A DNA stretch of 64,000 bases, from assembly GCA_903865435.1 (NCBI GenBank), contig CAIPJS010000042.1, positions 1-64,000 on the forward strand. The letters are read 5' to 3'. The notes under the pieces are model-generated. The model had not been told where the DNA came from and searched no databases. It saw only the letters and a list, made by a program, of their open reading frames with translations. A program made the position numbers and the translations under genes. The stretch comes from an uncultured Bacteroidota bacterium (GTDB lineage Bacteria > Bacteroidota > Bacteroidia > Chitinophagales > Chitinophagaceae). This document shows positions 1 to 64,000 of the stretch, in pieces. Position 1 is the stretch's first letter, and every line of letters starts with the position of its first letter.

Positions 1-9
1 AAATGGGAG

Positions 10-945
10 CTAATTGGCATTTGTCTTTTTCTGGTTTTCTAAGGAGTTTTTATATCGTAAGACCGATTTTGTGATGACTTCGCATATCTGGTCTTGTCCG
101 TCTTCGCTATTTAGATAATCCTCATCTTCTGGGTTGGAAATAAAGCCAGTTTCTACCAATACGGCTGGCATTTGAACCGCTGCTAAAACCCAAATTCCTT
201 TTTGTCTTTGCTTGGCTTCGCGACTTAATCTTCCCGCAGCTTTAAATTCTTCTTCTATCGTCAAAGCCAAACTTGCTGCTCTTTGAAAATATTGTTGGGT
301 CAATAAACTTACCATCATAGAACGAGTAGGGTCTGCAGCATCTAATTCTTTAATTTGCTTTTCAGACACAGAATCTAATTTTTCCACAACATCGTCTACA
401 GCGTCGTTGGCCATATCTTTTCTTTGGTCAGACTTAACTACATTGTAAATAAAAGTTTCTGTACCCCTTGCTGAGCTTGGTGTATAGGTGGTTTTGTATA
501 AAGGAACTACTCTAGTCACTTTTCTTTTAACGCCTTTCTTTTTTACAGTATAAGTTTTATTGGTATGCCCAATGACTTCTCTATTTCTACTCGGATCTGC
601 CGAATTCGTATGGATACAAATAAATAAATCTCCTTTTGCAGCATTGGCAATATTCGCTTTTTCTACCACAGAATTATAAATATCTGTTGTTCTGGTTAAA
701 ACTACTTCAACATCTGGTATCGCATCATGAATGTATTCTTGCAATTTTAATGAAATCGCTAAGGAAACAGCAGCCTCGGTAGAATATTTTCCATTGGCAC
801 CCGGATCGGTTCCACCATGACCTGGATCAATGATGATGCGTTTTAGGGTTTTTGATGAATTTTGAGCTATTGAACTTAGGCTCAAAAGGGTAAAAAGGGC
901 AATTGTAGTATAAGTTAATGCTAAAATCAGTCTATTTTGCTTCAT
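10..945 (-). CDS. N-acetylmuramoyl-L-alanine amidase (Amidase_3, AmiC-like)
   Basis: A zinc-dependent amidase that cleaves the bond between MurNAc and L-alanine in peptidoglycan, probably acting in the periplasm in cell separation or turnover. A signal peptide covers about residues 1-28 (hydrophobic core, ending SSIAQ). The zinc ligands are visible as His43 in DPGHGG, Glu57 and His112 in IHTNS, with the catalytic Glu265 in LVETGFISN. An insertion rich in Lys and Arg (about 120-160) sits after the third ligand and makes the protein longer than the minimal domain. The gene diverges from lptD across a 40-base gap that must hold both promoters. The complete reading frame is in the window. The family is certain; the physiological role is inferred. 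Confidence 0.93.
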   Translation of the reverse strand: MKQNRLILALTYTTIALFTLLSLSSIAQNSSKTLKRIIIDPGHGGTDPGANGKYSTEAAVSLAISLKLQEYIHDAIPDVEVVLTRTTDIYNSVVEKANIANAAKGDLFICIHTNSADPSRNREVIGHTNKTYTVKKKGVKRKVTRVVPLYKTTYTPSSARGTETFIYNVVKSDQRKDMANDAVDDVVEKLDSVSEKQIKELDAADPTRSMMVSLLTQQYFQRAASLALTIEEEFKAAGRLSREAKQRQKGIWVLAAVQMPAVLVETGFISNPEDEDYLNSEDGQDQICEVITKSVLRYKNSLENQKKTNAN

Positions 946-972
946 AATCAGTGCCTTAATGCCGTTTTAGTT

Positions 973-980
973 TATTTTTG
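973..980 (+). promoter_or_regulatory. Bacteroidota -7 promoter element for lptD
   Basis: TATTTTTG matches the phylum consensus TAnnTTTG and ends only five bases before the GTG start of lptD. The predicted transcript would therefore begin at or next to the start codon. No clear -33 TTG was identified. Confidence 0.45.
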
Positions 981-985
981 TTGCC

Positions 986-3634
986 GTGATAGTAACAGGA
1001 TACAAAAATAACGTAAAAAATAGGCCTTCTATTGTAAATATTGGCATTTTACTAATATTAACAATAGTTTTAATGTGCTTTTATCCTGCAAAGGCACAAG
1101 TAGTTGTTGACAGTCTTAAAAAATCCAACAAGGTAGACACTTCAGTTAAAAAGGCAGATACGACTATCTCTTTAAGAATCTCTAAGGACAGTATGGAAAA
1201 ACCAGTGAATTATGCTGCTGCAGATTCAGGAGTGATGATGATGTCTAGTAAAGAATTTTATTTGTATGGTAAAGCGAAAACGGTTTACAAAACTGCTCAG
1301 TTAGAGGCAGCCACCATTGTTTACGATCAACAAACACAAAATATTAAAGCTTTTGGTGCAAAGGATACTTCAGGTGCACCTCAGAGCAATCCCAAGTTTC
1401 AAGAAAGTGGTATGGTGTCTTTAAATGATTCTATATTTTTTAATATGAAATCAGGTAAAGGGTTAACTAAAAATACCAATTTTCAACAAGGGGAAATTTA
1501 TGTAAATGCTTTAACCATGAAAAAAGTGAACAAGGATGAAGCTTTTGCATGGAAGGCTAGATTCACTACTTGTAATTTAGATGAACCCCATTTTGCTTTC
1601 AGAACCAATAAGTTAAAAATCATCAATGACAATATTGGTGTATCTGGCCCTGCCTTTCCAGAATTCGAAGGGGTACCTTTTCCTATTGGGATACCTTTTG
1701 GAATTTTTCCCTTAACTAAAGGTAGACATTCGGGTATGTTGGCTCCTGCATTTTCTTCAAGTCAAGATTTTGGTTTGGGATTAGAGGGACTAGGTTATTA
1801 TAAAGTATTAAATGAAAATTTTGATGCAACTGTTAGAAGCAATATTTATTCCTATGGCGGCTGGAGTGCTACTTTAAATAGTAAATATATTTTGAGGTAT
1901 AAGTATATTGGAAATTTTAATTTAAGCATGCAGAATACCAAAATATTAACTAGAAGTACCAATATCGCAGATGAATTTACCGGGAATAAGACTTTTATGA
2001 TCAATTGGTCGCATTCATTAGACAGTAGGGCATTACCCGGAACAAATTTTTCTGCGAATGTAAATTTCGGTAGCACCAAATACAATAAGCTTTTATTAAA
2101 CAATCCTTATCAAAACTATCAAAATCAGATTAGTTCTTCTATCAGTTACAATAAATCATGGGATAACAAGTACAATTTATCTGTGAATTTAAATCACAGT
2201 CAAAACAACAACTTAGGATTGGTGAATATGAGTTTGCCCAATATTAATTTTAATGCATTAACCTTATACCCCTTTCAAAAAAAGGATCAAGTTGGAGCTG
2301 GTAAATGGTATGAAAAATTGGGGATAGGTTATAATGGATCTTTTCAAAATCAATTTTCATTTTATGACACTGCCTTTAATATGAAGCGCTTATTAGATAC
2401 CATGCAGTGGGGAGCAACACATAGTATTCCAATTAGTTTATCTTTGCCTTCTTTGGGCCCTGTTACCATCAGCCCTGGTGTTAGCTTTGAAGAAAAGTGG
2501 TTTGGGGCTCAGAATACAAAAACCTGGGATAGTAAGTTGAACAAAGTAGATACCTCTTTTAGCAAAGGATTTTACCGAGCACCTCATGTTTCATTTTCTG
2601 TGGGCGCTGCAACGAGAATTTTTGGCACGTATAAATTTAATGATGATTATATTCAAGCCATCCGACATGAGATAAGACCTAATATTTCATTTAACTATGT
2701 CCCCGATTTAGCTGCTGCTTATCATTATACAACTCAAATTGATTCTACAGGTAGAAAATATCGTTTTTCAAAATACGACGGTGGGGCAATTAGTGGCGGT
2801 TATTCAGAAGGAACATTTGGTGGATTGAGTTTTGGTATTGACAACTTACTAGAAATGAAAGTTAAAAACAGTGAAGACAGTACCAGCGAAAACAAGTCTA
2901 AAAAGATAAAATTACTAGAAGGGTTTGGGTTTAACTCAAATTTTAATTTCTTAGCCGATAGTTTTTCTTTAGGAAATTTTAATTTTTATGCAAGAACCAT
3001 ATTGTTTAATAAATTTAATATCACTTCCTCTTTTACAGTGGATCCATATGCAAATGACAAACAAGGGTTTAGAATGAATAAATTAGACATTGATCCATCT
3101 AAATTAAATTTTGGTCATATTACCAGTGGGGGTGTCTCCATATCTACTTCATTTAAAAGCGAATCAAAAGATAAAAAAGCTTCTAATGCAAAAGAAATAC
3201 CTATTGATCCTTTCATGACACCCGATGAGCAACAAAGACAATTACAGTATGTTAGAGCCAATCCTGCCGAATACACCGATTTCAATATTCCTTGGTCTTT
3301 ATCTTTTTCTTACTCTTTTCAATTTTCCAGAACATTAAAACCAGATTATTCTGGGTTTAAATTACAAACTTATTCAAGTTTAAATTTTAATGGAGACTTT
3401 AGTTTAACACCCAAATGGAAGATTGGTGGTACTGGCTATATTGACGTTGCCAAAGCCAATATTCAACAACTAAGTATGTTTATTACCAGAGAAATGCATT
3501 GCTGGCAAATGGCAATTAATGTAACACCTATTGGCATCTACAGGTCATTCAGTATCACCGTAAATCCTAAATCTGGAATTTTAAGAGATTTAAAAATCAA
3601 TAGAAGTAGAACTTTCTCTTCAACTACTTTTTAA
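986..3634 (+). CDS. lptD: LPS-assembly protein LptD (Bacteroidota type)
   Basis: Outer-membrane beta-barrel that inserts lipopolysaccharide into the outer leaflet. Residues 1-38 are a signal peptide ending AKAQ. Residues about 85-190 resemble the OstA/LptA-like jellyroll, with alternating strands around YGKAKTVYKTAQLEAATIVY. The segment at about 205-250 (TTCNLDEPHFAF, then PFPIGIPFGIFPLTKGRHSG) is characteristic of the LptD barrel entrance. The rest is beta-strand rich. The start is GTG: there is no upstream in-frame start, and the next Met (31) lies inside the signal peptide. The stop overlaps the convergent plsC stop. The cysteine pairing of proteobacterial LptD is not obvious. Assignment rests on barrel signatures, so the exact substrate is inferred. 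Confidence 0.85.
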   Translation: MIVTGYKNNVKNRPSIVNIGILLILTIVLMCFYPAKAQVVVDSLKKSNKVDTSVKKADTTISLRISKDSMEKPVNYAAADSGVMMMSSKEFYLYGKAKTVYKTAQLEAATIVYDQQTQNIKAFGAKDTSGAPQSNPKFQESGMVSLNDSIFFNMKSGKGLTKNTNFQQGEIYVNALTMKKVNKDEAFAWKARFTTCNLDEPHFAFRTNKLKIINDNIGVSGPAFPEFEGVPFPIGIPFGIFPLTKGRHSGMLAPAFSSSQDFGLGLEGLGYYKVLNENFDATVRSNIYSYGGWSATLNSKYILRYKYIGNFNLSMQNTKILTRSTNIADEFTGNKTFMINWSHSLDSRALPGTNFSANVNFGSTKYNKLLLNNPYQNYQNQISSSISYNKSWDNKYNLSVNLNHSQNNNLGLVNMSLPNINFNALTLYPFQKKDQVGAGKWYEKLGIGYNGSFQNQFSFYDTAFNMKRLLDTMQWGATHSIPISLSLPSLGPVTISPGVSFEEKWFGAQNTKTWDSKLNKVDTSFSKGFYRAPHVSFSVGAATRIFGTYKFNDDYIQAIRHEIRPNISFNYVPDLAAAYHYTTQIDSTGRKYRFSKYDGGAISGGYSEGTFGGLSFGIDNLLEMKVKNSEDSTSENKSKKIKLLEGFGFNSNFNFLADSFSLGNFNFYARTILFNKFNITSSFTVDPYANDKQGFRMNKLDIDPSKLNFGHITSGGVSISTSFKSESKDKKASNAKEIPIDPFMTPDEQQRQLQYVRANPAEYTDFNIPWSLSFSYSFQFSRTLKPDYSGFKLQTYSSLNFNGDFSLTPKWKIGGTGYIDVAKANIQQLSMFITREMHCWQMAINVTPIGIYRSFSITVNPKSGILRDLKINRSRTFSSTTF

Positions 3635-4374
3635 GCTTTGTCATTATTGGCTAAGTAATAGGCGCTCATCACTTCAAATACATGTTTTCTTAAAGTTTCT
3701 TTGGTATACTCTTTTGGATCAATGGCTGGTAAAATGTGCATCTTAATTTTACCAGGCGTAAAATACATACTTGGCTTGGCTGGTAATATTCTTTTTGTAT
3801 TTAATAAAACTACAGGTACAATTGGTTTTTGGGTATCTATGGCCAATTTAAAAGCTCCATCAAAGAATGATTTTAGAGGAGCGGCTGTTCTATTTCTTGT
3901 GCCTTCTGGATAGATGAGCATGTCTAGTCCATTGTTCAAAACCTGTTTCATTTTTTCATAACTGGCTCTTCTGCTTTGATCATTTTTACGATCTACCACT
4001 ACTGTAGCAAATTTATAAACCCATCCAAAAAGAGGAACATAGGTAAAACTTTTTTTTGCAATGGTTTTATTGGCTCTTGGTAAAAATGGGGTACTAATAG
4101 GAATGTCAATTAAACTATTGTGATTACAAACTACAATTGCATTTTCCAAACCTTCAAAAACTTCCTTCCCCTTTACTTCAAAACTACAGCCCGATAAAAA
4201 TAAGAACAATCCCATCCAAATTTGAGAGAGTTTGCGATGGTATCTTGTTTTATAGGGGTCTGGAATAAAAAAACAAAATAAATAAAACCAAATAAATAGC
4301 ATCATGGTAGAAGCAAAAACCAATAGTGCCCAGTAGGCCAATATTCTTGCGATGATTAATTTTCTCATTTTCAT
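3631..4374 (-). CDS. plsC: 1-acyl-sn-glycerol-3-phosphate acyltransferase (PlsC family)
   Basis: Transfers an acyl chain to lysophosphatidic acid, the second acylation of phospholipid synthesis, at the inner membrane. Hydrophobic segments lie at about residues 7-35 and 53-62. The catalytic HX4D motif is His85-Asp90 (NHNSLID), and the acceptor motif YPEGTR is at about 155-160. Length (247 residues) is normal. It lies 10 bases downstream of ung in the same direction and shares stop-codon bases with the convergent lptD. Related acyltransferases act on other lipids (for example ornithine lipids), so substrate specificity is an inference from the family. Confidence 0.9.
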   Translation of the reverse strand: MKMRKLIIARILAYWALLVFASTMMLFIWFYLFCFFIPDPYKTRYHRKLSQIWMGLFLFLSGCSFEVKGKEVFEGLENAIVVCNHNSLIDIPISTPFLPRANKTIAKKSFTYVPLFGWVYKFATVVVDRKNDQSRRASYEKMKQVLNNGLDMLIYPEGTRNRTAAPLKSFFDGAFKLAIDTQKPIVPVVLLNTKRILPAKPSMYFTPGKIKMHILPAIDPKEYTKETLRKHVFEVMSAYYLANNDKA

Positions 4375-4384
4375 AACTATCTAA

Positions 4385-5074
4385 TTAAAGTGCCCAATCA
4401 ATAGGGTTTATATTTTGCTGTACTAAGTATTCATTGGTGGCACTAAAATGTTTACAACCAAAAAAACCATTATAGGCACTAAATGGAGAGGGGTGGGCGG
4501 CTTTTAATATTTTATGCTTTAATGGATTGATTAGTTTTATTTTTTGTTGTGCGAAATTACCCCATAAAATAAAAACAAGTCCTTTTTTTTCTTCAGAAAG
4601 CAGATGAATGACATCATCGGTAAAATCCATCCATCCTATTTTAGCATGACTGGCTGGTTCATTGGCTCTTACTGTAAGTACTGCGTTTAACAATAAAACT
4701 CCTTGCTTAGCCCAATTCGTTAAATTTCCTGTACTGGGAATGGGCATACCAATGTCTTTATTTAATTCTTTAAAAATATTCACCAAAGATGGGGGAGGTT
4801 TTACGCCGTCCGGAACAGAAAAGCTAAGTCCCATGGCTTGATTGGGATTGTGGTAAGGATCTTGACCTAGGATAATCACTTTTACTTGATCAAAGTGGGT
4901 TTGTTCAAAAGCGTTGAAGATATAGGTACCTTTCGGAAAAATAGTTTTACGCAATGCCTTTTCTGCTTTTAAATGAGCAGCAATTTGATTGAAATAAGGC
5001 TTTTGAAATAGATCTTTTAAAGCATTCTTCCATGAAATTTCGATAGCTACTTCCATTGGGTAATTTACATTCAT
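4385..5074 (-). CDS. ung: Uracil-DNA glycosylase
   Basis: Removes uracil from DNA in base-excision repair. The family-1 signatures are intact: water-activating loop GQDPYH at residues 70-75 (Asp72), LLLNAVLTV at about 127-135, and the minor-groove loop HPSPFS beginning at His194. Length (229 residues) is typical. The start at the first Met is plausible; Met7 is an alternative that removes only a short leader. It probably shares a transcript with plsC, which follows after 10 bases. Confidence 0.96.
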   Translation of the reverse strand: MNVNYPMEVAIEISWKNALKDLFQKPYFNQIAAHLKAEKALRKTIFPKGTYIFNAFEQTHFDQVKVIILGQDPYHNPNQAMGLSFSVPDGVKPPPSLVNIFKELNKDIGMPIPSTGNLTNWAKQGVLLLNAVLTVRANEPASHAKIGWMDFTDDVIHLLSEEKKGLVFILWGNFAQQKIKLINPLKHKILKAAHPSPFSAYNGFFGCKHFSATNEYLVQQNINPIDWAL

Positions 5075-5188
5075 TTATACCTAAAGATAATTCTAGTTTA
5101 ACAAAAACCCTAGTTTCCTTTTTAAGTACATTTTTAGTAACTTTCGATAAGATTTAAAAATGAAGGATGCATTAGATTTTTAATTTCT

Positions 5189-5196
5189 TATATTTA
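5189..5196 (+). promoter_or_regulatory. Probable -7 element for the glutaminase-like gene
   Basis: TATATTTA differs from TAnnTTTG at the last base and lies 25 bases before the ATG at 5222. A GTG at 5198 would lie directly against the element, which argues for the downstream ATG. Confidence 0.35.
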
Positions 5197-5221
5197 AGTG
5201 ATAAAACACAAACAACAGTCA

Positions 5222-8200
5222 ATGAAACAGTTAAGCATGAAAAAAATACGATTGTATTTTTTTACAATTGTATTAATAATCTTGTCAACAAATGTAAATG
5301 CGCAAGTAACTAAAGCGCCAGCTTATCCTTTAATAACACATAACCCTTATTTTAGTATTTGGTCATTTTCGGACAACTTAAATGAAAGTACTACCCGTCA
5401 TTGGACTGGTGCCAATCATTCTTTACTAGGTTTAATTAAAGTTGATGGTAAAGTATATCGTTTTTTGGGTAAGGAAGATACTTTAAGTTCAATTGCTATG
5501 GATTTGGCCAAACAAGTTTCCATTAATATGACTGCTACACAAACCAATTACATTTTTACATCCGGTGGTGTGCAATTGGGATTGACTTTTACTTCCCCAT
5601 TATTAATTAACAATTTAGCCATCTTATCTAGGCCTGTTTCCTATATTAGTATGAAAACCAAATCAATCGATGGCAAAATGCATCAGGTACAATTATTTTT
5701 AGGTGCTGCATCCGCCATTGCTTCCAATAAAGCAAATGAACTAATGAATGCAAGTGAATACGACCTTGACAATTTAAATGTGCTTAAAGTTGGAACCCTC
5801 TCACAACCAGTTTTACAAAAAAGTGGAGACGATTTAAGAATTGATTGGGGCTATGCCTACATCGCAGCCAATAAATATCATTCTAAACAATCTATTGCTC
5901 CAATTGAAACCGCTGTTAAAGATTTTGTTACGAGTGACAATGGAATACAAAAATTAGATGCTAAAGTCTTAAGCAATGGCATTAAAGGGGATCATTTATC
6001 ATTAAATACCATTTTCAATACAGATCATTTGGGTACCATAGAACAAGATCATTTTATAATGATAGGTTACGATGAATTAAGTGCCATTACTTATTTTAAA
6101 GAAAATTTAAAACCTTGGTGGAAATTAAATCCTACCATGACCATGGACAAATTGTTATCACTTGCTAATAGTCAATATAATGAAGTGATTACAAAATGCA
6201 ATCAATTAAATAAATTAATATACAATGATGCATTGGCTGCAGGTGGTGAAAATTATGCCATACTTTGTATCACAGCGTATAGGCAATCCATTGCGGCACA
6301 TAATTTAGTAAAGAGCACTCAAAATGGAGATTTATTATTTTTGTCCAAAGAAAATTTCAGCAATGGTAGCATTAATACAGTAGATGTGACTTATCCATCT
6401 GCACCTTTATTTTTAGCGTACAATCCAGAATTAATGAAAGGGATGCTGAATGGTATTTTTTATTTTAGTGAAAAAAGCGGTCTGTACAATCGTCCCTATG
6501 CTGCGCATGATTTAGGTACTTATCCAATTGCCAATGGACAAACATACCCCGAAGGCATGCCCGTAGAAGAGTCGGGGAATATGACCATTTTAGCTGGAGC
6601 CATTGTAAAATCAACTGGCAATGCAGATTTTGCTAATAAACATTGGGCTACTTTAACACAGTGGGTGCATTTTTTAGAAAAAGAAGGATTGGATCCGGCC
6701 AATCAATTGTGTACGGATGATTTTGCTGGTCATTTGGCGCGCAATGCCAATTTAGCCATTAAGGCCATAGTTGGTATTAGGGCCTATGCAATGATGGCCG
6801 AAATGTTAGGTAAAAAGGATACTGCTAATAAATACATTCAAATGGCCAATGCGATGGCAATCAAATGGCAGGATTTAGCGGATGCTGGAGATCATTATGC
6901 TTTAACCTACAACGATAAAAATACTTGGAGTCAGAAATACAATATGGTTTGGGACAAATTATTTGGGTTTAATTTATTTCCTCAAGCAGTATATGATAAA
7001 GAAGTAGCTTATTATTTAACCAAACAAAATAAATTTGGCCTGCCTTTAGACAGTCGTAAAACTTATACTAAATCTGATTGGATTACCTGGACAGCAACTT
7101 TGGCAAAGAATGCAGCTGACTTTGAAAAAATAATCAATCCTGTGTATGAATTTTCTAGCAATACACCTACTAGAGTTCCTCTAAGCGATTGGCATGAAAC
7201 TTTAAATGGAAAACAAATTGGATTTCAAGCAAGAAGTGTAGTAGGTGGCTACTTTATTAAAGTGTTGAATGATAAATGGAATAGCGCCCATGTAACCATT
7301 CCTATTAAAGGAAATGGTTATTTTTCGGGTAAAAAAAAAGTCCTATTAAAAGAGGATGAAGATGAAATTGTTCAAAAAGTAATTGAAAACAAGGAGCAGA
7401 TTTTAAAAATATATTTTTATCCGCAAAAAAAAGGAGAGATAGCAGCTGCTATAATTATTCATCCAATTGCTACTGCTTCTGTTTTTAAAATAGCTTTAGA
7501 TGATAGTGAAAAGCAATTTGAATTAAAAATTCCTGCCAATTCTAGTACTACATTATATCACATAGGACATTTTAAAATAAATGAAAACGGGTATCATTAT
7601 TTTAAAATCAAAGGAGCAAATACAATTATTAAAGGCCAAACAGACTCCCTTTATCCAGAAATTACTTCTCTTGTAGTAGAGGCCATTGGTACAAATGAAA
7701 TCAAATACAACAAAAGTGTTTATTTAGCTGCCCCTTCGACACATTTAAGATATCAAGTGCCCGGAGATTCGGTTGTAAAATGGTTTTATACAGAAGTGAT
7801 GGTGCCTAAGGAGGTTGAAAATTCTATTCATGCCTATTATGAAACCAATGGATTCCACAGTGGTTATGGAGGTATACAGATTAACAATGAACAAGAAAGA
7901 AGATTTATTTTTTCAATTTGGAGTTTATATAAAACAGACAACCCTAAAGAAATTCCTTCTCAATTTGCAGTCAATTTAAAAAGCAAAGGAGAAAAAGTTT
8001 CTTCTGGTGATTTTGGCAACGAAGGTTCAGGAGGACACAGTCATTTGGTATACCCATGGAAAGCCAATCAAACCTATCATTTCTTAACAGGAATAAAATC
8101 GATAGAAGGGGATAGTGCTACCTATATTGGTTATTATGCTATGCCAGAAGACAATTATACCTGGCATTTATTGTCACAATGGACTCAAAATAAAACAGAT

Positions 8201-8518
8201 ACCAAAACAGGGTTTAAAAATTTATACGCATTTGTAGAAAATTTTGGAAACAATGGAGATAATTATTTTAAAGCATATTACGGCAATCAATGGGTGGTTA
8301 CCCCATCAGGCAATTGGATAGAGTTGAATGAAGCAAGATTTACCACTACAGCACATCCACAAAGACACCAAAGATTTGATTATGGTGCTGGCGTAGAGAA
8401 CAATTTATTTTATATGTATTCTGGAGGGTTCAAACATCTAAAAAATATAGATGCTGGAGATGTCATCACAAGAAAATTAAATGGGAAACATCCGTTGATT
8501 GATTTTACAAAACTATAA
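5222..8518 (+). CDS. Secreted glutaminase-like (GtaA family) protein fused to DUF5077-DUF3472
   Basis: A 1098-residue exported protein. Residues 1-28 form a signal peptide (basic start, hydrophobic core, ending NVNAQ). The next ~640 residues resemble the GtaA/glutaminase architecture (DUF5127, DUF4965, DUF1793): the opening THNPYFSIWSF with TRHWTG, then an alpha-helical region containing YNRPYAAHDLGTYP and WLHFLEKEG-like segments. The C-terminal ~300 residues look like DUF5077 followed by DUF3472 (YYETNGFHSGYGGIQIN). GtaA proteins are described as secreted glutaminases, but the helical fold also occurs in glycoside hydrolases, so the substrate is uncertain. The ATG at 5222 (alternative 5237) is preferred over a GTG at 5198 because of the promoter position and signal peptide. 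It stands alone, convergent with the cytochrome gene. Confidence 0.75.
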   Translation: MKQLSMKKIRLYFFTIVLIILSTNVNAQVTKAPAYPLITHNPYFSIWSFSDNLNESTTRHWTGANHSLLGLIKVDGKVYRFLGKEDTLSSIAMDLAKQVSINMTATQTNYIFTSGGVQLGLTFTSPLLINNLAILSRPVSYISMKTKSIDGKMHQVQLFLGAASAIASNKANELMNASEYDLDNLNVLKVGTLSQPVLQKSGDDLRIDWGYAYIAANKYHSKQSIAPIETAVKDFVTSDNGIQKLDAKVLSNGIKGDHLSLNTIFNTDHLGTIEQDHFIMIGYDELSAITYFKENLKPWWKLNPTMTMDKLLSLANSQYNEVITKCNQLNKLIYNDALAAGGENYAILCITAYRQSIAAHNLVKSTQNGDLLFLSKENFSNGSINTVDVTYPSAPLFLAYNPELMKGMLNGIFYFSEKSGLYNRPYAAHDLGTYPIANGQTYPEGMPVEESGNMTILAGAIVKSTGNADFANKHWATLTQWVHFLEKEGLDPANQLCTDDFAGHLARNANLAIKAIVGIRAYAMMAEMLGKKDTANKYIQMANAMAIKWQDLADAGDHYALTYNDKNTWSQKYNMVWDKLFGFNLFPQAVYDKEVAYYLTKQNKFGLPLDSRKTYTKSDWITWTATLAKNAADFEKIINPVYEFSSNTPTRVPLSDWHETLNGKQIGFQARSVVGGYFIKVLNDKWNSAHVTIPIKGNGYFSGKKKVLLKEDEDEIVQKVIENKEQILKIYFYPQKKGEIAAAIIIHPIATASVFKIALDDSEKQFELKIPANSSTTLYHIGHFKINENGYHYFKIKGANTIIKGQTDSLYPEITSLVVEAIGTNEIKYNKSVYLAAPSTHLRYQVPGDSVVKWFYTEVMVPKEVENSIHAYYETNGFHSGYGGIQINNEQERRFIFSIWSLYKTDNPKEIPSQFAVNLKSKGEKVSSGDFGNEGSGGHSHLVYPWKANQTYHFLTGIKSIEGDSATYIGYYAMPEDNYTWHLLSQWTQNKTDTKTGFKNLYAFVENFGNNGDNYFKAYYGNQWVVTPSGNWIELNEARFTTTAHPQRHQRFDYGAGVENNLFYMYSGGFKHLKNIDAGDVITRKLNGKHPLIDFTKL

Positions 8519-8536
8519 TTAAGACATAAAAAGAAT

Positions 8537-9523
8537 TTACTTTTTATGTTGCTTGGCAATTGCAATGGGTTCAAACGGCCCATATTTATGTTGTGCAGTT
8601 GAAAAAGTATCTGAATAGGGCCCAAAAGGGTAGTCGACAGGTTTGGTGGCTACTATTGGCCAATCTTTGGATTTGTCTTTACTGGGTCTAGGTTGCGCAT
8701 TAATGTAAGCTGCCACATCCCATGCTTCTTGATTGTTTAATGTGGGTGTATGGTAATTGATTCCATTGGGCATATTGTTTTTAACAAAGCCTGCTAATTT
8801 GGATAATTGAAACAAGCCTGCTGCATCGTTATAACTATTTTTACCCCACAAAGGCGGATACCAATACATTTTACCAGTGGAGTCCATAATGCCTTCTCCA
8901 TTTGCTCCATGACATTTTTGACAATTTTGTAGATATACCATTTTACCTTGATTTGGATTTGCAGCAGTTTTCAAAAAAGGTAAAATTTCAATGCTTGAAC
9001 CCTTTACTTTTTTTCCTTTTGGCACTTCGTTACCCAGCCAATGGATATATGCATAAATGGATTTCATTTCTTTAGAATTGGTATCTAAAGCTTTACCATT
9101 TAAACTACGTTCCATACAATCATTTACTCTTTTATAAATAGTTTCAATACTTCCAGATCTTTCTCTAAATTTTGGATAAGTAGATAAAACAGATCCGTAA
9201 TTTATGCCCCAGGGTTTGGTACCTGCTTCTAAATGACAATTTTGACAATTCATTCCATTGGTTGAATGTTGTACAATTCCTTTAGGGCCTAAATAATAGG
9301 ATGTATGTGCAATTAGTTCATAGCCATATTGAATCAATGGGCCATTGGTATCAGTATGAATTGGAATTTGATAATGAGAAGTGCCTACCCAAGCAGATAC
9401 AGTATCTTTAACCATATTGTTAGATAAGTGTTTCGCTTGACCATCCTTATTTACAAATGACATTCGGAATAAAGAATAGCTTACAAGTAAAATAAATACA
9501 ACAATGATAAATCGTTTAAACAT
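8537..9523 (-). CDS. tsdA: Dihaem cytochrome c, thiosulfate dehydrogenase/tetrathionate reductase type (TsdA)
   Basis: Periplasmic or membrane-anchored dihaem cytochrome that in TsdA enzymes interconverts thiosulfate and tetrathionate. A hydrophobic N-terminus (about 4-22) is a signal or anchor. The first haem site is CQNCH at Cys93-His97. It is followed by the TsdA-type segment RVNDCMERSLNG, whose Cys136 corresponds to the unusual axial cysteine ligand of haem 1. The second haem site is CQKCH at Cys201-His205, with Met251 in NNMPNG a likely distal ligand. Length (328 residues) fits. It lies 20 bases downstream of an exported DsrE-like gene. Family is well supported; the direction of the reaction cannot be read from sequence. 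Confidence 0.82.
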   Translation of the reverse strand: MFKRFIIVVFILLVSYSLFRMSFVNKDGQAKHLSNNMVKDTVSAWVGTSHYQIPIHTDTNGPLIQYGYELIAHTSYYLGPKGIVQHSTNGMNCQNCHLEAGTKPWGINYGSVLSTYPKFRERSGSIETIYKRVNDCMERSLNGKALDTNSKEMKSIYAYIHWLGNEVPKGKKVKGSSIEILPFLKTAANPNQGKMVYLQNCQKCHGANGEGIMDSTGKMYWYPPLWGKNSYNDAAGLFQLSKLAGFVKNNMPNGINYHTPTLNNQEAWDVAAYINAQPRPSKDKSKDWPIVATKPVDYPFGPYSDTFSTAQHKYGPFEPIAIAKQHKK

Positions 9524-9543
9524 GCAGTGAAAAAATTATAAAC

Positions 9544-9978
9544 TTAATTAATTCCTGCTTTTAAATAAGACCATCCAGCTTCTTGTTTTAAAATTACTTC
9601 GGCCACCCCAGAAGGTACAGTGTTGGCTTCGGTTAATAAATCTGCTTTTTCGATATGGTGTTTACGCATAGAATTTTGACAAGCCGAAAATTGTACATTG
9701 GTTTTAGATAATTCGATTACTTCTTTAGCTAAATGCGTTTTTGCTGCAACCAATAAATCTAAAGCCTTACCATGTACCACTACTTCAATCATAACATTAT
9801 TTGGCCATATAGTTTGTAGGTTTTTTATATTACCAATTGTGGTGGACCAAGCAGCTGTATCAGCTGTATTTAATTGAATGACTACTTTATGTTTCACTTC
9901 AGTATTTTGAGCACTGACACTTGTGCAAGTAAAGACAACTACTAAATTTAGTAGGAATAAGCGCATCATTTTTTTCAT
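9544..9978 (-). CDS. Exported DsrE-like protein
   Basis: Small alpha/beta protein of the DsrE/YchN-like fold, a family that includes cytoplasmic sulfur carriers. Residues 1-24 form a signal peptide ending SVSAQ, so the mature protein should be periplasmic. Cys100 in FSACQNSM is the only mature cysteine and sits where DsrE-type proteins carry their reactive cysteine. The neighbour, 20 bases downstream, is a TsdA-type cytochrome, suggesting a role with reduced sulfur compounds outside the cytoplasm. Function is inferred; many exported DsrE-like proteins have no assigned role. Confidence 0.75.
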   Translation of the reverse strand: MKKMMRLFLLNLVVVFTCTSVSAQNTEVKHKVVIQLNTADTAAWSTTIGNIKNLQTIWPNNVMIEVVVHGKALDLLVAAKTHLAKEVIELSKTNVQFSACQNSMRKHHIEKADLLTEANTVPSGVAEVILKQEAGWSYLKAGIN

Positions 9979-10042
9979 AGATATAATTTAAGTGAATTTA
10001 GGAAAAAAATAAATCCCAGCACAAACTTACCCAAAGCCTTTT

Positions 10043-10067
10043 AAAGATCCCGATACTCGGGATCTTT
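10043..10067. repeat. Perfect palindrome with TCCCGA/TCGGGA core
   Basis: AAAGATCCCGA and TCGGGATCTTT form an 11-bp perfect stem around a TAC loop. A run of six T follows shortly on the + strand, but no + strand gene ends nearby. The TCCCGA...TCGGGA core recurs at 57705-57720, also beside a tRNA gene. A second small inverted repeat (CAAGAGC/GCTCTTG) lies at 10093-10108. Confidence 0.6.
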
Positions 10068-10122
10068 GGCTTTTTTAACACTCGCTTGCTTACAAGAGCA
10101 AGCTCTTGACGCAGCTCGCATT

Positions 10123-10153
10123 AAAAAAGCCTCTCACTTTCGTGAGAGGCTTT
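10123..10153 (-). terminator. Rho-independent terminator of tRNA-Arg
   Basis: Read on the minus strand, AAAGCCTCTCAC and GTGAGAGGCTTT form a 12-bp perfect stem with a four-base GAAA loop, followed by a run of T. It begins two bases after the tRNA 3' end. Confidence 0.85.
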
Positions 10154-10154
10154 G

Positions 10155-10228
10155 TGATTCGGATTGGATTCGAACCAATGGCCCTCATCTTAGAAGGATG
10201 ACGCTCTATCCAGCTGAGCTACCGAACC
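10155..10228 (-). tRNA. tRNA-Arg (anticodon TCT)
   Basis: A 74-base cloverleaf on the minus strand. Acceptor GGTTCGG pairs with CCGAATC (one G-U), the D arm is GCTCAGCTGGATAGAGC, the anticodon arm is TCATC-CTTCTAA-GATGA, and the T arm is ATTGG-TTCGAAT-CCAAT. The anticodon TCT decodes AGA and AGG. CCA is not encoded. A strong hairpin terminator follows directly. Confidence 0.95.
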
Positions 10229-10295
10229 TTATCTTTTCTTAGGCTGCAAATTTAATGAAAAATAAGCCTGATTTCAAAGAAAATAGGCCTCTAAA

Positions 10296-11021
10296 TCAAT
10301 CTATTGCCATTAAATCTCTGATTACAACACTTGCCACAGTACAGCCAAAAATTGCTGGCATATAGCTTAAAGTTCCAATAATCGACTTCTTGGGAAAGGC
10401 ATTCTCCGTTTCAAAAATACGGGATTGGTCAGGTTTTTCTGGGCTAAAAACTACTTTCAACCCTTTTTTAATACCTACTGCTTGTAAACGCTTACGAACA
10501 TATCTTGCCAAATTACATTCATAGGTTTTTGATAAATCTGTTATTTTAATTTGAGCAGGATCAATTTTTCCTCCTGCACCCATAGAGCTTATAATGTGAA
10601 TTTTTCTATCCATACATCCTTTAATCAAATCTACTTTAGCCGATAAAGTATCTATACAATCCACTACATAATCCCATTTTTCTTTTTCTATTAATTGAAT
10701 CATTGAATCGTCTTCTACAAAAGCTTCTAAAATGGTTAATTCAAGCAAGGGATTGATGTCTAATAATCTTACTGCTAAAACCTGCGCTTTAGATTTTGAT
10801 AGGGTAGAATGTAGGGCAGGAATTTGACGATTGATATTACTAGCGTCAATGGTATCATTATCTACAATAGTTAATTTCCCTATGCCAGCTCTAACAATCA
10901 TTTCAGCACAGATTCCACCCACGCCACCGAGTCCAATAACAAGCACATTTTTTTGCATTAATTGTTTAACTGGCCCGTCTCCTAACATTAATTGTGTTCT
11001 ACTCATCCAATAAGGTATCAT
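10296..11021 (-). CDS. tcdA: tRNA threonylcarbamoyladenosine dehydratase (TcdA, ThiF/E1-like)
   Basis: ATP-dependent enzyme that cyclises t6A to ct6A at position 37 of ANN-decoding tRNAs. The N-terminal Rossmann nucleotide site is LVIGLGGVGG at about residues 27-36, followed by DNDTIDASNINRQ (metal and ATP contacts) and the VDCIDTLSAK segment typical of E1-like proteins. The RYVRKRLQ segment and the FSPEKPD motif fit TcdA rather than MoeB or ThiF. At 241 residues it is of normal length; the C-terminal hydrophobic tail is short. Met6 is an alternative start. It diverges from the BNR-repeat gene. Confidence 0.88.
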   Translation of the reverse strand: MIPYWMSRTQLMLGDGPVKQLMQKNVLVIGLGGVGGICAEMIVRAGIGKLTIVDNDTIDASNINRQIPALHSTLSKSKAQVLAVRLLDINPLLELTILEAFVEDDSMIQLIEKEKWDYVVDCIDTLSAKVDLIKGCMDRKIHIISSMGAGGKIDPAQIKITDLSKTYECNLARYVRKRLQAVGIKKGLKVVFSPEKPDQSRIFETENAFPKKSIIGTLSYMPAIFGCTVASVVIRDLMAID

Positions 11022-11025
11022 ATCG

Positions 11026-11033
11026 TATCTTTA
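11026..11033 (+). promoter_or_regulatory. Probable -7 element for the BNR-repeat gene
   Basis: TATCTTTA (one base from TAnnTTTG) lies 20 bases before the ATG at 11054. It supports that start over the ATG at 10994, which would overlap tcdA. Confidence 0.35.
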
Positions 11034-11053
11034 AATCATTAAATAGTTCAACC

Positions 11054-12076
11054 ATGCAAAAACCATTTTTATTTTTATGCTTATTTCTAATAATATTTCA
11101 AAATGGCTTTGCGCAAAATTCGGGTAATAATTCCATAAATATACTCACTCAAAAAAAAGGGATTAGTTTAAGAGGATTAAGCATCCCCAATGAAAATACC
11201 ATTTGGGCCAGTGGGTCAAAGGGAAGTATAGCAATATCTACAGATGGAGGTGCTCGTTTTAATTGGAAACAAATAGTTGGTTATGAGACCAGAGATTTTA
11301 GAGCCATCTATGCATGGAATGCGAATGAAGCCATTGCTGTTGCCATTGCAGCACCAGCCATTGTTTTAAAAACAAAAGACGGAGGTGTCAGTTGGTATAA
11401 AGTGTATGAGAATAAGGATACCCTTATGTTTTTGGATGCAATAAAATTTAAAGACAGTGTGCAGGGTAGCATCGTAGGAGATCCGATGGGCAATCAAATA
11501 TTTTTATTAAATACCAATGACAAAGGAGAGCATTGGCAAGAAGTTACAGCAAATCATTTTACCTCCAAATTAAAAAATGGTGAAGCTTTTTTTGCTTCAA
11601 GTAATTCTAATATTGCTTATGCCAATGGATCTGAATTTTTAATTACAGGTGGTTTGTCAAGTAGGCTTTGGATAGATGGGAATGCAATGGATTTACCCAT
11701 CGTACAGGGTGAAAAAACTACGGGTGCTAATAGTATAGCCATTTCACCTTCAAGTAATAATATGATTATTGTAGGGGGCGATTTTACAAAAAAAAATAAT
11801 GCAGAAAATAATATCATTGGGTTTAAATATAAATCCAAATGGAGGATCAAAAAGAAAATTGGAAATCCGCATGGTTATAAATCTTCAGTAAGTTTTATCA
11901 CCAATAATTTTGTAATTGTTTGTGGCACTTCTGGTGTAGATTTTTCAAAAAATAAGGGTAAAAAATGGGAGTTAATTTCAACTGAAAGCTTCCATGTAGT
12001 TCAAAAACAGCCCAATAAGAAAGCAGCCATTTTAGCAGGGTCAGATGGGCGCATAGGATCTATTCATTTTGACTAA
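11054..12076 (+). CDS. Exported BNR/Ycf48-like beta-propeller protein
   Basis: A 340-residue secreted protein of unknown function. The chosen ATG gives a clean signal peptide (MQKPFLFLCLFLIIFQNGFAQ region, cleaved near residue 21); an ATG at 10994 would add 20 residues lying in the tcdA promoter region. Repeats with the Asp-box pattern are visible: ISTDGGARFNWKQI, LKTKDGGVSWYKV and LNTNDKGEHWQEV, spaced about 45-55 residues apart, as in Ycf48-like and sialidase-type propellers. Beta-strand content continues to the end. Such proteins can be enzymes, assembly factors or binding proteins, and nothing nearby narrows it. Confidence 0.75.
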   Translation: MQKPFLFLCLFLIIFQNGFAQNSGNNSINILTQKKGISLRGLSIPNENTIWASGSKGSIAISTDGGARFNWKQIVGYETRDFRAIYAWNANEAIAVAIAAPAIVLKTKDGGVSWYKVYENKDTLMFLDAIKFKDSVQGSIVGDPMGNQIFLLNTNDKGEHWQEVTANHFTSKLKNGEAFFASSNSNIAYANGSEFLITGGLSSRLWIDGNAMDLPIVQGEKTTGANSIAISPSSNNMIIVGGDFTKKNNAENNIIGFKYKSKWRIKKKIGNPHGYKSSVSFITNNFVIVCGTSGVDFSKNKGKKWELISTESFHVVQKQPNKKAAILAGSDGRIGSIHFD

Positions 12077-12144
12077 TACTTTTTAAAATAATAAACCTAA
12101 AAATCATTTTTATATTTCAATACTTAATGTAACTTAGTAGGGAT

Positions 12145-12435
12145 ATGAAAAAGTACCAAGTGATTATATCTTTCGAAATGGATGAAGATTTTATGTCTTT
12201 AGTACCCCCACACCGTACGTATGTCAATTATTTGCTTAATAAAGGAATCATCGACAGTTATGCCGTAAGTATGGAAACTCAAAATTCTTGGATCACCATC
12301 AACGCCAATAATAAAAAAGAAGTGAAGGAATTGATTGAAAAATCACCTTTAATTAAGTATTGGAACTATGAAATTGTTGAGCTTTTTGTATATGATAGTC
12401 AATCTACTAGACTTCCTGCTGTACAATTAAATTAA
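12145..12435 (+). CDS. Small YciI-like (ferredoxin-like fold) protein
   Basis: A 96-residue cytoplasmic protein. The pattern of an N-terminal strand (KKYQVIISFEM), a helix containing PPHRTYVNYLLNKG, a second strand pair (IDSYAVSMETQNSWITINA) and a helix (KKEVKELIEKSPLIKYW) followed by a last strand (NYEIVELFVY) resembles YciI/muconolactone-isomerase-like alpha-beta barrels. The resemblance is structural and weak, so function is not assigned. It stands between the BNR gene and tRNA-Val, with a near-consensus TAACTTAG about ten bases upstream. Confidence 0.6.
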   Translation: MKKYQVIISFEMDEDFMSLVPPHRTYVNYLLNKGIIDSYAVSMETQNSWITINANNKKEVKELIEKSPLIKYWNYEIVELFVYDSQSTRLPAVQLN

Positions 12436-12470
12436 ATCACCTTTTTTTTGGGGAATTCCTATTTGCCCCT

Positions 12471-12478
12471 TATTTTTG
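12471..12478 (+). promoter_or_regulatory. Promoter of tRNA-Val
   Basis: TATTTTTG matches TAnnTTTG, and a TTTTG ending at 12450 gives a -33 element with a 20-base spacer. The mature tRNA begins 12 bases downstream. A stable RNA gene behind this motif is good evidence that it is the housekeeping promoter of this genome. Confidence 0.7.
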
Positions 12479-12490
12479 CACTCCTCAAAA

Positions 12491-12565
12491 GGGGGCATAG
12501 CTCAGTTGGTTTAGAGCATCTGCCTTACAAGCAGAGGGTCCGCGGTTCGAACCCGTGTGCCCCCA
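12491..12565 (+). tRNA. tRNA-Val (anticodon TAC)
   Basis: A 75-base cloverleaf. Acceptor GGGGGCA pairs with TGCCCCC, the D arm is GCTCAGTTGGTTTAGAGC, the anticodon arm is TCTGC-CTTACAA-GCAGA, and the T arm is CGCGG-TTCGAAC-CCGTG. The discriminator is A and CCA is not encoded. It has its own promoter upstream and hairpin terminator downstream. Confidence 0.96.
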
Positions 12566-12576
12566 CAGAATAAGAG

Positions 12577-12613
12577 AAAAGGGTTTCAAGCAATTGAAGC
12601 CCTTTTGCTTTTT
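12577..12613 (+). terminator. Terminator of tRNA-Val
   Basis: AAAAGGGTTTCAA pairs with TTGAAGCCCTTTT (13 bp, one G-U) around a four-base loop at 12590-12593, followed by GCTTTTT. Confidence 0.75.
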
Positions 12614-12660
12614 AGCCATTTGCAAACAATTTGCACACAATGAGGCGATTAATTTTAAAG

Positions 12661-12668
12661 TAACTTTG
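12661..12668 (+). promoter_or_regulatory. -7 element of the THUMP methyltransferase gene
   Basis: TAACTTTG is an exact TAnnTTTG match, with only four bases between it and the ATG at 12673. The transcript is predicted to be leaderless. No well-spaced -33 TTG is seen. Confidence 0.55.
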
Positions 12669-12672
12669 TTAG

Positions 12673-13863
12673 ATGCAAGTATTTACAACCCAAAGCAAAA
12701 TAATCATTACCTGTCATAAATGGTTGGCACCTTCTTTACAAAAAGAAGTGGTATCCTTAGGTTTTAAAACCGATAGGGTATTTCAAACAGGTGTCGAGTT
12801 AACGGGTACCGTTCAGGATTGTATCAAACTGAATTTAAATTTAAGATGTGCTAGCCAGGTCATGTATTCTTTAAAATCATTTATTTGCAATGATCCTGAT
12901 GAGTTGTATAAAAACTTGGTAGGGTTAGCTTGGGAAAAATTAATTAAACCATCTGGTTATTTTTCGGTTACAAGCAATGTTTTTCATCCAACCATTTCTA
13001 CAAATTTGTATGCCAATTTAAAAGTGAAAGATGCTATTGTAGATAGAATGCGTGAAATAAGCAATCAACGTCCATCTACTGGATCAGAACTTTCAGGAGC
13101 AGTTGTGTATTTATTTTGGAAACAAGATGAAGCAGAAATATTTTTAGATACTTCTGGTGAAACCTTAGCCAAACACGGTTATCGCAAACTTCCTGGTACA
13201 GCACCCATGTTAGAGGCTTTAGCCGCTGCAACTATTTTAAGTACCAAATGGAATCAAAAAGCACCCTTTATTAATCCAATGTGTGGATCAGGTACTTTAG
13301 CCATCGAAGCCGCTTTGATTGCCACGCATCGTGCGCCAGGTTTATTAAGATCCAATTATGCGTTTATGCATATACTGGGTTATGAACCGTCTATGTATCA
13401 AATTGAAAGAGAAAAATTAAACAGTCAAATAGTAAAATTACCTGGTTTACAAATTATTGCTTCAGATTTAAGTAAGAAAGCAATCGAAATTGCTAAGTCA
13501 AATGCTACTGTGGCGGGCGTTGCACATTTAATTTATTTTCAAGATGGTGATTTTGAAACAACCAATATTCCATTGGCAGAAGAAGGGGCAGTGGTGATGT
13601 TTAATCCTGAATACGGTGAAAGGTTAGGAGAAGAACTCGAATTAGAAGCCACCTATGCTCGTATGGGTGATTTCTTAAAAAACAATTGCAAAGGATACCT
13701 AGGTTATATATTTACTGGGAATTTAGAATTGGCTAAAAAAATTCGTTTAAAGCCAAGTAGGCGCATCGAATTTTACAATGCCACCATTGATTGTAGGTTA
13801 TTAGAATACGAAATGTATGCAGGTACAAAAAGGGTAGACAAAAAACCCGAAGAAATAGTTTAG
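12673..13863 (+). CDS. THUMP-domain class I RNA methyltransferase (RlmL N-terminal-half/YpsC type)
   Basis: Probable SAM-dependent N2-guanine methyltransferase of 23S rRNA. Residues about 50-160 form a THUMP RNA-binding domain. The methyltransferase domain has motif I at FINPMCGSGTLAIEAA (about 199-213) and an acidic loop at IIASDLSKKAIEIAKSN. Motif IV reads NPEYGERLG (311-319) where m2G enzymes normally have NPPYG; the second proline is replaced by glutamate. At 396 residues it matches stand-alone YpsC-like proteins, not the fused RlmKL. The ATG lies four bases after a consensus -7 element. The exact target base is inferred from the family. Confidence 0.85.
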   Translation: MQVFTTQSKIIITCHKWLAPSLQKEVVSLGFKTDRVFQTGVELTGTVQDCIKLNLNLRCASQVMYSLKSFICNDPDELYKNLVGLAWEKLIKPSGYFSVTSNVFHPTISTNLYANLKVKDAIVDRMREISNQRPSTGSELSGAVVYLFWKQDEAEIFLDTSGETLAKHGYRKLPGTAPMLEALAAATILSTKWNQKAPFINPMCGSGTLAIEAALIATHRAPGLLRSNYAFMHILGYEPSMYQIEREKLNSQIVKLPGLQIIASDLSKKAIEIAKSNATVAGVAHLIYFQDGDFETTNIPLAEEGAVVMFNPEYGERLGEELELEATYARMGDFLKNNCKGYLGYIFTGNLELAKKIRLKPSRRIEFYNATIDCRLLEYEMYAGTKRVDKKPEEIV

Positions 13864-13873
13864 CAATTTAATG

Positions 13874-15889
13874 TTAATTCACTTTTGATTTCTTATTATT
13901 GATTAACATGTATTTAGAGGTTTCGTAAATTGTTTCTGTTAATCGCCTCATTTGTTTCTCTATTGAATCATTGGCTACTTTGGTATTGTTTAAAACGCTC
14001 TCAAAAATACCTTTATTAGGGTCTTTGATTTTATAGCCATAATAATATTCATTATTTAGTACACCAATTTGTTGGTTAAAATCGTCGTATAAGAAAATGG
14101 AATGCTTGTCTGATTTGTTGAGCATGTCAAACACGCTTTTCCCTAAAGTGGTATTCGTATAAGGGATATTGCAAAGTGATGCAATACTTGGAAGCACATC
14201 TATTTGAGAAACTGGTAAACTATATTCCTTAGGATTTAAAATTTTAGGCGCATAAAATAGAAAAGGAATATGCATATTGGTCAAGTTTTGTTCTGTAAAA
14301 GATTTTGGCAACATCTCACCAGCATCTCCTTTGATGCCATGATCGCCAATAAATACAAATAAAGTGTTGTCGAAATATTTCTCTTTTTTAGCTGCTTCTA
14401 TAAATTGTTCAAAACAATAATCGGTATACCTAAATGCATTGTATTCGTCATTGTTTTCAAAGCCAAATTTTAATAAAGAGTCTTTGGATACCGTTAACTT
14501 TTTAAAGCTTTTCAAATCTTCTTCTGGGATGGTATAAGGACGGTGGTTGTCTGCGGTTTGTATAATAGCAAAAAATGGTTTTGTATTAGCACTTAAAGTC
14601 TTGTTGGCTTCCATAAACAAATTCTTATCACTAATTCCCCAAACATTAATCTCACTAGACTGATATCGTCCTTGTTCGTAAATATTTAAATCAACTATAT
14701 TATTGGTAAGCACTCCTCTAATATTTGCCCAACTGGTACTACCGCCTAAAAAATAAAATTTTTCATAATTTTTAAAATCAGCGATAATTGAATGCTGATC
14801 AACAGCTAAAGGATTACGGCTAGATGTTTTACCCTCTAACACATCAGGCGTGCCTGTAATGGCAGCCCATACACCACGGGCAGTTCCATAAGCTGGAGAG
14901 AAAGCTCTATTAAAATACACGCCTTGCTTTCTCATAGAATTAAAATAGGGTGTGGCGTTTAATGGATTACCCATCATAGAACTTTTATATGCCGAGAAAG
15001 ATTCACAAATCACCAAAACCACATTTTTTATTTTAGGTGAGATGGTATCATTTGTTTTTGCCCTTATGACTCTATTAAAATTAAACTCTTTTGCATTTTG
15101 TACAACAGCAGTTAGATCTAAATAATCACTTATGACGGAATAATTATTTTTAATAAGATCGGTATTGATTTGAGTACTTCTAAAACTGAGGGTACTAAAA
15201 AAAGATTGCATCGGATTTAATGCAACATTGGCTTTAAAATCGGTGCCTATACTATACGCATCGCTCCATCTTAAAGGATATTGGCCACCTGAATAAACAA
15301 CATTGCCCACTATGCTATAAACAAGAATAAAGAAAAACAAAATATTCACCAATATGGGTTGAATCTTATTTGAGGATGGACTGCTTTTAGAAGCTAATTT
15401 AAATGTAAAGCGAACCAATTGATACATGGTAAACAATGCAGCCACAAAAACAAAAATAATCAGCAAGATGGGATAGGATTGCCACATCATTTGCATTGAA
15501 ATGGCAGCATTGTCTAAATAACTAAGGATACTGGCATTTAATCTTTGGTGTACATAGGCATAATGGATGAAATCAGCGGTATAAAATAAAATTAAAAAAA
15601 CACTAAACCCCATCCATACAAGGAATGATATCTTTTTACCCTGGTTCGTTGCAAATGGATGAACCGCTTTGAAAAATGACAATAACAAAATGAGCAACAT
15701 GGCAATAGCCACATATCTTAAATCATACCTAAAGCCTAAAATATAGGCGGCTTTTAATGACCCTTGATTTAAACTTGGCGCTACAAAGCGATGTACAAAA
15801 ACAAAACGAAGTAAGGTCATCAAGATTAAAAAGCACCATCCCGTAATGCTTATCCAAACAATGGTACTGGTGTGCTTTATTTTATTCAT
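13874..15889 (-). CDS. LTA-synthase-like membrane sulfatase-family enzyme
   Basis: Integral membrane enzyme of the alkaline-phosphatase superfamily, related to LtaS and phosphoglycerol or phosphoethanolamine transferases. About five transmembrane helices fill residues 10-200. The extracytoplasmic catalytic domain starts with VVLVICESFSAY (Glu296, metal ligand). Thr336 in YGTARGVWAAITG is the likely nucleophile, and the second metal site is GDHGIKGD near residue 525. Length (671 residues) is normal. In a Gram-negative it may modify membrane-derived glycans or lipid A rather than make teichoic acid; the substrate cannot be read here. It follows namZ by 36 bases on the same strand. Confidence 0.85.
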   Translation of the reverse strand: MNKIKHTSTIVWISITGWCFLILMTLLRFVFVHRFVAPSLNQGSLKAAYILGFRYDLRYVAIAMLLILLLSFFKAVHPFATNQGKKISFLVWMGFSVFLILFYTADFIHYAYVHQRLNASILSYLDNAAISMQMMWQSYPILLIIFVFVAALFTMYQLVRFTFKLASKSSPSSNKIQPILVNILFFFILVYSIVGNVVYSGGQYPLRWSDAYSIGTDFKANVALNPMQSFFSTLSFRSTQINTDLIKNNYSVISDYLDLTAVVQNAKEFNFNRVIRAKTNDTISPKIKNVVLVICESFSAYKSSMMGNPLNATPYFNSMRKQGVYFNRAFSPAYGTARGVWAAITGTPDVLEGKTSSRNPLAVDQHSIIADFKNYEKFYFLGGSTSWANIRGVLTNNIVDLNIYEQGRYQSSEINVWGISDKNLFMEANKTLSANTKPFFAIIQTADNHRPYTIPEEDLKSFKKLTVSKDSLLKFGFENNDEYNAFRYTDYCFEQFIEAAKKEKYFDNTLFVFIGDHGIKGDAGEMLPKSFTEQNLTNMHIPFLFYAPKILNPKEYSLPVSQIDVLPSIASLCNIPYTNTTLGKSVFDMLNKSDKHSIFLYDDFNQQIGVLNNEYYYGYKIKDPNKGIFESVLNNTKVANDSIEKQMRRLTETIYETSKYMLINNKKSKVN

Positions 15890-15925
15890 CTTTTCTATTT
15901 TCTTAAATTATTAATTCATTCCTAT

Positions 15926-17095
15926 TTAATCGTATAATAAAAAGGGTGCTATGTCTTTGCTCCAATGATTTACTTTTAACAATTGAACCATTTTACTCAA
16001 CCATTCTTTTAAAGGTAAATCAAACAGTTTTTCTGCATCCTCGATACCTAACAATAAAGATAAATGATTTTCTCCAGTAGGATTGGCCATAGTAGGGTAA
16101 GCCTGCCATTTAAAATTTTTCGGATGGATGTCTTTAACAATCTTTAATAATAAAAGCCCATTTAATACAGCATTAAAAAAATAAGGATCAATTACTTTAA
16201 TTCTTATGCCTTTTAATAGGGTTTGATTTTCATTATTTCCCATTTGAATTGGCAGGCTTTCAATTTTAATGTCTTCACTTAATACATTTTGCCAAACCAT
16301 GGTGATAGCAGGAATATTCAACCAATTGGCACCAATCCATTCAAAAGAATAGGCAGATCCACGTCCCACACTAACATTGGTCGCTTCAAACAGACAAAGT
16401 CCAGGATACAATATGCAAGCTTCTATATTTTGTATAGCGGGCGAAGTGGCTACCCAAGACTTATTCCAATCGTAAAACAACTTTGATCGCTCCCAATTTT
16501 TACATTTGATAATTTCTAGATCCGCTTTTATATTTTCTGTTTCATTAAAATAACCAGCCAGTTCTCCTAGTGTACATTGATGTTTTATAGGTATTGAATA
16601 TCTACCTATAAAACTGGCATTGTGCATGTCTAACATGGGCCCTTCAGCCATTTGCAAATTGCCTCCTAAAGGGTTGGGTCTATCTAGTATAATCAGCTGC
16701 TTATTAAATGCAGCCGCCGCATCTAACCAATACGTCATTGACCATAAATAAGTATAAAAACGCACGCCAACATCTGGTATATCAAAAAGTAAAATATCTA
16801 TGTCCATTAAATCTGCAGCAGTGGGTGCAAATTTTTCACCATATAAACTAATAACAGGTAGCCCGGTTAATGCATCTATTTCATTATTTATTTTAGCACC
16901 ATCTACACCATTCGTATCGATGCCATGTTCAGGGGAGAATAATTTTATAATATTAAACCCATTTTCTACCAATGCTTTTCTACTTTTTTCACCAGTAGAA
17001 GTAGTAGCAGCATCATTGGTTAAAAATGCAATGTTTTTATTTTTCCATATTGGATCTAAACTCAATAAAATATCTATTCCAAATGCGATGGGCAT
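15926..17095 (-). CDS. Exo-beta-N-acetylmuramidase NamZ family (DUF1343)
   Basis: DUF1343 protein; the characterised member, NamZ of Bacillus subtilis, releases terminal MurNAc from peptidoglycan fragments. Visible family segments are the N-terminal NIAFLTNDAA, FSPEHGIDT, the DIPDVGVRFYTYLWSM block (about 100-115), ILDRPNPLGG, and VSVGRGSAY with the acidic residues of the active-site cleft. There is no signal peptide: the ATG follows the ykgJ-like stop by two bases, leaving no room for one, so this copy should act in the cytoplasm, perhaps in cell-wall recycling. Length (389 residues) is full for the family without a leader. It is co-directional with the genes on both sides. Confidence 0.85.
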   Translation of the reverse strand: MPIAFGIDILLSLDPIWKNKNIAFLTNDAATTSTGEKSRKALVENGFNIIKLFSPEHGIDTNGVDGAKINNEIDALTGLPVISLYGEKFAPTAADLMDIDILLFDIPDVGVRFYTYLWSMTYWLDAAAAFNKQLIILDRPNPLGGNLQMAEGPMLDMHNASFIGRYSIPIKHQCTLGELAGYFNETENIKADLEIIKCKNWERSKLFYDWNKSWVATSPAIQNIEACILYPGLCLFEATNVSVGRGSAYSFEWIGANWLNIPAITMVWQNVLSEDIKIESLPIQMGNNENQTLLKGIRIKVIDPYFFNAVLNGLLLLKIVKDIHPKNFKWQAYPTMANPTGENHLSLLLGIEDAEKLFDLPLKEWLSKMVQLLKVNHWSKDIAPFLLYD

Positions 17096-17097
17096 GA

Positions 17098-17529
17098 TTA
17101 ATTCGTTTTTGCTTCAAAAGCCAATACTTCTTTTAAATTTTCCATTACATTAAAAATAATGGGACATCTATCATAATGCATATAAGTTGTAAAAAGTCTT
17201 TTGTTGAAATCTGGAATATGAAAAGCAGGAAATTCTCTGCATCCTGCAAATCGATGTTCATATACACTGCAACTGTTCTCTACCAAAAAATGACAAGGAA
17301 TAGAATTAATCACCATCCGTCCTGATTCGCCTTTAGAAATATAAGCTTCATCAAATGCATCCCTAGTTTTGCCTAAATGTTGGGCCAAATTGGTGGCCTC
17401 CGCATCATCAATGTTCACCATTAAACTTTTACAACAGTTTCCACAGCTGGTACAGTCAATTTGAGGACTGATTGTCTCAGATAGGGCAAATACGGCATTA
17501 TCTAATTCTTGACTGTTGATTTGTCTCAA
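17098..17529 (-). CDS. YkgJ-family cysteine cluster protein (N-terminus probably extends upstream)
   Basis: Small putative zinc- or iron-binding protein. The metal cluster is CTSCGNCC (Cys26, 29, 32, 33 in this frame), followed by IPCHFLVENSCSVYEHRFAGCREFP, which supplies further cysteines and histidine. The interval begins at a TTG, but the same frame stays open upstream to a stop at 17629-17631 and reads convincingly as protein (YPIVDLDFIKSKAEALATEN, then QFQGFLRQ). That segment has no ATG, GTG or TTG; ATT at 17601 or ATC at 17625 are the candidates. A TATCTTTA promoter-like element lies just upstream. Function of the family is unknown. Confidence 0.8.
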   Translation of the reverse strand: MRQINSQELDNAVFALSETISPQIDCTSCGNCCKSLMVNIDDAEATNLAQHLGKTRDAFDEAYISKGESGRMVINSIPCHFLVENSCSVYEHRFAGCREFPAFHIPDFNKRLFTTYMHYDRCPIIFNVMENLKEVLAFEAKTN

Positions 17530-17629
17530 AAAGCCCTGAAATTGATCATTTTCAGTAGCAAGCGCTTCAGCCTTGGATTTGATGAAATCTAGGTCAACAA
17601 TGGGGTATTTTGGGTCAGTTTTGATGGTT

Positions 17630-17637
17630 TAAAGATA
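17630..17637 (-). promoter_or_regulatory. Possible -7 element for the YkgJ-family gene
   Basis: On the minus strand TATCTTTA (TAnnTTTG with one mismatch) lies just upstream of the extended reading frame. It fits transcription starting at or before the candidate non-standard start codons. Confidence 0.35.
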
Positions 17638-17650
17638 AGAGATTAATCGT

Positions 17651-17659
17651 TTATCCACA
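17651..17659 (+). promoter_or_regulatory. Perfect DnaA-box match upstream of parE
   Basis: TTATCCACA is identical to the strong DnaA-box consensus and lies 50 bases upstream of the parE -7 element, in the gap between divergent genes. One copy alone could be chance. Confidence 0.35.
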
Positions 17660-17709
17660 TAAAAGAGAGAATTGGTGAAAAGTAAAATTGGGGTAACCAC
17701 CGTGCTCAT

Positions 17710-17717
17710 TAGATTTG
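17710..17717 (+). promoter_or_regulatory. Promoter of the parE-cvfB operon
   Basis: TAGATTTG matches TAnnTTTG. TTG at 17688-17690 gives a -33 element with a 19-base spacer. The ATG of parE follows 43 bases later. Confidence 0.6.
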
Positions 17718-17760
17718 CAGACGGACAAGGGCATTTTTTGCCCCTAAAGCATTGATAATT

Positions 17761-19656
17761 ATGGCAGAAACTAAGTTACCTGTAGAATACAACGAAGACT
17801 CGATTAGATCCCTAGATTGGAAGGAACACATCCGTTTAAGACCAGGGATGTACATTGGAAAATTAGGAGATGGTTCGGCACCTGACGATGGTATTTATGT
17901 ACTCATGAAAGAAGTCATTGACAATTGTATCGATGAACATACCATGGGTTATGGCAAACAAGTAGAAATTTCCATACAAGATAAAACTGTGACCATTAGA
18001 GATTATGGTCGTGGCATTCCTTTAGGAAAAATTGTAGATGTAGTGAGCAAGATCAATACGGGTGCCAAATACGATAGCAAAGCCTTTCAGAAATCGGTGG
18101 GTTTAAATGGAGTGGGTACCAAGGCCGTGAATGCACTAAGTGAAGATTTTTTAGTGACTGCATTTAGAGAAGGGAAACAAAGATCAGCCACCTTTAAAAA
18201 AGGCCAACTGATTCAAGAAACCAAAGAATCTAAAACTACCGAACCCAATGGCACTTTGGTTGTTTTTACGCCTGATAGTTCGATGTTTAAAAATTTCCAT
18301 TTTATTCATGAGTACATAGATGGACAACTTTGGAATTATTGTTATTTGAATGCAGGATTGAGTATTCTTTTCAATGATAAGAAATATGTGAGCAAGAATG
18401 GATTGTTGGATTTATTGGAAAGAAAAACCAATCCAGATGAACTTCGTTATCCAATCATTCATTTAAAAGGAGAGGATATAGAAGTAGCTTTATCACACAA
18501 CAATGATTACGGAGAAGATATTTTTTCTTTTGTCAATGGACAATACACCACACAAGGGGGGACGCATCAACAAGCATTTAGAGAAGCTTATGTAAAAGTA
18601 ATCCGTGATTATTTTAAAAAGGATTATGAAGCATCTGATATAAGAACAAGCATTGTGGCAGCTGTATCGGTGCGTGTTCAAGAACCTGTATTTGAAAGTC
18701 AAACCAAAACAAAATTAGGTTCTCAAAACGTGGCAGAAGGCGGCCCTAGCATGAAAAATTTTGTAACAGAATTTTTAGCCAAGGAACTAGATAATTTTTT
18801 ACATCGTAATCCGGCTACTGCAGAGGCTTTAAAAAAGCGCATTGAGCAAAACGAACATGAGCGTAAAGAATTGGCTGGCATTAAAAAATTAGCCAATGAG
18901 CGTGCTAAAAAAGCCAACCTGCACAATAAAAAGTTAAGAGATTGTCGCGTGCACTTAAACGATGATTTACCTACAAAAAATAAAGAAATGTTTATTTCCT
19001 TACAACAAGGAAGTACTTTGTTTATTACCGAGGGTGATTCTGCCAGTGGAAGCATTACCAAATCGCGTAATGTAGATACCCAAGCGGTCTTTAGTTTAAG
19101 AGGCAAGCCCTTAAATGCTTTTGGCTTGACCAAAAAAGTGGTGTACGAAAATGAGGAGTTTAATTTATTGCAACACGCTTTAAATATTGAAGAAGGCTTG
19201 GAAGGGTTGCGTTACAATCAAATAGTGATTGCAACCGATGCCGATGTGGATGGTATGCACATTCGATTATTGATTCTTACCTTCTTTTTGCAATTTTTCC
19301 CAGACTTAGTGAAAAAGGGCCATGTATTTGTGTTGGAAACCCCATTGTTCCGAGTACGAAACAAACAAAAAACAATTTATTGTTACAACGAAACCGAAAA
19401 ACAAGCGGCCATGAAGGAATTGGGTACCAAGCCAGAAATTACCAGATTCAAGGGTTTAGGAGAAATTAGTCCCGAGGAATTTGGAAAATTTATCAATGCC
19501 GATATCAAATTGGCACCTGTAATTTTAGAACAAGGCGATCATATACAACATTTATTAGAATATTATATGGGTAAAAATACCCAAGAAAGACAGGACTTTA
19601 TTATCAATAATTTAAAAGTAGAATTGGACAAAGCGCATGATACACTTAGTATTTAA
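17761..19656 (+). CDS. parE: DNA topoisomerase IV subunit B (ParE/GyrB-like)
   Basis: ATPase subunit of a type IIA topoisomerase that decatenates daughter chromosomes. The GHKL ATPase signatures are [17 protein letters not shown] and [15 protein letters not shown]. The transducer follows, and the Toprim domain shows [10 protein letters not shown] and the metal triad [10 protein letters not shown]. The C-terminus ends in the [11 protein letters not shown] tail. At 631 residues it is standard for ParE. An in-frame TTG nine bases upstream is unlikely to be used. Its end overlaps the DUF1835 gene by 20 bases, and parC follows two genes later, so subunit pairing is supported by context. Confidence 0.94.
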
Positions 19657-20467
19657 TACAGCAAACATAGCAGCATTGGAAGCCGCCATTGAATTGGATG
19701 AAAATTTAGCAGGTCAAATTGTGGAAATCAAAGACGATTATGCAGTGGGCCCCTTATTAGACATTTATGAAACCGAAGGCTATCAAGCTAGAAAAACATG
19801 GTGGGAAGAAGTATTAATGCATTCTCCTTATACAGATCAATTAGCTATTGTAGACGATAAATTAACGGTGCATCATTTAATACAAAGTTTGGAAGAAGAT
19901 CCTGCCGAAGAAATTTGGATTTGGATGGGACAGAATGCACATGATGTTTCTGGCTATTATTGGTTGATGAGCCAGCTAAAACCCTATCAAGGAAAGTTAC
20001 AAGTATTGTATTTAAACAATCTCCCTTTTTTAAATGATAAAGGACAATTGTTTTATCCAGTGCATTTATCAGAAATTCCTGCTAAAGAATTTATCAAAGC
20101 AAAGAAATTGGCCAGACCCATTACTTTGAGCGAGTTTGAATTGGATCCTGATGAATGGAAAAAGATTTGTCAAGAAAATGAGGGTGTAAGATTTTTAGAA
20201 GGCGGTAAAAAATTGGCGAGTATGCCCATCACTTATTACGATAAAGAAATTTTATCCTTATTGACTAAAAACGCGCAAAAATTACCTAGTGCTTTAGCGC
20301 ATATCTTAAGTAAGATGAAAATTAAAACTGGCGATGCATTTATTGTGTTTAGATTAAAAGCATTGGCAGCATTGGGTAAAATAGTTTTTGTGGGCAATTG
20401 GGAAAAGGGTTGGAAAGATATGATTGTTCAAATGCCCGGTGGATCAAGCGTTGTAGTAGAAGATTAA
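19637..20467 (+). CDS. DUF1835/DUF3658 protein
   Basis: A 276-residue cytoplasmic protein of unknown function. The N-terminal half ([18 protein letters not shown], then the [11 protein letters not shown] and [10 protein letters not shown] segments) matches the DUF1835 pattern; the C-terminal half (about 160-270) fits DUF3658. The conserved hydrophobic strand, the nearby Asp and Glu residues and the [17 protein letters not shown] segment suggest a nucleotide- or nucleic-acid-binding fold, but this is a guess. The start overlaps parE by 20 bases, implying translational coupling, and the gene sits between the two topoisomerase IV subunits. Confidence 0.75.
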
Positions 20468-20508
20468 TTATTGTTGAAAATAAAAAAATGGTTCTTTAAA
20501 ACAATTCA

Positions 20509-20877
20509 ATGCGTATAAATGTTTCTGATATAGATGTTAAAGCAATAGATGAACGTGGGGCATTGCATTATTTTAGTACCAATCGGACTGGAGAGTTTCT
20601 ATTGGTATACCGAAATGCCGGATCAGTGAGTGGACAACATTATCATACAGGCAAATCGGCAGGTAAAAACCCTGAAGAAATGTTATTGGTTCAAGGTTCA
20701 CTTTCTTTGAACTGGAAAGATTTGAAAAATAATGAAACAGGAACAATATTAGTAGCAGCGCCTTCAAGAGTCGTCATTGAACCCAATGTTTGGCATGAAA
20801 CCATCGCCATTACAGATATTGTATTTATAGAATTAAACAGTTTAGTGGATGGTAGTGAAGATACGCACCGTCTCTAA
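20509..20877 (+). CDS. Small cupin-domain protein
   Basis: A 122-residue single-domain cupin. Metal-ligand candidates are the pair in GQHYHTGKS (His43, His45), a Glu in PEEMLLVQG and the His in VWHETIAI. The beta-strand rhythm covers the whole length. Single cupins act as isomerases, oxygenases or sugar-binding proteins; none of these is favoured by the sequence. It sits 41 bases after the DUF1835 gene and 12 before parC, so it is probably co-transcribed with topoisomerase IV. Confidence 0.75.
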   Translation: MRINVSDIDVKAIDERGALHYFSTNRTGEFLLVYRNAGSVSGQHYHTGKSAGKNPEEMLLVQGSLSLNWKDLKNNETGTILVAAPSRVVIEPNVWHETIAITDIVFIELNSLVDGSEDTHRL

Positions 20878-20889
20878 TTAAGTATATAT

Positions 20890-23412
20890 ATGGCAAAAGA
20901 GAAAAATTTAAGTAGTGTAACAGACAATGAATCGGGTGTTCAAGGCCAATATAAAAATTGGTTTTTGGACTATGCTTCTTATGTTATTTTAGAAAGAGCA
21001 GTTCCTGCTATTGAAGATGGATTAAAACCAGTACAAAGAAGAATCTTACACGCCATGAAAGAAATGGATGATGGAAGATTCAATAAAGTAGCCAATATAA
21101 TTGGACAAAGTATGCAATACCATCCGCATGGAGATGCAAGTATTGGAGATGCTTTGGTCAATATTGGCCAAAAAGACATGTTGGTGGAAACCCAAGGTAA
21201 CTGGGGGGATGTTAGAACAGGTGATGATGCCGCAGCAGCAAGATATATTGAAGCGCGTTTGAGCAAATTTGCTTTAGAAGTTGCCTTTAATGGCAAGACT
21301 ACCGATTGGGCATTAAGTTACGATGGTCGTAAACAAGAACCAGTAACGCTTCCAATGAAGTTCCCTTTATTATTGGCTCAAGGGGCTGATGGGATTGCTG
21401 TAGGGTTGTCCACTAAAATTTTACCCCATAATTTTTGTGAATTGGCCGAAGCTTCCATCAAACATTTAAGAGGAAGAAAATTTGAATTGTTGCCCGATTT
21501 CCAAACAGGGGGCATGATTGATACTTCTAATTACAATGATGGCAAAAGAGGTGGCAAGGTAAGAGTGCGTGCGCATATAGAAGAGTTTGATAAAAAGACA
21601 TTGTTGATTAAAGATGTGCCTTACAGTGTAACCACTACTCAATTAATGGAGAGCATTACCAAGGCCAATGATCAAGGAAAAATTAAAATAAGAAAAGTAA
21701 CTGACGTTACAGCAGCCGAAGTAGAAATTCAAATTGATTTGGCAGCAGGCATTTCTCCGGATATTACCATTGATGCCTTGTATGCCTTTACCGATTGTGA
21801 AATTAGTATTTCACCCAATGCCTGTGTGATTGTGGGTCAAAGACCTCAATTTTTAGGCGCCTCCGATTTATTGCGTCATTCTGTAGACCATACCAAGGGG
21901 CTTTTGCAAGCCGAATTGCAAATTCAATTGAAAGAATTAGAAGACAAATGGCACTTCACCAGTTTAGAAAAAATATTCTTCGAAGAAAAAATATACAAGG
22001 AATTAGAGAAAAAACATGCTACTTGGGACAAAGTGATAGAAGCCATTGATGAAGCTTTTCAACCTTTTAAGAAGAAATTTAAAAAGCCAATTGAACGCAC
22101 CGATTTACTAAAATTAACAGACAAACCAGTAAGAAGAATCTATAAATTGGATATTGATGAATTGATTACACAAATAAAAACCATTGAAGAAGAAATTAAA
22201 GAAGTTAAAAATCACTTAGCCAATATAGTAGATTATGCAGTGGCTTATTACGAGAACCTAGTGAAGAAATATGGCAAGGGTAAAGAAAGAAAAACTGAAA
22301 TAAAAGAATTTGATACCATTCAGGTAAAACAAGTGGCCATTGCCAATACAAAATTGTACATCAATAGAGTAGAAGGATTTGTGGGAACTAGTTTGAAAAA
22401 AGATGAATTCTTATGCGATTGCACAGATTATGACGACATCATTGCTTTTGCAAAATCTGGGGTAATGAAAGTGGTTAAAGTTTCGGATAAAGTATTTATT
22501 GGCAAAGACATCATCCATGCGGCTGTGTTTCAAAAGAATGATGAACGCACCACCTACAATATGGTTTATGCCGATGGTACTTCGGGCATTGCTTATGCTA
22601 AAAGATTCAATGTAACTGGTGTAACGCGTGACAAGGAATATTTCTTAGCAAAAAGTGCTGAAAAATCAAAAGTCCATTACATGTCTATTAACATGAATGG
22701 AGAAGCTGAATCAGTAAAAATTATATTAAGCCCAAATTGTTCTGCACGCATAAAAGAATTTGATTTCTTTTTTGATTCATTAGAAGTTAAAGGAAGAAGT
22801 AGCGTGGGCAACCAGGTGACCAAGTACCCAGTAAAGGCAGTTAAATTGAAAGATGCAGGTAAAAGTACCTTGGTTGGCCGCAAACTTTGGTTTGATGATA
22901 AGTTTGGCCGTTTAAATACCGATGAGAAAGGAATTTATTTGGGTACCTTTGAGGACGAGAAATTACTGGTCATTACCAAAGAAGGGAATTACGAGGTAAC
23001 AGATACCGAAGTAAGTCAAAGATTTGATCCTGAAAAAGTAATTTTTATGGAGAAGTTTGATCCAGAAAAAATTGTAACCGCTGTTTATTTAGATAAAGAA
23101 AAATTACAATTTAACATCAAACGTTTTAAAATTGAAACTTCTACTTTAAAAACGCCATTTACTTTTATTAAAGAAGGAGAGGGGAATTATGTAGTTACCG
23201 CTTCCACTTTTACTGAACCAATTTTAGTGGTTCAATCTGGGAGAGGCACGCAGGTTAGAAAGTCGAAGTTCAAAGTAAGTAAGATGGTAGATATCATGGG
23301 TTGGAAAGCCATTGGTACAAAGTTGGTGGACTTTTCAAAAACTGTCGAAATGAATTGGGAGAATAAAGTAGTGATTAAAGATCCAAATGATGCTCAACCA
23401 GAATTGTTTTAA
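20890..23412 (+). CDS. parC: DNA topoisomerase IV subunit A (ParC)
   Basis: DNA-cleaving subunit of topoisomerase IV. The N-terminal winged-helix and tower domains contain GLKPVQRRILHAM (45-57) and HPHGDASIGDALV (79-91). The catalytic tyrosine is Tyr119 in AARYIEARLSKFA. The quinolone-resistance region around residues 83-90 carries DASIGDA. A coiled-coil segment lies at about 420-450, and the C-terminal ~300 residues form the degenerate beta-pinwheel. At 840 residues it is of Bacteroidota length. It is linked with parE by only two small genes. Confidence 0.94.
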   Translation: MAKEKNLSSVTDNESGVQGQYKNWFLDYASYVILERAVPAIEDGLKPVQRRILHAMKEMDDGRFNKVANIIGQSMQYHPHGDASIGDALVNIGQKDMLVETQGNWGDVRTGDDAAAARYIEARLSKFALEVAFNGKTTDWALSYDGRKQEPVTLPMKFPLLLAQGADGIAVGLSTKILPHNFCELAEASIKHLRGRKFELLPDFQTGGMIDTSNYNDGKRGGKVRVRAHIEEFDKKTLLIKDVPYSVTTTQLMESITKANDQGKIKIRKVTDVTAAEVEIQIDLAAGISPDITIDALYAFTDCEISISPNACVIVGQRPQFLGASDLLRHSVDHTKGLLQAELQIQLKELEDKWHFTSLEKIFFEEKIYKELEKKHATWDKVIEAIDEAFQPFKKKFKKPIERTDLLKLTDKPVRRIYKLDIDELITQIKTIEEEIKEVKNHLANIVDYAVAYYENLVKKYGKGKERKTEIKEFDTIQVKQVAIANTKLYINRVEGFVGTSLKKDEFLCDCTDYDDIIAFAKSGVMKVVKVSDKVFIGKDIIHAAVFQKNDERTTYNMVYADGTSGIAYAKRFNVTGVTRDKEYFLAKSAEKSKVHYMSINMNGEAESVKIILSPNCSARIKEFDFFFDSLEVKGRSSVGNQVTKYPVKAVKLKDAGKSTLVGRKLWFDDKFGRLNTDEKGIYLGTFEDEKLLVITKEGNYEVTDTEVSQRFDPEKVIFMEKFDPEKIVTAVYLDKEKLQFNIKRFKIETSTLKTPFTFIKEGEGNYVVTASTFTEPILVVQSGRGTQVRKSKFKVSKMVDIMGWKAIGTKLVDFSKTVEMNWENKVVIKDPNDAQPELF

Positions 23413-23427
23413 AATAAAATAAATAAC

Positions 23428-24300
23428 ATGTCAACTATAAATGTAGGTCAGTTTAATTTGATGCGTGTAGACCGAAAAGTTGATTTTGGGTTTTATATGG
23501 ATGATGGCGCAGAAGGTATTTTACTTCCAAAACGTTTTGTACCCGCTGGTCTACAAGTAGGTGATACCATAAGTGTATTTGTTTACCATGATTCTGACAA
23601 TAGATTAATAGCTACTTCTCAAGAACCTTTAGCTGTAGTAGGCGATATTGCTGCTTTAAAAGTAGTAGAAGTAACTTCTCAAGGTGCATTTTTGGATTGG
23701 GGTTTAATGAAAGATTTATTTGTTCCTGTATCACAGCAACTTTCTACCATGCGTTTGGGTGGAAAGTATTTGGTAAAACTATATATAGATGCACAAACAG
23801 GCAGGGTTGCCGCTACCGAAAAAATTGACAAACAAATCAGCAACGATTATTTAACGGTGAAGGAAGGGGAGAAAGTGAAAGTGCAAGTATACCGTGAATC
23901 TGAAATTGGTTATGTGGTAATTGTAAATCAAGTGCATCAAGGCTTGGTGTATAAGAATGAAGTATTTACACATTTGCATATTGGTCAATTTATTGACGAA
24001 GCCTATGTTAAAAAAATTAGAGAAGGCAATAAGTTAGACATTGGATTAGGAAAGCAAGGCGGTGAAAAATTAGCTGATGACAATCAAAAAATAATCAGTC
24101 TATTAAAATCTCATAAAGGTTTCTTGCCCTATCATGATAAATCTGCACCAGATGATATTTATGCATTTTTTGGGATGAGTAAAAAAGCATTTAAAATGAA
24201 TGTAGGTATCTTGTATAAACTTAAATTAATTACCATTGAAGAAGATGGGATTCATTTAGTGCCAGAAGCCTCCGTGCAAACAGCTGCTGAAAATGTTTAA
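23428..24300 (+). CDS. cvfB: CvfB/YitL family S1-like RNA-binding protein
   Basis: A 290-residue protein with the CvfB arrangement: tandem S1-like OB folds at about residues 5-65, 68-135 and 145-215 (GAFLDWGLMKDLFVPVSQQ and GYVVIVNQVHQGLVYKNE are typical), then a winged-helix domain at about 225-280 (HDKSAPDDIYAFFGMSKKAFKMNVGIL). CvfB proteins bind RNA and affect virulence-factor expression in Firmicutes; the role here is unknown. It follows parC by 15 bases and is the likely last gene of the operon. Confidence 0.87.
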   Translation: MSTINVGQFNLMRVDRKVDFGFYMDDGAEGILLPKRFVPAGLQVGDTISVFVYHDSDNRLIATSQEPLAVVGDIAALKVVEVTSQGAFLDWGLMKDLFVPVSQQLSTMRLGGKYLVKLYIDAQTGRVAATEKIDKQISNDYLTVKEGEKVKVQVYRESEIGYVVIVNQVHQGLVYKNEVFTHLHIGQFIDEAYVKKIREGNKLDIGLGKQGGEKLADDNQKIISLLKSHKGFLPYHDKSAPDDIYAFFGMSKKAFKMNVGILYKLKLITIEEDGIHLVPEASVQTAAENV

Positions 24301-24337
24301 AAATTGATTCGTAACTTCTTAGATTAAATTTTATCCT

Positions 24338-25522
24338 ATGAATAAGGAAGTATACATAATTGCTGCAGTAAGAACACCCATTGGTTCTTTTGGAGGTGCA
24401 TTAAGTGCGTTATCTGCAACAGAATTAGGTGCGATAGCCATTAAGGGGGCCTTGTTAAAGTCGGGCTTAACTGCAGATCTGATAGATGAAGTTATCATGG
24501 GTTCGGTGATTCAAGCGGGATTAGGACAAGCGCCTGCAAGACAAGCTGCAAAAAAAGCAGGATTGCCTGATAAAGTAATTTGCACCACCATTAATAAAGT
24601 TTGCGCTAGCGGAATGAAGTCCATCGCTATTGCAGCTCAAAATATCCTTTTGGGAGATGCTGAAATTATTATAGCGGGTGGCATGGAAAGCATGAGCAAT
24701 GTTCCTTTTTACAATACCGCTCAAAGATGGGGTCATAAATATGGTGATACTTTAATGATAGATGGTTTGGCCAAAGACGGACTAGTAGATGTGTATGATC
24801 AAGTGGCCATGGGTAATTTTGCCGATCTCTGCGCAGCAAAATATGAAATTTCAAGAGCCGATCAAGATGAATTTGCATCCAACAGTTATAAAAAAGCACA
24901 AGCAGCAATCCATAATGGTTGGTTCAAAGAAGAAATTATTCCAGTTTCTATCCCTCAAAAAAAAGGAGCACCTGTTGTTGTTGATCAAGATGAAGAACCT
25001 GCTAAAGTGAATTTTGAAAAAATTGCTCAATTAAATCCGGCATTTAGCAAAGAAGGCACAGTTACTGCTGCCAATGCAAGTACCATGAATGATGGTGCTG
25101 CTGCTTTGATATTAATGAGTGCTGATAAAGCAAAAGCATTAGGCATCCAACCCATAGCCATTATTAAAGGATTTGCAGATGCTGAACAAGATCCTAAATG
25201 GTTTACCACCTCTCCAGCTTTGGCATTACCTAAAGCTTTAAATAAAGCAGGATTAAAAAAAGAAATGATAGATTATTTCGAATTTAATGAAGCTTTTTCG
25301 GTAGTTGGATTGGTGAATTCAACATTGCTTGAACTAGATGCTGCTAAAATAAATGTGCATGGTGGTGCAGTTGCATTGGGACATCCTTTGGGTTGTAGTG
25401 GCGCAAGAATCATTGTTACACTAATTCATTTGCTACAAAAGAACAAATCAAAATATGGAGCAGCTGCTATTTGCAATGGGGGCGGAGGCGCGAGCGCGAT
25501 GGTTATCGAAGCTATTGTATAA
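24338..25522 (+). CDS. Acetyl-CoA acetyltransferase (thiolase)
   Basis: Type II thiolase that condenses two acetyl-CoA to acetoacetyl-CoA, or acts in the reverse direction in fatty-acid or ketone-body breakdown. The nucleophilic Cys89 is in NKVCASGMKS. The second active-site block near the C-terminus shows NVHGGAVALGHPLGCSGAR (His and Cys), and the loop ICNGGGGASAMVIEAI ends the protein. Length (394 residues) is exact for the family. It starts 37 bases after cvfB and is convergent with ytxJ, one base separating the two genes. No other beta-oxidation gene lies beside it. Confidence 0.93.
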   Translation: MNKEVYIIAAVRTPIGSFGGALSALSATELGAIAIKGALLKSGLTADLIDEVIMGSVIQAGLGQAPARQAAKKAGLPDKVICTTINKVCASGMKSIAIAAQNILLGDAEIIIAGGMESMSNVPFYNTAQRWGHKYGDTLMIDGLAKDGLVDVYDQVAMGNFADLCAAKYEISRADQDEFASNSYKKAQAAIHNGWFKEEIIPVSIPQKKGAPVVVDQDEEPAKVNFEKIAQLNPAFSKEGTVTAANASTMNDGAAALILMSADKAKALGIQPIAIIKGFADAEQDPKWFTTSPALALPKALNKAGLKKEMIDYFEFNEAFSVVGLVNSTLLELDAAKINVHGGAVALGHPLGCSGARIIVTLIHLLQKNKSKYGAAAICNGGGGASAMVIEAIV

Positions 25523-25523
25523 A

Positions 25524-25856
25524 TTACAACTTGGCTTGTTCTTCTATTTCTTCCATTTGAATGCCACCATGGCTTTCTTCATAAACACATGCTCCATTTT
25601 TTATCAACAGAATTTGAGGCGATTCATGAAATACTTTAAATTTCTCTGCAATTGCCTGAGAAATTGGTCTATAGTTGAGTAAATCTAAATAATGAAAATC
25701 AATGTGGGCAGGAGTAGTAGAACGCTCTAATCTGGCCAATGCCATCTTGCTGATACTGCATGTGGTACTGTGTTTCAGAATAACTTGTGGCTGATGGAAA
25801 GAAGCCTCCGAAATGGCATCTAATTGGTCAATGTTGGTGATGGATTTCCATTGCAT
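25524..25856 (-). CDS. ytxJ: Bacillithiol-system thioredoxin-like protein YtxJ
   Basis: Monothiol thioredoxin-fold protein (DUF2847), predicted to remove bacillithiol from protein thiols. The redox motif is TCSIS (Cys33), followed by a cis-Pro segment ESPQILLIKNG. The start at 25856 gives 110 residues, the usual length. A longer frame to 25907 would begin upstream of the consensus promoter at 25875-25882, so it is rejected. Its presence implies that this organism uses bacillithiol as a low-molecular-weight thiol. Confidence 0.87.
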   Translation of the reverse strand: MQWKSITNIDQLDAISEASFHQPQVILKHSTTCSISKMALARLERSTTPAHIDFHYLDLLNYRPISQAIAEKFKVFHESPQILLIKNGACVYEESHGGIQMEEIEEQAKL

Positions 25857-25874
25857 AAATTCATATTTATTTTG

Positions 25875-25882
25875 CAAATTTA
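25875..25882 (-). promoter_or_regulatory. Promoter -7 element of ytxJ
   Basis: On the minus strand TAAATTTG exactly matches TAnnTTTG, 18 bases before the chosen ATG. Confidence 0.55.
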
Positions 25883-25964
25883 ACAAATATATTCGATCTA
25901 ATTTCAATGGAAATTATGATTTTGCTTAGTAAGTTTGATTAACTTTACTACTATATAAAATAAT

Positions 25965-26732
25965 ATGCGTTTACAACTTACCCAACCAATTTGCTTTATT
26001 GATTTAGAAACTACAGGCATTAATGTGAGTCTTGATAAAATTGTAGAAATTGCCATTGTAAAAATTATGCCTGATGGTACTAAACAAGTTAAAAGAAAAT
26101 TGGTCAATCCTGAAATGCCCATTCCAAAAGTAGCATCAGACATTCATGGCATTTCAGATGCTATGGTAAAAGAAGCACCCACATTTAAACAAATCGCTAA
26201 CGAAATCAAACAGTTTATTGAATTAAGTGATTTAGCTGGCTACAATAGCAACCGATTTGACATTCCGATGTTGAATGAAGAATTTTTAAGAGCGGGTATT
26301 TCAGTAGACATTGAAAACAGGAAATTATTAGATGTACAGAAAGTGTACCACATGATGGAACAAAGAACCTTATCTGCCGCGTATAAATTTTATTGTCATA
26401 AAAATTTAGAGGATGCACATAGTGCCGAAGCCGATGCATCCGCTACTTGGGAGATTCTAGAAGCCCAATTAGAAAAATACCCTCAAATGGGAAGCACTGT
26501 GGAAACCGTGGTAAAATTTACTGGAGAAGACCAGATTATAGATTTTGCTCGACGATTTGTATTTGAAAACGGTGTGGAAGTATTCAATTTTGGTAAACAT
26601 AAAGGAAAGCCTGTAATTCAAGTACTTAAGGAAGAGCCTCAGTATTATGACTGGATGATGAAAGGCGATTTTGCATTACATACCAAACAGAAATTAACCG
26701 AAATATTGAATAAAACCATCCTGAATAAGTAG
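25965..26732 (+). CDS. DnaQ-like 3'-5' exonuclease with ExoX-type C-terminal domain
   Basis: DEDDh-family exonuclease. Exo I is FIDLETTGIN (Asp13, Glu15), Exo II falls in LAGYNSNRFDIPML (Asn, Asp), and Exo III is the HSAEADASA segment (His and Asp near residues 147-152). After the catalytic domain (about 1-175), residues 195-245 carry FNFGKHKGKPV followed by YYDWMMKGDF, a small domain known from the C-terminus of exodeoxyribonuclease X-like proteins. It is therefore more likely a repair or proofreading-type nuclease than the Pol III epsilon subunit itself. A TAACTTTA element precedes the ATG by 17 bases. Confidence 0.87.
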   Translation: MRLQLTQPICFIDLETTGINVSLDKIVEIAIVKIMPDGTKQVKRKLVNPEMPIPKVASDIHGISDAMVKEAPTFKQIANEIKQFIELSDLAGYNSNRFDIPMLNEEFLRAGISVDIENRKLLDVQKVYHMMEQRTLSAAYKFYCHKNLEDAHSAEADASATWEILEAQLEKYPQMGSTVETVVKFTGEDQIIDFARRFVFENGVEVFNFGKHKGKPVIQVLKEEPQYYDWMMKGDFALHTKQKLTEILNKTILNK

Positions 26733-26759
26733 GGTTTAAATAAATATCCAAAAAAACCT

Positions 26760-26767
26760 TAATTTTA
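26760..26767 (+). promoter_or_regulatory. Possible -7 element for the DPM-like gene
   Basis: TAATTTTA, one base from TAnnTTTG, lies 22 bases before the GTG at 26790. Confidence 0.3.
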
Positions 26768-26789
26768 ACGATATATCCCCCCTTATAGC

Positions 26790-27542
26790 GTGAAAAAAAT
26801 TGTCTTAATACCTACCTACAACGAAAAAGAAAATATTTCTTTAATCATACATACTATCTTGGGTTTTGCTTCTGCTTATCATGTATTAATCATTGATGAC
26901 AATTCCCCTGATGGAACTGCTCAAATTGTAAAAGATTTACAACAAAAATTTAAAGATAGATTGTTTATCGAAAGTAGAGCAGGTAAATTAGGATTGGGTA
27001 CAGCCTACATACATGGTTTTAAATGGGCACTCACCAATCAATATGATTATATATTTGAAATGGATGCAGATTTTTCACACAATCCCAATGATTTAGATCG
27101 TTTATTGGCGGCTTGTGAACAAGGTGCTGATGTAGCCATTGGAAGTAGATATGTTAGGGGAGGTGCTACAGAAAATTGGCCTTTAGACAGAAGATTGTAT
27201 TCTTGGGGTGGTTCTGCCTATACAAGAATGATTACTTGGATGCCTATTAAAGACCCTACTGCTGGTTTTGTATGTTATAAAAATAAAGTGCTAAGAGAAA
27301 TTAATTTCGATACCATCAAATTTATTGGTTATGCCTTCCAAATAGAAATGAAATTTGCAACATGGAAACTGGGTTTCAAAATAAAAGAAGTTCCTATTAC
27401 ATTTATAGATAGAAAAATTGGAGTTAGTAAAATGTCCAAAGGCATTATTAAAGAAGCCATATTAGGGGTATTGAATATGCAATGGCAATCATTTACAGGA
27501 CGTTTTGTTAAATCAATAAAACGAATTCGTGTCAACTTTTAA
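26790..27542 (+). CDS. Polyprenol-monophosphomannose synthase-like GT2 glycosyltransferase
   Basis: Family 2 glycosyltransferase of the dolichol-phosphate-mannose synthase type, which loads a sugar onto a polyprenyl phosphate at the inner membrane. The nucleotide-binding site is IDDNSPDGT (about 35-43), the metal-binding DXD region is EMDADFSHNP (about 89-98), and the acceptor region is PTAGFVCYKN. It has no C-terminal membrane helices, unlike the GT2 at 54.8 kb. The start is GTG, giving MKKIVLIPTYNEKENI, a perfect family N-terminus. Its end overlaps the EamA gene by 14 bases. Confidence 0.9.
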   Translation: MKKIVLIPTYNEKENISLIIHTILGFASAYHVLIIDDNSPDGTAQIVKDLQQKFKDRLFIESRAGKLGLGTAYIHGFKWALTNQYDYIFEMDADFSHNPNDLDRLLAACEQGADVAIGSRYVRGGATENWPLDRRLYSWGGSAYTRMITWMPIKDPTAGFVCYKNKVLREINFDTIKFIGYAFQIEMKFATWKLGFKIKEVPITFIDRKIGVSKMSKGIIKEAILGVLNMQWQSFTGRFVKSIKRIRVNF

Positions 27543-28428
27543 GAAAGCAATTTTACAATTACATATTTTTGTTTTTTTAGCCGGCCTTACCGGATCATTG
27601 GGTTATTTAATTCAACTCAATGGCTTGTATTTAGTTTTTTATAGAATGCTGATTACGGTAGTCGCTTTAGCAATCATCAATTTATTTAGAAAAAACAATC
27701 ACCAATATACTACTAAAACAAAAATGCAATTATTGGGTATAGGAACCATTATCGCCATGCATTGGGTTTGTTTTTATGCCAGTATAAAATTGGCGAATGT
27801 ATCCATAGCTTTAGTTTGTTTTTCTAGCACTAGCTTGTATTCATCTATATTAGAACCCATCTTCAAAAAAAATAAAATACAAATCAATGATATCTTAATA
27901 AGCTTGTTAAGTCTGATTGGCATTTTATTGATATTTCATTTTGATAGCAAGTTCAGGGTAGGGATACTAGTGGGTCTTTTATCTGCATTTTTTGCAGCTG
28001 TATTCTCCATATTAAATAAACGCATCACCAATTTCGTGGATGTGAATACCATTCAAACCTTTGAAATGTCGGGAGGGTTAATTTTTTTAATCCCCTTTGT
28101 TGTATGCTTAAGTTTTGTGAATCATTTTAATACAAATCTGATATTTCCATCTCCTATGGATTGGTTTTGGCTATTGATATTGGCACTGGGTTGTACTGTA
28201 TTATCCAATCATTTAATGCTTTCAGCATTAAAACACATCAGCGCTTTTACTTTAAATGTAACACTTAATTTGGAGCCTGTTTATGGAATTATTTTGGCAT
28301 TTATACTATTTAAAGAACAAAAACAATTAGGGGCTAGTTTTTATATTGGAATCCTATTGATTGCATTATCAGTTCTAATACAAATGATACGAATTGTACA
28401 ACAACAAAAAAAAGCACCTACTTCATAA
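27529..28428 (+). CDS. EamA/DMT-family transporter
   Basis: A 299-residue membrane protein with about ten transmembrane helices arranged as two EamA halves (about 8-140 and 145-290). Conserved features are the inward-facing helix with MHWVCFYASIKLANVSIALVCFSS and the NLEPVYGIILAFILFKE motif in the second half, both typical of drug/metabolite transporters. Substrate is unknown. It starts with GTG inside the end of the upstream glycosyltransferase (14-base overlap), so the two are probably translated in tandem. Confidence 0.87.
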   Translation: MSTFKKAILQLHIFVFLAGLTGSLGYLIQLNGLYLVFYRMLITVVALAIINLFRKNNHQYTTKTKMQLLGIGTIIAMHWVCFYASIKLANVSIALVCFSSTSLYSSILEPIFKKNKIQINDILISLLSLIGILLIFHFDSKFRVGILVGLLSAFFAAVFSILNKRITNFVDVNTIQTFEMSGGLIFLIPFVVCLSFVNHFNTNLIFPSPMDWFWLLILALGCTVLSNHLMLSALKHISAFTLNVTLNLEPVYGIILAFILFKEQKQLGASFYIGILLIALSVLIQMIRIVQQQKKAPTS

Positions 28429-28450
28429 AATGGCATTGCTTGATACAATG

Positions 28451-30898
28451 CTAAAATTCATAAATGAATCCAAAGGTAGGGGTGATGAATACACTATTGT
28501 TGTCTGACAATGAAGGAATTGCATTTGATCCGTCTTTCTTTAAAGCCAATCCATCTGTTGTTTGAAAAGTACCATTTGGATTGTAAGAGAAAATATAATA
28601 AGCTGGCGCAATCGATTTGGCGCCATACCAATTGGTTACATCGATATAAAAGTCAAGGGTTGATTTTTTATAATTGTACCTTTTATCCAATCTAAAATCA
28701 CTGGAATGAAAATCTTTGGTTCTTAAACTATTTAATTTTGTATAATCTAATACGCCTACACCTAAAGTTGCAAAATTAATTTTACTTGCTGCCATGTCGT
28801 ATGGGGTATAAGGTGTTCCACCTTGGTATCTAAATTTAATACCCAATTCCCAGTTTTTATTGAATTTGTATCCACCCGTTAAACTTAACAAATGAATGTT
28901 CTCCCAAGAACTAGGAATGTATTGGCCCTGTACATTGGTATAATAGCTTCTAAAAAAACTATAACTCAAAATGCCATAAAAACGTTCTGTTAATTTTTGT
29001 TGTGCAAACAACTCATATCCATAGGTTTTACCTAATCCAATAGTACTAATGTCTTCATTGCCCAAAATATTAAAATCGGCTCCTAAATTAGATAAACTTA
29101 TTCCTTTTTGAACACTTATAGGAACATGGTGGTATTGTTTATAGAAAACTTCTGCAGTGAATCGCGTAGCTTCTGATGGGATGTATTCAATGCCTGTTAC
29201 ATAATGTGTGCTTTCAATATATTCAGCATCTTTATTCAAATAGTTTCCATTGTTGTCTTTAAATCCTAATGCGGTATTGGGTGCAATTTTAAAATATTCA
29301 CCAACTGAAGCATTCCAGGTAACCTGATCATTCACCACCCAACTCAAACCCAATCTAGGAGAGAGTCGTTTCATAAATTGATGACCACTATTGGTAAAAC
29401 CATTTCCATCTGTTCTAATCCCAGCACTAATTCCCAATCTATTGTCAAAAGCTTTTTTACCCAATTGAAAAAAAGCGCCATATTTATTATAATTGATATT
29501 GGTTGCATAATTTACTATGACAGGGGTGGTTATATAGGTATTGACATTATTAAGCATCAAAAAATTATATTTCAACAGTTGAAAAGTATTGTTATCGTAG
29601 GCAACATTCTTATAATTAAAGCCAGTTGTCCATTTTAAGCCTAGAAAATTTTTTGTGATGTCCCATTTTATACTATTCTCGGTTGTATTAGAAGTATAAT
29701 CAAAAGTTTTTTCACCCTTGTCTGGATTTAAATTATTTTCATATTTTTCATTTATATTGTTTAAATGACTTTTACTAATGGAGAAATCCCAATAACCTCT
29801 TTCAATTAACTTTTTCAAAGATGCCCCCAGTGTATAGCTTTTTTGATTGATGGTTGGACTTGTATTTAAGGCATAAATTTTTTGAGGCGTTGCATTTCTT
29901 GGGGCTACATAATAAAAATTGTCTATGGCACCAACGCCTAAAAATGTGAGGGTAGTCTTTGCATCAATATTGTGTGTAATCTTATATTGAAAGTCCCAAA
30001 AATTAGGACGAATCGGTAAATCTAATACATGAAATAAAAATTGCAAATAACTTCTCCTTGCCGAAATTAAAAAAGTAGTTTTCCCAGATGAAGACAAAGG
30101 CCCTTCTAATGTTGTTGCAAATTCGGTGGCACCCAATCTTGTGTTGCCTTGCACTTTTTTCGAATTCCCTCTTTTTTGTTTGAATTCAAACACCGAAGAC
30201 AATGCATCATCAAATTTGGCATCAAAAGCCGATGAAGAGAGTTTTACTTCATCAATAAAAGACACATTCAAAATTCCTTGTGGGCCTCCCGCACTACCTT
30301 GTGTACTAAAATGATTGATTACTGGAATTTCAATTCCATCTAAATAAAAAACATTTTCATTTGGGGCGCCGCCTCTTACAATAATATCATTTCTAAAACT
30401 ATTGCCAGTACCAGCAGATCCGGTTACACCAGGCAATGATTGTACCACTTTAGAAATATCAAAATTACTACCAGGGCTTGACTTGATTTCTTCGGCTGTC
30501 AACCTTTGAACACTTAGTGGAGTTTCTAAACTAGCAGCGCGCACTGTTTTTTTATTACCACCCACCGTAACCTCTTTTAAAACAATATCTAAGGGAATCA
30601 GTTCTACAGTGGTACTGTTTTCATTACCAGTACTTACTATAAAATTAAAAAGGGTCAAAGGCAAACTTCCTAATGATGTAAATTTAATTTGATATTGACC
30701 TGTAGGTATTGCTTTAAATTGAAAATTACCAAGAGAATCTGTTGAAGTTGAATAAATACTGTTGACTAATTTTATCGTAACCCCCGCAATTGGTTTTTGT
30801 GTATTTTTATCAATTACCCAACCAGATAAATTTCCTTTGGATTGACCAAAACTATAATTGAAGAATATAAATAAGCCAACCGTGAACATCCATTTCAT
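28451..30898 (-). CDS. TonB-dependent receptor with carboxypeptidase-like regulatory domain
   Basis: Outer-membrane receptor for energised uptake. A signal peptide covers residues 1-19 (ending SFGQ). A CarboxypepD_reg-like beta-sandwich follows (about 22-105: GWVIDKNTQKPIAGVTIKLV). The plug lies at about 115-235 and includes VVQSLPGVTG and DIIVRGGAPNENVFYLDGIEIP. The barrel extends to the terminal aromatic in FGFIYEF. At 815 residues it is somewhat small. There is no SusD partner, sigma/anti-sigma pair or transporter next to it, so the ligand is unknown; metal complexes or small peptides are as likely as glycans. Confidence 0.92.
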   Translation of the reverse strand: MKWMFTVGLFIFFNYSFGQSKGNLSGWVIDKNTQKPIAGVTIKLVNSIYSTSTDSLGNFQFKAIPTGQYQIKFTSLGSLPLTLFNFIVSTGNENSTTVELIPLDIVLKEVTVGGNKKTVRAASLETPLSVQRLTAEEIKSSPGSNFDISKVVQSLPGVTGSAGTGNSFRNDIIVRGGAPNENVFYLDGIEIPVINHFSTQGSAGGPQGILNVSFIDEVKLSSSAFDAKFDDALSSVFEFKQKRGNSKKVQGNTRLGATEFATTLEGPLSSSGKTTFLISARRSYLQFLFHVLDLPIRPNFWDFQYKITHNIDAKTTLTFLGVGAIDNFYYVAPRNATPQKIYALNTSPTINQKSYTLGASLKKLIERGYWDFSISKSHLNNINEKYENNLNPDKGEKTFDYTSNTTENSIKWDITKNFLGLKWTTGFNYKNVAYDNNTFQLLKYNFLMLNNVNTYITTPVIVNYATNINYNKYGAFFQLGKKAFDNRLGISAGIRTDGNGFTNSGHQFMKRLSPRLGLSWVVNDQVTWNASVGEYFKIAPNTALGFKDNNGNYLNKDAEYIESTHYVTGIEYIPSEATRFTAEVFYKQYHHVPISVQKGISLSNLGADFNILGNEDISTIGLGKTYGYELFAQQKLTERFYGILSYSFFRSYYTNVQGQYIPSSWENIHLLSLTGGYKFNKNWELGIKFRYQGGTPYTPYDMAASKINFATLGVGVLDYTKLNSLRTKDFHSSDFRLDKRYNYKKSTLDFYIDVTNWYGAKSIAPAYYIFSYNPNGTFQTTDGLALKKDGSNAIPSLSDNNSVFITPTFGFIYEF

Positions 30899-30988
30899 AT
30901 GCCTACTAATTTATATTTAAAACAAATAAATAAATTAAAAGTTTAAAAAACGAATAAGGGAGGACTTAATTTATTTTGGAAACAGCTT

Positions 30989-32458
30989 TTATAAATATTG
31001 GAACCACTGTCTGTTTGCATCCCAGGCTTCAAAAGCTTTTGCTACTGCTGCCAAAAACTTTGACCCCATGGCACCATCTACAATACGATGGTCATAACTC
31101 ATTGATATAAACATCATATGTCTAACCAAGATGGCATCACCTGATGGGGTCTCTACGACTACAGCACGCTTTTTTATGGCGCCCAAAGCCAAGATGGCCA
31201 CCTGTGGTTGATTGATGATGGGTGTGCCCATAATGCTTCCAAAAGAGCCTACATTGGTAACTGTAAAAGTGCCTCCTTGGGTATCTTGTGGTTTTAATTG
31301 GTTATTTCTTGCTGCAATGGATAAATTATTTACAGCTTTACTGATGCCCACAATGCTTAATTGATTGGCTCCTTTGATTACGGGAACTATTAAATTTCCA
31401 GATGGAAGGGCGGTAGCCATTCCAATATTAATGTCTTTTTTTAAAATAATTTGATCTCCTTGCAAACTACTATTTACTATTGGGTATTGTTCCAAAACAG
31501 CAGCAATGCATTCTAAAAACATAGGGGTAAAAGTTAATTTGATGCCTTCTCTTTTTTCAAATAGCTGCTTTACCTTATCTCTCCAAACTACCATATTGGT
31601 AACATCTGCCTCCACAAAGGAAGTTACATGTGGGCTGGTTTGAACACTTTCCACCATATGCTTCGCAATTAACTTGCGCATTCTATCCATTTCTATCATC
31701 TCAGTAAGCCCATTGACAACTACTTCGGCTGGATTGGACAATTTTGCATGTATAGACCCAGTAAAATTACTTTCGTTAGAATCGTAAATTGTAGTTGGCT
31801 TAGTTAAAATACCTTTTGATTCAATAAGATTATTAGCATTCTGATTATCAATATGCTGAATTTGGTTACTTTGAATTTTTTTATAAGCTATAAATGCAAT
31901 AATGTCTGTTTTGGTCACTCTCCCTTTGCTACCTGTGCCATTGATTGATTGCAGCTCCTGCATACTTACTCCTTCATTTTGTGCAATATTCATCACCAAA
32001 GGCGAGAAGAACTTCGTATCACCATTTGGCAATTCCTCATGGATGGCTTGATTTAAAAGCGAAGAAGGGGGAACCACATTCGGGATAAATGGCACTTCGT
32101 TTTCTACCACAACTTCTTTTATAGATGTTTGGGTTTGCTCATTGTTAGATTTAACAGGAGGGGCAATATTTTCTACGATGGTTTCTAAAATGGAATCATT
32201 AGAATTAGAACTTGCTTTATCGGATTGAATCTTTGCAATTACAGTGCCAATAGGTACCACACTGTTTACTTCAAATAAAATTTCTGTAATAACACCTTGG
32301 GCAGTAGAAGGTATTTCGCTGTCTACCTTATCTGTTGCTATATCCAATAATGTTTCGTCTAGTTGTATGGTATCACCTACTTTTTTATGCCATTTTAAAA
32401 TGGTCGCTTCCATGATACTTTCACCCAACTTAGGCAAAACCAAATCGACAATTGGCAT
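30989..32458 (-). CDS. 2-oxoacid dehydrogenase E2 (dihydrolipoyl acyltransferase)
   Basis: Core acyltransferase of a pyruvate or branched-chain 2-oxoacid dehydrogenase. One lipoyl domain occupies residues 1-77, with the lipoylated Lys44 in TDKVD. A linker and E3/E1-binding domain follow at about 130-170 (FSPLVMNIAQNEGVSMQEL, then GSKGRVTKTDI). The catalytic domain ends with SYDHRIVDGA near residue 460, containing the His and Asp of the active site. The ATG at 32458 gives the standard MPIVDLVLPKLGES start; the longer frame to 32476 is not needed. An E1 alpha gene lies 13 kb away at 45.8 kb, while E1 beta and E3 are not in the window. Confidence 0.9.
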   Translation of the reverse strand: MPIVDLVLPKLGESIMEATILKWHKKVGDTIQLDETLLDIATDKVDSEIPSTAQGVITEILFEVNSVVPIGTVIAKIQSDKASSNSNDSILETIVENIAPPVKSNNEQTQTSIKEVVVENEVPFIPNVVPPSSLLNQAIHEELPNGDTKFFSPLVMNIAQNEGVSMQELQSINGTGSKGRVTKTDIIAFIAYKKIQSNQIQHIDNQNANNLIESKGILTKPTTIYDSNESNFTGSIHAKLSNPAEVVVNGLTEMIEMDRMRKLIAKHMVESVQTSPHVTSFVEADVTNMVVWRDKVKQLFEKREGIKLTFTPMFLECIAAVLEQYPIVNSSLQGDQIILKKDINIGMATALPSGNLIVPVIKGANQLSIVGISKAVNNLSIAARNNQLKPQDTQGGTFTVTNVGSFGSIMGTPIINQPQVAILALGAIKKRAVVVETPSGDAILVRHMMFISMSYDHRIVDGAMGSKFLAAVAKAFEAWDANRQWFQYL

Positions 32459-32484
32459 AAGGGTTAATTTTAGCAAAAATAAGA

Positions 32485-33741
32485 CTAAATCTTATTGATT
32501 ATTAGCAACCTAAGTAAATTTATGGCCTGCGTAGCGGTAACCTCAATATTTCGGGCTCTGTCAAACCTTAAATAGAACAGTTTTGACACAACTTTCTCCT
32601 TATTGGCTACACCAATCCAAACCATACCCAGGGGCTTTTCATCGGTTTGGCCAGATGGCCCCATGATACCACTCACTGAAATGGCATAATCAGTTCCCAT
32701 TTTTGCTCTAACAGCTAGTGCCATTTGTTCTACTGCTTCTTTGGAAACGGCACCTACGGTCTGTAAAATACTTGGGGAAACATCTAAAAATTCAGATTTG
32801 ATACGATTGTCATAACTAATAATTCCACCCGTATAAAATTGAGAAGAACCAGCATGTTTAGACAATAGATGACCAATATAACCACCCGTGCAGCTTTCTG
32901 CAGTGGCTACAGTATGGTTTTTTGCTTTGAGCAAATTACCCACCACCACTTCCATAGGTTCATCTGCATCTATTACTAAATAATCTACTACGGCTTTTTT
33001 TAAAGACTCAAACAGACTGTTCAATGTTTTATTTAAAATTTGTTCTTCGCTATTGGATCCTGTTAATCTTAGTCTAACCATTCCAAAATTGGGTAAATAT
33101 GCCAATTTAATTTCACTAGGCAAGGCTTGCTCAAATGGAGCGATCAATTCTGCTAAAAAAGATTCGCCAATACCTGCAGTTAATAAAGTACGATGACCTA
33201 TAAAATTGGAGCTAAAGTTTTTTTGAATAATGGGTACTACATGTGTTTCTGTTAACCATTTCATTTCATGAGGCACACCTGGTAATGAAAAGAAAAAGAC
33301 CCCATTTTTTTTAAACAACATCCCAGGTGCAGTGCCTTTCTCATTAAACAAAACTTCACAAACATTAGGCACTTCGGCTTGTTTGCGATTTCGATCTATC
33401 ATTGGGCGTTTATGAATCTCTTCAAAAATATAGGTAATATGCGCTAAGCTAGGTTCGTGAACAACTAGCTTTCCTCCAAAATAATTATTCAGTAAAGGTT
33501 TGGTTATATCATCTGCAGTAGGGCCTAAGCCGCCGGTTATGATGACAATTTTATTCTTTACTGCAGCAGCATCTAAAGCATCTTTAATGGCTTCGGCATC
33601 ATCACCTACGGCAATTCTATTGACTACTGCCACACCAATTTTATTTAAAGCTTGCGCAATAAATGCACTATTGGTATCAATCACTTGTCCAATTAAGAGT
33701 TCATCTCCAATAGTGATGATGGTTGCATTTATAGAATCCAT
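32485..33741 (-). CDS. cinA: CinA family protein (nicotinamide-nucleotide amidohydrolase)
   Basis: Two-domain CinA. The N-terminal MoCF/COG1058 domain (about 5-170: IITIGDELLIGQVIDTNSAFIAQ, GGLGPTADDITK) hydrolyses ADP-ribose-type nucleotides in characterised members. The C-terminal domain (about 260-415: TVATAESCTGGYIGHLLSKHAGSS) is the pyridine-nucleotide deamidase, with its catalytic Ser in AESCTGG. Length (418 residues) is normal. It lies 26 bases upstream of the E2 gene on the same strand. The old name "competence-damage inducible" does not imply competence here. Confidence 0.92.
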   Translation of the reverse strand: MDSINATIITIGDELLIGQVIDTNSAFIAQALNKIGVAVVNRIAVGDDAEAIKDALDAAAVKNKIVIITGGLGPTADDITKPLLNNYFGGKLVVHEPSLAHITYIFEEIHKRPMIDRNRKQAEVPNVCEVLFNEKGTAPGMLFKKNGVFFFSLPGVPHEMKWLTETHVVPIIQKNFSSNFIGHRTLLTAGIGESFLAELIAPFEQALPSEIKLAYLPNFGMVRLRLTGSNSEEQILNKTLNSLFESLKKAVVDYLVIDADEPMEVVVGNLLKAKNHTVATAESCTGGYIGHLLSKHAGSSQFYTGGIISYDNRIKSEFLDVSPSILQTVGAVSKEAVEQMALAVRAKMGTDYAISVSGIMGPSGQTDEKPLGMVWIGVANKEKVVSKLFYLRFDRARNIEVTATQAINLLRLLIINKI

Positions 33742-33785
33742 TGAATGGTTTTATTTGATTGCAAAGTAAACTAAAATGTAGGGGT

Positions 33786-34196
33786 TTAACTAAAATAAGT
33801 GCTTAGTTTTTCTAGCATCAAACTAGGCATCATTGCTCTTTTTCCTAATTTTTCATCCATAAAATATAATTTGACCATGCCAATGGTTAACAGTTTTCCT
33901 TCCTCATTGTAAATTTCTTGATGAAATAAAATTCTATGATCATTGGGCAATTCTTTGATTTGGGTTTTAATGGTCAATAAATCATCATATCTAGCAGGTC
34001 TTAAGTATTTTATGTTAAGCTCTACTACTGGTAGCATTATGCCCAATGTTTCTATTACTTTATAACTAAACCCAAGTGATCTAAAGCTTTCAACCCTTCC
34101 CACTTCAAAATATTGGGCATAATTCCCATAATAAACAACGTTCATAGGATCCGTTTCGGCATACCTTACTCTGACTGTAGTATGATGTTCGTACAT
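33786..34196 (-). CDS. Acyl-CoA thioesterase, YbgC/FadM type
   Basis: Hot-dog fold thioesterase. The active-site signature is AETDPMNVVYYGNYAQYFEVGR, with catalytic Asp16. The ATG at 34196 gives 136 residues and lies 18 bases after a consensus promoter element; the longer frame to 34244 begins upstream of that element and is rejected. YbgC is often linked to the Tol-Pal system, but no tol gene is nearby here. Substrate is probably short- or medium-chain acyl-CoA, by family only. Confidence 0.87.
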   Translation of the reverse strand: MYEHHTTVRVRYAETDPMNVVYYGNYAQYFEVGRVESFRSLGFSYKVIETLGIMLPVVELNIKYLRPARYDDLLTIKTQIKELPNDHRILFHQEIYNEEGKLLTIGMVKLYFMDEKLGKRAMMPSLMLEKLSTYFS

Positions 34197-34214
34197 ATTT
34201 ATTGTAATTGTGTA

Positions 34215-34222
34215 CAAAATTA
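34215..34222 (-). promoter_or_regulatory. Promoter -7 element of the YbgC-type gene
   Basis: On the minus strand TAATTTTG exactly matches TAnnTTTG, 18 bases before the chosen ATG at 34196. Confidence 0.55.
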
Positions 34223-34282
34223 CGAATGAAATCTGTTTTTCCACAATAAGCGCTATTATTTAATCGTTTTATAAAGAGAGCT

Positions 34283-34290
34283 TAATTTTA
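34283..34290 (+). promoter_or_regulatory. Possible -7 element of the TPR-barrel-HU operon
   Basis: TAATTTTA, one base from TAnnTTTG, lies 25 bases before the ATG at 34316. Confidence 0.3.
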
Positions 34291-34315
34291 GGATATTATT
34301 AAACACAGCCCATCA

Positions 34316-37300
34316 ATGCGATTTATCATTCGTTCCATATCATTTCTAACCCTGTTCACTTTGCCTTCCTTTTTGAGTTTTGGGCAAAACGGGCAAATAC
34401 ATCATCCATTGAATGGTTTATTTGAACAAGGTGTACAAGCCTTGAAACAGGGGGACACCATTGCTGCATTTCAAAAAATTCAATCTGCTTATACCTTTTC
34501 TCCAAATCAAGAAGACATCAATTATTATTATTTTTCACTTTCTTTAATTTTAGACAAACCCAATGCTGCCAATGCCACCGAAAAGTGGTTAAGTGAAAAC
34601 AATAACAAAATTTATACTTCAAAGATTAATTTTTTATTAGGTAAGTATTATTTCAAAAAGCAAGATGATGATAAAGCCCTTAGCGCATTTGCGCAGGTTC
34701 ATATAGAAGAATTGGCCAATACTGAAATAATTGAGATGAATTATTTTAAAGGGTACCTTGCTTTTAAAAAGGGGGATTGGGCAAAAGCCGAAGGTTTATT
34801 GGGCAGCGTAAGGCAAATAAAAGAATGTCCTTATTATACCAATGCGAATTATTATGCAGGTTTTATTGCTTTACAAAAAAAGGATTTTACACTTGCTTTA
34901 AATGGATTTAAAATTGCTTCAGCCAATAACGCTTATGCAAGCTTAACCCCATTTTATATGAGCCAGATTTATTATTTTATGGGAGAGGTGAATGCCGCTA
35001 TGGAACAATGTGAGGCTGCAATAAAATTACCAGGTCAATTTTATAATTTACAATTACAACAATTAATGGGTCACTTGTTGTTTGAAAAGAAGGCTTATCT
35101 AAAGGCAATTCCATATCTTTCGTTTTATGTTAAAAACAATACACACCCCGATAAACAGGATGTTTATCAACTTTCTTATTGTTATTTTCAAAATGAGCAA
35201 TGGGAAAACGCTATAGATGGTTTTAAGTCTTTGACCTCCATTGAAGACTCTTTAGGTCAAAACAGTATGTACTTATTGGGAACCTCTTACTTAAAGGTTA
35301 ATGATAAAAATGGGGCAAAAAATGCATTTTTATTATGTGCCACCAAAAGCGAAAATTTAGTTCAAAAAGAAATTGCTTTATTTAATTATGGGAAATTAAG
35401 TGCCGAATTAAAAGAATATGGCAATGCCATTACTACATTAGATAAATTCATTGAGAATTATCCCAAATCTGAATTCATAACAGAAGCAAAATCATTGTGG
35501 GTAAGTGCTTTGGCTTTAAATAATAATTATGAACAAGCCTTTGATACTTACAATACCATTGAGCAACCTTCTTTAGATTTATTAAAACTATACCCAGTCA
35601 TCTTATACGGACGTGCCACAATGTATTTAAATGAAGGACAGGTTGAAAAAGGGTATGCTTTATTGTATCAATTGCTTCATATTCCTTACAATTATAAAGT
35701 ATTGCCATCTACTTTATTTTGGTTGGGTGAACTTTCTTATAAAATGGGTCGAATTCAAGATGCCACCGATTATTTAGAAAAGTTCTTGCTCACACCTGTA
35801 GAAATAGGAGAGATTGGAATATTGCATGCTAAATATACGCTTGGCTATTGTTATTTGAAAGCAGGTGCCTACCCAAATGCATACACTAATTTTGCAGCTA
35901 TAACCAATTCCATTCCTGCATCCAATGCAGACAAATATCAAAAAGATGCATTTGTAAGAGCCGCCGATTGTCAAATGATGTTAAAGCAAATGAAGCAATC
36001 ACTGGAATCTTATCAGGAAATTATTGATCTAGGTTGGACCTATAGAGATTATGCAACTTTACAAAAAGCAATTGTCTTGGGCGGCATGAACAAGCCAAAA
36101 GATAAATTAAATATCCTGAGCAATTTTGACATCAAATTCCCTAATTCTACTTATATCAACGATGCAAGAATGGAATTAGCAGATACCTATATCAATCAAG
36201 AGAATTTTCAAGATGCCATTGCACCTTTAGCTAAAATAACCATTGATAAAACTGCCATGAGTTATTTTCCTCAGGCTTATTATAAATTAGGATTGGTATA
36301 TTTTAACTTGAATAAAAACGATGCTGCCTTACAAAATTTTAGAGAATTGTATACCAATTATCCAAAATCAATAGAAACGGATAATGCCATTGAATTTATT
36401 AGAAATATATTTATTGAAGATCAAAAACCAGAAATGTTTGTCCAGTTTATGAATGAATTTGGCAAGCCATTGTCTTTTAGTGAGCAAGATTCTTTAATCT
36501 ATAGAGCTTCAACAATCAAATATGAACAGAATAAATATACAGAAGCTGCACAAGGATTTAGTAAATACTTAAACCTATTTCCAACAGGAAAGTATCAATT
36601 GGATGCCAATAATTTAGTTGCCGAAATCAATTATTCACAACAACATTATGACACCGCTGCTTTTTACTTTGCAAGAGTTGCCGAGCAAGCACCTAATAAA
36701 TTTGCAGAAAGAGCATCATTATTAGCTGCAAGGTTAAATTATTTCAATTTCAAACAATATGATTTAGCAGAAAAATACTTCACCATCTTAAATAACATAG
36801 CCATCCAACAAGAGAATAAGACAGAAGCAACAAAGGGGTTGCTAAGATGTGCTTATAAGTCTGGCAAATGGAATGAGTCTGCGAAAGTGGCCAATATGAT
36901 TCTAGAAGATAAATTAAGTGCTACGGATGATATTGAAATGGCTAATATGTCTCTTTATCATCAATCATTAATAAATAAAGACACCCTATTAGCAATTCAA
37001 ATGCTATCCAAAATATTAAAAAATGGACATTCTTTGATTTCGGCAGAAGCACATTTTGAATTGGCGCAATTGTATTTATTTCAAGGCAAATTAGCGCTAG
37101 CTGAAAAAACTGCATTTGAAATGATTAAAAAACAAGCTGCATATGAATATTGGATGACCAAGGCCTATATATTGTTAGGGGATATCTACGTAGCACAAAA
37201 AGACAACTTTAATGCCATCGCCACCTATAAGAGTGTTGCAGAAAATGCAAGTATTGGAGAGCTAAAGGCAGTTGCCGCTGAAAAATTAAAATTGTTGAAT

Positions 37301-37321
37301 GAACAATCAACAATTAAATAA
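34316..37321 (+). CDS. Large exported TPR-repeat protein
   Basis: A 1001-residue periplasmic protein. A signal peptide covers residues 1-24 (ending LSFGQ). The rest is almost entirely helical TPR or TPR-like repeats of 34-36 residues; clear copies contain ALNGFKIASANNAYASL, AITTLDKFIENYPKSEF, ALQNFRELYTNYPKSIE and AAQGFSKYLNLFPTGKY. The late repeats resemble those of YbgF/CpoB and BamD (spacing with TNYPKS or LFPTGKY). No enzymatic motif is visible, so it is probably a scaffold in the periplasm. It leads a tight four-gene run, and the beta-barrel gene follows seven bases after its stop. Confidence 0.87.
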   Translation: MRFIIRSISFLTLFTLPSFLSFGQNGQIHHPLNGLFEQGVQALKQGDTIAAFQKIQSAYTFSPNQEDINYYYFSLSLILDKPNAANATEKWLSENNNKIYTSKINFLLGKYYFKKQDDDKALSAFAQVHIEELANTEIIEMNYFKGYLAFKKGDWAKAEGLLGSVRQIKECPYYTNANYYAGFIALQKKDFTLALNGFKIASANNAYASLTPFYMSQIYYFMGEVNAAMEQCEAAIKLPGQFYNLQLQQLMGHLLFEKKAYLKAIPYLSFYVKNNTHPDKQDVYQLSYCYFQNEQWENAIDGFKSLTSIEDSLGQNSMYLLGTSYLKVNDKNGAKNAFLLCATKSENLVQKEIALFNYGKLSAELKEYGNAITTLDKFIENYPKSEFITEAKSLWVSALALNNNYEQAFDTYNTIEQPSLDLLKLYPVILYGRATMYLNEGQVEKGYALLYQLLHIPYNYKVLPSTLFWLGELSYKMGRIQDATDYLEKFLLTPVEIGEIGILHAKYTLGYCYLKAGAYPNAYTNFAAITNSIPASNADKYQKDAFVRAADCQMMLKQMKQSLESYQEIIDLGWTYRDYATLQKAIVLGGMNKPKDKLNILSNFDIKFPNSTYINDARMELADTYINQENFQDAIAPLAKITIDKTAMSYFPQAYYKLGLVYFNLNKNDAALQNFRELYTNYPKSIETDNAIEFIRNIFIEDQKPEMFVQFMNEFGKPLSFSEQDSLIYRASTIKYEQNKYTEAAQGFSKYLNLFPTGKYQLDANNLVAEINYSQQHYDTAAFYFARVAEQAPNKFAERASLLAARLNYFNFKQYDLAEKYFTILNNIAIQQENKTEATKGLLRCAYKSGKWNESAKVANMILEDKLSATDDIEMANMSLYHQSLINKDTLLAIQMLSKILKNGHSLISAEAHFELAQLYLFQGKLALAEKTAFEMIKKQAAYEYWMTKAYILLGDIYVAQKDNFNAIATYKSVAENASIGELKAVAAEKLKLLNEQSTIK

Positions 37322-37328
37322 AAAACTT

Positions 37329-39170
37329 ATGAACCATTTCTTTAAATATTGCCTTTTATTTTTAACACTGATATTTGTTTCGGTGGGTGGAGAAGCGCAA
37401 AAAAAGCTAACCAAGAAAAATAAAGCCACTGTTTCAAAAACAGCAGTTGCTAAAAAGAAAAGAAATAGTAAAAAAAATACGAAAAAGAAAAAGGGTCATT
37501 TAAATAATATTGATCGAGTAATTTTTAAAGATGAAGTGCCACAAGCTACAAGCCAAGCTAAAACTTTAAAATTAGACACTGTTCCAGAAAAAGTGGTCAA
37601 TATATTGTCTGCATTTAAACCACAGTTAAAAAATGTTGCCAAAATAAGTTTTACATCTGCTACTGCGCAAAGCGATACGACTACTTTACAAATGAATTAT
37701 CAAGTGCCTAGCCAAAACTTGTCTTTTCAATACCAGCCAGTTGCCTTGGTGCCTAGAACTTACAAATTATTGCCAACTGAAATTTATAACAATCTAGCAA
37801 GTTTAAAATTTGGATATGGGAATTATGCCCGCTACCTCATCGACTTCAATACAACACTTACTGACAATGCTTCTAATATTCATTCTATTTCCTTATTCAA
37901 TGAACAATCTCAAGGTGCTTTACACTTGCAAACCACTAAAGATTTTGGAATTAAATACATAAGTGATATCCAGGTTGGCGAACAAAGTCATTTGCACACT
38001 CAAATATTTTACCAAAACAGTCAACGGTATCGATATGGATTGGTGGACGATGCTACTAATTTACCTAATTCAAACTTTGAACAAAGCTTTTCTCATATGG
38101 GTGGGGCTTTTAAATGGGTCAATTCAAATGATAAAAGTTTATTTTCTTTAATTAGTCCTATTGTTAAAATTGAACATTTTACCGGAACAGAGAATGCGAA
38201 AAATACTTGGTTTGAAATTTACAATCCACTATTTATTAAATTTGAAAATAATGTAAAATTCAATTTTAATTTCTCCTATAATTTTAATGAATACCAATTA
38301 GCAACTGGGAATAAAGTTGACAATGGCATTTTAAATATGGAACCTTCCTTAGAATTTATCAGATGGGCAACCAATTTTAAACTAGGTGCAAGTTCCAACA
38401 TTACAAATGGCGTTTATACCTTTAATCCGGCGCTGGATTTTAGAAAAAAACTTGCCGATACCACCATAACTTTATTGGGAGGATGGCATACTATTTTAAC
38501 CAATAATCAATATACTATGTTGGCTACGATCAATCCTTGGATTGCAGCACCAACAGATATGAAAATTACCACTCAAGAAAAGAAAAATTTTGGTGTTGAA
38601 ATTAACGCTTCTAAAAATCTTAAATATGGTATTGGATTGTCCTTAAATGATTATAGAAATTTACCTTTATTCAATCGGATTTTAAATAATGATAAAATTC
38701 TAGCATTCAATACTACACAATCTGGCTTAAAATACAAATCAATTTTTGAATATAGAGCCATTACCATCGAGCTGGAGGGAAATCTAAGGTATCAATTCAG
38801 TGATAAATTATTGTTCCAAAATAATTTCAAATACATTCAATTTAATTCAATAAAAGAAAATGACAAACCTTGGGGCATCCTTCCTTTAGAATTGAATTCG
38901 GCTTTAAGTTGGACGCCTAATAAAAAATGGACATTAGATGGGGGATTCAATTATTGGACGGGTGCAGCACTTTCCAATAGCAAAAATCTCCCTGTAGATC
39001 TAAGCAATAGTTTGGTTTTGAATGCAGGATTAACCTATCAATGGACGCCATCTTGGAAAGCATGGTTTAAAGCAGATAATTTATTAGACAAACCCTACCA
39101 ACGATGGGCAGATTATCCTTCTTTAGGCTTACAATTAATTACAGGCGTTGTATATTCGTTTCATAAATAA
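37329..39170 (+). CDS. Plugless outer-membrane beta-barrel with polybasic N-terminus
   Basis: A 613-residue exported protein. A signal peptide occupies about 1-24 (ending GGEAQ). Residues 25-55 are extraordinarily basic, with 15 Lys and one Arg in 31 positions. From about 130 the pattern is amphipathic beta strands to the end. The C-terminal segment (FKADNLLDKPYQRWADYPSLG, then ITGVVYSF) is typical of the last strands of TonB-dependent receptors, but there is no plug, no TonB box and no carboxypeptidase-like domain. The ATG at 37329 is chosen because the ATG at 37299 lies inside the TPR gene and spoils the signal peptide. Function is unknown. Confidence 0.8.
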   Translation: MNHFFKYCLLFLTLIFVSVGGEAQKKLTKKNKATVSKTAVAKKKRNSKKNTKKKKGHLNNIDRVIFKDEVPQATSQAKTLKLDTVPEKVVNILSAFKPQLKNVAKISFTSATAQSDTTTLQMNYQVPSQNLSFQYQPVALVPRTYKLLPTEIYNNLASLKFGYGNYARYLIDFNTTLTDNASNIHSISLFNEQSQGALHLQTTKDFGIKYISDIQVGEQSHLHTQIFYQNSQRYRYGLVDDATNLPNSNFEQSFSHMGGAFKWVNSNDKSLFSLISPIVKIEHFTGTENAKNTWFEIYNPLFIKFENNVKFNFNFSYNFNEYQLATGNKVDNGILNMEPSLEFIRWATNFKLGASSNITNGVYTFNPALDFRKKLADTTITLLGGWHTILTNNQYTMLATINPWIAAPTDMKITTQEKKNFGVEINASKNLKYGIGLSLNDYRNLPLFNRILNNDKILAFNTTQSGLKYKSIFEYRAITIELEGNLRYQFSDKLLFQNNFKYIQFNSIKENDKPWGILPLELNSALSWTPNKKWTLDGGFNYWTGAALSNSKNLPVDLSNSLVLNAGLTYQWTPSWKAWFKADNLLDKPYQRWADYPSLGLQLITGVVYSFHK

Positions 39171-39173
39171 TTT

Positions 39174-39665
39174 ATGTTAAAAGTTCTAACTCAATATTTT
39201 GCTAAAAATGGCCAATTGGTCTTACCTAATATTGGCTGGGTTCATTTAGAAAAGCAAGAGGCAACTTGGGTTGATGATGTTTTAATAGCGCCTAGAGAAT
39301 CAATTGTATTAGATGCATCCTTAACAAAGCCTGATAAATTGTTTTACCATTACTTAGCCGATCAGTTAGAAATTTCTTATGAACAAGCTGTGGTTCAATT
39401 AGATCAATACATACAATCTGTTTTTGAAAATGAAGATGCTATTTTACCTCTCGGTAAATTTGGTTCGATATCAAAAACAGCTGTTGATTACATTTGGACT
39501 TCTTCATACAATTCAAGTGTTTATTTAAAGGAAATCCAAATAACACCTCTCGAAAATAGAGTGAATGTGGAACTTACAAATGTTCCCCAAAAAGACAATT
39601 GGTATATCTGGGCCATTGTACTTTCTATGATTGCCCTTATTGCCATCTTATACAAAACGCTTTAA
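39174..39665 (+). CDS. HU-CCDC81-type domain protein with C-terminal membrane anchor
   Basis: A 163-residue protein. Residues about 1-80 and 85-135 look like the two HU-like domains of the bacterial CCDC81 group (NGQLVLPNIGWVHL near residue 12, DAILPLGKFGSIS near 88). A single transmembrane helix lies at 143-160 (WYIWAIVLSMIALIAILY), and the protein stops three residues later. Described HU-CCDC81 proteins continue across the membrane into a peptidoglycan-binding SPOR domain, which is absent here. The orientation should place the HU domains in the cytoplasm. It lies three bases after the barrel gene. Confidence 0.7.
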   Translation: MLKVLTQYFAKNGQLVLPNIGWVHLEKQEATWVDDVLIAPRESIVLDASLTKPDKLFYHYLADQLEISYEQAVVQLDQYIQSVFENEDAILPLGKFGSISKTAVDYIWTSSYNSSVYLKEIQITPLENRVNVELTNVPQKDNWYIWAIVLSMIALIAILYKTL

Positions 39666-39666
39666 G

Positions 39667-40584
39667 ATGCCTAATTTGAATAAAAAATTTGCCCCTTGTC
39701 CTATTTGTAATCAAGAGGATATTGCTTTTTTAATACACAGTAAAGATTATTCTTTAACGCGTGAAAGTTTTCAAATTATTCAATGTGCACATTGTAATTT
39801 AAAATATACCGACCCCATTCCGAATATAGAAGACATTGCCCCTTATTATAATTTTCCATCCTATATTTCTCATACAGATGATAAAAATGGTTTAATCAAT
39901 AAATTATACCATAAAGTAAGGATTCACACGCTCCATACTAAAACCAATTGGGTTCAATCTTTATTTACTGGGTATAAGGGTCAATTATTAGAAGTAGGGG
40001 CTGGAACGGGCGCTTTTGCCCACGCAATGACTAAAAAAGGTTGGAATGTAAGTGCTTTAGAGCCTGATGCTGCATCAAGAGCAAGGGCCTTCACTAATTA
40101 TAACATACAAATTGATCCCATTGAATCACTTTTCAATTTAGAAGAAAATAAATTTGATGTGATCACGCTTTGGCATGTTTTGGAACATGTACACGATTTG
40201 AATGGGTACTTACGTGCTTTTTATAAGCTATTGAAGCCCAATGGAAGATTAATTATTGCTGTACCCAATTATACCAGTTATGATGCTCAATTTTATAAAA
40301 AATACTGGGCTGCGTATGATGTCCCAAGACATTTGTATCATTTTACACCTAGCTCCATGGAATTTTTAGCTAAAAAATACAAAATGGAACTGGTGAGCAT
40401 TACTCCCATGTGGTTTGATAGCTACTATGTAAGTTTATTAAGTGAAAGGTATAAAAAAACAGGAATTTTTGGAATGATCCGTGCTGGAATCATTGCGAGT
40501 ATTTCCAACTTGGTTGCACTAAAAAATAATAAGCGCACCAGCTCGGTTATTTATGAATTAAAAAAGAAAACAACAGTGTTTTAG
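39667..40584 (+). CDS. Class I SAM-dependent methyltransferase with zinc ribbon
   Basis: A 305-residue enzyme. A rubredoxin-like zinc ribbon is formed by Cys11, Cys14, Cys40 and Cys43 (CPIC and CAHC). The SAM site is LLEVGAGTGAFAHAM (about 102-116), followed by ALEPDAASRARA and the post-site ITLWHVLEHVHDLNGYL, with AVPNYTSYD further on. This arrangement is common in methyltransferases that act on sugars or small molecules (Methyltransf_23 type). It starts one base after the HU gene stop; the ATG at 39667 is preferred to an upstream ATG at 39631 that lies inside the previous gene. Substrate unknown. Confidence 0.85.
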   Translation: MPNLNKKFAPCPICNQEDIAFLIHSKDYSLTRESFQIIQCAHCNLKYTDPIPNIEDIAPYYNFPSYISHTDDKNGLINKLYHKVRIHTLHTKTNWVQSLFTGYKGQLLEVGAGTGAFAHAMTKKGWNVSALEPDAASRARAFTNYNIQIDPIESLFNLEENKFDVITLWHVLEHVHDLNGYLRAFYKLLKPNGRLIIAVPNYTSYDAQFYKKYWAAYDVPRHLYHFTPSSMEFLAKKYKMELVSITPMWFDSYYVSLLSERYKKTGIFGMIRAGIIASISNLVALKNNKRTSSVIYELKKKTTVF

Positions 40585-40587
40585 TAA

Positions 40588-41403
40588 TTACTTTATTTTT
40601 AGCTCTACCAATACTGGCCAACATTTTCCAGTGATAAAAAAAGTATTTGAACTAGGTTTATAAGCAATGCCATTTAAAACATACCCACCATCTACTGTCA
40701 ATGGATCATATTTCACTCCAGCTTGTGCTAATAAATTACTAAAATCTACTGTATTGCTTATCAATCCAGTATTTAGATCAATCACTACAATGCTATTGCG
40801 TCCATAAATATTTGCATACAACTTACCATTAACAAATTCCAATTCATTGATATTGCTAACATAACCGAAATTATTATATACGCCTAATGTTTTTTTAATA
40901 GCAAAAGTAATAGGATCTACAAAATAGATATTGCTTTCGCCAGTTGAAACAATCAATGCTGTGTCATTATGTGTTAAGCCCCAACCCTCATAAGGCCAAT
41001 ACAATTCTTTTTCTTTGGCCAAAGTTTTGGCATTGTATACATATACCTTATGTGTTTTCCAAGTCAATTGATAAATTTTCCCATTAAATAGGGTAGCCCC
41101 CTCACCAAATTCAACAGGAGGTAATTTTACTTTTGTTCCGATTTGTTTTTGATTGGAATCCAAGATATGTAAAATACTTTTTCCTTCAAGGCCAGTACTT
41201 TCAATAATTCTATTTCCATCCCATTCTAAGCCTTGCGTATAAGCGCTGGTATCATGTGGCAATACTTTTACAATTTCATACTCTAAATTGGTAGGTGCTG
41301 CAATGGCGTTGGCATTGTTGTTGGCACCTTCATTGTTATTGCTATTACAAGAAGTTAACAATACAGTAGCGATTAATAATAATGTAACAATGAATTTAAA
41401 CAT
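40588..41403 (-). CDS. Glutaminyl-peptide cyclotransferase, plant-type, lipoprotein
   Basis: Converts N-terminal glutamine of secreted proteins to pyroglutamate. The lipobox LLTSC at about 15-19 marks it as an exported lipoprotein. The beta-propeller body shows the family signatures YTQGLEWDGNRIIESTGLEG, FGEGATLFNGKIYQLTWK and LEFVNGKLYANIYGRNSI. The 271-residue length is usual. Bacteroidota carry this enzyme because signal-peptidase cleavage often exposes Gln; several exported proteins in this window also end their signal peptides before Gln. It is convergent with the methyltransferase gene, three bases apart. Confidence 0.88.
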   Translation of the reverse strand: MFKFIVTLLLIATVLLTSCNSNNNEGANNNANAIAAPTNLEYEIVKVLPHDTSAYTQGLEWDGNRIIESTGLEGKSILHILDSNQKQIGTKVKLPPVEFGEGATLFNGKIYQLTWKTHKVYVYNAKTLAKEKELYWPYEGWGLTHNDTALIVSTGESNIYFVDPITFAIKKTLGVYNNFGYVSNINELEFVNGKLYANIYGRNSIVVIDLNTGLISNTVDFSNLLAQAGVKYDPLTVDGGYVLNGIAYKPSSNTFFITGKCWPVLVELKIK

Positions 41404-41416
41404 ACAAAAGCATTAA

Positions 41417-42514
41417 TTATACATTAAATCTAAAATGCATCACATCGCCATCTTTCACCAAATATTCTTTTCCCTCAATTCTTAATTTACCGTTCTCTCT
41501 GCAAGCGGCTTCACTTTTGAATTTGATAAAATCATCAAAAGCAATTACTTCGGCCTTAATAAAACCCTTTTCAAAATCGGTATGTATCACGCTGGCCGCC
41601 TGAGGTGCTTTCCAGCCTTTCTCAATGGTCCAGGCACGCACTTCTTGTACACCTGCAGTAAAATAAGTTTCTAAATTTAATAATTTATACGCCGATTGAA
41701 TCAATCTATTCAAAGCGGGTTCCTTCATTTGATATTCTTCCATAAACAAAGCTTTATCAGCAGGATCTTCTAATTCTGCAATTTCTGCTTCGATATTATT
41801 GCACATAATAATTACTTCGGCACCTTCTGCTTTGGCCATGGCCGCCAATAGTTCTGAATATTTATTGCCCGTATGCATCGATTTTTCATCTACATTGGCC
41901 ACATACATCACAGGTTTTTCAGTCAATAAAAAACTATCTGCAATGGCTAGAGCATCTTCTTTAGACAAATTCAAAGATCGAATGCTTTTGCCTTGTTCTA
42001 AATGAGCTTTGCATTTTATTAATACTTCCAATTCTACTTTTGCTTTTGGATCGGTCTTCGCCATTTTCTCGCAACGTTGAATTTTTTTATCTACACTGTC
42101 CAAATCTTTTAATTGCAATTCGGTCTCTATAATTTCTTTGTCTCCAATAGGATGAATGACCCCTTCTTCTCTTAATACATTTTCGTCTTCGAAACATCTA
42201 ATTACATGAATGATGGCACTTACCTCTCTAATATTGGCTAAAAACTTATTGCCAAGTCCTTCTCCTTTACTAGCCCCTTTTACCAAACCAGCAATGTCCA
42301 CAATTTCCAATTGGGTAGGGACAATTCTTTGTGGAATGATTAAATCGGCCAATTGTTGCATTCTATGATCGGGTACATCTACCAAACCAACATTGGGTTC
42401 AATAGTACAAAAACGATAATTGCTTGCTTGTGCTTTTGCACTATTGCTTACTGCATTAAATAAAGTTGATTTCCCAACATTTGGTAATCCCACGATGCCT
42501 GCCTGTAAAGCCAT
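41417..42514 (-). CDS. ychF: Redox-regulated ATPase/GTPase YchF (OLA1)
   Basis: Obg-family P-loop NTPase that associates with ribosomes and prefers ATP. The P-loop is GLPNVGKS (about 8-15), the switch II region is DIAGLVKGASKGEGLGNKFL, and the specificity motif is in the NVDE segment. A coiled-coil insertion lies at about 130-200, and a TGS domain ends the protein (about 280-364). The ATG at 42514 gives the conserved MALQAGIVGLPNVGKST start (365 residues). The frame open to 42559 begins upstream of the consensus promoter at 42537-42544 and is rejected. Confidence 0.95.
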   Translation of the reverse strand: MALQAGIVGLPNVGKSTLFNAVSNSAKAQASNYRFCTIEPNVGLVDVPDHRMQQLADLIIPQRIVPTQLEIVDIAGLVKGASKGEGLGNKFLANIREVSAIIHVIRCFEDENVLREEGVIHPIGDKEIIETELQLKDLDSVDKKIQRCEKMAKTDPKAKVELEVLIKCKAHLEQGKSIRSLNLSKEDALAIADSFLLTEKPVMYVANVDEKSMHTGNKYSELLAAMAKAEGAEVIIMCNNIEAEIAELEDPADKALFMEEYQMKEPALNRLIQSAYKLLNLETYFTAGVQEVRAWTIEKGWKAPQAASVIHTDFEKGFIKAEVIAFDDFIKFKSEAACRENGKLRIEGKEYLVKDGDVMHFRFNV

Positions 42515-42536
42515 AAATTGTGTTGTTTTAAGAGCG

Positions 42537-42544
42537 CAAAAATA
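42537..42544 (-). promoter_or_regulatory. Promoter -7 element of ychF
   Basis: On the minus strand TATTTTTG exactly matches TAnnTTTG, 22 bases before the ATG at 42514. Confidence 0.6.
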
Positions 42545-42592
42545 CAATTCTAATCCCAAAATGGGCTATATTAGTAGCACAAACAATAGAAT

Positions 42593-43825
42593 ATGGCTTT
42601 GAATGTTATTTGGATGGCTTTTTTTGTGATTGCATTTGTAATTGCCTTGTTTAAATTGATCCTTTTAGGCGATACCAGCATCTTTAAGCTCTTAGCAGAT
42701 GGAATTTTTGATTCAGCTAAATCTTCGGTAATGGATGTCGCATTTCCTTTAGCAGGTACCATGGTCTTCTTTTTAGGTTTAATGAATATTGCAGAAAAAG
42801 CAGGGGCCATTCAAAAATTGGCTAAATGGATGAATCCTTTTTTAAGTAGGTTGTTCCCAGGGGTACCTGCCAATCATCCAGCCATGGGCCATATGGTGAT
42901 GAATTTTAGTGCGAATATGCTTGGTTTAGACAATGCTGCCACTCCATTTGGTTTAAAAGCCATGGAAAGCCTCCAAACCTTGAATCCTGAAAAAGAAAAA
43001 GCAACCAATGCACAGATTATGTTTTTGGTATTGCACACCAGTGGACTCACCATTATTCCTTTGACCATTATTTCCTATCGATTGGCTGCTGGTTCCCAAG
43101 ATGCCACCAGCATATTTATACCTTGTGTTTTAGCAACCATTGGTACCACATTGGCTTCTATTATTATGGTAGGTTGGTATCAAAAATTAAAATGGGACAA
43201 AGTATTGATAGGATGGTTATTGGGATTGGTTATTTTATTGGTAGGTGTGATGATGGGTGTAAGCACATTGTCAACAACAAATAAAGAAGTTTTTTCGAAA
43301 GTAGTGGGCAATGGTTTATTAATGGTGATTATTATTGGTATTATAGTAGGAGGTGCTTATAAAAAGATTTCTGTATTTGATGCATTTATTGAAGGTGCTA
43401 AAAATGGATTTGATGTGATTGTAAAAATCATACCCTATTTGGTGGCCATGTTAGTTGCTATTCGCGTTTTTAGAGACAGTGGTGCCATGGGTTATATCAT
43501 TAATGGGTTTACTTATTTAATTCAATTGACTGGAATGAATACCGACTTTATTGGAGCCTTACCTGTAGCCATTATGAAACCTTTGAGTGGGAGTGGATCC
43601 AGAGGAATGATGTTGGACATTTTTCAAAATCAAGGGCCTGATTCTTTTGTAGGAAAACTAGCATCTATTTTTCAAGGCTCTGCAGATACTACTTTTTATA
43701 TCATTGCATTGTACTTTGGTAGTGTGGGCATTAAAAAAATTAGATATGCTTTATGGGCAGGAATTTTTGCAGATTTGATAGGCGTAGTAATTGCCATTTT
43801 AATTGGCTATGTTTTTTTTAGATAA
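42593..43825 (+). CDS. SpmA-SpmB fusion membrane protein (nucleoside-recognition domains)
   Basis: A 410-residue integral membrane protein that joins the equivalents of Bacillus SpmA (about 1-190) and SpmB (about 230-410). The SpmA half shows FFLGLMNIAEKAGA and MNFSANMLGLDNAATPFG; the SpmB half shows IIPYLVAMLVAIRVFRDSG and KPLSGSGSRGMMLDI. Both are Gate-type nucleoside-recognition domains. In Firmicutes they are spore-maturation proteins, but no sporulation gene is present here and Bacteroidota do not sporulate, so the role is probably transport. It diverges from ychF. Confidence 0.9.
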   Translation: MALNVIWMAFFVIAFVIALFKLILLGDTSIFKLLADGIFDSAKSSVMDVAFPLAGTMVFFLGLMNIAEKAGAIQKLAKWMNPFLSRLFPGVPANHPAMGHMVMNFSANMLGLDNAATPFGLKAMESLQTLNPEKEKATNAQIMFLVLHTSGLTIIPLTIISYRLAAGSQDATSIFIPCVLATIGTTLASIIMVGWYQKLKWDKVLIGWLLGLVILLVGVMMGVSTLSTTNKEVFSKVVGNGLLMVIIIGIIVGGAYKKISVFDAFIEGAKNGFDVIVKIIPYLVAMLVAIRVFRDSGAMGYIINGFTYLIQLTGMNTDFIGALPVAIMKPLSGSGSRGMMLDIFQNQGPDSFVGKLASIFQGSADTTFYIIALYFGSVGIKKIRYALWAGIFADLIGVVIAILIGYVFFR

Positions 43826-43826
43826 C

Positions 43827-44237
43827 TTATTTTCCTTCACTCATCTTCATGACTTCTTTCCACTCTTTATCTGTGACAGGTTGTACAGACAATCGACCTA
43901 ATTTTACCAAAGCCATATTGGCCAAATTGGTATTGGCTTTTACATCTGATAATTTAACTGGATATTTTAATTTTTGATGGGGTGCAAAATCTACGGCCAA
44001 CCAAGCTGTTTCTTCGGTGGTAGGATCTTGATAAGCTTCTTTAATTACTTTGGCAATACCAACAATCTCCATGCCTTCATTGCTATGGTACCAAAAAGCT
44101 AGATCACCTTTTTTCATGGATCTTAAATTATTACGCGCTCCATAATTTCTTACGCCATCCCAAAAAGTTTTCTTATCCTTATTGAATTGATCCCAAGAAT
44201 ATTTAAAAGGTTCTGATTTGATTAACCAATAAGCCAT
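43827..44237 (-). CDS. EVE-domain protein
   Basis: A 136-residue PUA-like EVE domain protein. The characteristic start is AYWLIKSEPFKYSWDQF, followed by WDGVRNYGARNNLRSMKKGDLAFWYHSNEG and IVGIAKVIKEAYQDPT. EVE domains bind modified bases in DNA or RNA; no partner is fused or adjacent here. The reading frame is open further upstream, but starting at 44237 avoids a long overlap with the lutA-like gene and gives the standard N-terminus. It lies 32 bases downstream of that gene on the same strand. Confidence 0.9.
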   Translation of the reverse strand: MAYWLIKSEPFKYSWDQFNKDKKTFWDGVRNYGARNNLRSMKKGDLAFWYHSNEGMEIVGIAKVIKEAYQDPTTEETAWLAVDFAPHQKLKYPVKLSDVKANTNLANMALVKLGRLSVQPVTDKEWKEVMKMSEGK

Positions 44238-44269
44238 AAGAATAGGGAGGTTTTTAAAAATTTTGAAAA

Positions 44270-44989
44270 CTAGTATCCACTTGCCAATACATCGGCTAAA
44301 TGCATCACTTTTAATTGTTGCCCATTGAATTTTAATCGGCCTTCGATATGCATTAAGCAACTTAAATCAGTACTTATTAAATACTCCGCTTCGGTTTGAA
44401 TGGCATTTTGAATTTTTTGATCGGCCATAGCAACACTAATGGTATCAAATTTAACTGCAAAACTTCCACCAAAACCACAACAGGTTTCCGTTTCATTCAT
44501 TTCAATTAATTCTAATCCTTTTACTGCAGCCAATAAATCGCGGGGTTCTTTTTTAATATTGCATTCTCTTAAACCTGCGCAACTATCATGATAAGTTGCT
44601 TTGCCTTCGAACTGTGCCCCTAAATCTGTTATGTTTAAAATTTTTACTAAAAATTCAGATAACTCAAACATACGCGTGGCCACTTTTTTAGCTGGACTTT
44701 GAAAAGCATTGTTTTCAAATATCTTTCCATAATTGTTCCTTACAAAACCTGTGCAACTTGCGCTAGGGCTTACAATATAATCGGTACCATAAAAGTCTTG
44801 TACAAATTTGGTACAAACATCTTTTGATTCACTCCAAAATCCAGCATTGAATGCAGGTTGACCACAACAGGTTTGTTTGTCGTTGTATTTTACTATACAT
44901 CCCGCTTTCTCCAATACTTTAATGGTATTGTAAGCAGCTGTAGGATACAATTGATCCATAAAACAAGGGATAAATAGCTGAACGGTCAT
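44270..44989 (-). CDS. LutA/YkgE-like iron-sulfur protein (CCG domain)
   Basis: A 239-residue protein with two cysteine-rich CCG domains: QTCCGQPAFNAG (about 41-52) and ETCCGFGGSFAVK (about 172-184), with intermediate cysteines in PSASCTGFVR and DSCAGLRECN. It resembles LutA, one of three proteins for L-lactate oxidation to pyruvate, and heterodisulfide-reductase-type subunits. LutB and LutC are not next to it in this window, so the pathway is unconfirmed. It is followed by the EVE gene. Confidence 0.87.
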   Translation of the reverse strand: MTVQLFIPCFMDQLYPTAAYNTIKVLEKAGCIVKYNDKQTCCGQPAFNAGFWSESKDVCTKFVQDFYGTDYIVSPSASCTGFVRNNYGKIFENNAFQSPAKKVATRMFELSEFLVKILNITDLGAQFEGKATYHDSCAGLRECNIKKEPRDLLAAVKGLELIEMNETETCCGFGGSFAVKFDTISVAMADQKIQNAIQTEAEYLISTDLSCLMHIEGRLKFNGQQLKVMHLADVLASGY

Positions 44990-45031
44990 GGCTCAAAAAT
45001 AAGATTTGTGGTTTAAAAAAGCACTTAAATT

Positions 45032-45070
45032 AAAAAGGCATTCTCCACATTTGGTGGAGAATGCCTTTTT
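45032..45070. terminator. Strong bidirectional-type hairpin terminator
   Basis: A 17-bp perfect stem at 45032-45048 and 45054-45070 around a five-base ATTTG loop, with T runs on both strands. It ends the minus-strand transcript of the YfgM-like and pdhA genes and insulates the LutA-like gene. Confidence 0.85.
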
Positions 45071-45089
45071 ACGATGTTAAAGGGTCAGA

Positions 45090-45743
45090 TTAAGGCTGAA
45101 CCTTCAATCGATTAATGTATTTATCTGCGTTAAACCCTTTTTCAGATTTAGGATATTTGGTTTGAATTTCTTTGTAAATGGCTACTGCTTCATCGGCTTT
45201 ACCATTTAATTCCAATAAAGCTGCTGCACGATATAGATATTCAGAGGAAATGGCATCATCTTCGGGAAAATATCCGCCTGCTTTTTTATAATAGCTGATG
45301 GCATCCTCATTTTTTTTCAATTCTGAATAAGCATCTCCCAAAGTGCCATAAGCAATGGTTTGCACTTGTCTAGAAGAGGTTGAAAAATCTTTCAAATATT
45401 CAATAGACTTATTAAAATCGTTCAATCTGTAATAACTAATACCAGCATAATATTTTGATAAATTTGCAGCATTGGTACCACCAAATTGTTTGATGATGTA
45501 CAATACTCCTTTACTTGAACCGTCTCCATTTAAAACTAAATTAGAAGAATCCATAGCAAAGTATCGTTCTGCGGTATACATGGCATCTGCGGCTTTGGCT
45601 TCTCTAGGGTTTTGATACAATTCTGTATATCCAAAATATCCTGCAATAACTACAATAACTAAAGTCAATGCATAAATAAGTGCTTTTTGATTGTTTTTTA
45701 CAAAATCTAAAAATGGATGTTTTTCGTGGTGTAATTCGCTCAT
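45090..45743 (-). CDS. Membrane-anchored TPR protein (YfgM-like)
   Basis: A 217-residue protein with a single N-terminal transmembrane helix (about 20-37, ALIYALTLVIVVIAGYFGY) and TPR-type helices in the soluble part (LSKYYAGISYYRLNDFNKSIEYLKDF, GTLGDAYSELKKNEDAISYYKKAGGYFP). The arrangement resembles YfgM, an ancillary factor of the Sec translocon and BAM pathway, whose exact Bacteroidota role is unknown. It is located downstream of pdhA by 16 bases and precedes a strong terminator. Confidence 0.8.
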   Translation of the reverse strand: MSELHHEKHPFLDFVKNNQKALIYALTLVIVVIAGYFGYTELYQNPREAKAADAMYTAERYFAMDSSNLVLNGDGSSKGVLYIIKQFGGTNAANLSKYYAGISYYRLNDFNKSIEYLKDFSTSSRQVQTIAYGTLGDAYSELKKNEDAISYYKKAGGYFPEDDAISSEYLYRAAALLELNGKADEAVAIYKEIQTKYPKSEKGFNADKYINRLKVQP

Positions 45744-45759
45744 GTTTTTTTATTATATA

Positions 45760-46755
45760 TTAATCAACAATAAATGGATAAGATGAATCAATGTAAACGT
45801 CTTTTAATAATTCACTGTCATCTGGCCAAGGGCTTTCTTCGGCAAATTTCACAGACGCTTCAATTATAAGGGCAATCTTATCATCAATAGCTTTTAAATC
45901 TTCAGCAGTAGCATAATTGTTTTCTAAAATGGTTTTAGAAACTTTTGTAATTGGATCTTGGTCCTTGTATTCTTCTACTTCGTCTTTAGATCGATATTTT
46001 TGAGGATCAGATACAGAGTGTCCTTTGTATCTGTAGGTTTTCATTTCAAGCAGGGTAGGTCCTTCACCATCACGGGCTCTTTTAGCTGCTCGAGCAATAC
46101 CTTCATGCACCGCTTCGGGGGACATTCCATCTAATTTATCAGAAGGCATTTCGTAGGCATCTGCCAATTTATAAATATCAATTACGTTACTTGTTCTTTC
46201 TATCGAAGTACCCATTGCATAATTGTTGTTTTCACAAACAAAAATCACAGGCAATTTCCAAAGCATGGCTAAATTAAATACTTCATGCAACATACCTTGT
46301 CTTGCAGCACCATCTCCAAAAAAACAAACCACCACATTTTTAGACCCTCGGTATTGTTCAGCAAAAGCCAAACCAGCACCAGTTCCTATTTGAGCACCCA
46401 CAATACCGTGCCCACCATAAAAATAATGTTCTTTGCTAAAAAAGTGCATACTGCCTCCTTTCCCTTTAGATACACCTGTTGCTTTTCCGTACAATTCGGC
46501 CATTCCTGCATTTGGGCTTACGCCTTTTGCTAAAGCCAAACCATGGTCACGGTATCCAGTAATAAATGGGTCTTCTTGATTCGTAGCGGTCATGCAACCA
46601 GCTGCAATGGCTTCTTGCCCCACATAAGCATGGTAAAAACCACGAATTTTACCCGCCATTTTATACATTTCCTCCGATTTTAATTCAAATTGGCGGATTA
46701 ACTGCATCAATTCATACCAATACAGATAAGTTTCTTTAGAAAATTTTTGGGCCAC
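45760..46755 (-). CDS. pdhA: Pyruvate dehydrogenase E1 component alpha subunit
   Basis: Thiamine-pyrophosphate-binding subunit of the E1 decarboxylase. The TPP motif is FFGDGAARQGMLHEVFNLAM, ending with ENNNYAMG (about 145-182), and the phosphorylation-loop region RYKGHSVSDPQKYRSKDEV follows. The 331-residue length and the VGQEAIAAGCM region fit PdhA. GTG is the start codon, 20 bases after a consensus promoter. The beta subunit is not adjacent; an E2 gene is 13 kb away. Confidence 0.93.
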   Translation of the reverse strand: MAQKFSKETYLYWYELMQLIRQFELKSEEMYKMAGKIRGFYHAYVGQEAIAAGCMTATNQEDPFITGYRDHGLALAKGVSPNAGMAELYGKATGVSKGKGGSMHFFSKEHYFYGGHGIVGAQIGTGAGLAFAEQYRGSKNVVVCFFGDGAARQGMLHEVFNLAMLWKLPVIFVCENNNYAMGTSIERTSNVIDIYKLADAYEMPSDKLDGMSPEAVHEGIARAAKRARDGEGPTLLEMKTYRYKGHSVSDPQKYRSKDEVEEYKDQDPITKVSKTILENNYATAEDLKAIDDKIALIIEASVKFAEESPWPDDSELLKDVYIDSSYPFIVD

Positions 46756-46775
46756 AGTCCTTTAATTTTGAGGAG

Positions 46776-46783
46776 CAAATATA
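46776..46783 (-). promoter_or_regulatory. Promoter -7 element of pdhA
   Basis: On the minus strand TATATTTG exactly matches TAnnTTTG, 20 bases before the GTG start. Confidence 0.6.
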
Positions 46784-46820
46784 CTGTTTTCTCTCATAAA
46801 ATAGAGCAAAAAACAGTGCA

Positions 46821-48452
46821 TTACGCTTCTTTTAAAAATGGGTATTGATAGTCGGTAGGTGGGTTAAAGGTTTCTTTGATTGTTCGAGCACTTAACCATC
46901 TATACAAATTCAGCATACTGCCTGCTTTATCATTGGTTCCAGAAGACCTAGCGCCCCCAAATGGTTGTTGACCCACCACAGCACCCGTTGGTTTATCATT
47001 GATGTAAAAATTGCCTGCTGCATGTCTCAACTTAACGGTAGCCAATTCAATGGCTTTTCTGTCTTGAGCAATAATGGCCCCAGTAAGTGCATATTTTGAC
47101 GTACTGTCCAATATTTTTAAAGTGGTTTCATACGCATCGGCAGGGTAAGTATGAATGGTAAGCACCGGACCAAAAATTTCTTCACACATGGTGGTATATT
47201 TAGGATCGGTGGTTTCAATTACTGTGGGTTCGATAAAATAACCTTGTTTTTTATTGTAATTGCCCCCCACTAAAATTTTTGCTTTTCTATCTTTCTTTGC
47301 TCGATCAATGTAGCTTGCAATATTGTCAAAAGACTTTTCATCAATCACAGCGTTCACAAAATTGGAAAAGTTTTCAACCGTACCCATCTTCATAGATTTA
47401 ATGGCTTTGACTAATTTTTCTTTAATGGCAGGTGCTAAATTGCTTGGTAAATAAGCCCGAGAAGCAGCAGAACATTTTTGACCTTGGTATTCAAAAGCAC
47501 CACGAGCTAAAGCAGTGACCACCGTATCCACATCGGCAGAGGAATGTACCATCACAAAATCTTTTCCTCCTGTCTCACCCACAATTCTTGGATAAGATTT
47601 ATAATTGGCAATGTTTTCACCAATTTGTTTCCACATATAATTAAATACGCCTGTGCTTCCTGTAAAATGAACCCCAGCAAAATCTGGATGTGTAAAACAA
47701 GTAGTACCAATAGTTGGTCCATCTACATACACCATATTAATTACACCATCTGGTAATCCTGCTTCTTTTAAAATACGCATAAACAATTGCGCAGAATATA
47801 TTTGTGTATTGGCAGGTTTCCATACCACCACATTTCCACACATAGCTGCAGAGGCTGGCAAGTTTCCTCCAATGGCCGTAAAATTAAATGGAGTGATGGC
47901 CAAAACAAATCCTTCCAATCCGCGGTATTCCATTCTGTTGTGAATGCCTGGCGCAGAGATAGGTTGTTGTTGATAAATTTCACTTAAGAAATGTACATTG
48001 AATCTTAAAAAATCTATCAATTCACAGGCCGCATCAATTTCTGCTTGAAATGCATTTTTACTTTGTCCAAGCATCGTAGAAGCGTTCATTTCAAAACGAT
48101 ATTTAGTAGCCAATAAATCGGCTGCTTTTAAAAAGATATGTGCTCTTGCTTCCCAATTCATATTGGCCCATGCATTTCTTGCTTTTAATGCAGCCGAAAT
48201 GGCTAGATTGACTTCTTTTTTTGAACCTACATGAAAATGACCAAGGGTATGTTTTATTTCGTGTGGGGGATGAATGGCTTGTTTTACGCCAGTTCTTACT
48301 TCTTTGCCATTAATATACATAGGGATGTCTACACTAGTATTCTTTAAGTTGCTTAATGCTTGTTTCAAAGCAATCTTTTCGGCCGAACCTGGGGCATAAG
48401 TTAAAACTGTTTCGTTAATAGGCGTAGGGTAATTGAAAGTTCCAAATTGCAT
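46821..48452 (-). CDS. pruA: L-glutamate gamma-semialdehyde dehydrogenase (P5C dehydrogenase)
   Basis: NAD-dependent enzyme that oxidises P5C/glutamate semialdehyde to glutamate, the second step of proline breakdown. Family landmarks are the N-terminal extension ending VGSKKEVNLAISAAL, the cofactor segment ETGGKDFVMVHSSADVD, the catalytic cysteine in YQGQKCSAASRAY (about residue 325), and the C-terminal QPFGGARSSGTNDKAGS. The 543-residue length matches the stand-alone PruA. It has its own promoter. No proline dehydrogenase is adjacent. Confidence 0.92.
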   Translation of the reverse strand: MQFGTFNYPTPINETVLTYAPGSAEKIALKQALSNLKNTSVDIPMYINGKEVRTGVKQAIHPPHEIKHTLGHFHVGSKKEVNLAISAALKARNAWANMNWEARAHIFLKAADLLATKYRFEMNASTMLGQSKNAFQAEIDAACELIDFLRFNVHFLSEIYQQQPISAPGIHNRMEYRGLEGFVLAITPFNFTAIGGNLPASAAMCGNVVVWKPANTQIYSAQLFMRILKEAGLPDGVINMVYVDGPTIGTTCFTHPDFAGVHFTGSTGVFNYMWKQIGENIANYKSYPRIVGETGGKDFVMVHSSADVDTVVTALARGAFEYQGQKCSAASRAYLPSNLAPAIKEKLVKAIKSMKMGTVENFSNFVNAVIDEKSFDNIASYIDRAKKDRKAKILVGGNYNKKQGYFIEPTVIETTDPKYTTMCEEIFGPVLTIHTYPADAYETTLKILDSTSKYALTGAIIAQDRKAIELATVKLRHAAGNFYINDKPTGAVVGQQPFGGARSSGTNDKAGSMLNLYRWLSARTIKETFNPPTDYQYPFLKEA

Positions 48453-48471
48453 ATGCGTATAAATTAGATTA

Positions 48472-48479
48472 CAAAAATA
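48472..48479 (-). promoter_or_regulatory. Promoter -7 element of pruA
   Basis: On the minus strand TATTTTTG exactly matches TAnnTTTG, 19 bases before the ATG. Confidence 0.6.
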
Positions 48480-48557
48480 AGCATAAAATGAACATCTGTT
48501 AGGAAGTTCTAGTTTTTGATAAAACTTTATCTAATTTTACTACACAAACCATAGAAA

Positions 48558-49736
48558 ATGAGGTACATATTGGTGGATATTGCAGATAGGGGGAATTTTT
48601 ACCCATTTAGTTTAACACAATCCTTAGCTAATATTAGAGTAGGCATCTTTAGTATTCAAGAAAGATGGGAACAATATTTAAAAGAATCCTGTGGCATTTT
48701 TACCGCCAATTACTTACAAGTTTTATTTGAAGAAAATGATTTTTTAAAAAATGAAGCATCCATATATTTTATCAATATTACATGCATTCCCAATGAAGCA
48801 ATCATAGCTAAAATTAATGCACTCCATGACGGTGAAAAATTAATGAGCGAAAGCGGAAAATGGATTGCTACAAAATCAACCGAAAGATCTTTTCAAAAAA
48901 TTTTATTGGCAAAGCATCCACCCATTACCTATAACGAAGTTGAATTTGTTCAAAATCAAATTGAATTATTAGCACTACATGCAAAATGGATTAATCGTGA
49001 TTTTGCATGGATTAAAAAAAACAAACAAAGTGAATCTATCGACAAAAGCAATCATACCGTACATCCAGAAAATATTTTTATTGAAGCAGGGGCAACTGTT
49101 TTATGTACAAATTTAAATGCAAGTGAAGGGCCTATATATATAGGTAAGGATTCAATTGTTATGGAAGGCACTTCAATCAGAGGTCCTTTTGTTTTGGGTC
49201 AAAAAGGCGTGGTTAAAATGAATGCCAGTATTTATGGAGCCACTACAATTGGTCCTTATTGCTTGGCAGGTGGAGAAATTAAAAATTCAATTTTATTGGG
49301 ATTTTCCAATAAAGGCCATGAGGGTTATTTGGGAGACAGTATTATTGGACATTGGTGCAATATTGGTGCAGGTACCTGCAATAGCAATATCAAAAATACA
49401 GCAGGCATCGTACAAATGTGGAATGAGTTCAAACAAGAATGGGAAGAAGTAGGACAAAAAATGGGGATGTTGATGGGCGACTACAGTCGTTTTGCCATTC
49501 AATCAAGCATTAATACTGGATCTTATATAGGTGTAAGTGCAAATATATTTGGGAATGGACTTTTGCCTAAAAACTTACCCAATTTTACTTGGGGCATTAT
49601 TCAAGGGTATCAATATGATAAAGCAGTAGCCGATTTAAGCAATTGGAAAAAATTAAAAGGTTTTACTGTAACGGAAGCTGAAAAATTGGTTTTAAAGCAT
49701 CTTTTTTATGAATCTCAAAAGGCCAAAAGCTTCTAA
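48558..49736 (+). CDS. Alternate GlmU-like sugar nucleotidyltransferase/acetyltransferase
   Basis: A 392-residue protein with a nucleotidyltransferase-like N-terminal half (ILVDIADRGNFYPFSLTQSLANIRVGIFSIQERW) and a left-handed beta-helix C-terminal half (about 170-330) made of hexapeptide repeats (IEAGATVLCTNLNASEG, IYIGKDSIVMEGTSIRGP, MNASIYGATTIGPYCLAGGEI). This matches the alternate bacterial GlmU group found in Bacteroidota in place of canonical GlmU; it should serve UDP-GlcNAc formation for peptidoglycan and LPS. The canonical GXGTRM loop is absent in the N-terminal domain. Biochemical activity is inferred from the group. Confidence 0.85.
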   Translation: MRYILVDIADRGNFYPFSLTQSLANIRVGIFSIQERWEQYLKESCGIFTANYLQVLFEENDFLKNEASIYFINITCIPNEAIIAKINALHDGEKLMSESGKWIATKSTERSFQKILLAKHPPITYNEVEFVQNQIELLALHAKWINRDFAWIKKNKQSESIDKSNHTVHPENIFIEAGATVLCTNLNASEGPIYIGKDSIVMEGTSIRGPFVLGQKGVVKMNASIYGATTIGPYCLAGGEIKNSILLGFSNKGHEGYLGDSIIGHWCNIGAGTCNSNIKNTAGIVQMWNEFKQEWEEVGQKMGMLMGDYSRFAIQSSINTGSYIGVSANIFGNGLLPKNLPNFTWGIIQGYQYDKAVADLSNWKKLKGFTVTEAEKLVLKHLFYESQKAKSF

Positions 49737-49775
49737 ACAGTTACAAATTTGAGGTTGTTAGCCACGAAATTTGAT

Positions 49776-49783
49776 TACCTTCG
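49776..49783 (+). promoter_or_regulatory. Promoter of tpiA (TACCTTCG type)
   Basis: TACCTTCG, a variant of TAnnTTTG also seen at 61577-61584, with TTG at 49755-49757 giving an 18-base spacer. The ATG of tpiA is 46 bases downstream. Confidence 0.6.
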
Positions 49784-49829
49784 CAGCGCAAAATACATGC
49801 AAATACATAACCCATTTTTTGAATAATTT

Positions 49830-50591
49830 ATGAGAAAACAAATCGCAGCAGCCAACTGGAAAATGAATTTAAAGAGTACCGAAGCCAGTACCTTATTGAA
49901 TGAATTGTTAGCTGCTCCTTATGCATTAAAGTCACATCAAGAAGTTGTATTTGCAGTACCTGCCATTTATATTCCATTGGCGGTTTCAACTTTAGTAGGT
50001 AAAGCCAATTTTTTTGTAGCAGCACAAAACTGTCATCAAAAAAATAGTGGTGCTTTTACTGGAGAAATAAGTGCCCCAATGTATGCCTCGGTGGGTGTAA
50101 AGCATATTGTATTAGGACATTCTGAACGTCGTGAATATTTTGGCGAATCTGATGCTTTATTAGCAGAAAAATTAAATGCCGTTTTAGCCATTAACAGTAC
50201 TCCAATATTTTGTTGTGGTGAACCTTTAGCCATTAGGGAAGCAGGTTCACAAAATGAATTTGTAGAGGCACAATTAAAAAATGGATTGTTTCATTTATCT
50301 GCAGAAGAAATTGTAAAAGTGGTTATTGCTTATGAACCTATTTGGGCCATTGGTACTGGGAAAACAGCTAGTAGCGATCAAGCGCAAGAAATACATGCTT
50401 ATATAAGAACTTGTTTTGCAGCCAAATACGGAGATGCTATTGCACAAGAAATTTCAATTTTATATGGTGGAAGTGTGAAAGCAGCCAATGCAAAAGAATT
50501 GTTTGCACAACCAGATGTGGATGGCGGATTGGTAGGAGGTGCTTCATTAATTGTCTCTGAATTTGAAGCCATCATCCATGCACTTAAATAG
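49830..50591 (+). CDS. tpiA: Triosephosphate isomerase
   Basis: TIM-barrel enzyme that interconverts DHAP and glyceraldehyde-3-phosphate. Active-site blocks are AANWKMN (Lys about 12), LGHSERREYFGE (His about 96) and the catalytic glutamate in VIAYEPIWAIGTGK, followed by the flexible phosphate loop and YGGSVKAANAKEL. At 253 residues it is of normal length. LepA follows after 25 bases on the same strand. Confidence 0.97.
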   Translation: MRKQIAAANWKMNLKSTEASTLLNELLAAPYALKSHQEVVFAVPAIYIPLAVSTLVGKANFFVAAQNCHQKNSGAFTGEISAPMYASVGVKHIVLGHSERREYFGESDALLAEKLNAVLAINSTPIFCCGEPLAIREAGSQNEFVEAQLKNGLFHLSAEEIVKVVIAYEPIWAIGTGKTASSDQAQEIHAYIRTCFAAKYGDAIAQEISILYGGSVKAANAKELFAQPDVDGGLVGGASLIVSEFEAIIHALK

Positions 50592-50616
50592 AATTTAAAA
50601 GCCTAGTTTCACCTAC

Positions 50617-52401
50617 ATGAAGAATATTAGAAATTTTTGTATCATCGCACACATTGATCACGGTAAAAGTACTTTGGCGGATCGTTTATTGGAACATACC
50701 AAAACCATTACCGAGCGTGAAATGATGAATCAGGTTTTGGATGATATGGATTTAGAGCGTGAGAAAGGAATTACGATTAAGAGTCACGCTATTCAAATTA
50801 ATTATGTACACAAAGGCACCACCTATACCTATAATTTAATTGACACTCCCGGGCACGTTGATTTTAGTTATGAAGTGAGTAGGGCCTTAGCTGCTTGTGA
50901 AGGTGCTTTATTATTAGTAGATGCCTCTCAAGGCATACAAGCTCAAACTATTAGCAATTTATATTTAGCATTGGAAAATAATTTAGAGATTATTCCGGTG
51001 ATTAATAAGATTGATATGGATGGGGCTAAAATTCCAGAAGTAACCGATCAAATTATTGAATTAATAGGATGTAAACAAGAAGATATTTTATTGGCTAGTG
51101 GAAGATCAGGCATTGGTATTGAAGAAATTTTACAAGCCATTGCAGAACGTATTCCAGCTCCTGTAGGTGATCCTGAAGCACCACTACAAGCATTAATATT
51201 TGATAGTGTCTTTAATAGTTTTAGAGGTATTATTGTTTATTATAGAATTATGAATGGCGTTTTAAAGAAGAATGATAAAATTCGTTTTGTCGCTTCTGGT
51301 AGAGACTACAATGCAGATGAAGTGGGTGTATTAAAATTAGCCATGACACCGAAGGCAGAAGTAAGAGCAGGAGATGTGGGTTATATTATTACAGGCATTA
51401 AAGTAGCGAAAGAAGTTAAAGTAGGAGATACGATTACCTTGGCCAATAACCCAGGGGAAATGATCAATGGTTTTGAAGAAGTAAAGCCCATGGTATTTGC
51501 AGGAATTTATCCAGTGAACACCGATGAGTTTGAAGAGTTAAGAGATTGTATGGAAAAATTACAATTGAACGATGCTTCTTTAACTTTTGAATTAGAAACA
51601 TCTCAAGCATTGGGTTTTGGATTTCGTTGTGGATTCTTAGGACTCCTTCATATGGAAATTATCCAAGAACGTTTAGAAAGAGAGTTTAATCAAACGGTGA
51701 TTACTACGGTTCCTAACGTAAGCTTTATTGCCTATACCACAAGAGGTGAAAAAATTATCGTGAACAACCCTTCAGAAATGCCTGATCCTGTTAAAATTGA
51801 GCACATTGAAGAGCCTTATATTCGTGCGCAAATCATTACCTCACCAGACTATATTGGAAATATAATTACCCTTTGTTTAAGTAAGCGTGGAATTTTAATG
51901 AATCAAAGTTATTTGACACCTACAAGGGTGGAATTAATTTTTGAAATGCCGATGACTGAAATTGTATTTGATTTTTATGATAAATTAAAAAGTCAAACAA
52001 GAGGCTATGCTTCTTTTGACTATTCTCAAATAGGATTTAGAGACGCCGATATTGTAAAAATGGATATTTTATTGAATAGTGAAAAAGTAGATGCATTAAG
52101 TGCATTAATCCATAGAGGCAAGGCTTCTGATTTTGGTCGTAGACTTTGTGAAAAATTAAAAGAGCTATTAACCAAACAACAATTCCAGATTGCCATACAA
52201 GCCGCCATCGGTGCTAAAGTAGTGGCTAGAGAAAATATATCGGCCATGCGTAAGGATGTAACTGCTAAATGTTATGGTGGTGACATTAGCCGAAAGCGTA
52301 AATTATTAGAGAAACAAAAAGAAGGTAAGAAAAGAATGCGTCAGATAGGTAATGTGGAAATTCCACAAGAAGCTTTCTTAGCCGTTCTAAAATTAGATTA
52401 G
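50617..52401 (+). CDS. lepA: Elongation factor 4 (LepA)
   Basis: Ribosome-bound translational GTPase that back-translocates stalled ribosomes. The G1 motif is AHIDHGKST (about 10-18), the switch II is [14 protein letters not shown], and the NKID motif follows. Domains II, III and V follow, with the LepA-specific C-terminal region ending [35 protein letters not shown]. At 594 residues it is the expected size. A terminator follows 22 bases after its stop. Confidence 0.97.
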
Positions 52402-52423
52402 TACAGTAAAATATAAATACATG

Positions 52424-52455
52424 AAGCGCTTAGATTTTTCTAGGCGCTTTTTTTA
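52424..52455 (+). terminator. Terminator of tpiA-lepA
   Basis: AAGCGCTTAG pairs with CTAGGCGCTT (10 bp, one G-U) around a six-base loop, followed by TTTTTTT. It overlaps the stop codon of the convergent gmhB by three bases. Confidence 0.8.
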
Positions 52456-53004
52456 TTTTAAAGCTTCTGCAAATTCCAATAAGTGATTGAATCTGTAATC
52501 AATTGTAGGATCTGGGAAATTGGTTTCGGGATGGGTAGTAGCTAAAAATACAGTATGCAGCCCTGCATTCCTACCAAATTCCATATCACTGGTTCTATTG
52601 CCTACCATAATTGTTTTAGAAAAATCAATGGTTGGAAATTTTTCTTTGGCTTGAAAAGCCATGCCTGGCTGTGGTTTTCGATGGTAGGAATCATTGTCAA
52701 AATCGGTACAATAAAAGATATGATCTATTCTTCCTCCCACTTTATTAATCTCAAACAACATGTTTTGATGAATATTGGTTAAATCTGCCTCAGTCATCAA
52801 TCCTTTACTAACTCCTTTTTGATTGGTGGTAATAACAATTCTTGAAAATTTTTGCGCTAATAAAGGCAGGGCCAATATACTTTCATCATAGAATTTAAAT
52901 TCACCCCAATGTCTTACATATTCATTGCGAATTTCTAGATTAATTACGCCATCTCTATCCAGAAATAAAGTCCAATCCTGATCTATATTTTTTAAATCAA
53001 ACAT
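52453..53004 (-). CDS. gmhB: HAD-family histidinol/heptose-bisphosphate phosphatase (GmhB-like)
   Basis: A 183-residue HAD-IIIA phosphatase. Motif I is FLDRDGVINL (nucleophile in DRDG, residue 17), motif II is VITTNQKGV, and the motif III-IV region contains MVGNRTSDMEFGRNAGL. This matches D-glycero-beta-D-manno-heptose-1,7-bisphosphate 7-phosphatase, the enzyme after the SIS isomerase and the kinase in heptose synthesis. It lies nine bases downstream of gmhA. The heptose kinase/adenylyltransferase is not in the window. Histidinol-phosphatase activity is a less likely alternative. Confidence 0.85.
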   Translation of the reverse strand: MFDLKNIDQDWTLFLDRDGVINLEIRNEYVRHWGEFKFYDESILALPLLAQKFSRIVITTNQKGVSKGLMTEADLTNIHQNMLFEINKVGGRIDHIFYCTDFDNDSYHRKPQPGMAFQAKEKFPTIDFSKTIMVGNRTSDMEFGRNAGLHTVFLATTHPETNFPDPTIDYRFNHLLEFAEALK

Positions 53005-53013
53005 GGGCTAAAA

Positions 53014-53589
53014 TTAACCAAATATATTTTTCTCTACCAATTCACAAATAATATGCCCTATCAAAATATGACTTTCTTGAATTCTTGGTGTATCATTTGA
53101 AGGTACATTCAAAAGTAAATCGCTTAATTCTTTCATTTTGCCTCCGTGCGCACCCGTAAATCCAATGGTACTAATTTTTAATTCTTTACATTTTTCAAAT
53201 GCCTTTACAATATTGCCAGAATTGCCTGAGGTACTAATGCCTACCAATACATCACCAGGTTTGCCTATGCCTTCTATCATCCTAGAATAAATAACATCAT
53301 AACTGTAGTCATTGGCCACTGCTGTTAAATAAGAGGTATTGCAATGCAAGGCTTCAGAAGGCAAAGCCTTACGATCTTTATAAAAACGACCCGAAAATTC
53401 TGCCGCTAAGTGTTGTGCATCAGCGGCACTGCCTCCGTTTCCAGCAAAATAAACACTATTGCCTTTTTTAAAAGCATTGGTAATGATATTGATTGCATCA
53501 TCAATTTTTGAAGTAAAAGCAGCATCCTTTAACAATTGACTTTTTACATCAATGGAAGCAGCAATAATTTCATTTATTTTGGTAGTCAT
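53014..53589 (-). CDS. gmhA: Phosphoheptose isomerase (SIS domain, GmhA)
   Basis: Converts sedoheptulose-7-phosphate to D-glycero-D-manno-heptose-7-phosphate, the first step of ADP-heptose supply for LPS core. The SIS domain shows YFAGNGGSAADAQHLAAEFSGRF (about 50-71) and GISTSGNSGNIVKAFE (about 120-136). The conserved HxxxE motif is in LIGHIICELVE near residue 180. Length (191 residues) is typical. It is directly upstream of gmhB, supporting the heptose role. Confidence 0.9.
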   Translation of the reverse strand: MTTKINEIIAASIDVKSQLLKDAAFTSKIDDAINIITNAFKKGNSVYFAGNGGSAADAQHLAAEFSGRFYKDRKALPSEALHCNTSYLTAVANDYSYDVIYSRMIEGIGKPGDVLVGISTSGNSGNIVKAFEKCKELKISTIGFTGAHGGKMKELSDLLLNVPSNDTPRIQESHILIGHIICELVEKNIFG

Positions 53590-53674
53590 TCTTCTAAATT
53601 TTAGCTAAAGTTAAATATATTAATTGAAAATAGTTTAGTTGATTAGGCATGATGCTTTTTGTGGTACTTACTAT

Positions 53675-54802
53675 TTATGAACTTGATTTTGTTATGGCAT
53701 CCGTTAATTTACTCCAGCTGTACTTCTTTTTTTCTTCTCTAATTTGAGGTAAGAAATGAGCTTCGCCTAATTCATATAGCTTTACAATTCCTTCAGCGAT
53801 ATCCCTTGGGTTAGGTTCGGTTACAACACCAACTTGTAAATGAGGTACTAAATGAGGCAATCCGCCTACATTGGTTACCAACATAGGTTTTTCAAAATGA
53901 TAGGCCAAAGGTGTAACCCCACTTTGAGTTGCAGATTTATATGGCTGAATGACAAAATCAGCAGCGCATAAATAATATTTTACTTCGGAATTGCTTATAA
54001 AATGTGTATGTAAATATAAAGCACCATTCAAATTGTATTGGGCAATAATAGCTTCATAAAAGTCCTTATTGTCATAAAATTCACCAGCAATTAATAATTT
54101 AATATTTGCCCCTTTTATACTGGCATGATTCATGGCTTCTAATAATAAATCTAATCCTTTGTATTTTCGAATAAACCCAAAGAATAAAATTATTTTTTCT
54201 GCAGCAGGTAATTGTAAATGTTTTCTTGCTTCTTGTTTAGATAAGATGTCTCCAAAATTATCATAAATTGGGTGTACAAGATTGACAGATATTTGATTCG
54301 TGAATATTTTTAAATCTTTATTCACTTGATCGCTCATGGTAATAAAGCGATCTACTGATTTTAAAAAATATTTAGTGAGTACCTTGTCACCCATTCTTTT
54401 TTCATGCGGAATCACATTGTCTGCAATACAAATGTTTTGCGTAAAATGATTGCGTTTTACTCTACGCAAAATGGTTCCTAAACAAGGACCAAAAAAGGGC
54501 ATCCAAAATCGAACTACAATATAATCTGGCTTTAATTTACACAATTCATTTCCTATTTTAAACCAATTGAAAGGATTGATTGAATTGATGCAAGCTTTGA
54601 TTTTTAAATGAGTAGGTGCTGGCTCATTTGATAGTTGAGTTGATCCAGGAAATAAGAATCTAGGGTATTGCAATGAAAAAGTATAGATAGAGGTATCAAA
54701 ACCTTGTTTAATAAATTCAGTAGCCAATCGCTCATTAAATGTAGCTAAGCCACCACCTCTTAATGGCCAGGCTGGTCCAATAATGATTACTTTCTTTTTC
54801 AT
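53675..54802 (-). CDS. Glycosyltransferase family 4
   Basis: A 375-residue GT-B fold glycosyltransferase. The N-terminal Rossmann domain begins with VIIIGPAWPLRGGGLATFNERLATEF; the C-terminal donor-binding domain has IILFFGFIRKYKGLDLLLEAM and the ADFVIQPYKSATQSGVTPLAYHFEKPMLVTNVGGLPHLV signature, with the EX7E-like region. It lies 18 bases downstream of a GT2 gene and 85 upstream of gmhA, so it likely works on a lipid-linked glycan or LPS. The donor sugar is unknown. Confidence 0.9.
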   Translation of the reverse strand: MKKKVIIIGPAWPLRGGGLATFNERLATEFIKQGFDTSIYTFSLQYPRFLFPGSTQLSNEPAPTHLKIKACINSINPFNWFKIGNELCKLKPDYIVVRFWMPFFGPCLGTILRRVKRNHFTQNICIADNVIPHEKRMGDKVLTKYFLKSVDRFITMSDQVNKDLKIFTNQISVNLVHPIYDNFGDILSKQEARKHLQLPAAEKIILFFGFIRKYKGLDLLLEAMNHASIKGANIKLLIAGEFYDNKDFYEAIIAQYNLNGALYLHTHFISNSEVKYYLCAADFVIQPYKSATQSGVTPLAYHFEKPMLVTNVGGLPHLVPHLQVGVVTEPNPRDIAEGIVKLYELGEAHFLPQIREEKKKYSWSKLTDAITKSSS

Positions 54803-54820
54803 TGAAATTAGGGTAGCTGA

Positions 54821-55768
54821 TTAATGAGTAAACCCAATCTTATCTTCTACTAAATAAGAATTTCTATCTGCTGCGTTTCTATTGACCAATTCAGCAATAA
54901 AACCTGCTAAAAATAATTGCACACCAATGATCATGGTGGTAATGGCAATGAAGAAGGCGGGCTTATTCGTCACTGAATATTCAGGATTCATGAACTTATC
55001 AAAAATGATGGTACCAAAAGCCACAAAACCTATTAAGAAAAATAAAGTACCCACCAAGCCAAAAAGTTGCATTGGCTTTTTTCCAAATTTTGATAAGAAT
55101 TGAATGGTCATTAAATCCAAGAAACCGTTTACAAATCTTTCCCATCCAAATTTAGTTGTTCCGTATTTTCTAGCTTGATGCACCACTACTTTTTCTCCAA
55201 TTTTCTTAAAGCCAGCCCATTTGGCTAGGATAGGGATATAACGATGCATTTCTCCAAATACTTCAATGCTTTTGATCACTTTTAATTGATAAGCTTTGAT
55301 ACCGCAATTAAAATCGTGTAAAACAATACCTGAACTTTTTCTTGCTACTGCATTGTAAATTTTAGAAGGAATATTTTTAGTAAAAGTATTGTCATATCTT
55401 TTTTTCTTCCATCCACTTACTAAATGATAGCCTTGTTGCGTAATCATTTCATAAAACTCAGGAATCTCATCGGGAGAATCTTGTAAGTCAGCATCCATGG
55501 TAATCACCACATCGCCTTGTGCTAATTTAAAACCTTCATTCAAAGCGGCAGACTTCCCATAATTGCGTTGAAATTTAATCCCTTTCAAATTAGGGTATTG
55601 AACCCTTAAACCTGCAATGGTCTCCCAACTATTGTCATCGCTACCATCATCCACCATGATTACTTCATAGCTATATTGATTTGCTTCCATTACCCGATGT
55701 ATCCACTGCATTAATTCAGGCAATGAATCGGCTTCGTTTAATAATGGTATGACAACTGAAATTTGCAT
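54821..55768 (-). CDS. GT2 glycosyltransferase with two C-terminal membrane helices (GtrB/DPM-like)
   Basis: A 315-residue membrane glycosyltransferase. The GT-A domain has VVIPLLNEADSLPELM, VDDGSDDNSWE and TMDADLQDSP (DXD metal site). Two transmembrane helices at about 232-255 and 267-290 end the protein, as in undecaprenyl-phosphate sugar transferases. It sits nine bases downstream of the DUF4199 gene and upstream of the GT4 gene, a combination repeatedly seen in Bacteroidota. Sugar and acceptor are inferred. Confidence 0.9.
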   Translation of the reverse strand: MQISVVIPLLNEADSLPELMQWIHRVMEANQYSYEVIMVDDGSDDNSWETIAGLRVQYPNLKGIKFQRNYGKSAALNEGFKLAQGDVVITMDADLQDSPDEIPEFYEMITQQGYHLVSGWKKKRYDNTFTKNIPSKIYNAVARKSSGIVLHDFNCGIKAYQLKVIKSIEVFGEMHRYIPILAKWAGFKKIGEKVVVHQARKYGTTKFGWERFVNGFLDLMTIQFLSKFGKKPMQLFGLVGTLFFLIGFVAFGTIIFDKFMNPEYSVTNKPAFFIAITTMIIGVQLFLAGFIAELVNRNAADRNSYLVEDKIGFTH

Positions 55769-55777
55769 AGGTATAAA

Positions 55778-56299
55778 TTAGGCAGTCGGCGTATTAAAAG
55801 GATCTACAGGATTTTTTTTAGCAATACCTGCTCCAATTAAAGAAGCAATGGCACCCATAAATCCTGTTCCAAGAATGGTTCCACCTATCGCAAATGGCAT
55901 AAAGAATTTCTTGGTCATGGTTGTGGCTTGCTCAATCATTTCATCGGTCATTTTTGGATTTTTCTCCATTTGCTTTCTAGACATTTCAAGAATTTTATCA
56001 ATCATGTCTGGAAACAATAATTTAAAAGCAATGAAAGTGTAAATGGTAGTGATCACTATCACCACTGCTGTAGTTTTAAAACCATGTGCAAACAAATTGC
56101 CAAAAGTTACGTTGTTATTATTTTGGTTGGCATACAAAATATTGCCATAAATTAACCCGCCCATTAAAATGGCTGTATTGATCCAATTGAGCCAAGTAAT
56201 TTCATATAAATTAAATACATAGACCATAATGCTAAACGCAACAGATATGGCGCTCAACATTAAGCCTTTAACAATATGCGTTGTAACTATATTTTCCAT
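55778..56299 (-). CDS. DUF4199 membrane protein
   Basis: A 173-residue integral membrane protein with four transmembrane helices (about 10-30, 36-54, 73-95 and 130-158) and a short charged loop between the third and fourth (FPDMIDKILEMSRKQMEKNPKMTDEMIEQATTM). The pattern matches the DUF4199 family, which is almost confined to Bacteroidota and has no known function. It lies ten bases from each neighbour, between the dihydroorotase-like gene and the GT2 gene, and could be an accessory of the glycosyltransferase. Confidence 0.8.
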   Translation of the reverse strand: MENIVTTHIVKGLMLSAISVAFSIMVYVFNLYEITWLNWINTAILMGGLIYGNILYANQNNNNVTFGNLFAHGFKTTAVVIVITTIYTFIAFKLLFPDMIDKILEMSRKQMEKNPKMTDEMIEQATTMTKKFFMPFAIGGTILGTGFMGAIASLIGAGIAKKNPVDPFNTPTA

Positions 56300-56309
56300 T
56301 TTTTTTATT

Positions 56310-57575
56310 TTATTGATTGATGTGTAAAACGTTTTTTGACAGGGTACCTATAATTTTACCTGTTAATGGGATGTCCCAGAAGGGGGAATTAGCCGATTTG
56401 CTTTTTGAATTTAATTTTGAAAGCTGGGTTGTTTCCTTATTACTAAAAATGGTAAGTTCAGCAGTATTGCCTTCTTCAATAGTTGCAGTAGCCAAACCAA
56501 ATAGGCTTCTGGCATTGATAGAAAACAATTCAGACAACCTTTGCTCAGTTAGTTTTGGCAATAAGTGATGTATTGTAGCAAAACTTGTTTCGATGCAAGC
56601 GATGCCTGCTTTTGCATTTTCAAATTCGATGGTTTTCCCATCCCAATCCTGCGGCATATGGTGGGCGCTAATACAATCCACCACACCAGACTCCACTGCA
56701 GCCAATAACGCTTTTTGATCTTGCTTGGTTCTTAATGGTGGGAATACTTTTAATAAAGTATCATAGTCTTTTAAATCTTCTTCGGTAAAAAATAAATGAT
56801 ACGGCGTTACACTACAAGTAATATTTAATCCATCTTTTTTTGCGGCAGTTATGAGTGTAATCCCTTTTTCAGTGCTCACCCCAGTGATATGCAATTTAGA
56901 ATTCGTGTATTTTAAAAGTTCAATATCTCTTGATATAATTAATTCTTCTGCGATGGCGGGTATACCTGGTAAACCTAATTTGGTAGATAAGATGCCTTCA
57001 TTCATCAAACCCAAACTTCCCAAGCTTTTGTCAATCGGCATTTGAATCACTACACCATCAAATGCTTTTACATATTGTAATGCTTTTAAAAATAATAGGG
57101 TAGACTGAACTGGATACAATCCATCACTAAATGCAATGGCACCATTGGAATGCATGTCAATCATTTCCGCTAAATCTTTTCCCTCAATTTTTTTAGATAA
57201 AGCTCCAATAGGATATACGTGAATGGGTAATTCTTGACTATGTTGCTTGATGTAAGTAACCTGAGATTTATTGTCTATAACAGGTTGAGTATTGGGAAGT
57301 ACAAAAACTGTAGTAAAGCCACCTTGTTGAGCAGCAGCTGCTCCTGAATGTAAAGTTTCTCTATGTTCCATACCTGGATCACAGAACTGAACAAAAGGAT
57401 CCACAAAACCAGGACTCACTATTAAATTGGAATTTTCTACTATTTGATCTGCTTTGCCAGTAAATTTTTCTGAAATGGTATCGATCTTACCGTCTTTAAT
57501 AAAAATGTCTCTAACCAACCCCTTATGTGGCGACCTTGGATCTGCAATTTTGACTTGTCTTAGAAGAATTGTCAT
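56310..57575 (-). CDS. Dihydroorotase-like amidohydrolase, probably non-catalytic
   Basis: A 421-residue amidohydrolase-superfamily protein that aligns along its length with class I dihydroorotases (SPGFVDPFVQFCDPG at 54-68, GGFTTVFVLPNTQP, IPAIAEEL, SVTPYHL near 255-261). The metal-binding HxH of the family is Phe61-Val-Gln63 here, and the usual Arg of the next position is Cys65. The metal His in LHI[AC]H reads Gly232, and the catalytic Asp in the TDH segment is His305. With most ligands lost it is unlikely to hydrolyse dihydroorotate; PyrC'-like partners of aspartate carbamoyltransferase are an analogy. It leads the co-directional run to gmhB. Confidence 0.85.
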   Translation of the reverse strand: MTILLRQVKIADPRSPHKGLVRDIFIKDGKIDTISEKFTGKADQIVENSNLIVSPGFVDPFVQFCDPGMEHRETLHSGAAAAQQGGFTTVFVLPNTQPVIDNKSQVTYIKQHSQELPIHVYPIGALSKKIEGKDLAEMIDMHSNGAIAFSDGLYPVQSTLLFLKALQYVKAFDGVVIQMPIDKSLGSLGLMNEGILSTKLGLPGIPAIAEELIISRDIELLKYTNSKLHITGVSTEKGITLITAAKKDGLNITCSVTPYHLFFTEEDLKDYDTLLKVFPPLRTKQDQKALLAAVESGVVDCISAHHMPQDWDGKTIEFENAKAGIACIETSFATIHHLLPKLTEQRLSELFSINARSLFGLATATIEEGNTAELTIFSNKETTQLSKLNSKSKSANSPFWDIPLTGKIIGTLSKNVLHINQ

Positions 57576-57696
57576 CAGGTCAATAATATTTTAATGCAAT
57601 ATACCTCCATTTTTCTATTTAGGGCTATATTTACACCCAAAATCCTGAGTTTTTAGGTTCAAAATCAGCATAATAGGGCAAATTTTGACAACATCA

Positions 57697-57729
57697 GGTG
57701 GTAGTCCCGAGTGCTCGGGAGTAGCGTAC
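57697..57729 (+). repeat. Partial tRNA-Pro-like duplication interrupted by a palindrome
   Basis: The sequence starts GGTGGTAG and ends GTAGCGTAC, exactly as the 5' part of the adjacent tRNA-Pro does at 57740-57747 and 57757-57765. In place of the tRNA D-loop it has a perfect palindrome (TCCCGAG, TG, CTCGGGA at 57705-57720). It cannot fold as a full tRNA and has no 3' half. Confidence 0.6.
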
Positions 57730-57737
57730 TTAAGAAT

Positions 57738-57814
57738 CGGGTGGTAGCGCAGTCCGGTAGCGTACACGTCTGGGGGGCGTGTGGTCGCAGGTTCAAATCC
57801 TGTTCACCCGACCA
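57738..57814 (+). tRNA. tRNA-Pro (anticodon GGG)
   Basis: Cloverleaf with acceptor CGGGTGG pairing with TCACCCG, D arm around GCGCAGTCCGGTAGCGT, anticodon arm CACGT-CTGGGGG-GCGTG and T arm GCAGG-TTCAAAT-CCTGT. The last three bases are CCA, encoded unlike in the other two tRNAs of the window. The mature body is 57738-57811. Anticodon GGG reads CCC and CCT. Confidence 0.93.
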
Positions 57815-57826
57815 AAAAAGAAAACA

Positions 57827-57852
57827 AAAGCCTTAACGCCAGTTAAGGCTTT
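57827..57852 (+). terminator. Hairpin after tRNA-Pro
   Basis: AAAGCCTTAAC and GTTAAGGCTTT form an 11-bp perfect stem around GCCA. The following T run is weak (GATATTTG), which may explain two further hairpins downstream. Confidence 0.6.
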
Positions 57853-57913
57853 GATATTTGCAAGAGCGAACTAATCAAGCTTGCTTGAATTGGTGAGCGA
57901 ATGGAAATATCAT

Positions 57914-57952
57914 ACAGCCTATTGAATGAAATGAAATAGGCTGTTGTTTTTA
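57914..57952 (+). terminator. Second tandem hairpin downstream of tRNA-Pro
   Basis: ACAGCCTATT pairs with AATAGGCTGT (10 bp) around an 11-base loop, followed by TGTTTTTATG. Confidence 0.5.
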
Positions 57953-57968
57953 TGCTTTTGCACTGAGG

Positions 57969-58018
57969 GTAAAGAGGATCACCGAACGAAGTGAGGTAAT
58001 CCTCTTTACTTTTTTTTT
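57969..58018 (+). terminator. Third tandem hairpin with long T tract
   Basis: GTAAAGAGGAT at 57969-57979 pairs with ATCCTCTTTAC at 57999-58009. Nine T follow. The loop carries CGAACGAAGTGAGG, and a related GAGCGAAGCGACGG lies 50 bases on, between ATCC and a second eight-T run. No coding sequence is seen in 57576-57696 or 57853-58084. Confidence 0.6.
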
Positions 58019-58084
58019 CAAAAAGTTAAATGGATGAAAGAGCGAAGCGACGGAATCCTATATACTTTTTTTTCTAAAAAAGTT

Positions 58085-59722
58085 CTACTCCTTACTCATG
58101 TTCCCATTATTCAAAAGTACATTCCTAGGATCCAATTCCAATTTCTCAGGTGAAGACGCTGAAGGAAAACTAAACACTTGGTCTTTGTCCTTCAAATTCA
58201 TAGTAAGAATAGTTGGGGTAGTATATCCTTTTTTATAATACCCAATCTCAACAGGTACATTATATAAAAATTGTTGCGCTTGATTTATATGAACATTTAA
58301 TTTCTTAGTACTTGGATTATATGTCCAACTGGCATTAATAGTAGGGTTAATAGGCTGATACAACCACTGCTTGAAAAATAATTTTAAATCCTTGCCAGAA
58401 GCTTTTTCCATTTCTATTCTAAATTCATCAGTATTCGTATTGGCATTTAAATACTTTGCATAATAATTTTGAATTCCTTTTTTGAAATTATTTTCTCCAA
58501 TTAAATCTCTAAGCATATGCAAAACCCAAGCACCTTTTTGATAAGTAATGCCGCTGGTCACTTGTTCTTTTTCGGCAGTTCTTTCACTAACAATACTAAA
58601 ATCTGGCATTTTTACCGATAAATCAAAAACAGTTTTTTTTGCTTTAGCAATTCCTTTATTGTATTCTTCTTTACCATATTCATTTTCAATAAATAATAAT
58701 GTAAAGAAAGTAGCAAAGCCTTCACTTAACCAAGCATCGTTCCAAGAAGTCTCCGTTACTGCATTGCCAAACCATTGATGTGCAATTTCGTGAATCACTA
58801 CATTTCTAACTCTTTCATCTCTTTTACCAGTTACTAAATCCTCACCATAAAAAATAGCAGAGGAAGTTTCCATTCCGCCATTCACACTAGGAGTTTGGAT
58901 ATTTGCCAATTTCTCATATGCATAGGGGCCCACATAATTAGAATAAAATTCTAACACTTTTTTAGTGGGTTCATCAAAATCATAAAAACCAGCTTCTCTG
59001 TTTTTCGAATACACCCATGTCTGAATGGATTTTCCTTTGAATTCATCTACATATTTAACAGCAAAATCGGCAACACCTAAAACAAATAACCAAGAAGAAA
59101 CGGGAACTGATTGCTTCCAATGTGTCAATTTTAAATTATTGCCTAAATCAGATTCTTCCAATAATAAACCATTAGAAACTACTTTATAATGGCTTGGTGC
59201 TTTGATAATAAATTCAGAGGTGGCTTTGTCATGTGGATGGTCAACCATGGGCAACCAATGCCTGCCTCTATTAGGCCAGTTCTCATTAAAAAAACTACGA
59301 TCTCCTAATTTTGTAGCGCCAATTCTTAAACCATCAAAAGGAACACCATGGTATTGTATGATAAAAGTAATGGTTTGATTTAAAGTAGAAGGGGTAGGTA
59401 AACTAATCATTAGCTCATCATTTTGATGCGTATAATTTAATGGGGCATTTAAAATATGAACACCATTTACCACCATTCCCTTGTCTTGTCTAGCACTTGT
59501 TTTATTAATTAAATCAAGCCTGAAATTTTGCATCCCGGCTTTTTTAAAATTAACTGTAACCTTTGCTGTTCCAATAATTTCGTTGGTATTGTCTGATAAA
59601 CTTAGTTCAAAAGCATAATGCTTTACATCTATATTTTTATTTACTGGATAAGTATCTGCCTTTGAAATAAAGGGTGCTAAAAAAAAGGAACTTATAGTGA
59701 ATAACTTAAAAAATATTTTCAT
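58085..59722 (-). CDS. M1-family zinc aminopeptidase (second of a tandem pair)
   Basis: An exported 545-residue gluzincin. A signal peptide is visible at 1-22. The exopeptidase motif reads GGMETSSA and the zinc site is HEIAHQWFGN near residue 310, with the downstream Glu in WLSEGFATFF. The N-terminal beta domain starts around residue 30 with HYAFELSLSDNTNEIIG. It lacks the C-terminal helical domain of full aminopeptidase N, a short form common in Bacteroidota. Its ATG overlaps the stop of the upstream paralogue by one base (TAATG), so the pair is probably translationally coupled. Confidence 0.9.
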   Translation of the reverse strand: MKIFFKLFTISSFFLAPFISKADTYPVNKNIDVKHYAFELSLSDNTNEIIGTAKVTVNFKKAGMQNFRLDLINKTSARQDKGMVVNGVHILNAPLNYTHQNDELMISLPTPSTLNQTITFIIQYHGVPFDGLRIGATKLGDRSFFNENWPNRGRHWLPMVDHPHDKATSEFIIKAPSHYKVVSNGLLLEESDLGNNLKLTHWKQSVPVSSWLFVLGVADFAVKYVDEFKGKSIQTWVYSKNREAGFYDFDEPTKKVLEFYSNYVGPYAYEKLANIQTPSVNGGMETSSAIFYGEDLVTGKRDERVRNVVIHEIAHQWFGNAVTETSWNDAWLSEGFATFFTLLFIENEYGKEEYNKGIAKAKKTVFDLSVKMPDFSIVSERTAEKEQVTSGITYQKGAWVLHMLRDLIGENNFKKGIQNYYAKYLNANTNTDEFRIEMEKASGKDLKLFFKQWLYQPINPTINASWTYNPSTKKLNVHINQAQQFLYNVPVEIGYYKKGYTTPTILTMNLKDKDQVFSFPSASSPEKLELDPRNVLLNNGNMSKE

Positions 59723-61356
59723 TATTGTACGGTTATTTTTTTCAAATAAAATCCTTTGGCGTCCACTTGAGGAGGCAAGGTACTATTAACAATAATTCCA
59801 TCATTAGGAATGACGATGCGACTGGTTTGACCATTCGCCATTACTTCCATGGGCAATGGCATGAAAAAATTGATTATTTTGATTTGATATTTTTGAAAAC
59901 CTATTTGCTTAACACTTAGGTCTAAGCTATTGGTAGTTCTTAAATAAAAATCAAAGAATGGTTTTAAATTCTGCCCAGCAGCAGCACTAAATAATTTTTC
60001 AACATCGGAAGTGGTCACAAAATTATCATAAGTGGTTTTTGGATCAGTTGCCAACTTTTTTAATGTAGGAAAGAAGATATCATCACCAATTACATAACGC
60101 AAACTGTGCATAAAAAAAGATCCTTTCAAATAAATATCACCCCCTGCATACACTTCAGCTTCTGTAACCACCTCACCTGGTACAATGGGTTTTCTATTTT
60201 TAGATCCTCTTTTATGTCCATCAATCATTTGACTGTATGCTTCTTCTCCTCCAAGTTCATACATGGCCAAAGCCTCCGCATAGGTAGCAATACCTTCTTG
60301 AATCCACATATGGCCCCAATCTTTATTGGTTACTTTATTCGCCCACCATTCGTGTGCATATTCATGAAATAAATTATCTGAATATTCTTGTCCACCCACT
60401 TGACGATAAGTAAATTTATTGTCAAAAGTAATCATGGTTTGATGTTCCATACCAGAATTTGGAACTTCACCAATGCCAATTTTTTCTTTTACCCATGGAT
60501 ATTCTCCAAAATATTTTTCTAAAATTTTAGTATCTCTCTTTTTAAGTTCAATCACCTTTTTTGCTTTGTCAACATCTACTTCTAAAACATAATATTCAAT
60601 AGGCACTTTGTTGCCTAAAATGGTCGTGTATTCATCTTTCACCACTGTGTATTTTCCAATATTAAAAACAATACAATAATTGCTAATGGTGTAATTGGTT
60701 TTCCAATAATAAGTAGATTTGTCATTTTTAGTAGTCACACTCATCAACAAACCTGGGCCAGCTACTACTAAACCTTTTGGTATAGTAATTTTTAAATCTG
60801 CACCTTCATTAGGTTCATCGCTTGGATGATCTTTACAAGGGAAATACATTTTACCACCTTCAGCTTGAATGTTGATTGACATCCAATCATTTCCTTTGCT
60901 ATCTTTTGACCATGTAAATCCTCCATTCCATGGTGGTTTTACTGCAACAGGAGGTATACCATTGTATTCAATCATCACTTTTTGATTGCCTACAATGAAT
61001 CCTGTTGCAGAAGTAATATAAATTTTATCATCGTGTTGATTAAATGCAACTGTTTTGTTATTTACTTTAATTTTAGTTACAGTATACAAATGAATCAAAT
61101 CCAATAAAATGGTATCTGTTTTTTCAGATAAATTCAAACTTACTTCGGTAGAAGCTTTGATTGATTTATTGGCAATATCTACATCCACAACAATCGAGTA
61201 ATGACGGATGTCTATAATGGCCTGTAAGGGTAATAATTTACCTCCTGTAGTAAGATAACTCAAATCTCTGCTATTGATATTATCGTTGTTTTGACTTATC
61301 GATAATAGGGAGGTAAAAAAAAAGACAATAAATAACACTGATTTAGGTAGGCACAT
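59722..61356 (-). CDS. M1-family metallopeptidase (first of a tandem pair)
   Basis: An exported 544-residue M1 peptidase related to its downstream neighbour but diverged. A signal peptide is at 1-21 (ending SISQ). The GMEH motif is in NSGMEHQTMITF, and the zinc site is HEYAHEWWANKVT near residue 335, with Glu in WIQEGIATYAEA. The HEYAHEWW variant differs from the HEIAHQWF of the neighbour, suggesting a different substrate range. It ends in a beta-rich tail (FFMPLPMEVMANGQTSRIVIP). A TATATTTA element lies 20 bases upstream of the ATG. Confidence 0.9.
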   Translation of the reverse strand: MCLPKSVLFIVFFFTSLLSISQNNDNINSRDLSYLTTGGKLLPLQAIIDIRHYSIVVDVDIANKSIKASTEVSLNLSEKTDTILLDLIHLYTVTKIKVNNKTVAFNQHDDKIYITSATGFIVGNQKVMIEYNGIPPVAVKPPWNGGFTWSKDSKGNDWMSINIQAEGGKMYFPCKDHPSDEPNEGADLKITIPKGLVVAGPGLLMSVTTKNDKSTYYWKTNYTISNYCIVFNIGKYTVVKDEYTTILGNKVPIEYYVLEVDVDKAKKVIELKKRDTKILEKYFGEYPWVKEKIGIGEVPNSGMEHQTMITFDNKFTYRQVGGQEYSDNLFHEYAHEWWANKVTNKDWGHMWIQEGIATYAEALAMYELGGEEAYSQMIDGHKRGSKNRKPIVPGEVVTEAEVYAGGDIYLKGSFFMHSLRYVIGDDIFFPTLKKLATDPKTTYDNFVTTSDVEKLFSAAAGQNLKPFFDFYLRTTNSLDLSVKQIGFQKYQIKIINFFMPLPMEVMANGQTSRIVIPNDGIIVNSTLPPQVDAKGFYLKKITVQ

Positions 61357-61376
61357 AATGGTTTAGTTTAACTGTA

Positions 61377-61384
61377 TAAATATA
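61377..61384 (-). promoter_or_regulatory. Probable -7 element of the M1 peptidase pair
   Basis: On the minus strand TATATTTA (one base from TAnnTTTG) lies 20 bases before the ATG at 61356. Confidence 0.35.
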
Positions 61385-61576
61385 TATTTTTTCAGACTTG
61401 TAATGATCATTTCAGCCATTTTTGAGAAGATTAAAGATTGAAATATTTTAAAAGAAATATAAAATATTGATTATCAATAAAATGCCTTTAAGATTTACCG
61501 CCTGTTTGATAGGATAGAGCTCTATTTTAAGTTGATCCTTTTAATGAGCTATTTATGTAAACTATTTATAATCAAC

Positions 61577-61584
61577 TACCTTCG
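61577..61584 (+). promoter_or_regulatory. Promoter -7 element of the DEAD-box helicase (TACCTTCG type)
   Basis: TACCTTCG followed by GCAGC, as in the tpiA promoter (49776-49783), 16 bases before the ATG at 61601. It lies inside the longer open frame that begins at 61532, which it rules out. The rest of the 61357-61600 gap shows nothing else recognisable. Confidence 0.6.
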
Positions 61585-61600
61585 CAGCACATTTTACACT

Positions 61601-62929
61601 ATGAACTTTCAAGATTTAAATATCAATACCCCCTTACTGCGCGCAGTGGAGGAATTGGGTTTTACCACACCAACTACCATCCAACACCGTGTTTTCCCGA
61701 TTGTGATGTCTGGTAGAGATGTTTGTGGCATTGCACAAACCGGAACTGGTAAAACTTTTGCCTACCTTTTACCCTGTTTAAGACAATGGAAATTTGATAA
61801 AAGCAAAGATCCTCAAATATTAATTTTAGTCCCTACTAGAGAATTGGTGGTGCAAGTAGTGGAAGCAGCAAGGAAACTAACTACTTACATGAGTGTGATT
61901 ACAGTTGGAGTTTACGGCGGCGTGAACATTAATACACAACAATTAGAATTAGAAAAAGGTGTAGATGTTTTGGTCTCCACGCCAGGCCGTTTGTTTGACT
62001 TAGCCATGAATGGTGCATTCAAAACCAAAATGATTAAGAAATTGGTGATAGATGAAATGGATGAAATGTTGAATTTAGGATTCAGAAAACAGATCACCAA
62101 TATTTTAGAATTATTGCCAGCCAAAAGACAAAACTTACTTTTTTCGGCAACCATTACTGATGAAGTTGAAAAATTAATGAATGATTATTTTAGTGCACCA
62201 GTGAGGGTAGAAGCAGCACCCACTGGAACCCCATTGGAAAACATCATCCAAACTGCTTATGCGGTTCCTAATTTTAATACCAAAGTAAATTTATTAGAAT
62301 TATTATTGAGTACGAATGAAGCCATGACCAAGGTATTGATATTCGCTGCTACCAAGGCTTTGGCCGATCAATTGTATGAACAATTAGATACAAAGTTTCC
62401 AGAAATTATTGGAGTGATCCATTCTAACAAAGAACAAAATCATCGCTTTAATACTGTCAAACAATTTAAAGCTGGGGTGTATAAATACATCATTGCAACA
62501 GATGTAATGGCAAGAGGGATTGATGTAGCAGAAGTGACACACGTTATTAATTTTGATACCCCAGAAGTACCCGAAAATTATATTCATCGTATTGGACGAA
62601 CAGGTAGAGCAGATAAAAAAGGCATTGCAATTACCTTTATCACTGAGAAAGAAAAAGTTTTCCAAGCTGCCATTGAAAATTTAATGAAACAACCCATCCC
62701 TATGTTGGAATTGCCCGAAACTTTAGAAATTTCTGATGTATTGACCGAAGACGAGAAGCCTAAAGTGCGCATGAAGATTATTCAGATAAAACTTCCTAAA
62801 AAAGAGGAAGTAGGCGCTTCCTTTCATGAAAAGTCTGCCAAAAACAGCAAAGTAAATGTGCGCAAAAATAGGAAAGAGATCATGCAGAAAAAATATGGCA
62901 AACCTATTTCTAGAGGCGCCAAGAAATAA
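61601..62929 (+). CDS. DEAD-box RNA helicase (RhlE-like) with DEMD motif
   Basis: A 442-residue ATP-dependent RNA helicase. Visible motifs are the Q motif (FTTPTTIQHRVFPIV), motif I AQTGTGKT (45-52), Ia PTRELVVQ, Ib TPGR, III SAT (182-184), and in the second RecA domain ATDVMARGIDVAEV and HRIGRTGR. Motif II is DEMD (151-154), with Met in place of Ala of DEAD. A basic C-terminal tail (KNSKVNVRKNRKEIMQKKYGK) probably binds RNA. The start at 61601 follows a promoter and matches the MNFQDLNINTPLLRA pattern; 61532 is rejected. Confidence 0.92.
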   Translation: MNFQDLNINTPLLRAVEELGFTTPTTIQHRVFPIVMSGRDVCGIAQTGTGKTFAYLLPCLRQWKFDKSKDPQILILVPTRELVVQVVEAARKLTTYMSVITVGVYGGVNINTQQLELEKGVDVLVSTPGRLFDLAMNGAFKTKMIKKLVIDEMDEMLNLGFRKQITNILELLPAKRQNLLFSATITDEVEKLMNDYFSAPVRVEAAPTGTPLENIIQTAYAVPNFNTKVNLLELLLSTNEAMTKVLIFAATKALADQLYEQLDTKFPEIIGVIHSNKEQNHRFNTVKQFKAGVYKYIIATDVMARGIDVAEVTHVINFDTPEVPENYIHRIGRTGRADKKGIAITFITEKEKVFQAAIENLMKQPIPMLELPETLEISDVLTEDEKPKVRMKIIQIKLPKKEEVGASFHEKSAKNSKVNVRKNRKEIMQKKYGKPISRGAKK

Positions 62930-62944
62930 AAAACTTAGACAAAA

Positions 62945-62980
62945 TAAATCTGCCCTTAAATTTTCTTAAGGGCAGATTTA
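62945..62980. terminator. Bidirectional hairpin between the helicase and ndk
   Basis: TAAATCTGCCCTTAA pairs perfectly with TTAAGGGCAGATTTA (15 bp) around a six-base loop. It lies between convergent genes and can serve both. The T runs are short. Confidence 0.65.
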
Positions 62981-62986
62981 TGTATA

Positions 62987-63406
62987 TTAAAATCTTTCAG
63001 TAGCCGCAAAAAAGAAATTGCCTTCAATTTGTGCATTCTCATCACTATCACTTCCATGAACAGCATTTTCTCCCATTGAGGCTGCAAAATTCTTTCTAAT
63101 AGTACCTTCTTCTGCTTGTGCAGGATTGGTAGCACCAATTAATTTTCTAAAATCTGCCACTGCATTTTCTTTTTCAAGAATGGCTGCAACAATTGGCCCG
63201 CTGCTCATAAAGGCAACCAATTCACCATAGAAAGGACGTTCTTTATGTATTTCATAAAATTGACCCGCTTGTTCAACAGTCAATTTTGTCCATTTCATAG
63301 CTTTAACGCTAAATCCAGCTTTAATTATTTGGTCTAAAATGGCACCAGTATACCCCTTAGTAGTGGCATCTGGCTTAATCATGGTAAAAGTTCTATTGCT
63401 CATCAT
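62987..63406 (-). CDS. ndk: Nucleoside diphosphate kinase
   Basis: Balances nucleoside triphosphate pools. The active-site histidine is His117 in ENAVHGSDS; the nucleotide-binding region contains [11 protein letters not shown] (5-15) and the Kpn loop region [16 protein letters not shown]. Length (139 residues) is typical. Met2 is an alternative start. Its promoter (63432-63439) faces that of the DHH gene. Confidence 0.97.
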
Positions 63407-63431
63407 ATTTATCAGTTTGTAATTGAAGCCG

Positions 63432-63439
63432 CAAATTTA
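63432..63439 (-). promoter_or_regulatory. Promoter -7 element of ndk
   Basis: On the minus strand TAAATTTG exactly matches TAnnTTTG, 25 bases before the ATG at 63406. Confidence 0.6.
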
Positions 63440-63461
63440 ATGAAAAACATCTGATTTGTGC

Positions 63462-63469
63462 TAAATTTG
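63462..63469 (+). promoter_or_regulatory. Promoter -7 element of the DHH phosphoesterase gene
   Basis: TAAATTTG exactly matches TAnnTTTG and ends seven bases before the ATG at 63477, predicting an almost leaderless transcript. Confidence 0.6.
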
Positions 63470-63476
63470 CATTTCT

Positions 63477-64000
63477 ATGCAATCAATTGAACAATTTTAC
63501 CCCATTCTAAATCAACGTTTTAAGGCTGTAATTACAGCCCATCAAAAACCTGATGGTGACGCAATGGGGTCTAGTTTGGCCTTATTTCATTTTTTAAAGG
63601 CTTTGGGACATGAGGTAACGGTGGTTTCTCCCACCAATTGGGCCTCTTTTTTAGATTGGATGCCAGGAATAGATCAAGTGATTGATTTTGAAACCAATAA
63701 AGAAAAAGCAACTAAAATAGTGCAGCAGGCTGATTATGTATTTTGTTTGGATTTTAATATTCTACATCGTACCAAACATTTAGAGCCCATTATTAAAGAA
63801 TCAAAAGCAATTAAAATTTTAATTGATCATCATCAACAACCTGATACTCCATCTTTTGGATACGGTATAAGTGATGTTAAAATGAGTTCTACTTGTGAGA
63901 TGATTTATGATTTTATTGTACAATCTGGCCATAGCAATTTGATTGACTTAGACATTGCTGCTTGTTTGTATACTGGTTTGATGACCGATACCGGTTCTTT
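63477..64000 (+). CDS. DHH-family phosphoesterase (NrnA-like), cut by the window edge
   Basis: Partial gene; the reading frame runs off the end of the window after about 174 residues. It begins MQSIEQFYPILNQRFKAVI. The DHH motif I region TAHQKPDGDAMGSSLAL carries the first metal ligands (His and Asp), LDFNILHRT supplies motif II, and IDHHQQPD is the DHH motif proper. CLYTGLMTDTGSF is the motif IV-type segment. This matches oligoribonuclease NrnA/pAp phosphatase, which degrades nanoRNAs. The C-terminal DHHA1 domain is outside the window. Its short leader is predicted from the promoter at 63462. Confidence 0.88.
   Translation, partial: MQSIEQFYPILNQRFKAVITAHQKPDGDAMGSSLALFHFLKALGHEVTVVSPTNWASFLDWMPGIDQVIDFETNKEKATKIVQQADYVFCLDFNILHRTKHLEPIIKESKAIKILIDHHQQPDTPSFGYGISDVKMSSTCEMIYDFIVQSGHSNLIDLDIAACLYTGLMTDTGS

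Follow-up and report, generated by a model that had tools for sequence, protein, structure and literature searches.

The Tol-Pal system comprises TolQRA, TolB, Pal, CpoB and YbgC, the last two being members of tol-pal clusters, and in the Agl-Glt gliding machinery of Myxococcus, TPR proteins and outer-membrane barrels partner a TolQR-type motor. In other phyla, TPR-plus-barrel pairs export exopolysaccharide. SPOR domains bind septal glycan, and for the HU-CCDC81 class a role in chromosome partition was reportedly predicted by Burroughs and colleagues in 2017. According to one report (PMC12204202), Tol-Pal loci are missing in Bacteroidetes, no Bacteroidetes pal genes were detected in one database, and the gap is proposed to be filled by the tether PorE, a lipoprotein in which CpoB-, TolB-, carboxypeptidase- and Pal-like regions are combined.

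Here, our comparisons of a 64,000-nucleotide stretch of DNA (the window) revealed that the first three genes of a four-gene run, encoding a TPR protein, a barrel protein and an HU membrane protein (Table 1), are a conserved Bacteroidota gene set. Since this set runs straight into a proton-driven membrane motor in many relatives, its products probably form the outer-membrane side of a Tol-Pal-like machine. The likeness to Tol-Pal lies in the TolQ-TolR-type motor, the TonB/TolA-like transducer and the periplasmic TPR protein, and extends to a wall-binding (SPOR) partner, in some families to FtsE-like or FtsK-like neighbours, and to a YbgC-type thioesterase, which in the window's family (f1; f numbers are family labels) lies next to the cluster in 5 of 8 genomes, the window counted. 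Unlike Tol-Pal, the cluster has a plug-less 22-strand barrel in the outer-membrane place, a SPOR protein in the wall-binding place, and a TPR protein of about 1000 residues. The machine is a candidate Tol-Pal counterpart. Agl-Glt, compared by description only, shares the TolQR-type motor, TPR and barrel partners; PorE, as described in the report cited above, differs in being a single multi-part lipoprotein. This cluster was not recognised in the literature searched (titles and abstract openings, among the matches listed), and no literature was found on HU-CCDC81, nor on CCDC81 with Bacteroidetes; in both cases preprints and most subscription journals lay outside the scope.

Table 1. Features of the gene run and its upstream neighbour (positions in the window)
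Feature	Coordinates	Strand	Basis or remark
YbgC/FadM-type acyl-CoA thioesterase, divergent upstream neighbour	33786..34244	-	TIGR00051 over cut-off
TPR protein, 1001 aa	34316..37321	+	Open frame; many Pfam TPR models
Barrel protein, 613 aa	37329..39170	+	ATG at 37329; mechanical ORF starts 37299
Lysine-rich arm of barrel protein	37401..37553	+	Limits set by eye
Conserved N-terminal stretch EKVVNILSAFKP of barrel protein	37587..37622	+	Alignment
HU protein, 163 aa	39174..39665	+	Open frame
HU-CCDC81-type domain 1, acidic	39174..39323	+	Structure model, fold search, charge
HU-CCDC81-type domain 2, acidic	39324..39527	+	Pfam, structure model, fold search, charge
C-terminal hydrophobic helix	39600..39659	+	Model, helix 143-162
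Zinc-ribbon class I methyltransferase, 305 aa	39667..40584	+	Methyltransf_23, 2.1e-25

The initial annotation had described an exported TPR protein, a plug-less barrel, an HU-CCDC81-type protein anchored in the inner membrane and a methyltransferase, separated by gaps of 7, 3 and 1 bases; the spacing was borne out by the open frames and the architecture by profiles and structure models. Promoter-like sites, with the -7 promoter motif as background, and terminator-like sites were as numerous as in shuffled sequences, and TANNTTTG sites were fewer than in shuffles. Across same-genus and related loci, the gene order was conserved far above chance. Among 28 other same-genus loci, taken as the best barrel matches with the window locus left out, the TPR gene lies beside the barrel in 27 and the methyltransferase is likewise present in 27, while 25 gave a match for the HU gene; the locus lacking TPR (L018) and one lacking both HU and methyltransferase (L019) are contig ends, and L027 and L028 show a gene-sized gap at the expected HU place. 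A further 79 loci came mostly from metagenome-assembled relatives that carry names, and these relatives suggest that the window belongs to a Sediminibacterium-like member of the Chitinophagaceae. Here TPR precedes the barrel in all 75 loci that extend far enough, the methyltransferase follows in 67 of 72, and HU follows in 77 of 78 by a model trained in part on such loci.

For the wider comparison, 144 genomes gave a barrel match. Sixty-one of these, the window included, belong to the window's class or nearer, of which 50 were inspected, the 11 omitted being f24 genomes; of the other 83, 27 were inspected and 56 omitted, many being weak C-terminal matches and some f42. The resulting sample of 77 genomes from 16 families was thus chosen rather than systematic; its genes came from a simple purpose-made caller, their order was re-read in six frames, and the label profiles were trained on the same loci that they label. 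In this sample, TPR lies upstream of the barrel in 55 genomes, and downstream of it lie HU in 40, SPOR in 41 (by a model built from proteins of this kind), and TolQ, TolR and a TonB/TolA-like gene in 39 each. The order elsewhere is TPR, barrel, HU/SPOR protein, TolQ/ExbB, TolR/ExbD and TonB/TolA-like protein, and the complete ordered set is present in 6/6 f22 and 2/2 f28 genomes. All 21 f42 genomes carry the set except TPR, which sits at another locus in the 8 of 8 checked. Outside the window's class, L235 (f58) reads TPR-barrel-HU-SPOR-TolQ-TolR; this locus was fetched around its HU match, and its barrel differs from that genome's listed barrel match. The first three genes are linked across families, but the methyltransferase is a neighbour of the cluster in the window's family alone. 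That the genes sit together by chance or history, as a housekeeping run with no shared function, might be read from the passenger methyltransferase and from six families (f18, f23, f24, f25, f26 and f30) that link TPR and barrel only, the downstream genes being absent at the barrel locus. We nevertheless consider this very unlikely, since the order is repeated in families from more than one class, even where barrel identity to the window's is as low as 15%, and TPR and TolQ are retained where unlinked. The genes very likely form one co-functioning module.

For the motor genes, MotA_ExbB and ExbD exceeded the Pfam cut-offs in all of the linked pairs that were scanned (f22, f27, f32, f53 and f58). 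The parts checked co-occur even where unlinked. A search of 35 of the 38 genomes in which TolQ is not linked found, in every one, a TolQ of the cluster class, scoring 196-314 bits against 94-179 bits for the next match (found in 34 genomes), with a profile that contains the window genome's own copy. A single TPR-protein match at E 1e-30 or better was likewise found in each of 12/12 genomes checked, unlinked cases included. Neither motor nor SPOR is linked at the window locus, and the gene set of the window genome is split over three contigs. By models built from linked loci only, with the window genome left out, its pair on contig C92 scored 260.9 (TolQ) and 92.9 (TolR), compared with 107.4 and 44.3 for the set on C72; the cluster TolQ class is distinct from this genome's other ExbB. 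NCBIfam cut-offs do not place the TolQ/TolR pair with Tol in preference to Ton: the proteins fall far below those of the TolQ and TolR equivalog models, and Ton models match about equally. Among the transducers scanned, TonB_C or TonB_2 exceeded the cut-off in 6 of 11, and no TonB model reached its cut-off in the other five; the histidine expected in the membrane helix of TonB/TolA was seen by eye in some lineages only. The TolA-like candidate of the window genome (L296 on C23) is weak (4.1e-15, 55.9 bits, no Pfam match) and is followed by a Mur-ligase-type gene, a similar gene following the f22 transducer. One of 12 genomes searched (G172) yielded no TolA-like gene. The module is probably, though less firmly than its unity, energised by this TolQ-TolR motor.

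TolB_N exceeded its cut-off in 17 of 247 genomes and was absent from the window genome, a further difference from Tol-Pal. TolB was rarer among inspected cluster genomes (1/76 versus 16/171, p 0.026), a weak contrast because 10 of the 17 TolB genomes belong to one family and the 171 include uninspected barrel genomes; TolB exclusion was accordingly set aside as proof of replacement.

The structure model of the barrel protein displayed 22 long strands from residue 156 and no folded plug, and its fold matches were PfeA, FepA and BtuB, receptors of the Ton system. A profile match to PfeA (3.3e-9) and a weak C-terminal FepA-type NCBIfam match (1.8e-5) point the same way. No Pfam model, and hence no plug model, matched at E 0.1, whereas an ordinary receptor in the window (28451-30898) matches Plug over the cut-off. 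By this modelling, the protein is a barrel of the TonB-dependent-receptor type lacking a plug. It differs from nutrient receptors further in being single copy per genome as a rule, where those are expanded, and in being tied to TPR, to HU/SPOR and to its own TolQ class. In an alignment with 63 other barrels, the window barrel is between 67% and 15% identical to them. Residues 20-153 are nearly all below pLDDT 50 and partly form the lineage-specific arm. Beyond the arm, EKVVNILSAFKP aligns with a TonB-box-like motif of other families (EEIVVTTAYKP, ETVTVTKAYTP), and its position and sequence suggest that it is the counterpart of that stretch. A strict pattern of the TonB-box consensus matched 24 of 77 barrels, the window's not among them, compared with 0.9% of shuffles; similar stretches were found elsewhere by eye.

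The receptor fold, together with the TonB-box-like motif in some families, would also suit an energised export or transport device. Its transducer would open a barrel that is otherwise blocked, either by the barrel's own N-terminal stretch or by the TPR protein, so that a lipid, a lipoprotein or a glycan could cross the outer membrane, with SPOR only focusing the device on growth sites. Two neighbours of L175, a membrane protein of lipid-synthase type (LPG_synthase_TM, over cut-off) and a LolA-like protein (just under), agree with such a device, as do the exopolysaccharide-export pairs mentioned above. Against it stand the single-copy rule, the gene maps, in which no substrate-enzyme gene recurs beside the barrel, and the linkage with SPOR and FtsE-like genes; we regard transport as rather unlikely.

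The TPR protein has a signal-peptide-like start, and no lipobox was found by pattern; it is likely a periplasmic scaffold. A PDB sequence search with it returned nothing at 1e-5. Its match to the SprE/PorW model (1e-11, 44.3 bits) lies below the cut-off of 250 and is of a kind that a generic TPR protein may give. An accessory role in type 9 secretion or gliding, as served by other TPR/barrel proteins of the phylum, is extremely improbable given this unmet cut-off and motor genes that encode MotA_ExbB and ExbD proteins. A BAM accessory was also considered and rejected: as described in one report, BamG is a 14-strand FadL-type barrel and BamP consists of two linker-joined domains (PMC12611786), both unlike the cluster proteins.

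The structure model of the HU protein revealed a tandem HU fold followed by the C-terminal helix, which is likely transmembrane. Fold search returned HU matches for domain 2, and aligned relatives exceed the HU-CCDC81 Pfam cut-off, confirming the HU-CCDC81-type identity, although the window protein itself gave one sub-threshold match (HU-CCDC81_bac_2, 5.3e-4). In L171, L174, L184 and L185, HU-CCDC81_bac_1, HU-CCDC81_bac_2 and SPOR are together over cut-off; the window protein shares with these the tandem domains and one membrane helix, but it stops after the helix, with no SPOR. SPOR occurs in 2 of 8 f1 genomes, and the window's genus has kept the HU half of the inner-membrane protein and lost SPOR. 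Pfam SPOR is additionally over cut-off in f43 (2/2 proteins) and f53 (1/1); in f27 it is weak, 4 of 6 proteins scoring 17.8-20.4 bits against a cut-off of 21 and two being unmatched. In these three families the gene at the HU position gave no HU match (9/9 proteins scanned). The single-HU model was trained on f42, for which PF18175 gives independent matches at E 0.001.

The initial annotation had suggested that these proteins could form a chain from outer membrane to nucleoid through DNA-binding HU domains. The HU fold, the likely cytoplasmic placement in a tail-anchored protein and the predicted partition role favour such a chain, and its envelope part stood, as an ancient three-gene unit reaching from outer to inner membrane. 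Its nucleoid end did not. The initial annotation had counted the lack of a basic DNA-binding surface among the outcomes that would refute the chain, and at the level of bulk charge the window's HU pair is indeed acidic (pI 4.55, net -7); the median pI is 5.16, and one of 50 aligned rows, the window included, exceeds 8. Where HU carries its DNA arm, the model displays only a short hairpin, and the pair's best fold matches, with Z no higher than 7.9, are to axonemal microtubule proteins, which we take as a lead only. HU being unmatched in f27, f43 and f53 as well, the DNA chain was rejected on charge, on these families and on the absence of the long arm, and we deem it highly improbable.

Weighing these findings, we lean, by a little, towards a Tol/Ton-type proton-driven trans-envelope machine whose likeliest job would be to hold or constrict the outer membrane at division. 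The TPR, barrel and HU membrane proteins would be its periplasmic, outer-membrane and inner-membrane partners. TolQ-TolR would drive the TonB/TolA-like transducer, whose C-terminal domain may pair with the TonB-box-like stretch of the barrel, the TPR scaffold or both, and this contact would pull on the outer membrane. The HU/SPOR protein would set the machine at the septal cell wall, so that the outer membrane could be held or constricted during division, as by Tol-Pal elsewhere; in the window's genus, the motor genes lie at other loci. A role in division or envelope integrity, which we put at about even chances, is hinted at by SPOR, by the FtsE-like ATPase divergent from TPR in 13/15 f24 genomes and the one f25 genome, and by an FtsK-like gene three genes off at L175; the sole FtsE-like protein scanned (L182) scored 237.3 against a cut-off of 264.85. 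More tentatively, this could be the missing Bacteroidota Tol-Pal, in which a TolQRA-type motor pulls not TolB-Pal but a receptor barrel with its own TonB box, held by TPR and placed by SPOR/HU. If true, a nutrient-receptor barrel has been reused as a mechanical part and outer-membrane anchor. The cluster provides definite genes, a class of motor and an order of contacts that can be tested.

The remaining features lie at the margin of this machine. In f1, 4 of 8 genomes have the methyltransferase next to the cluster, compared with none of 69 others; it was rejected as a core part outside the window's family and is probably outside the core machine. The lysine-rich arm is present in the window barrel as first described. 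A crude threshold on length and charge called it in 41 of the 80 rows that do not belong to the family sample (79 being the related-locus set), in 1 of 8 f1 sample genomes and in 1 of 68 of other families; mostly limited to close relatives, the arm was rejected as a core feature. The neighbouring thioesterase matched the tol-pal thioesterase model TIGR02799 at 2.9e-23, under its cut-off.

The four open frames of the run, separated by 7, 3 and 1 bases, match the arrangement given in the initial annotation. The N terminus of the TPR protein looks like that of an exported protein, with no lipobox found by pattern search, and the methyltransferase is a Methyltransf_23 protein (Pfam) with two CxxC pairs within its first 40 residues. 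In genome G263, a homologue of the latter is encoded some 4.5 kb away from the HU/SPOR gene, which is unlinked there.

Coordinates of the cluster genes and associated features
Feature	Location	Strand	Remark
Plug-bearing TonB-dependent receptor, 815 aa	window 28451-30898	opposite to cluster	3.4 kb before cluster
TPR protein	window 34316-37321	+	
Barrel protein	window 37329-39170	+	
HU protein	window 39174-39665	+	
Tandem HU model	window 39174-39527	+	
Methyltransferase	window 39667-40584	+	
Methyltransferase homologue	L184:2907-3755		295 bits; Methyltransf_23
SPOR-bearing gene, f53	L226:8882-11899		1006 residues
TolA-like match	G263 C1:3131216-3132100		two overlapping pieces
TolA-like match	G075 C8:596196-597080		two overlapping pieces

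The window barrel had no Pfam match, and its only NCBIfam match, at the C terminus, was weak and of FepA type. The ordinary receptor before the cluster, scanned as a control, matched both Plug and barrel models. In its structural model (64 aligned rows), 379 of 613 residues reached a pLDDT of at least 90, with 22 long strands between residues 156 and 612, and nearly all of residues 20-153 fell below 50. Foldseek placed TonB-dependent receptors on top (PfeA, 9.7e-19, followed within the top 12 by PirA, FoxA, FepA and BtuB), and a profile search retrieved PfeA at 3.3e-9. Together, the modeled strands and these matches indicate a receptor-type fold without a plug, thus supporting the plugless outer-membrane barrel proposed earlier. 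Ahead of the first strand, barrels of families f22 and f24 carry an N-terminal motif (EEIVVTTAYKP, EEIEVVRPYKP, ETVTVTKAYTP and similar) that resembles the TonB box of receptors and occupies its position. A strict TonB-box pattern matched 24 of 77 barrels versus 0.9% of shuffled segments, and matched neither the window barrel nor any of the 21 f42 barrels.

A search with the window barrel found it in 46 of 60 relatives, and the four genes are kept together within the genus and in a set of 79 loci, mostly from named metagenome-assembled relatives. The barrel profile matched 144 of 247 sampled genomes of the phylum; since the first misses in the kinship-ordered list fall outside the window's class, every genome of that class or nearer was matched. 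Neighborhoods were read in a chosen set of 77 genomes, where TPR lay upstream of the barrel in 55, and HU (40), SPOR (41), TolQ (39), TolR (39) and a TonB/TolA-like transducer (39) lay downstream.

Gene sets around the barrel by family
Family	Genomes	Gene set
f22	6/6	full
f28	2/2	full
f27	6/6	full except HU
f42	21/21	full except adjacent TPR
f32	2/2	full except transducer
f29	n=1	without TolQ, TolR
f58	n=1	without transducer
f53	n=1	without HU
f43	n=2	without HU, TolQ, TolR
f18, f23, f24, f25, f26, f30	26/27	TPR adjoins barrel; downstream genes in none

The f42 TPR protein was found as one copy away from the cluster in all eight genomes checked. Linked motor pairs of f22, f27, f32, f53 and f58 exceeded the Pfam cut-offs for MotA_ExbB and ExbD, and by NCBIfam the motor genes fit neither Tol nor Ton decisively. 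TonB_C or TonB_2 exceeded the cut-off in 6 of 11 transducers (L175, L177, L226, L230, L233, L264) and was absent or below it in the others (L171, L173, L198, L199, L296). Among 38 inspected genomes without linked TolQ, 35 were searched, and each has one strong TolQ match (196-314.5 bits); 34 have a second, weaker one (93.6-178.7 bits), taken for a Ton-type set, which was itself looked at in the window genome alone (L237). At 30 fetched TolQ loci, TolR was adjacent in 29 and a same-strand TonB/TolA-like gene in 19. Four of five f18 genomes (L263, L265, L270, L278) have two tandem TolR-like genes after the cluster-class TolQ. The two-piece TolA-like matches in G263 and G075 perhaps arise from low-complexity spacers.

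Contig C92 of the window genome carries TolQ and TolR (260.9 and 92.9 bits with models lacking window rows, versus 107.4 and 44.3 for the set on C72), and a weak TolA-like gene lies on C23 ahead of a gene with Mur-ligase domains, the same arrangement as the L171 transducer. The unit is therefore split in three.

The window HU protein alone fell below the Pfam cut-off and lacks SPOR; its model (mean pLDDT 89.6) shows a tandem of HU domains followed by a C-terminal helix, the second domain matching HU proteins at Z of about 5. SPOR exceeded the Pfam cut-off in the HU-position genes of L171, L174, L175, L180, L226, L230, L233 and L234, which adds f43 and f53 to our own-model SPOR count (41/77). 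The f53 gene is far longer than its counterparts. SPOR was weak in f27, where four proteins scored 17.8, 18.3, 19.5 and 20.4 bits (cut-off 21) and two were unmatched; HU models matched none of nine f27, f43 and f53 HU-position proteins scanned. The f27 gene (L186, L196, L198, L199, L200, L201) has a charged N-terminal part without an HU match.

The initial annotation had envisaged a chain from outer membrane to nucleoid. Its nucleoid end was not supported: the HU pair is acidic, like most relatives' (bulk charge), three families lack HU, and the model has just a short hairpin in place of the DNA arm. HU may instead be a protein-binding module at the cytoplasmic face. The simplest account of the cluster is a proton-driven trans-envelope machine, since a motor, a transducer, a receptor-type barrel, a TPR scaffold and a wall-binding protein follow one another in a single order. 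An FtsE-like ATPase gene is divergent from TPR in 13 of 15 f24 genomes and the single f25 genome; SPOR, together with FtsE-like and FtsK-like neighbors, points to a division role. Bacteroidetes reportedly have no Tol-Pal loci (PMC12204202). The cluster is a candidate Tol-Pal counterpart of Bacteroidota, for which TolB rarity in cluster genomes is weak evidence. A literature search without preprints and most subscription journals found no published description of it.

The best structural matches of the tandem HU model were cilia microtubule inner proteins (Z of 7.9 and below), from the doublet microtubules of sea urchin, Tetrahymena and trypanosome. CCDC81 links Bacteroidota and eukaryotes, and these matches fit that link; the modeled likeness is a lead only.
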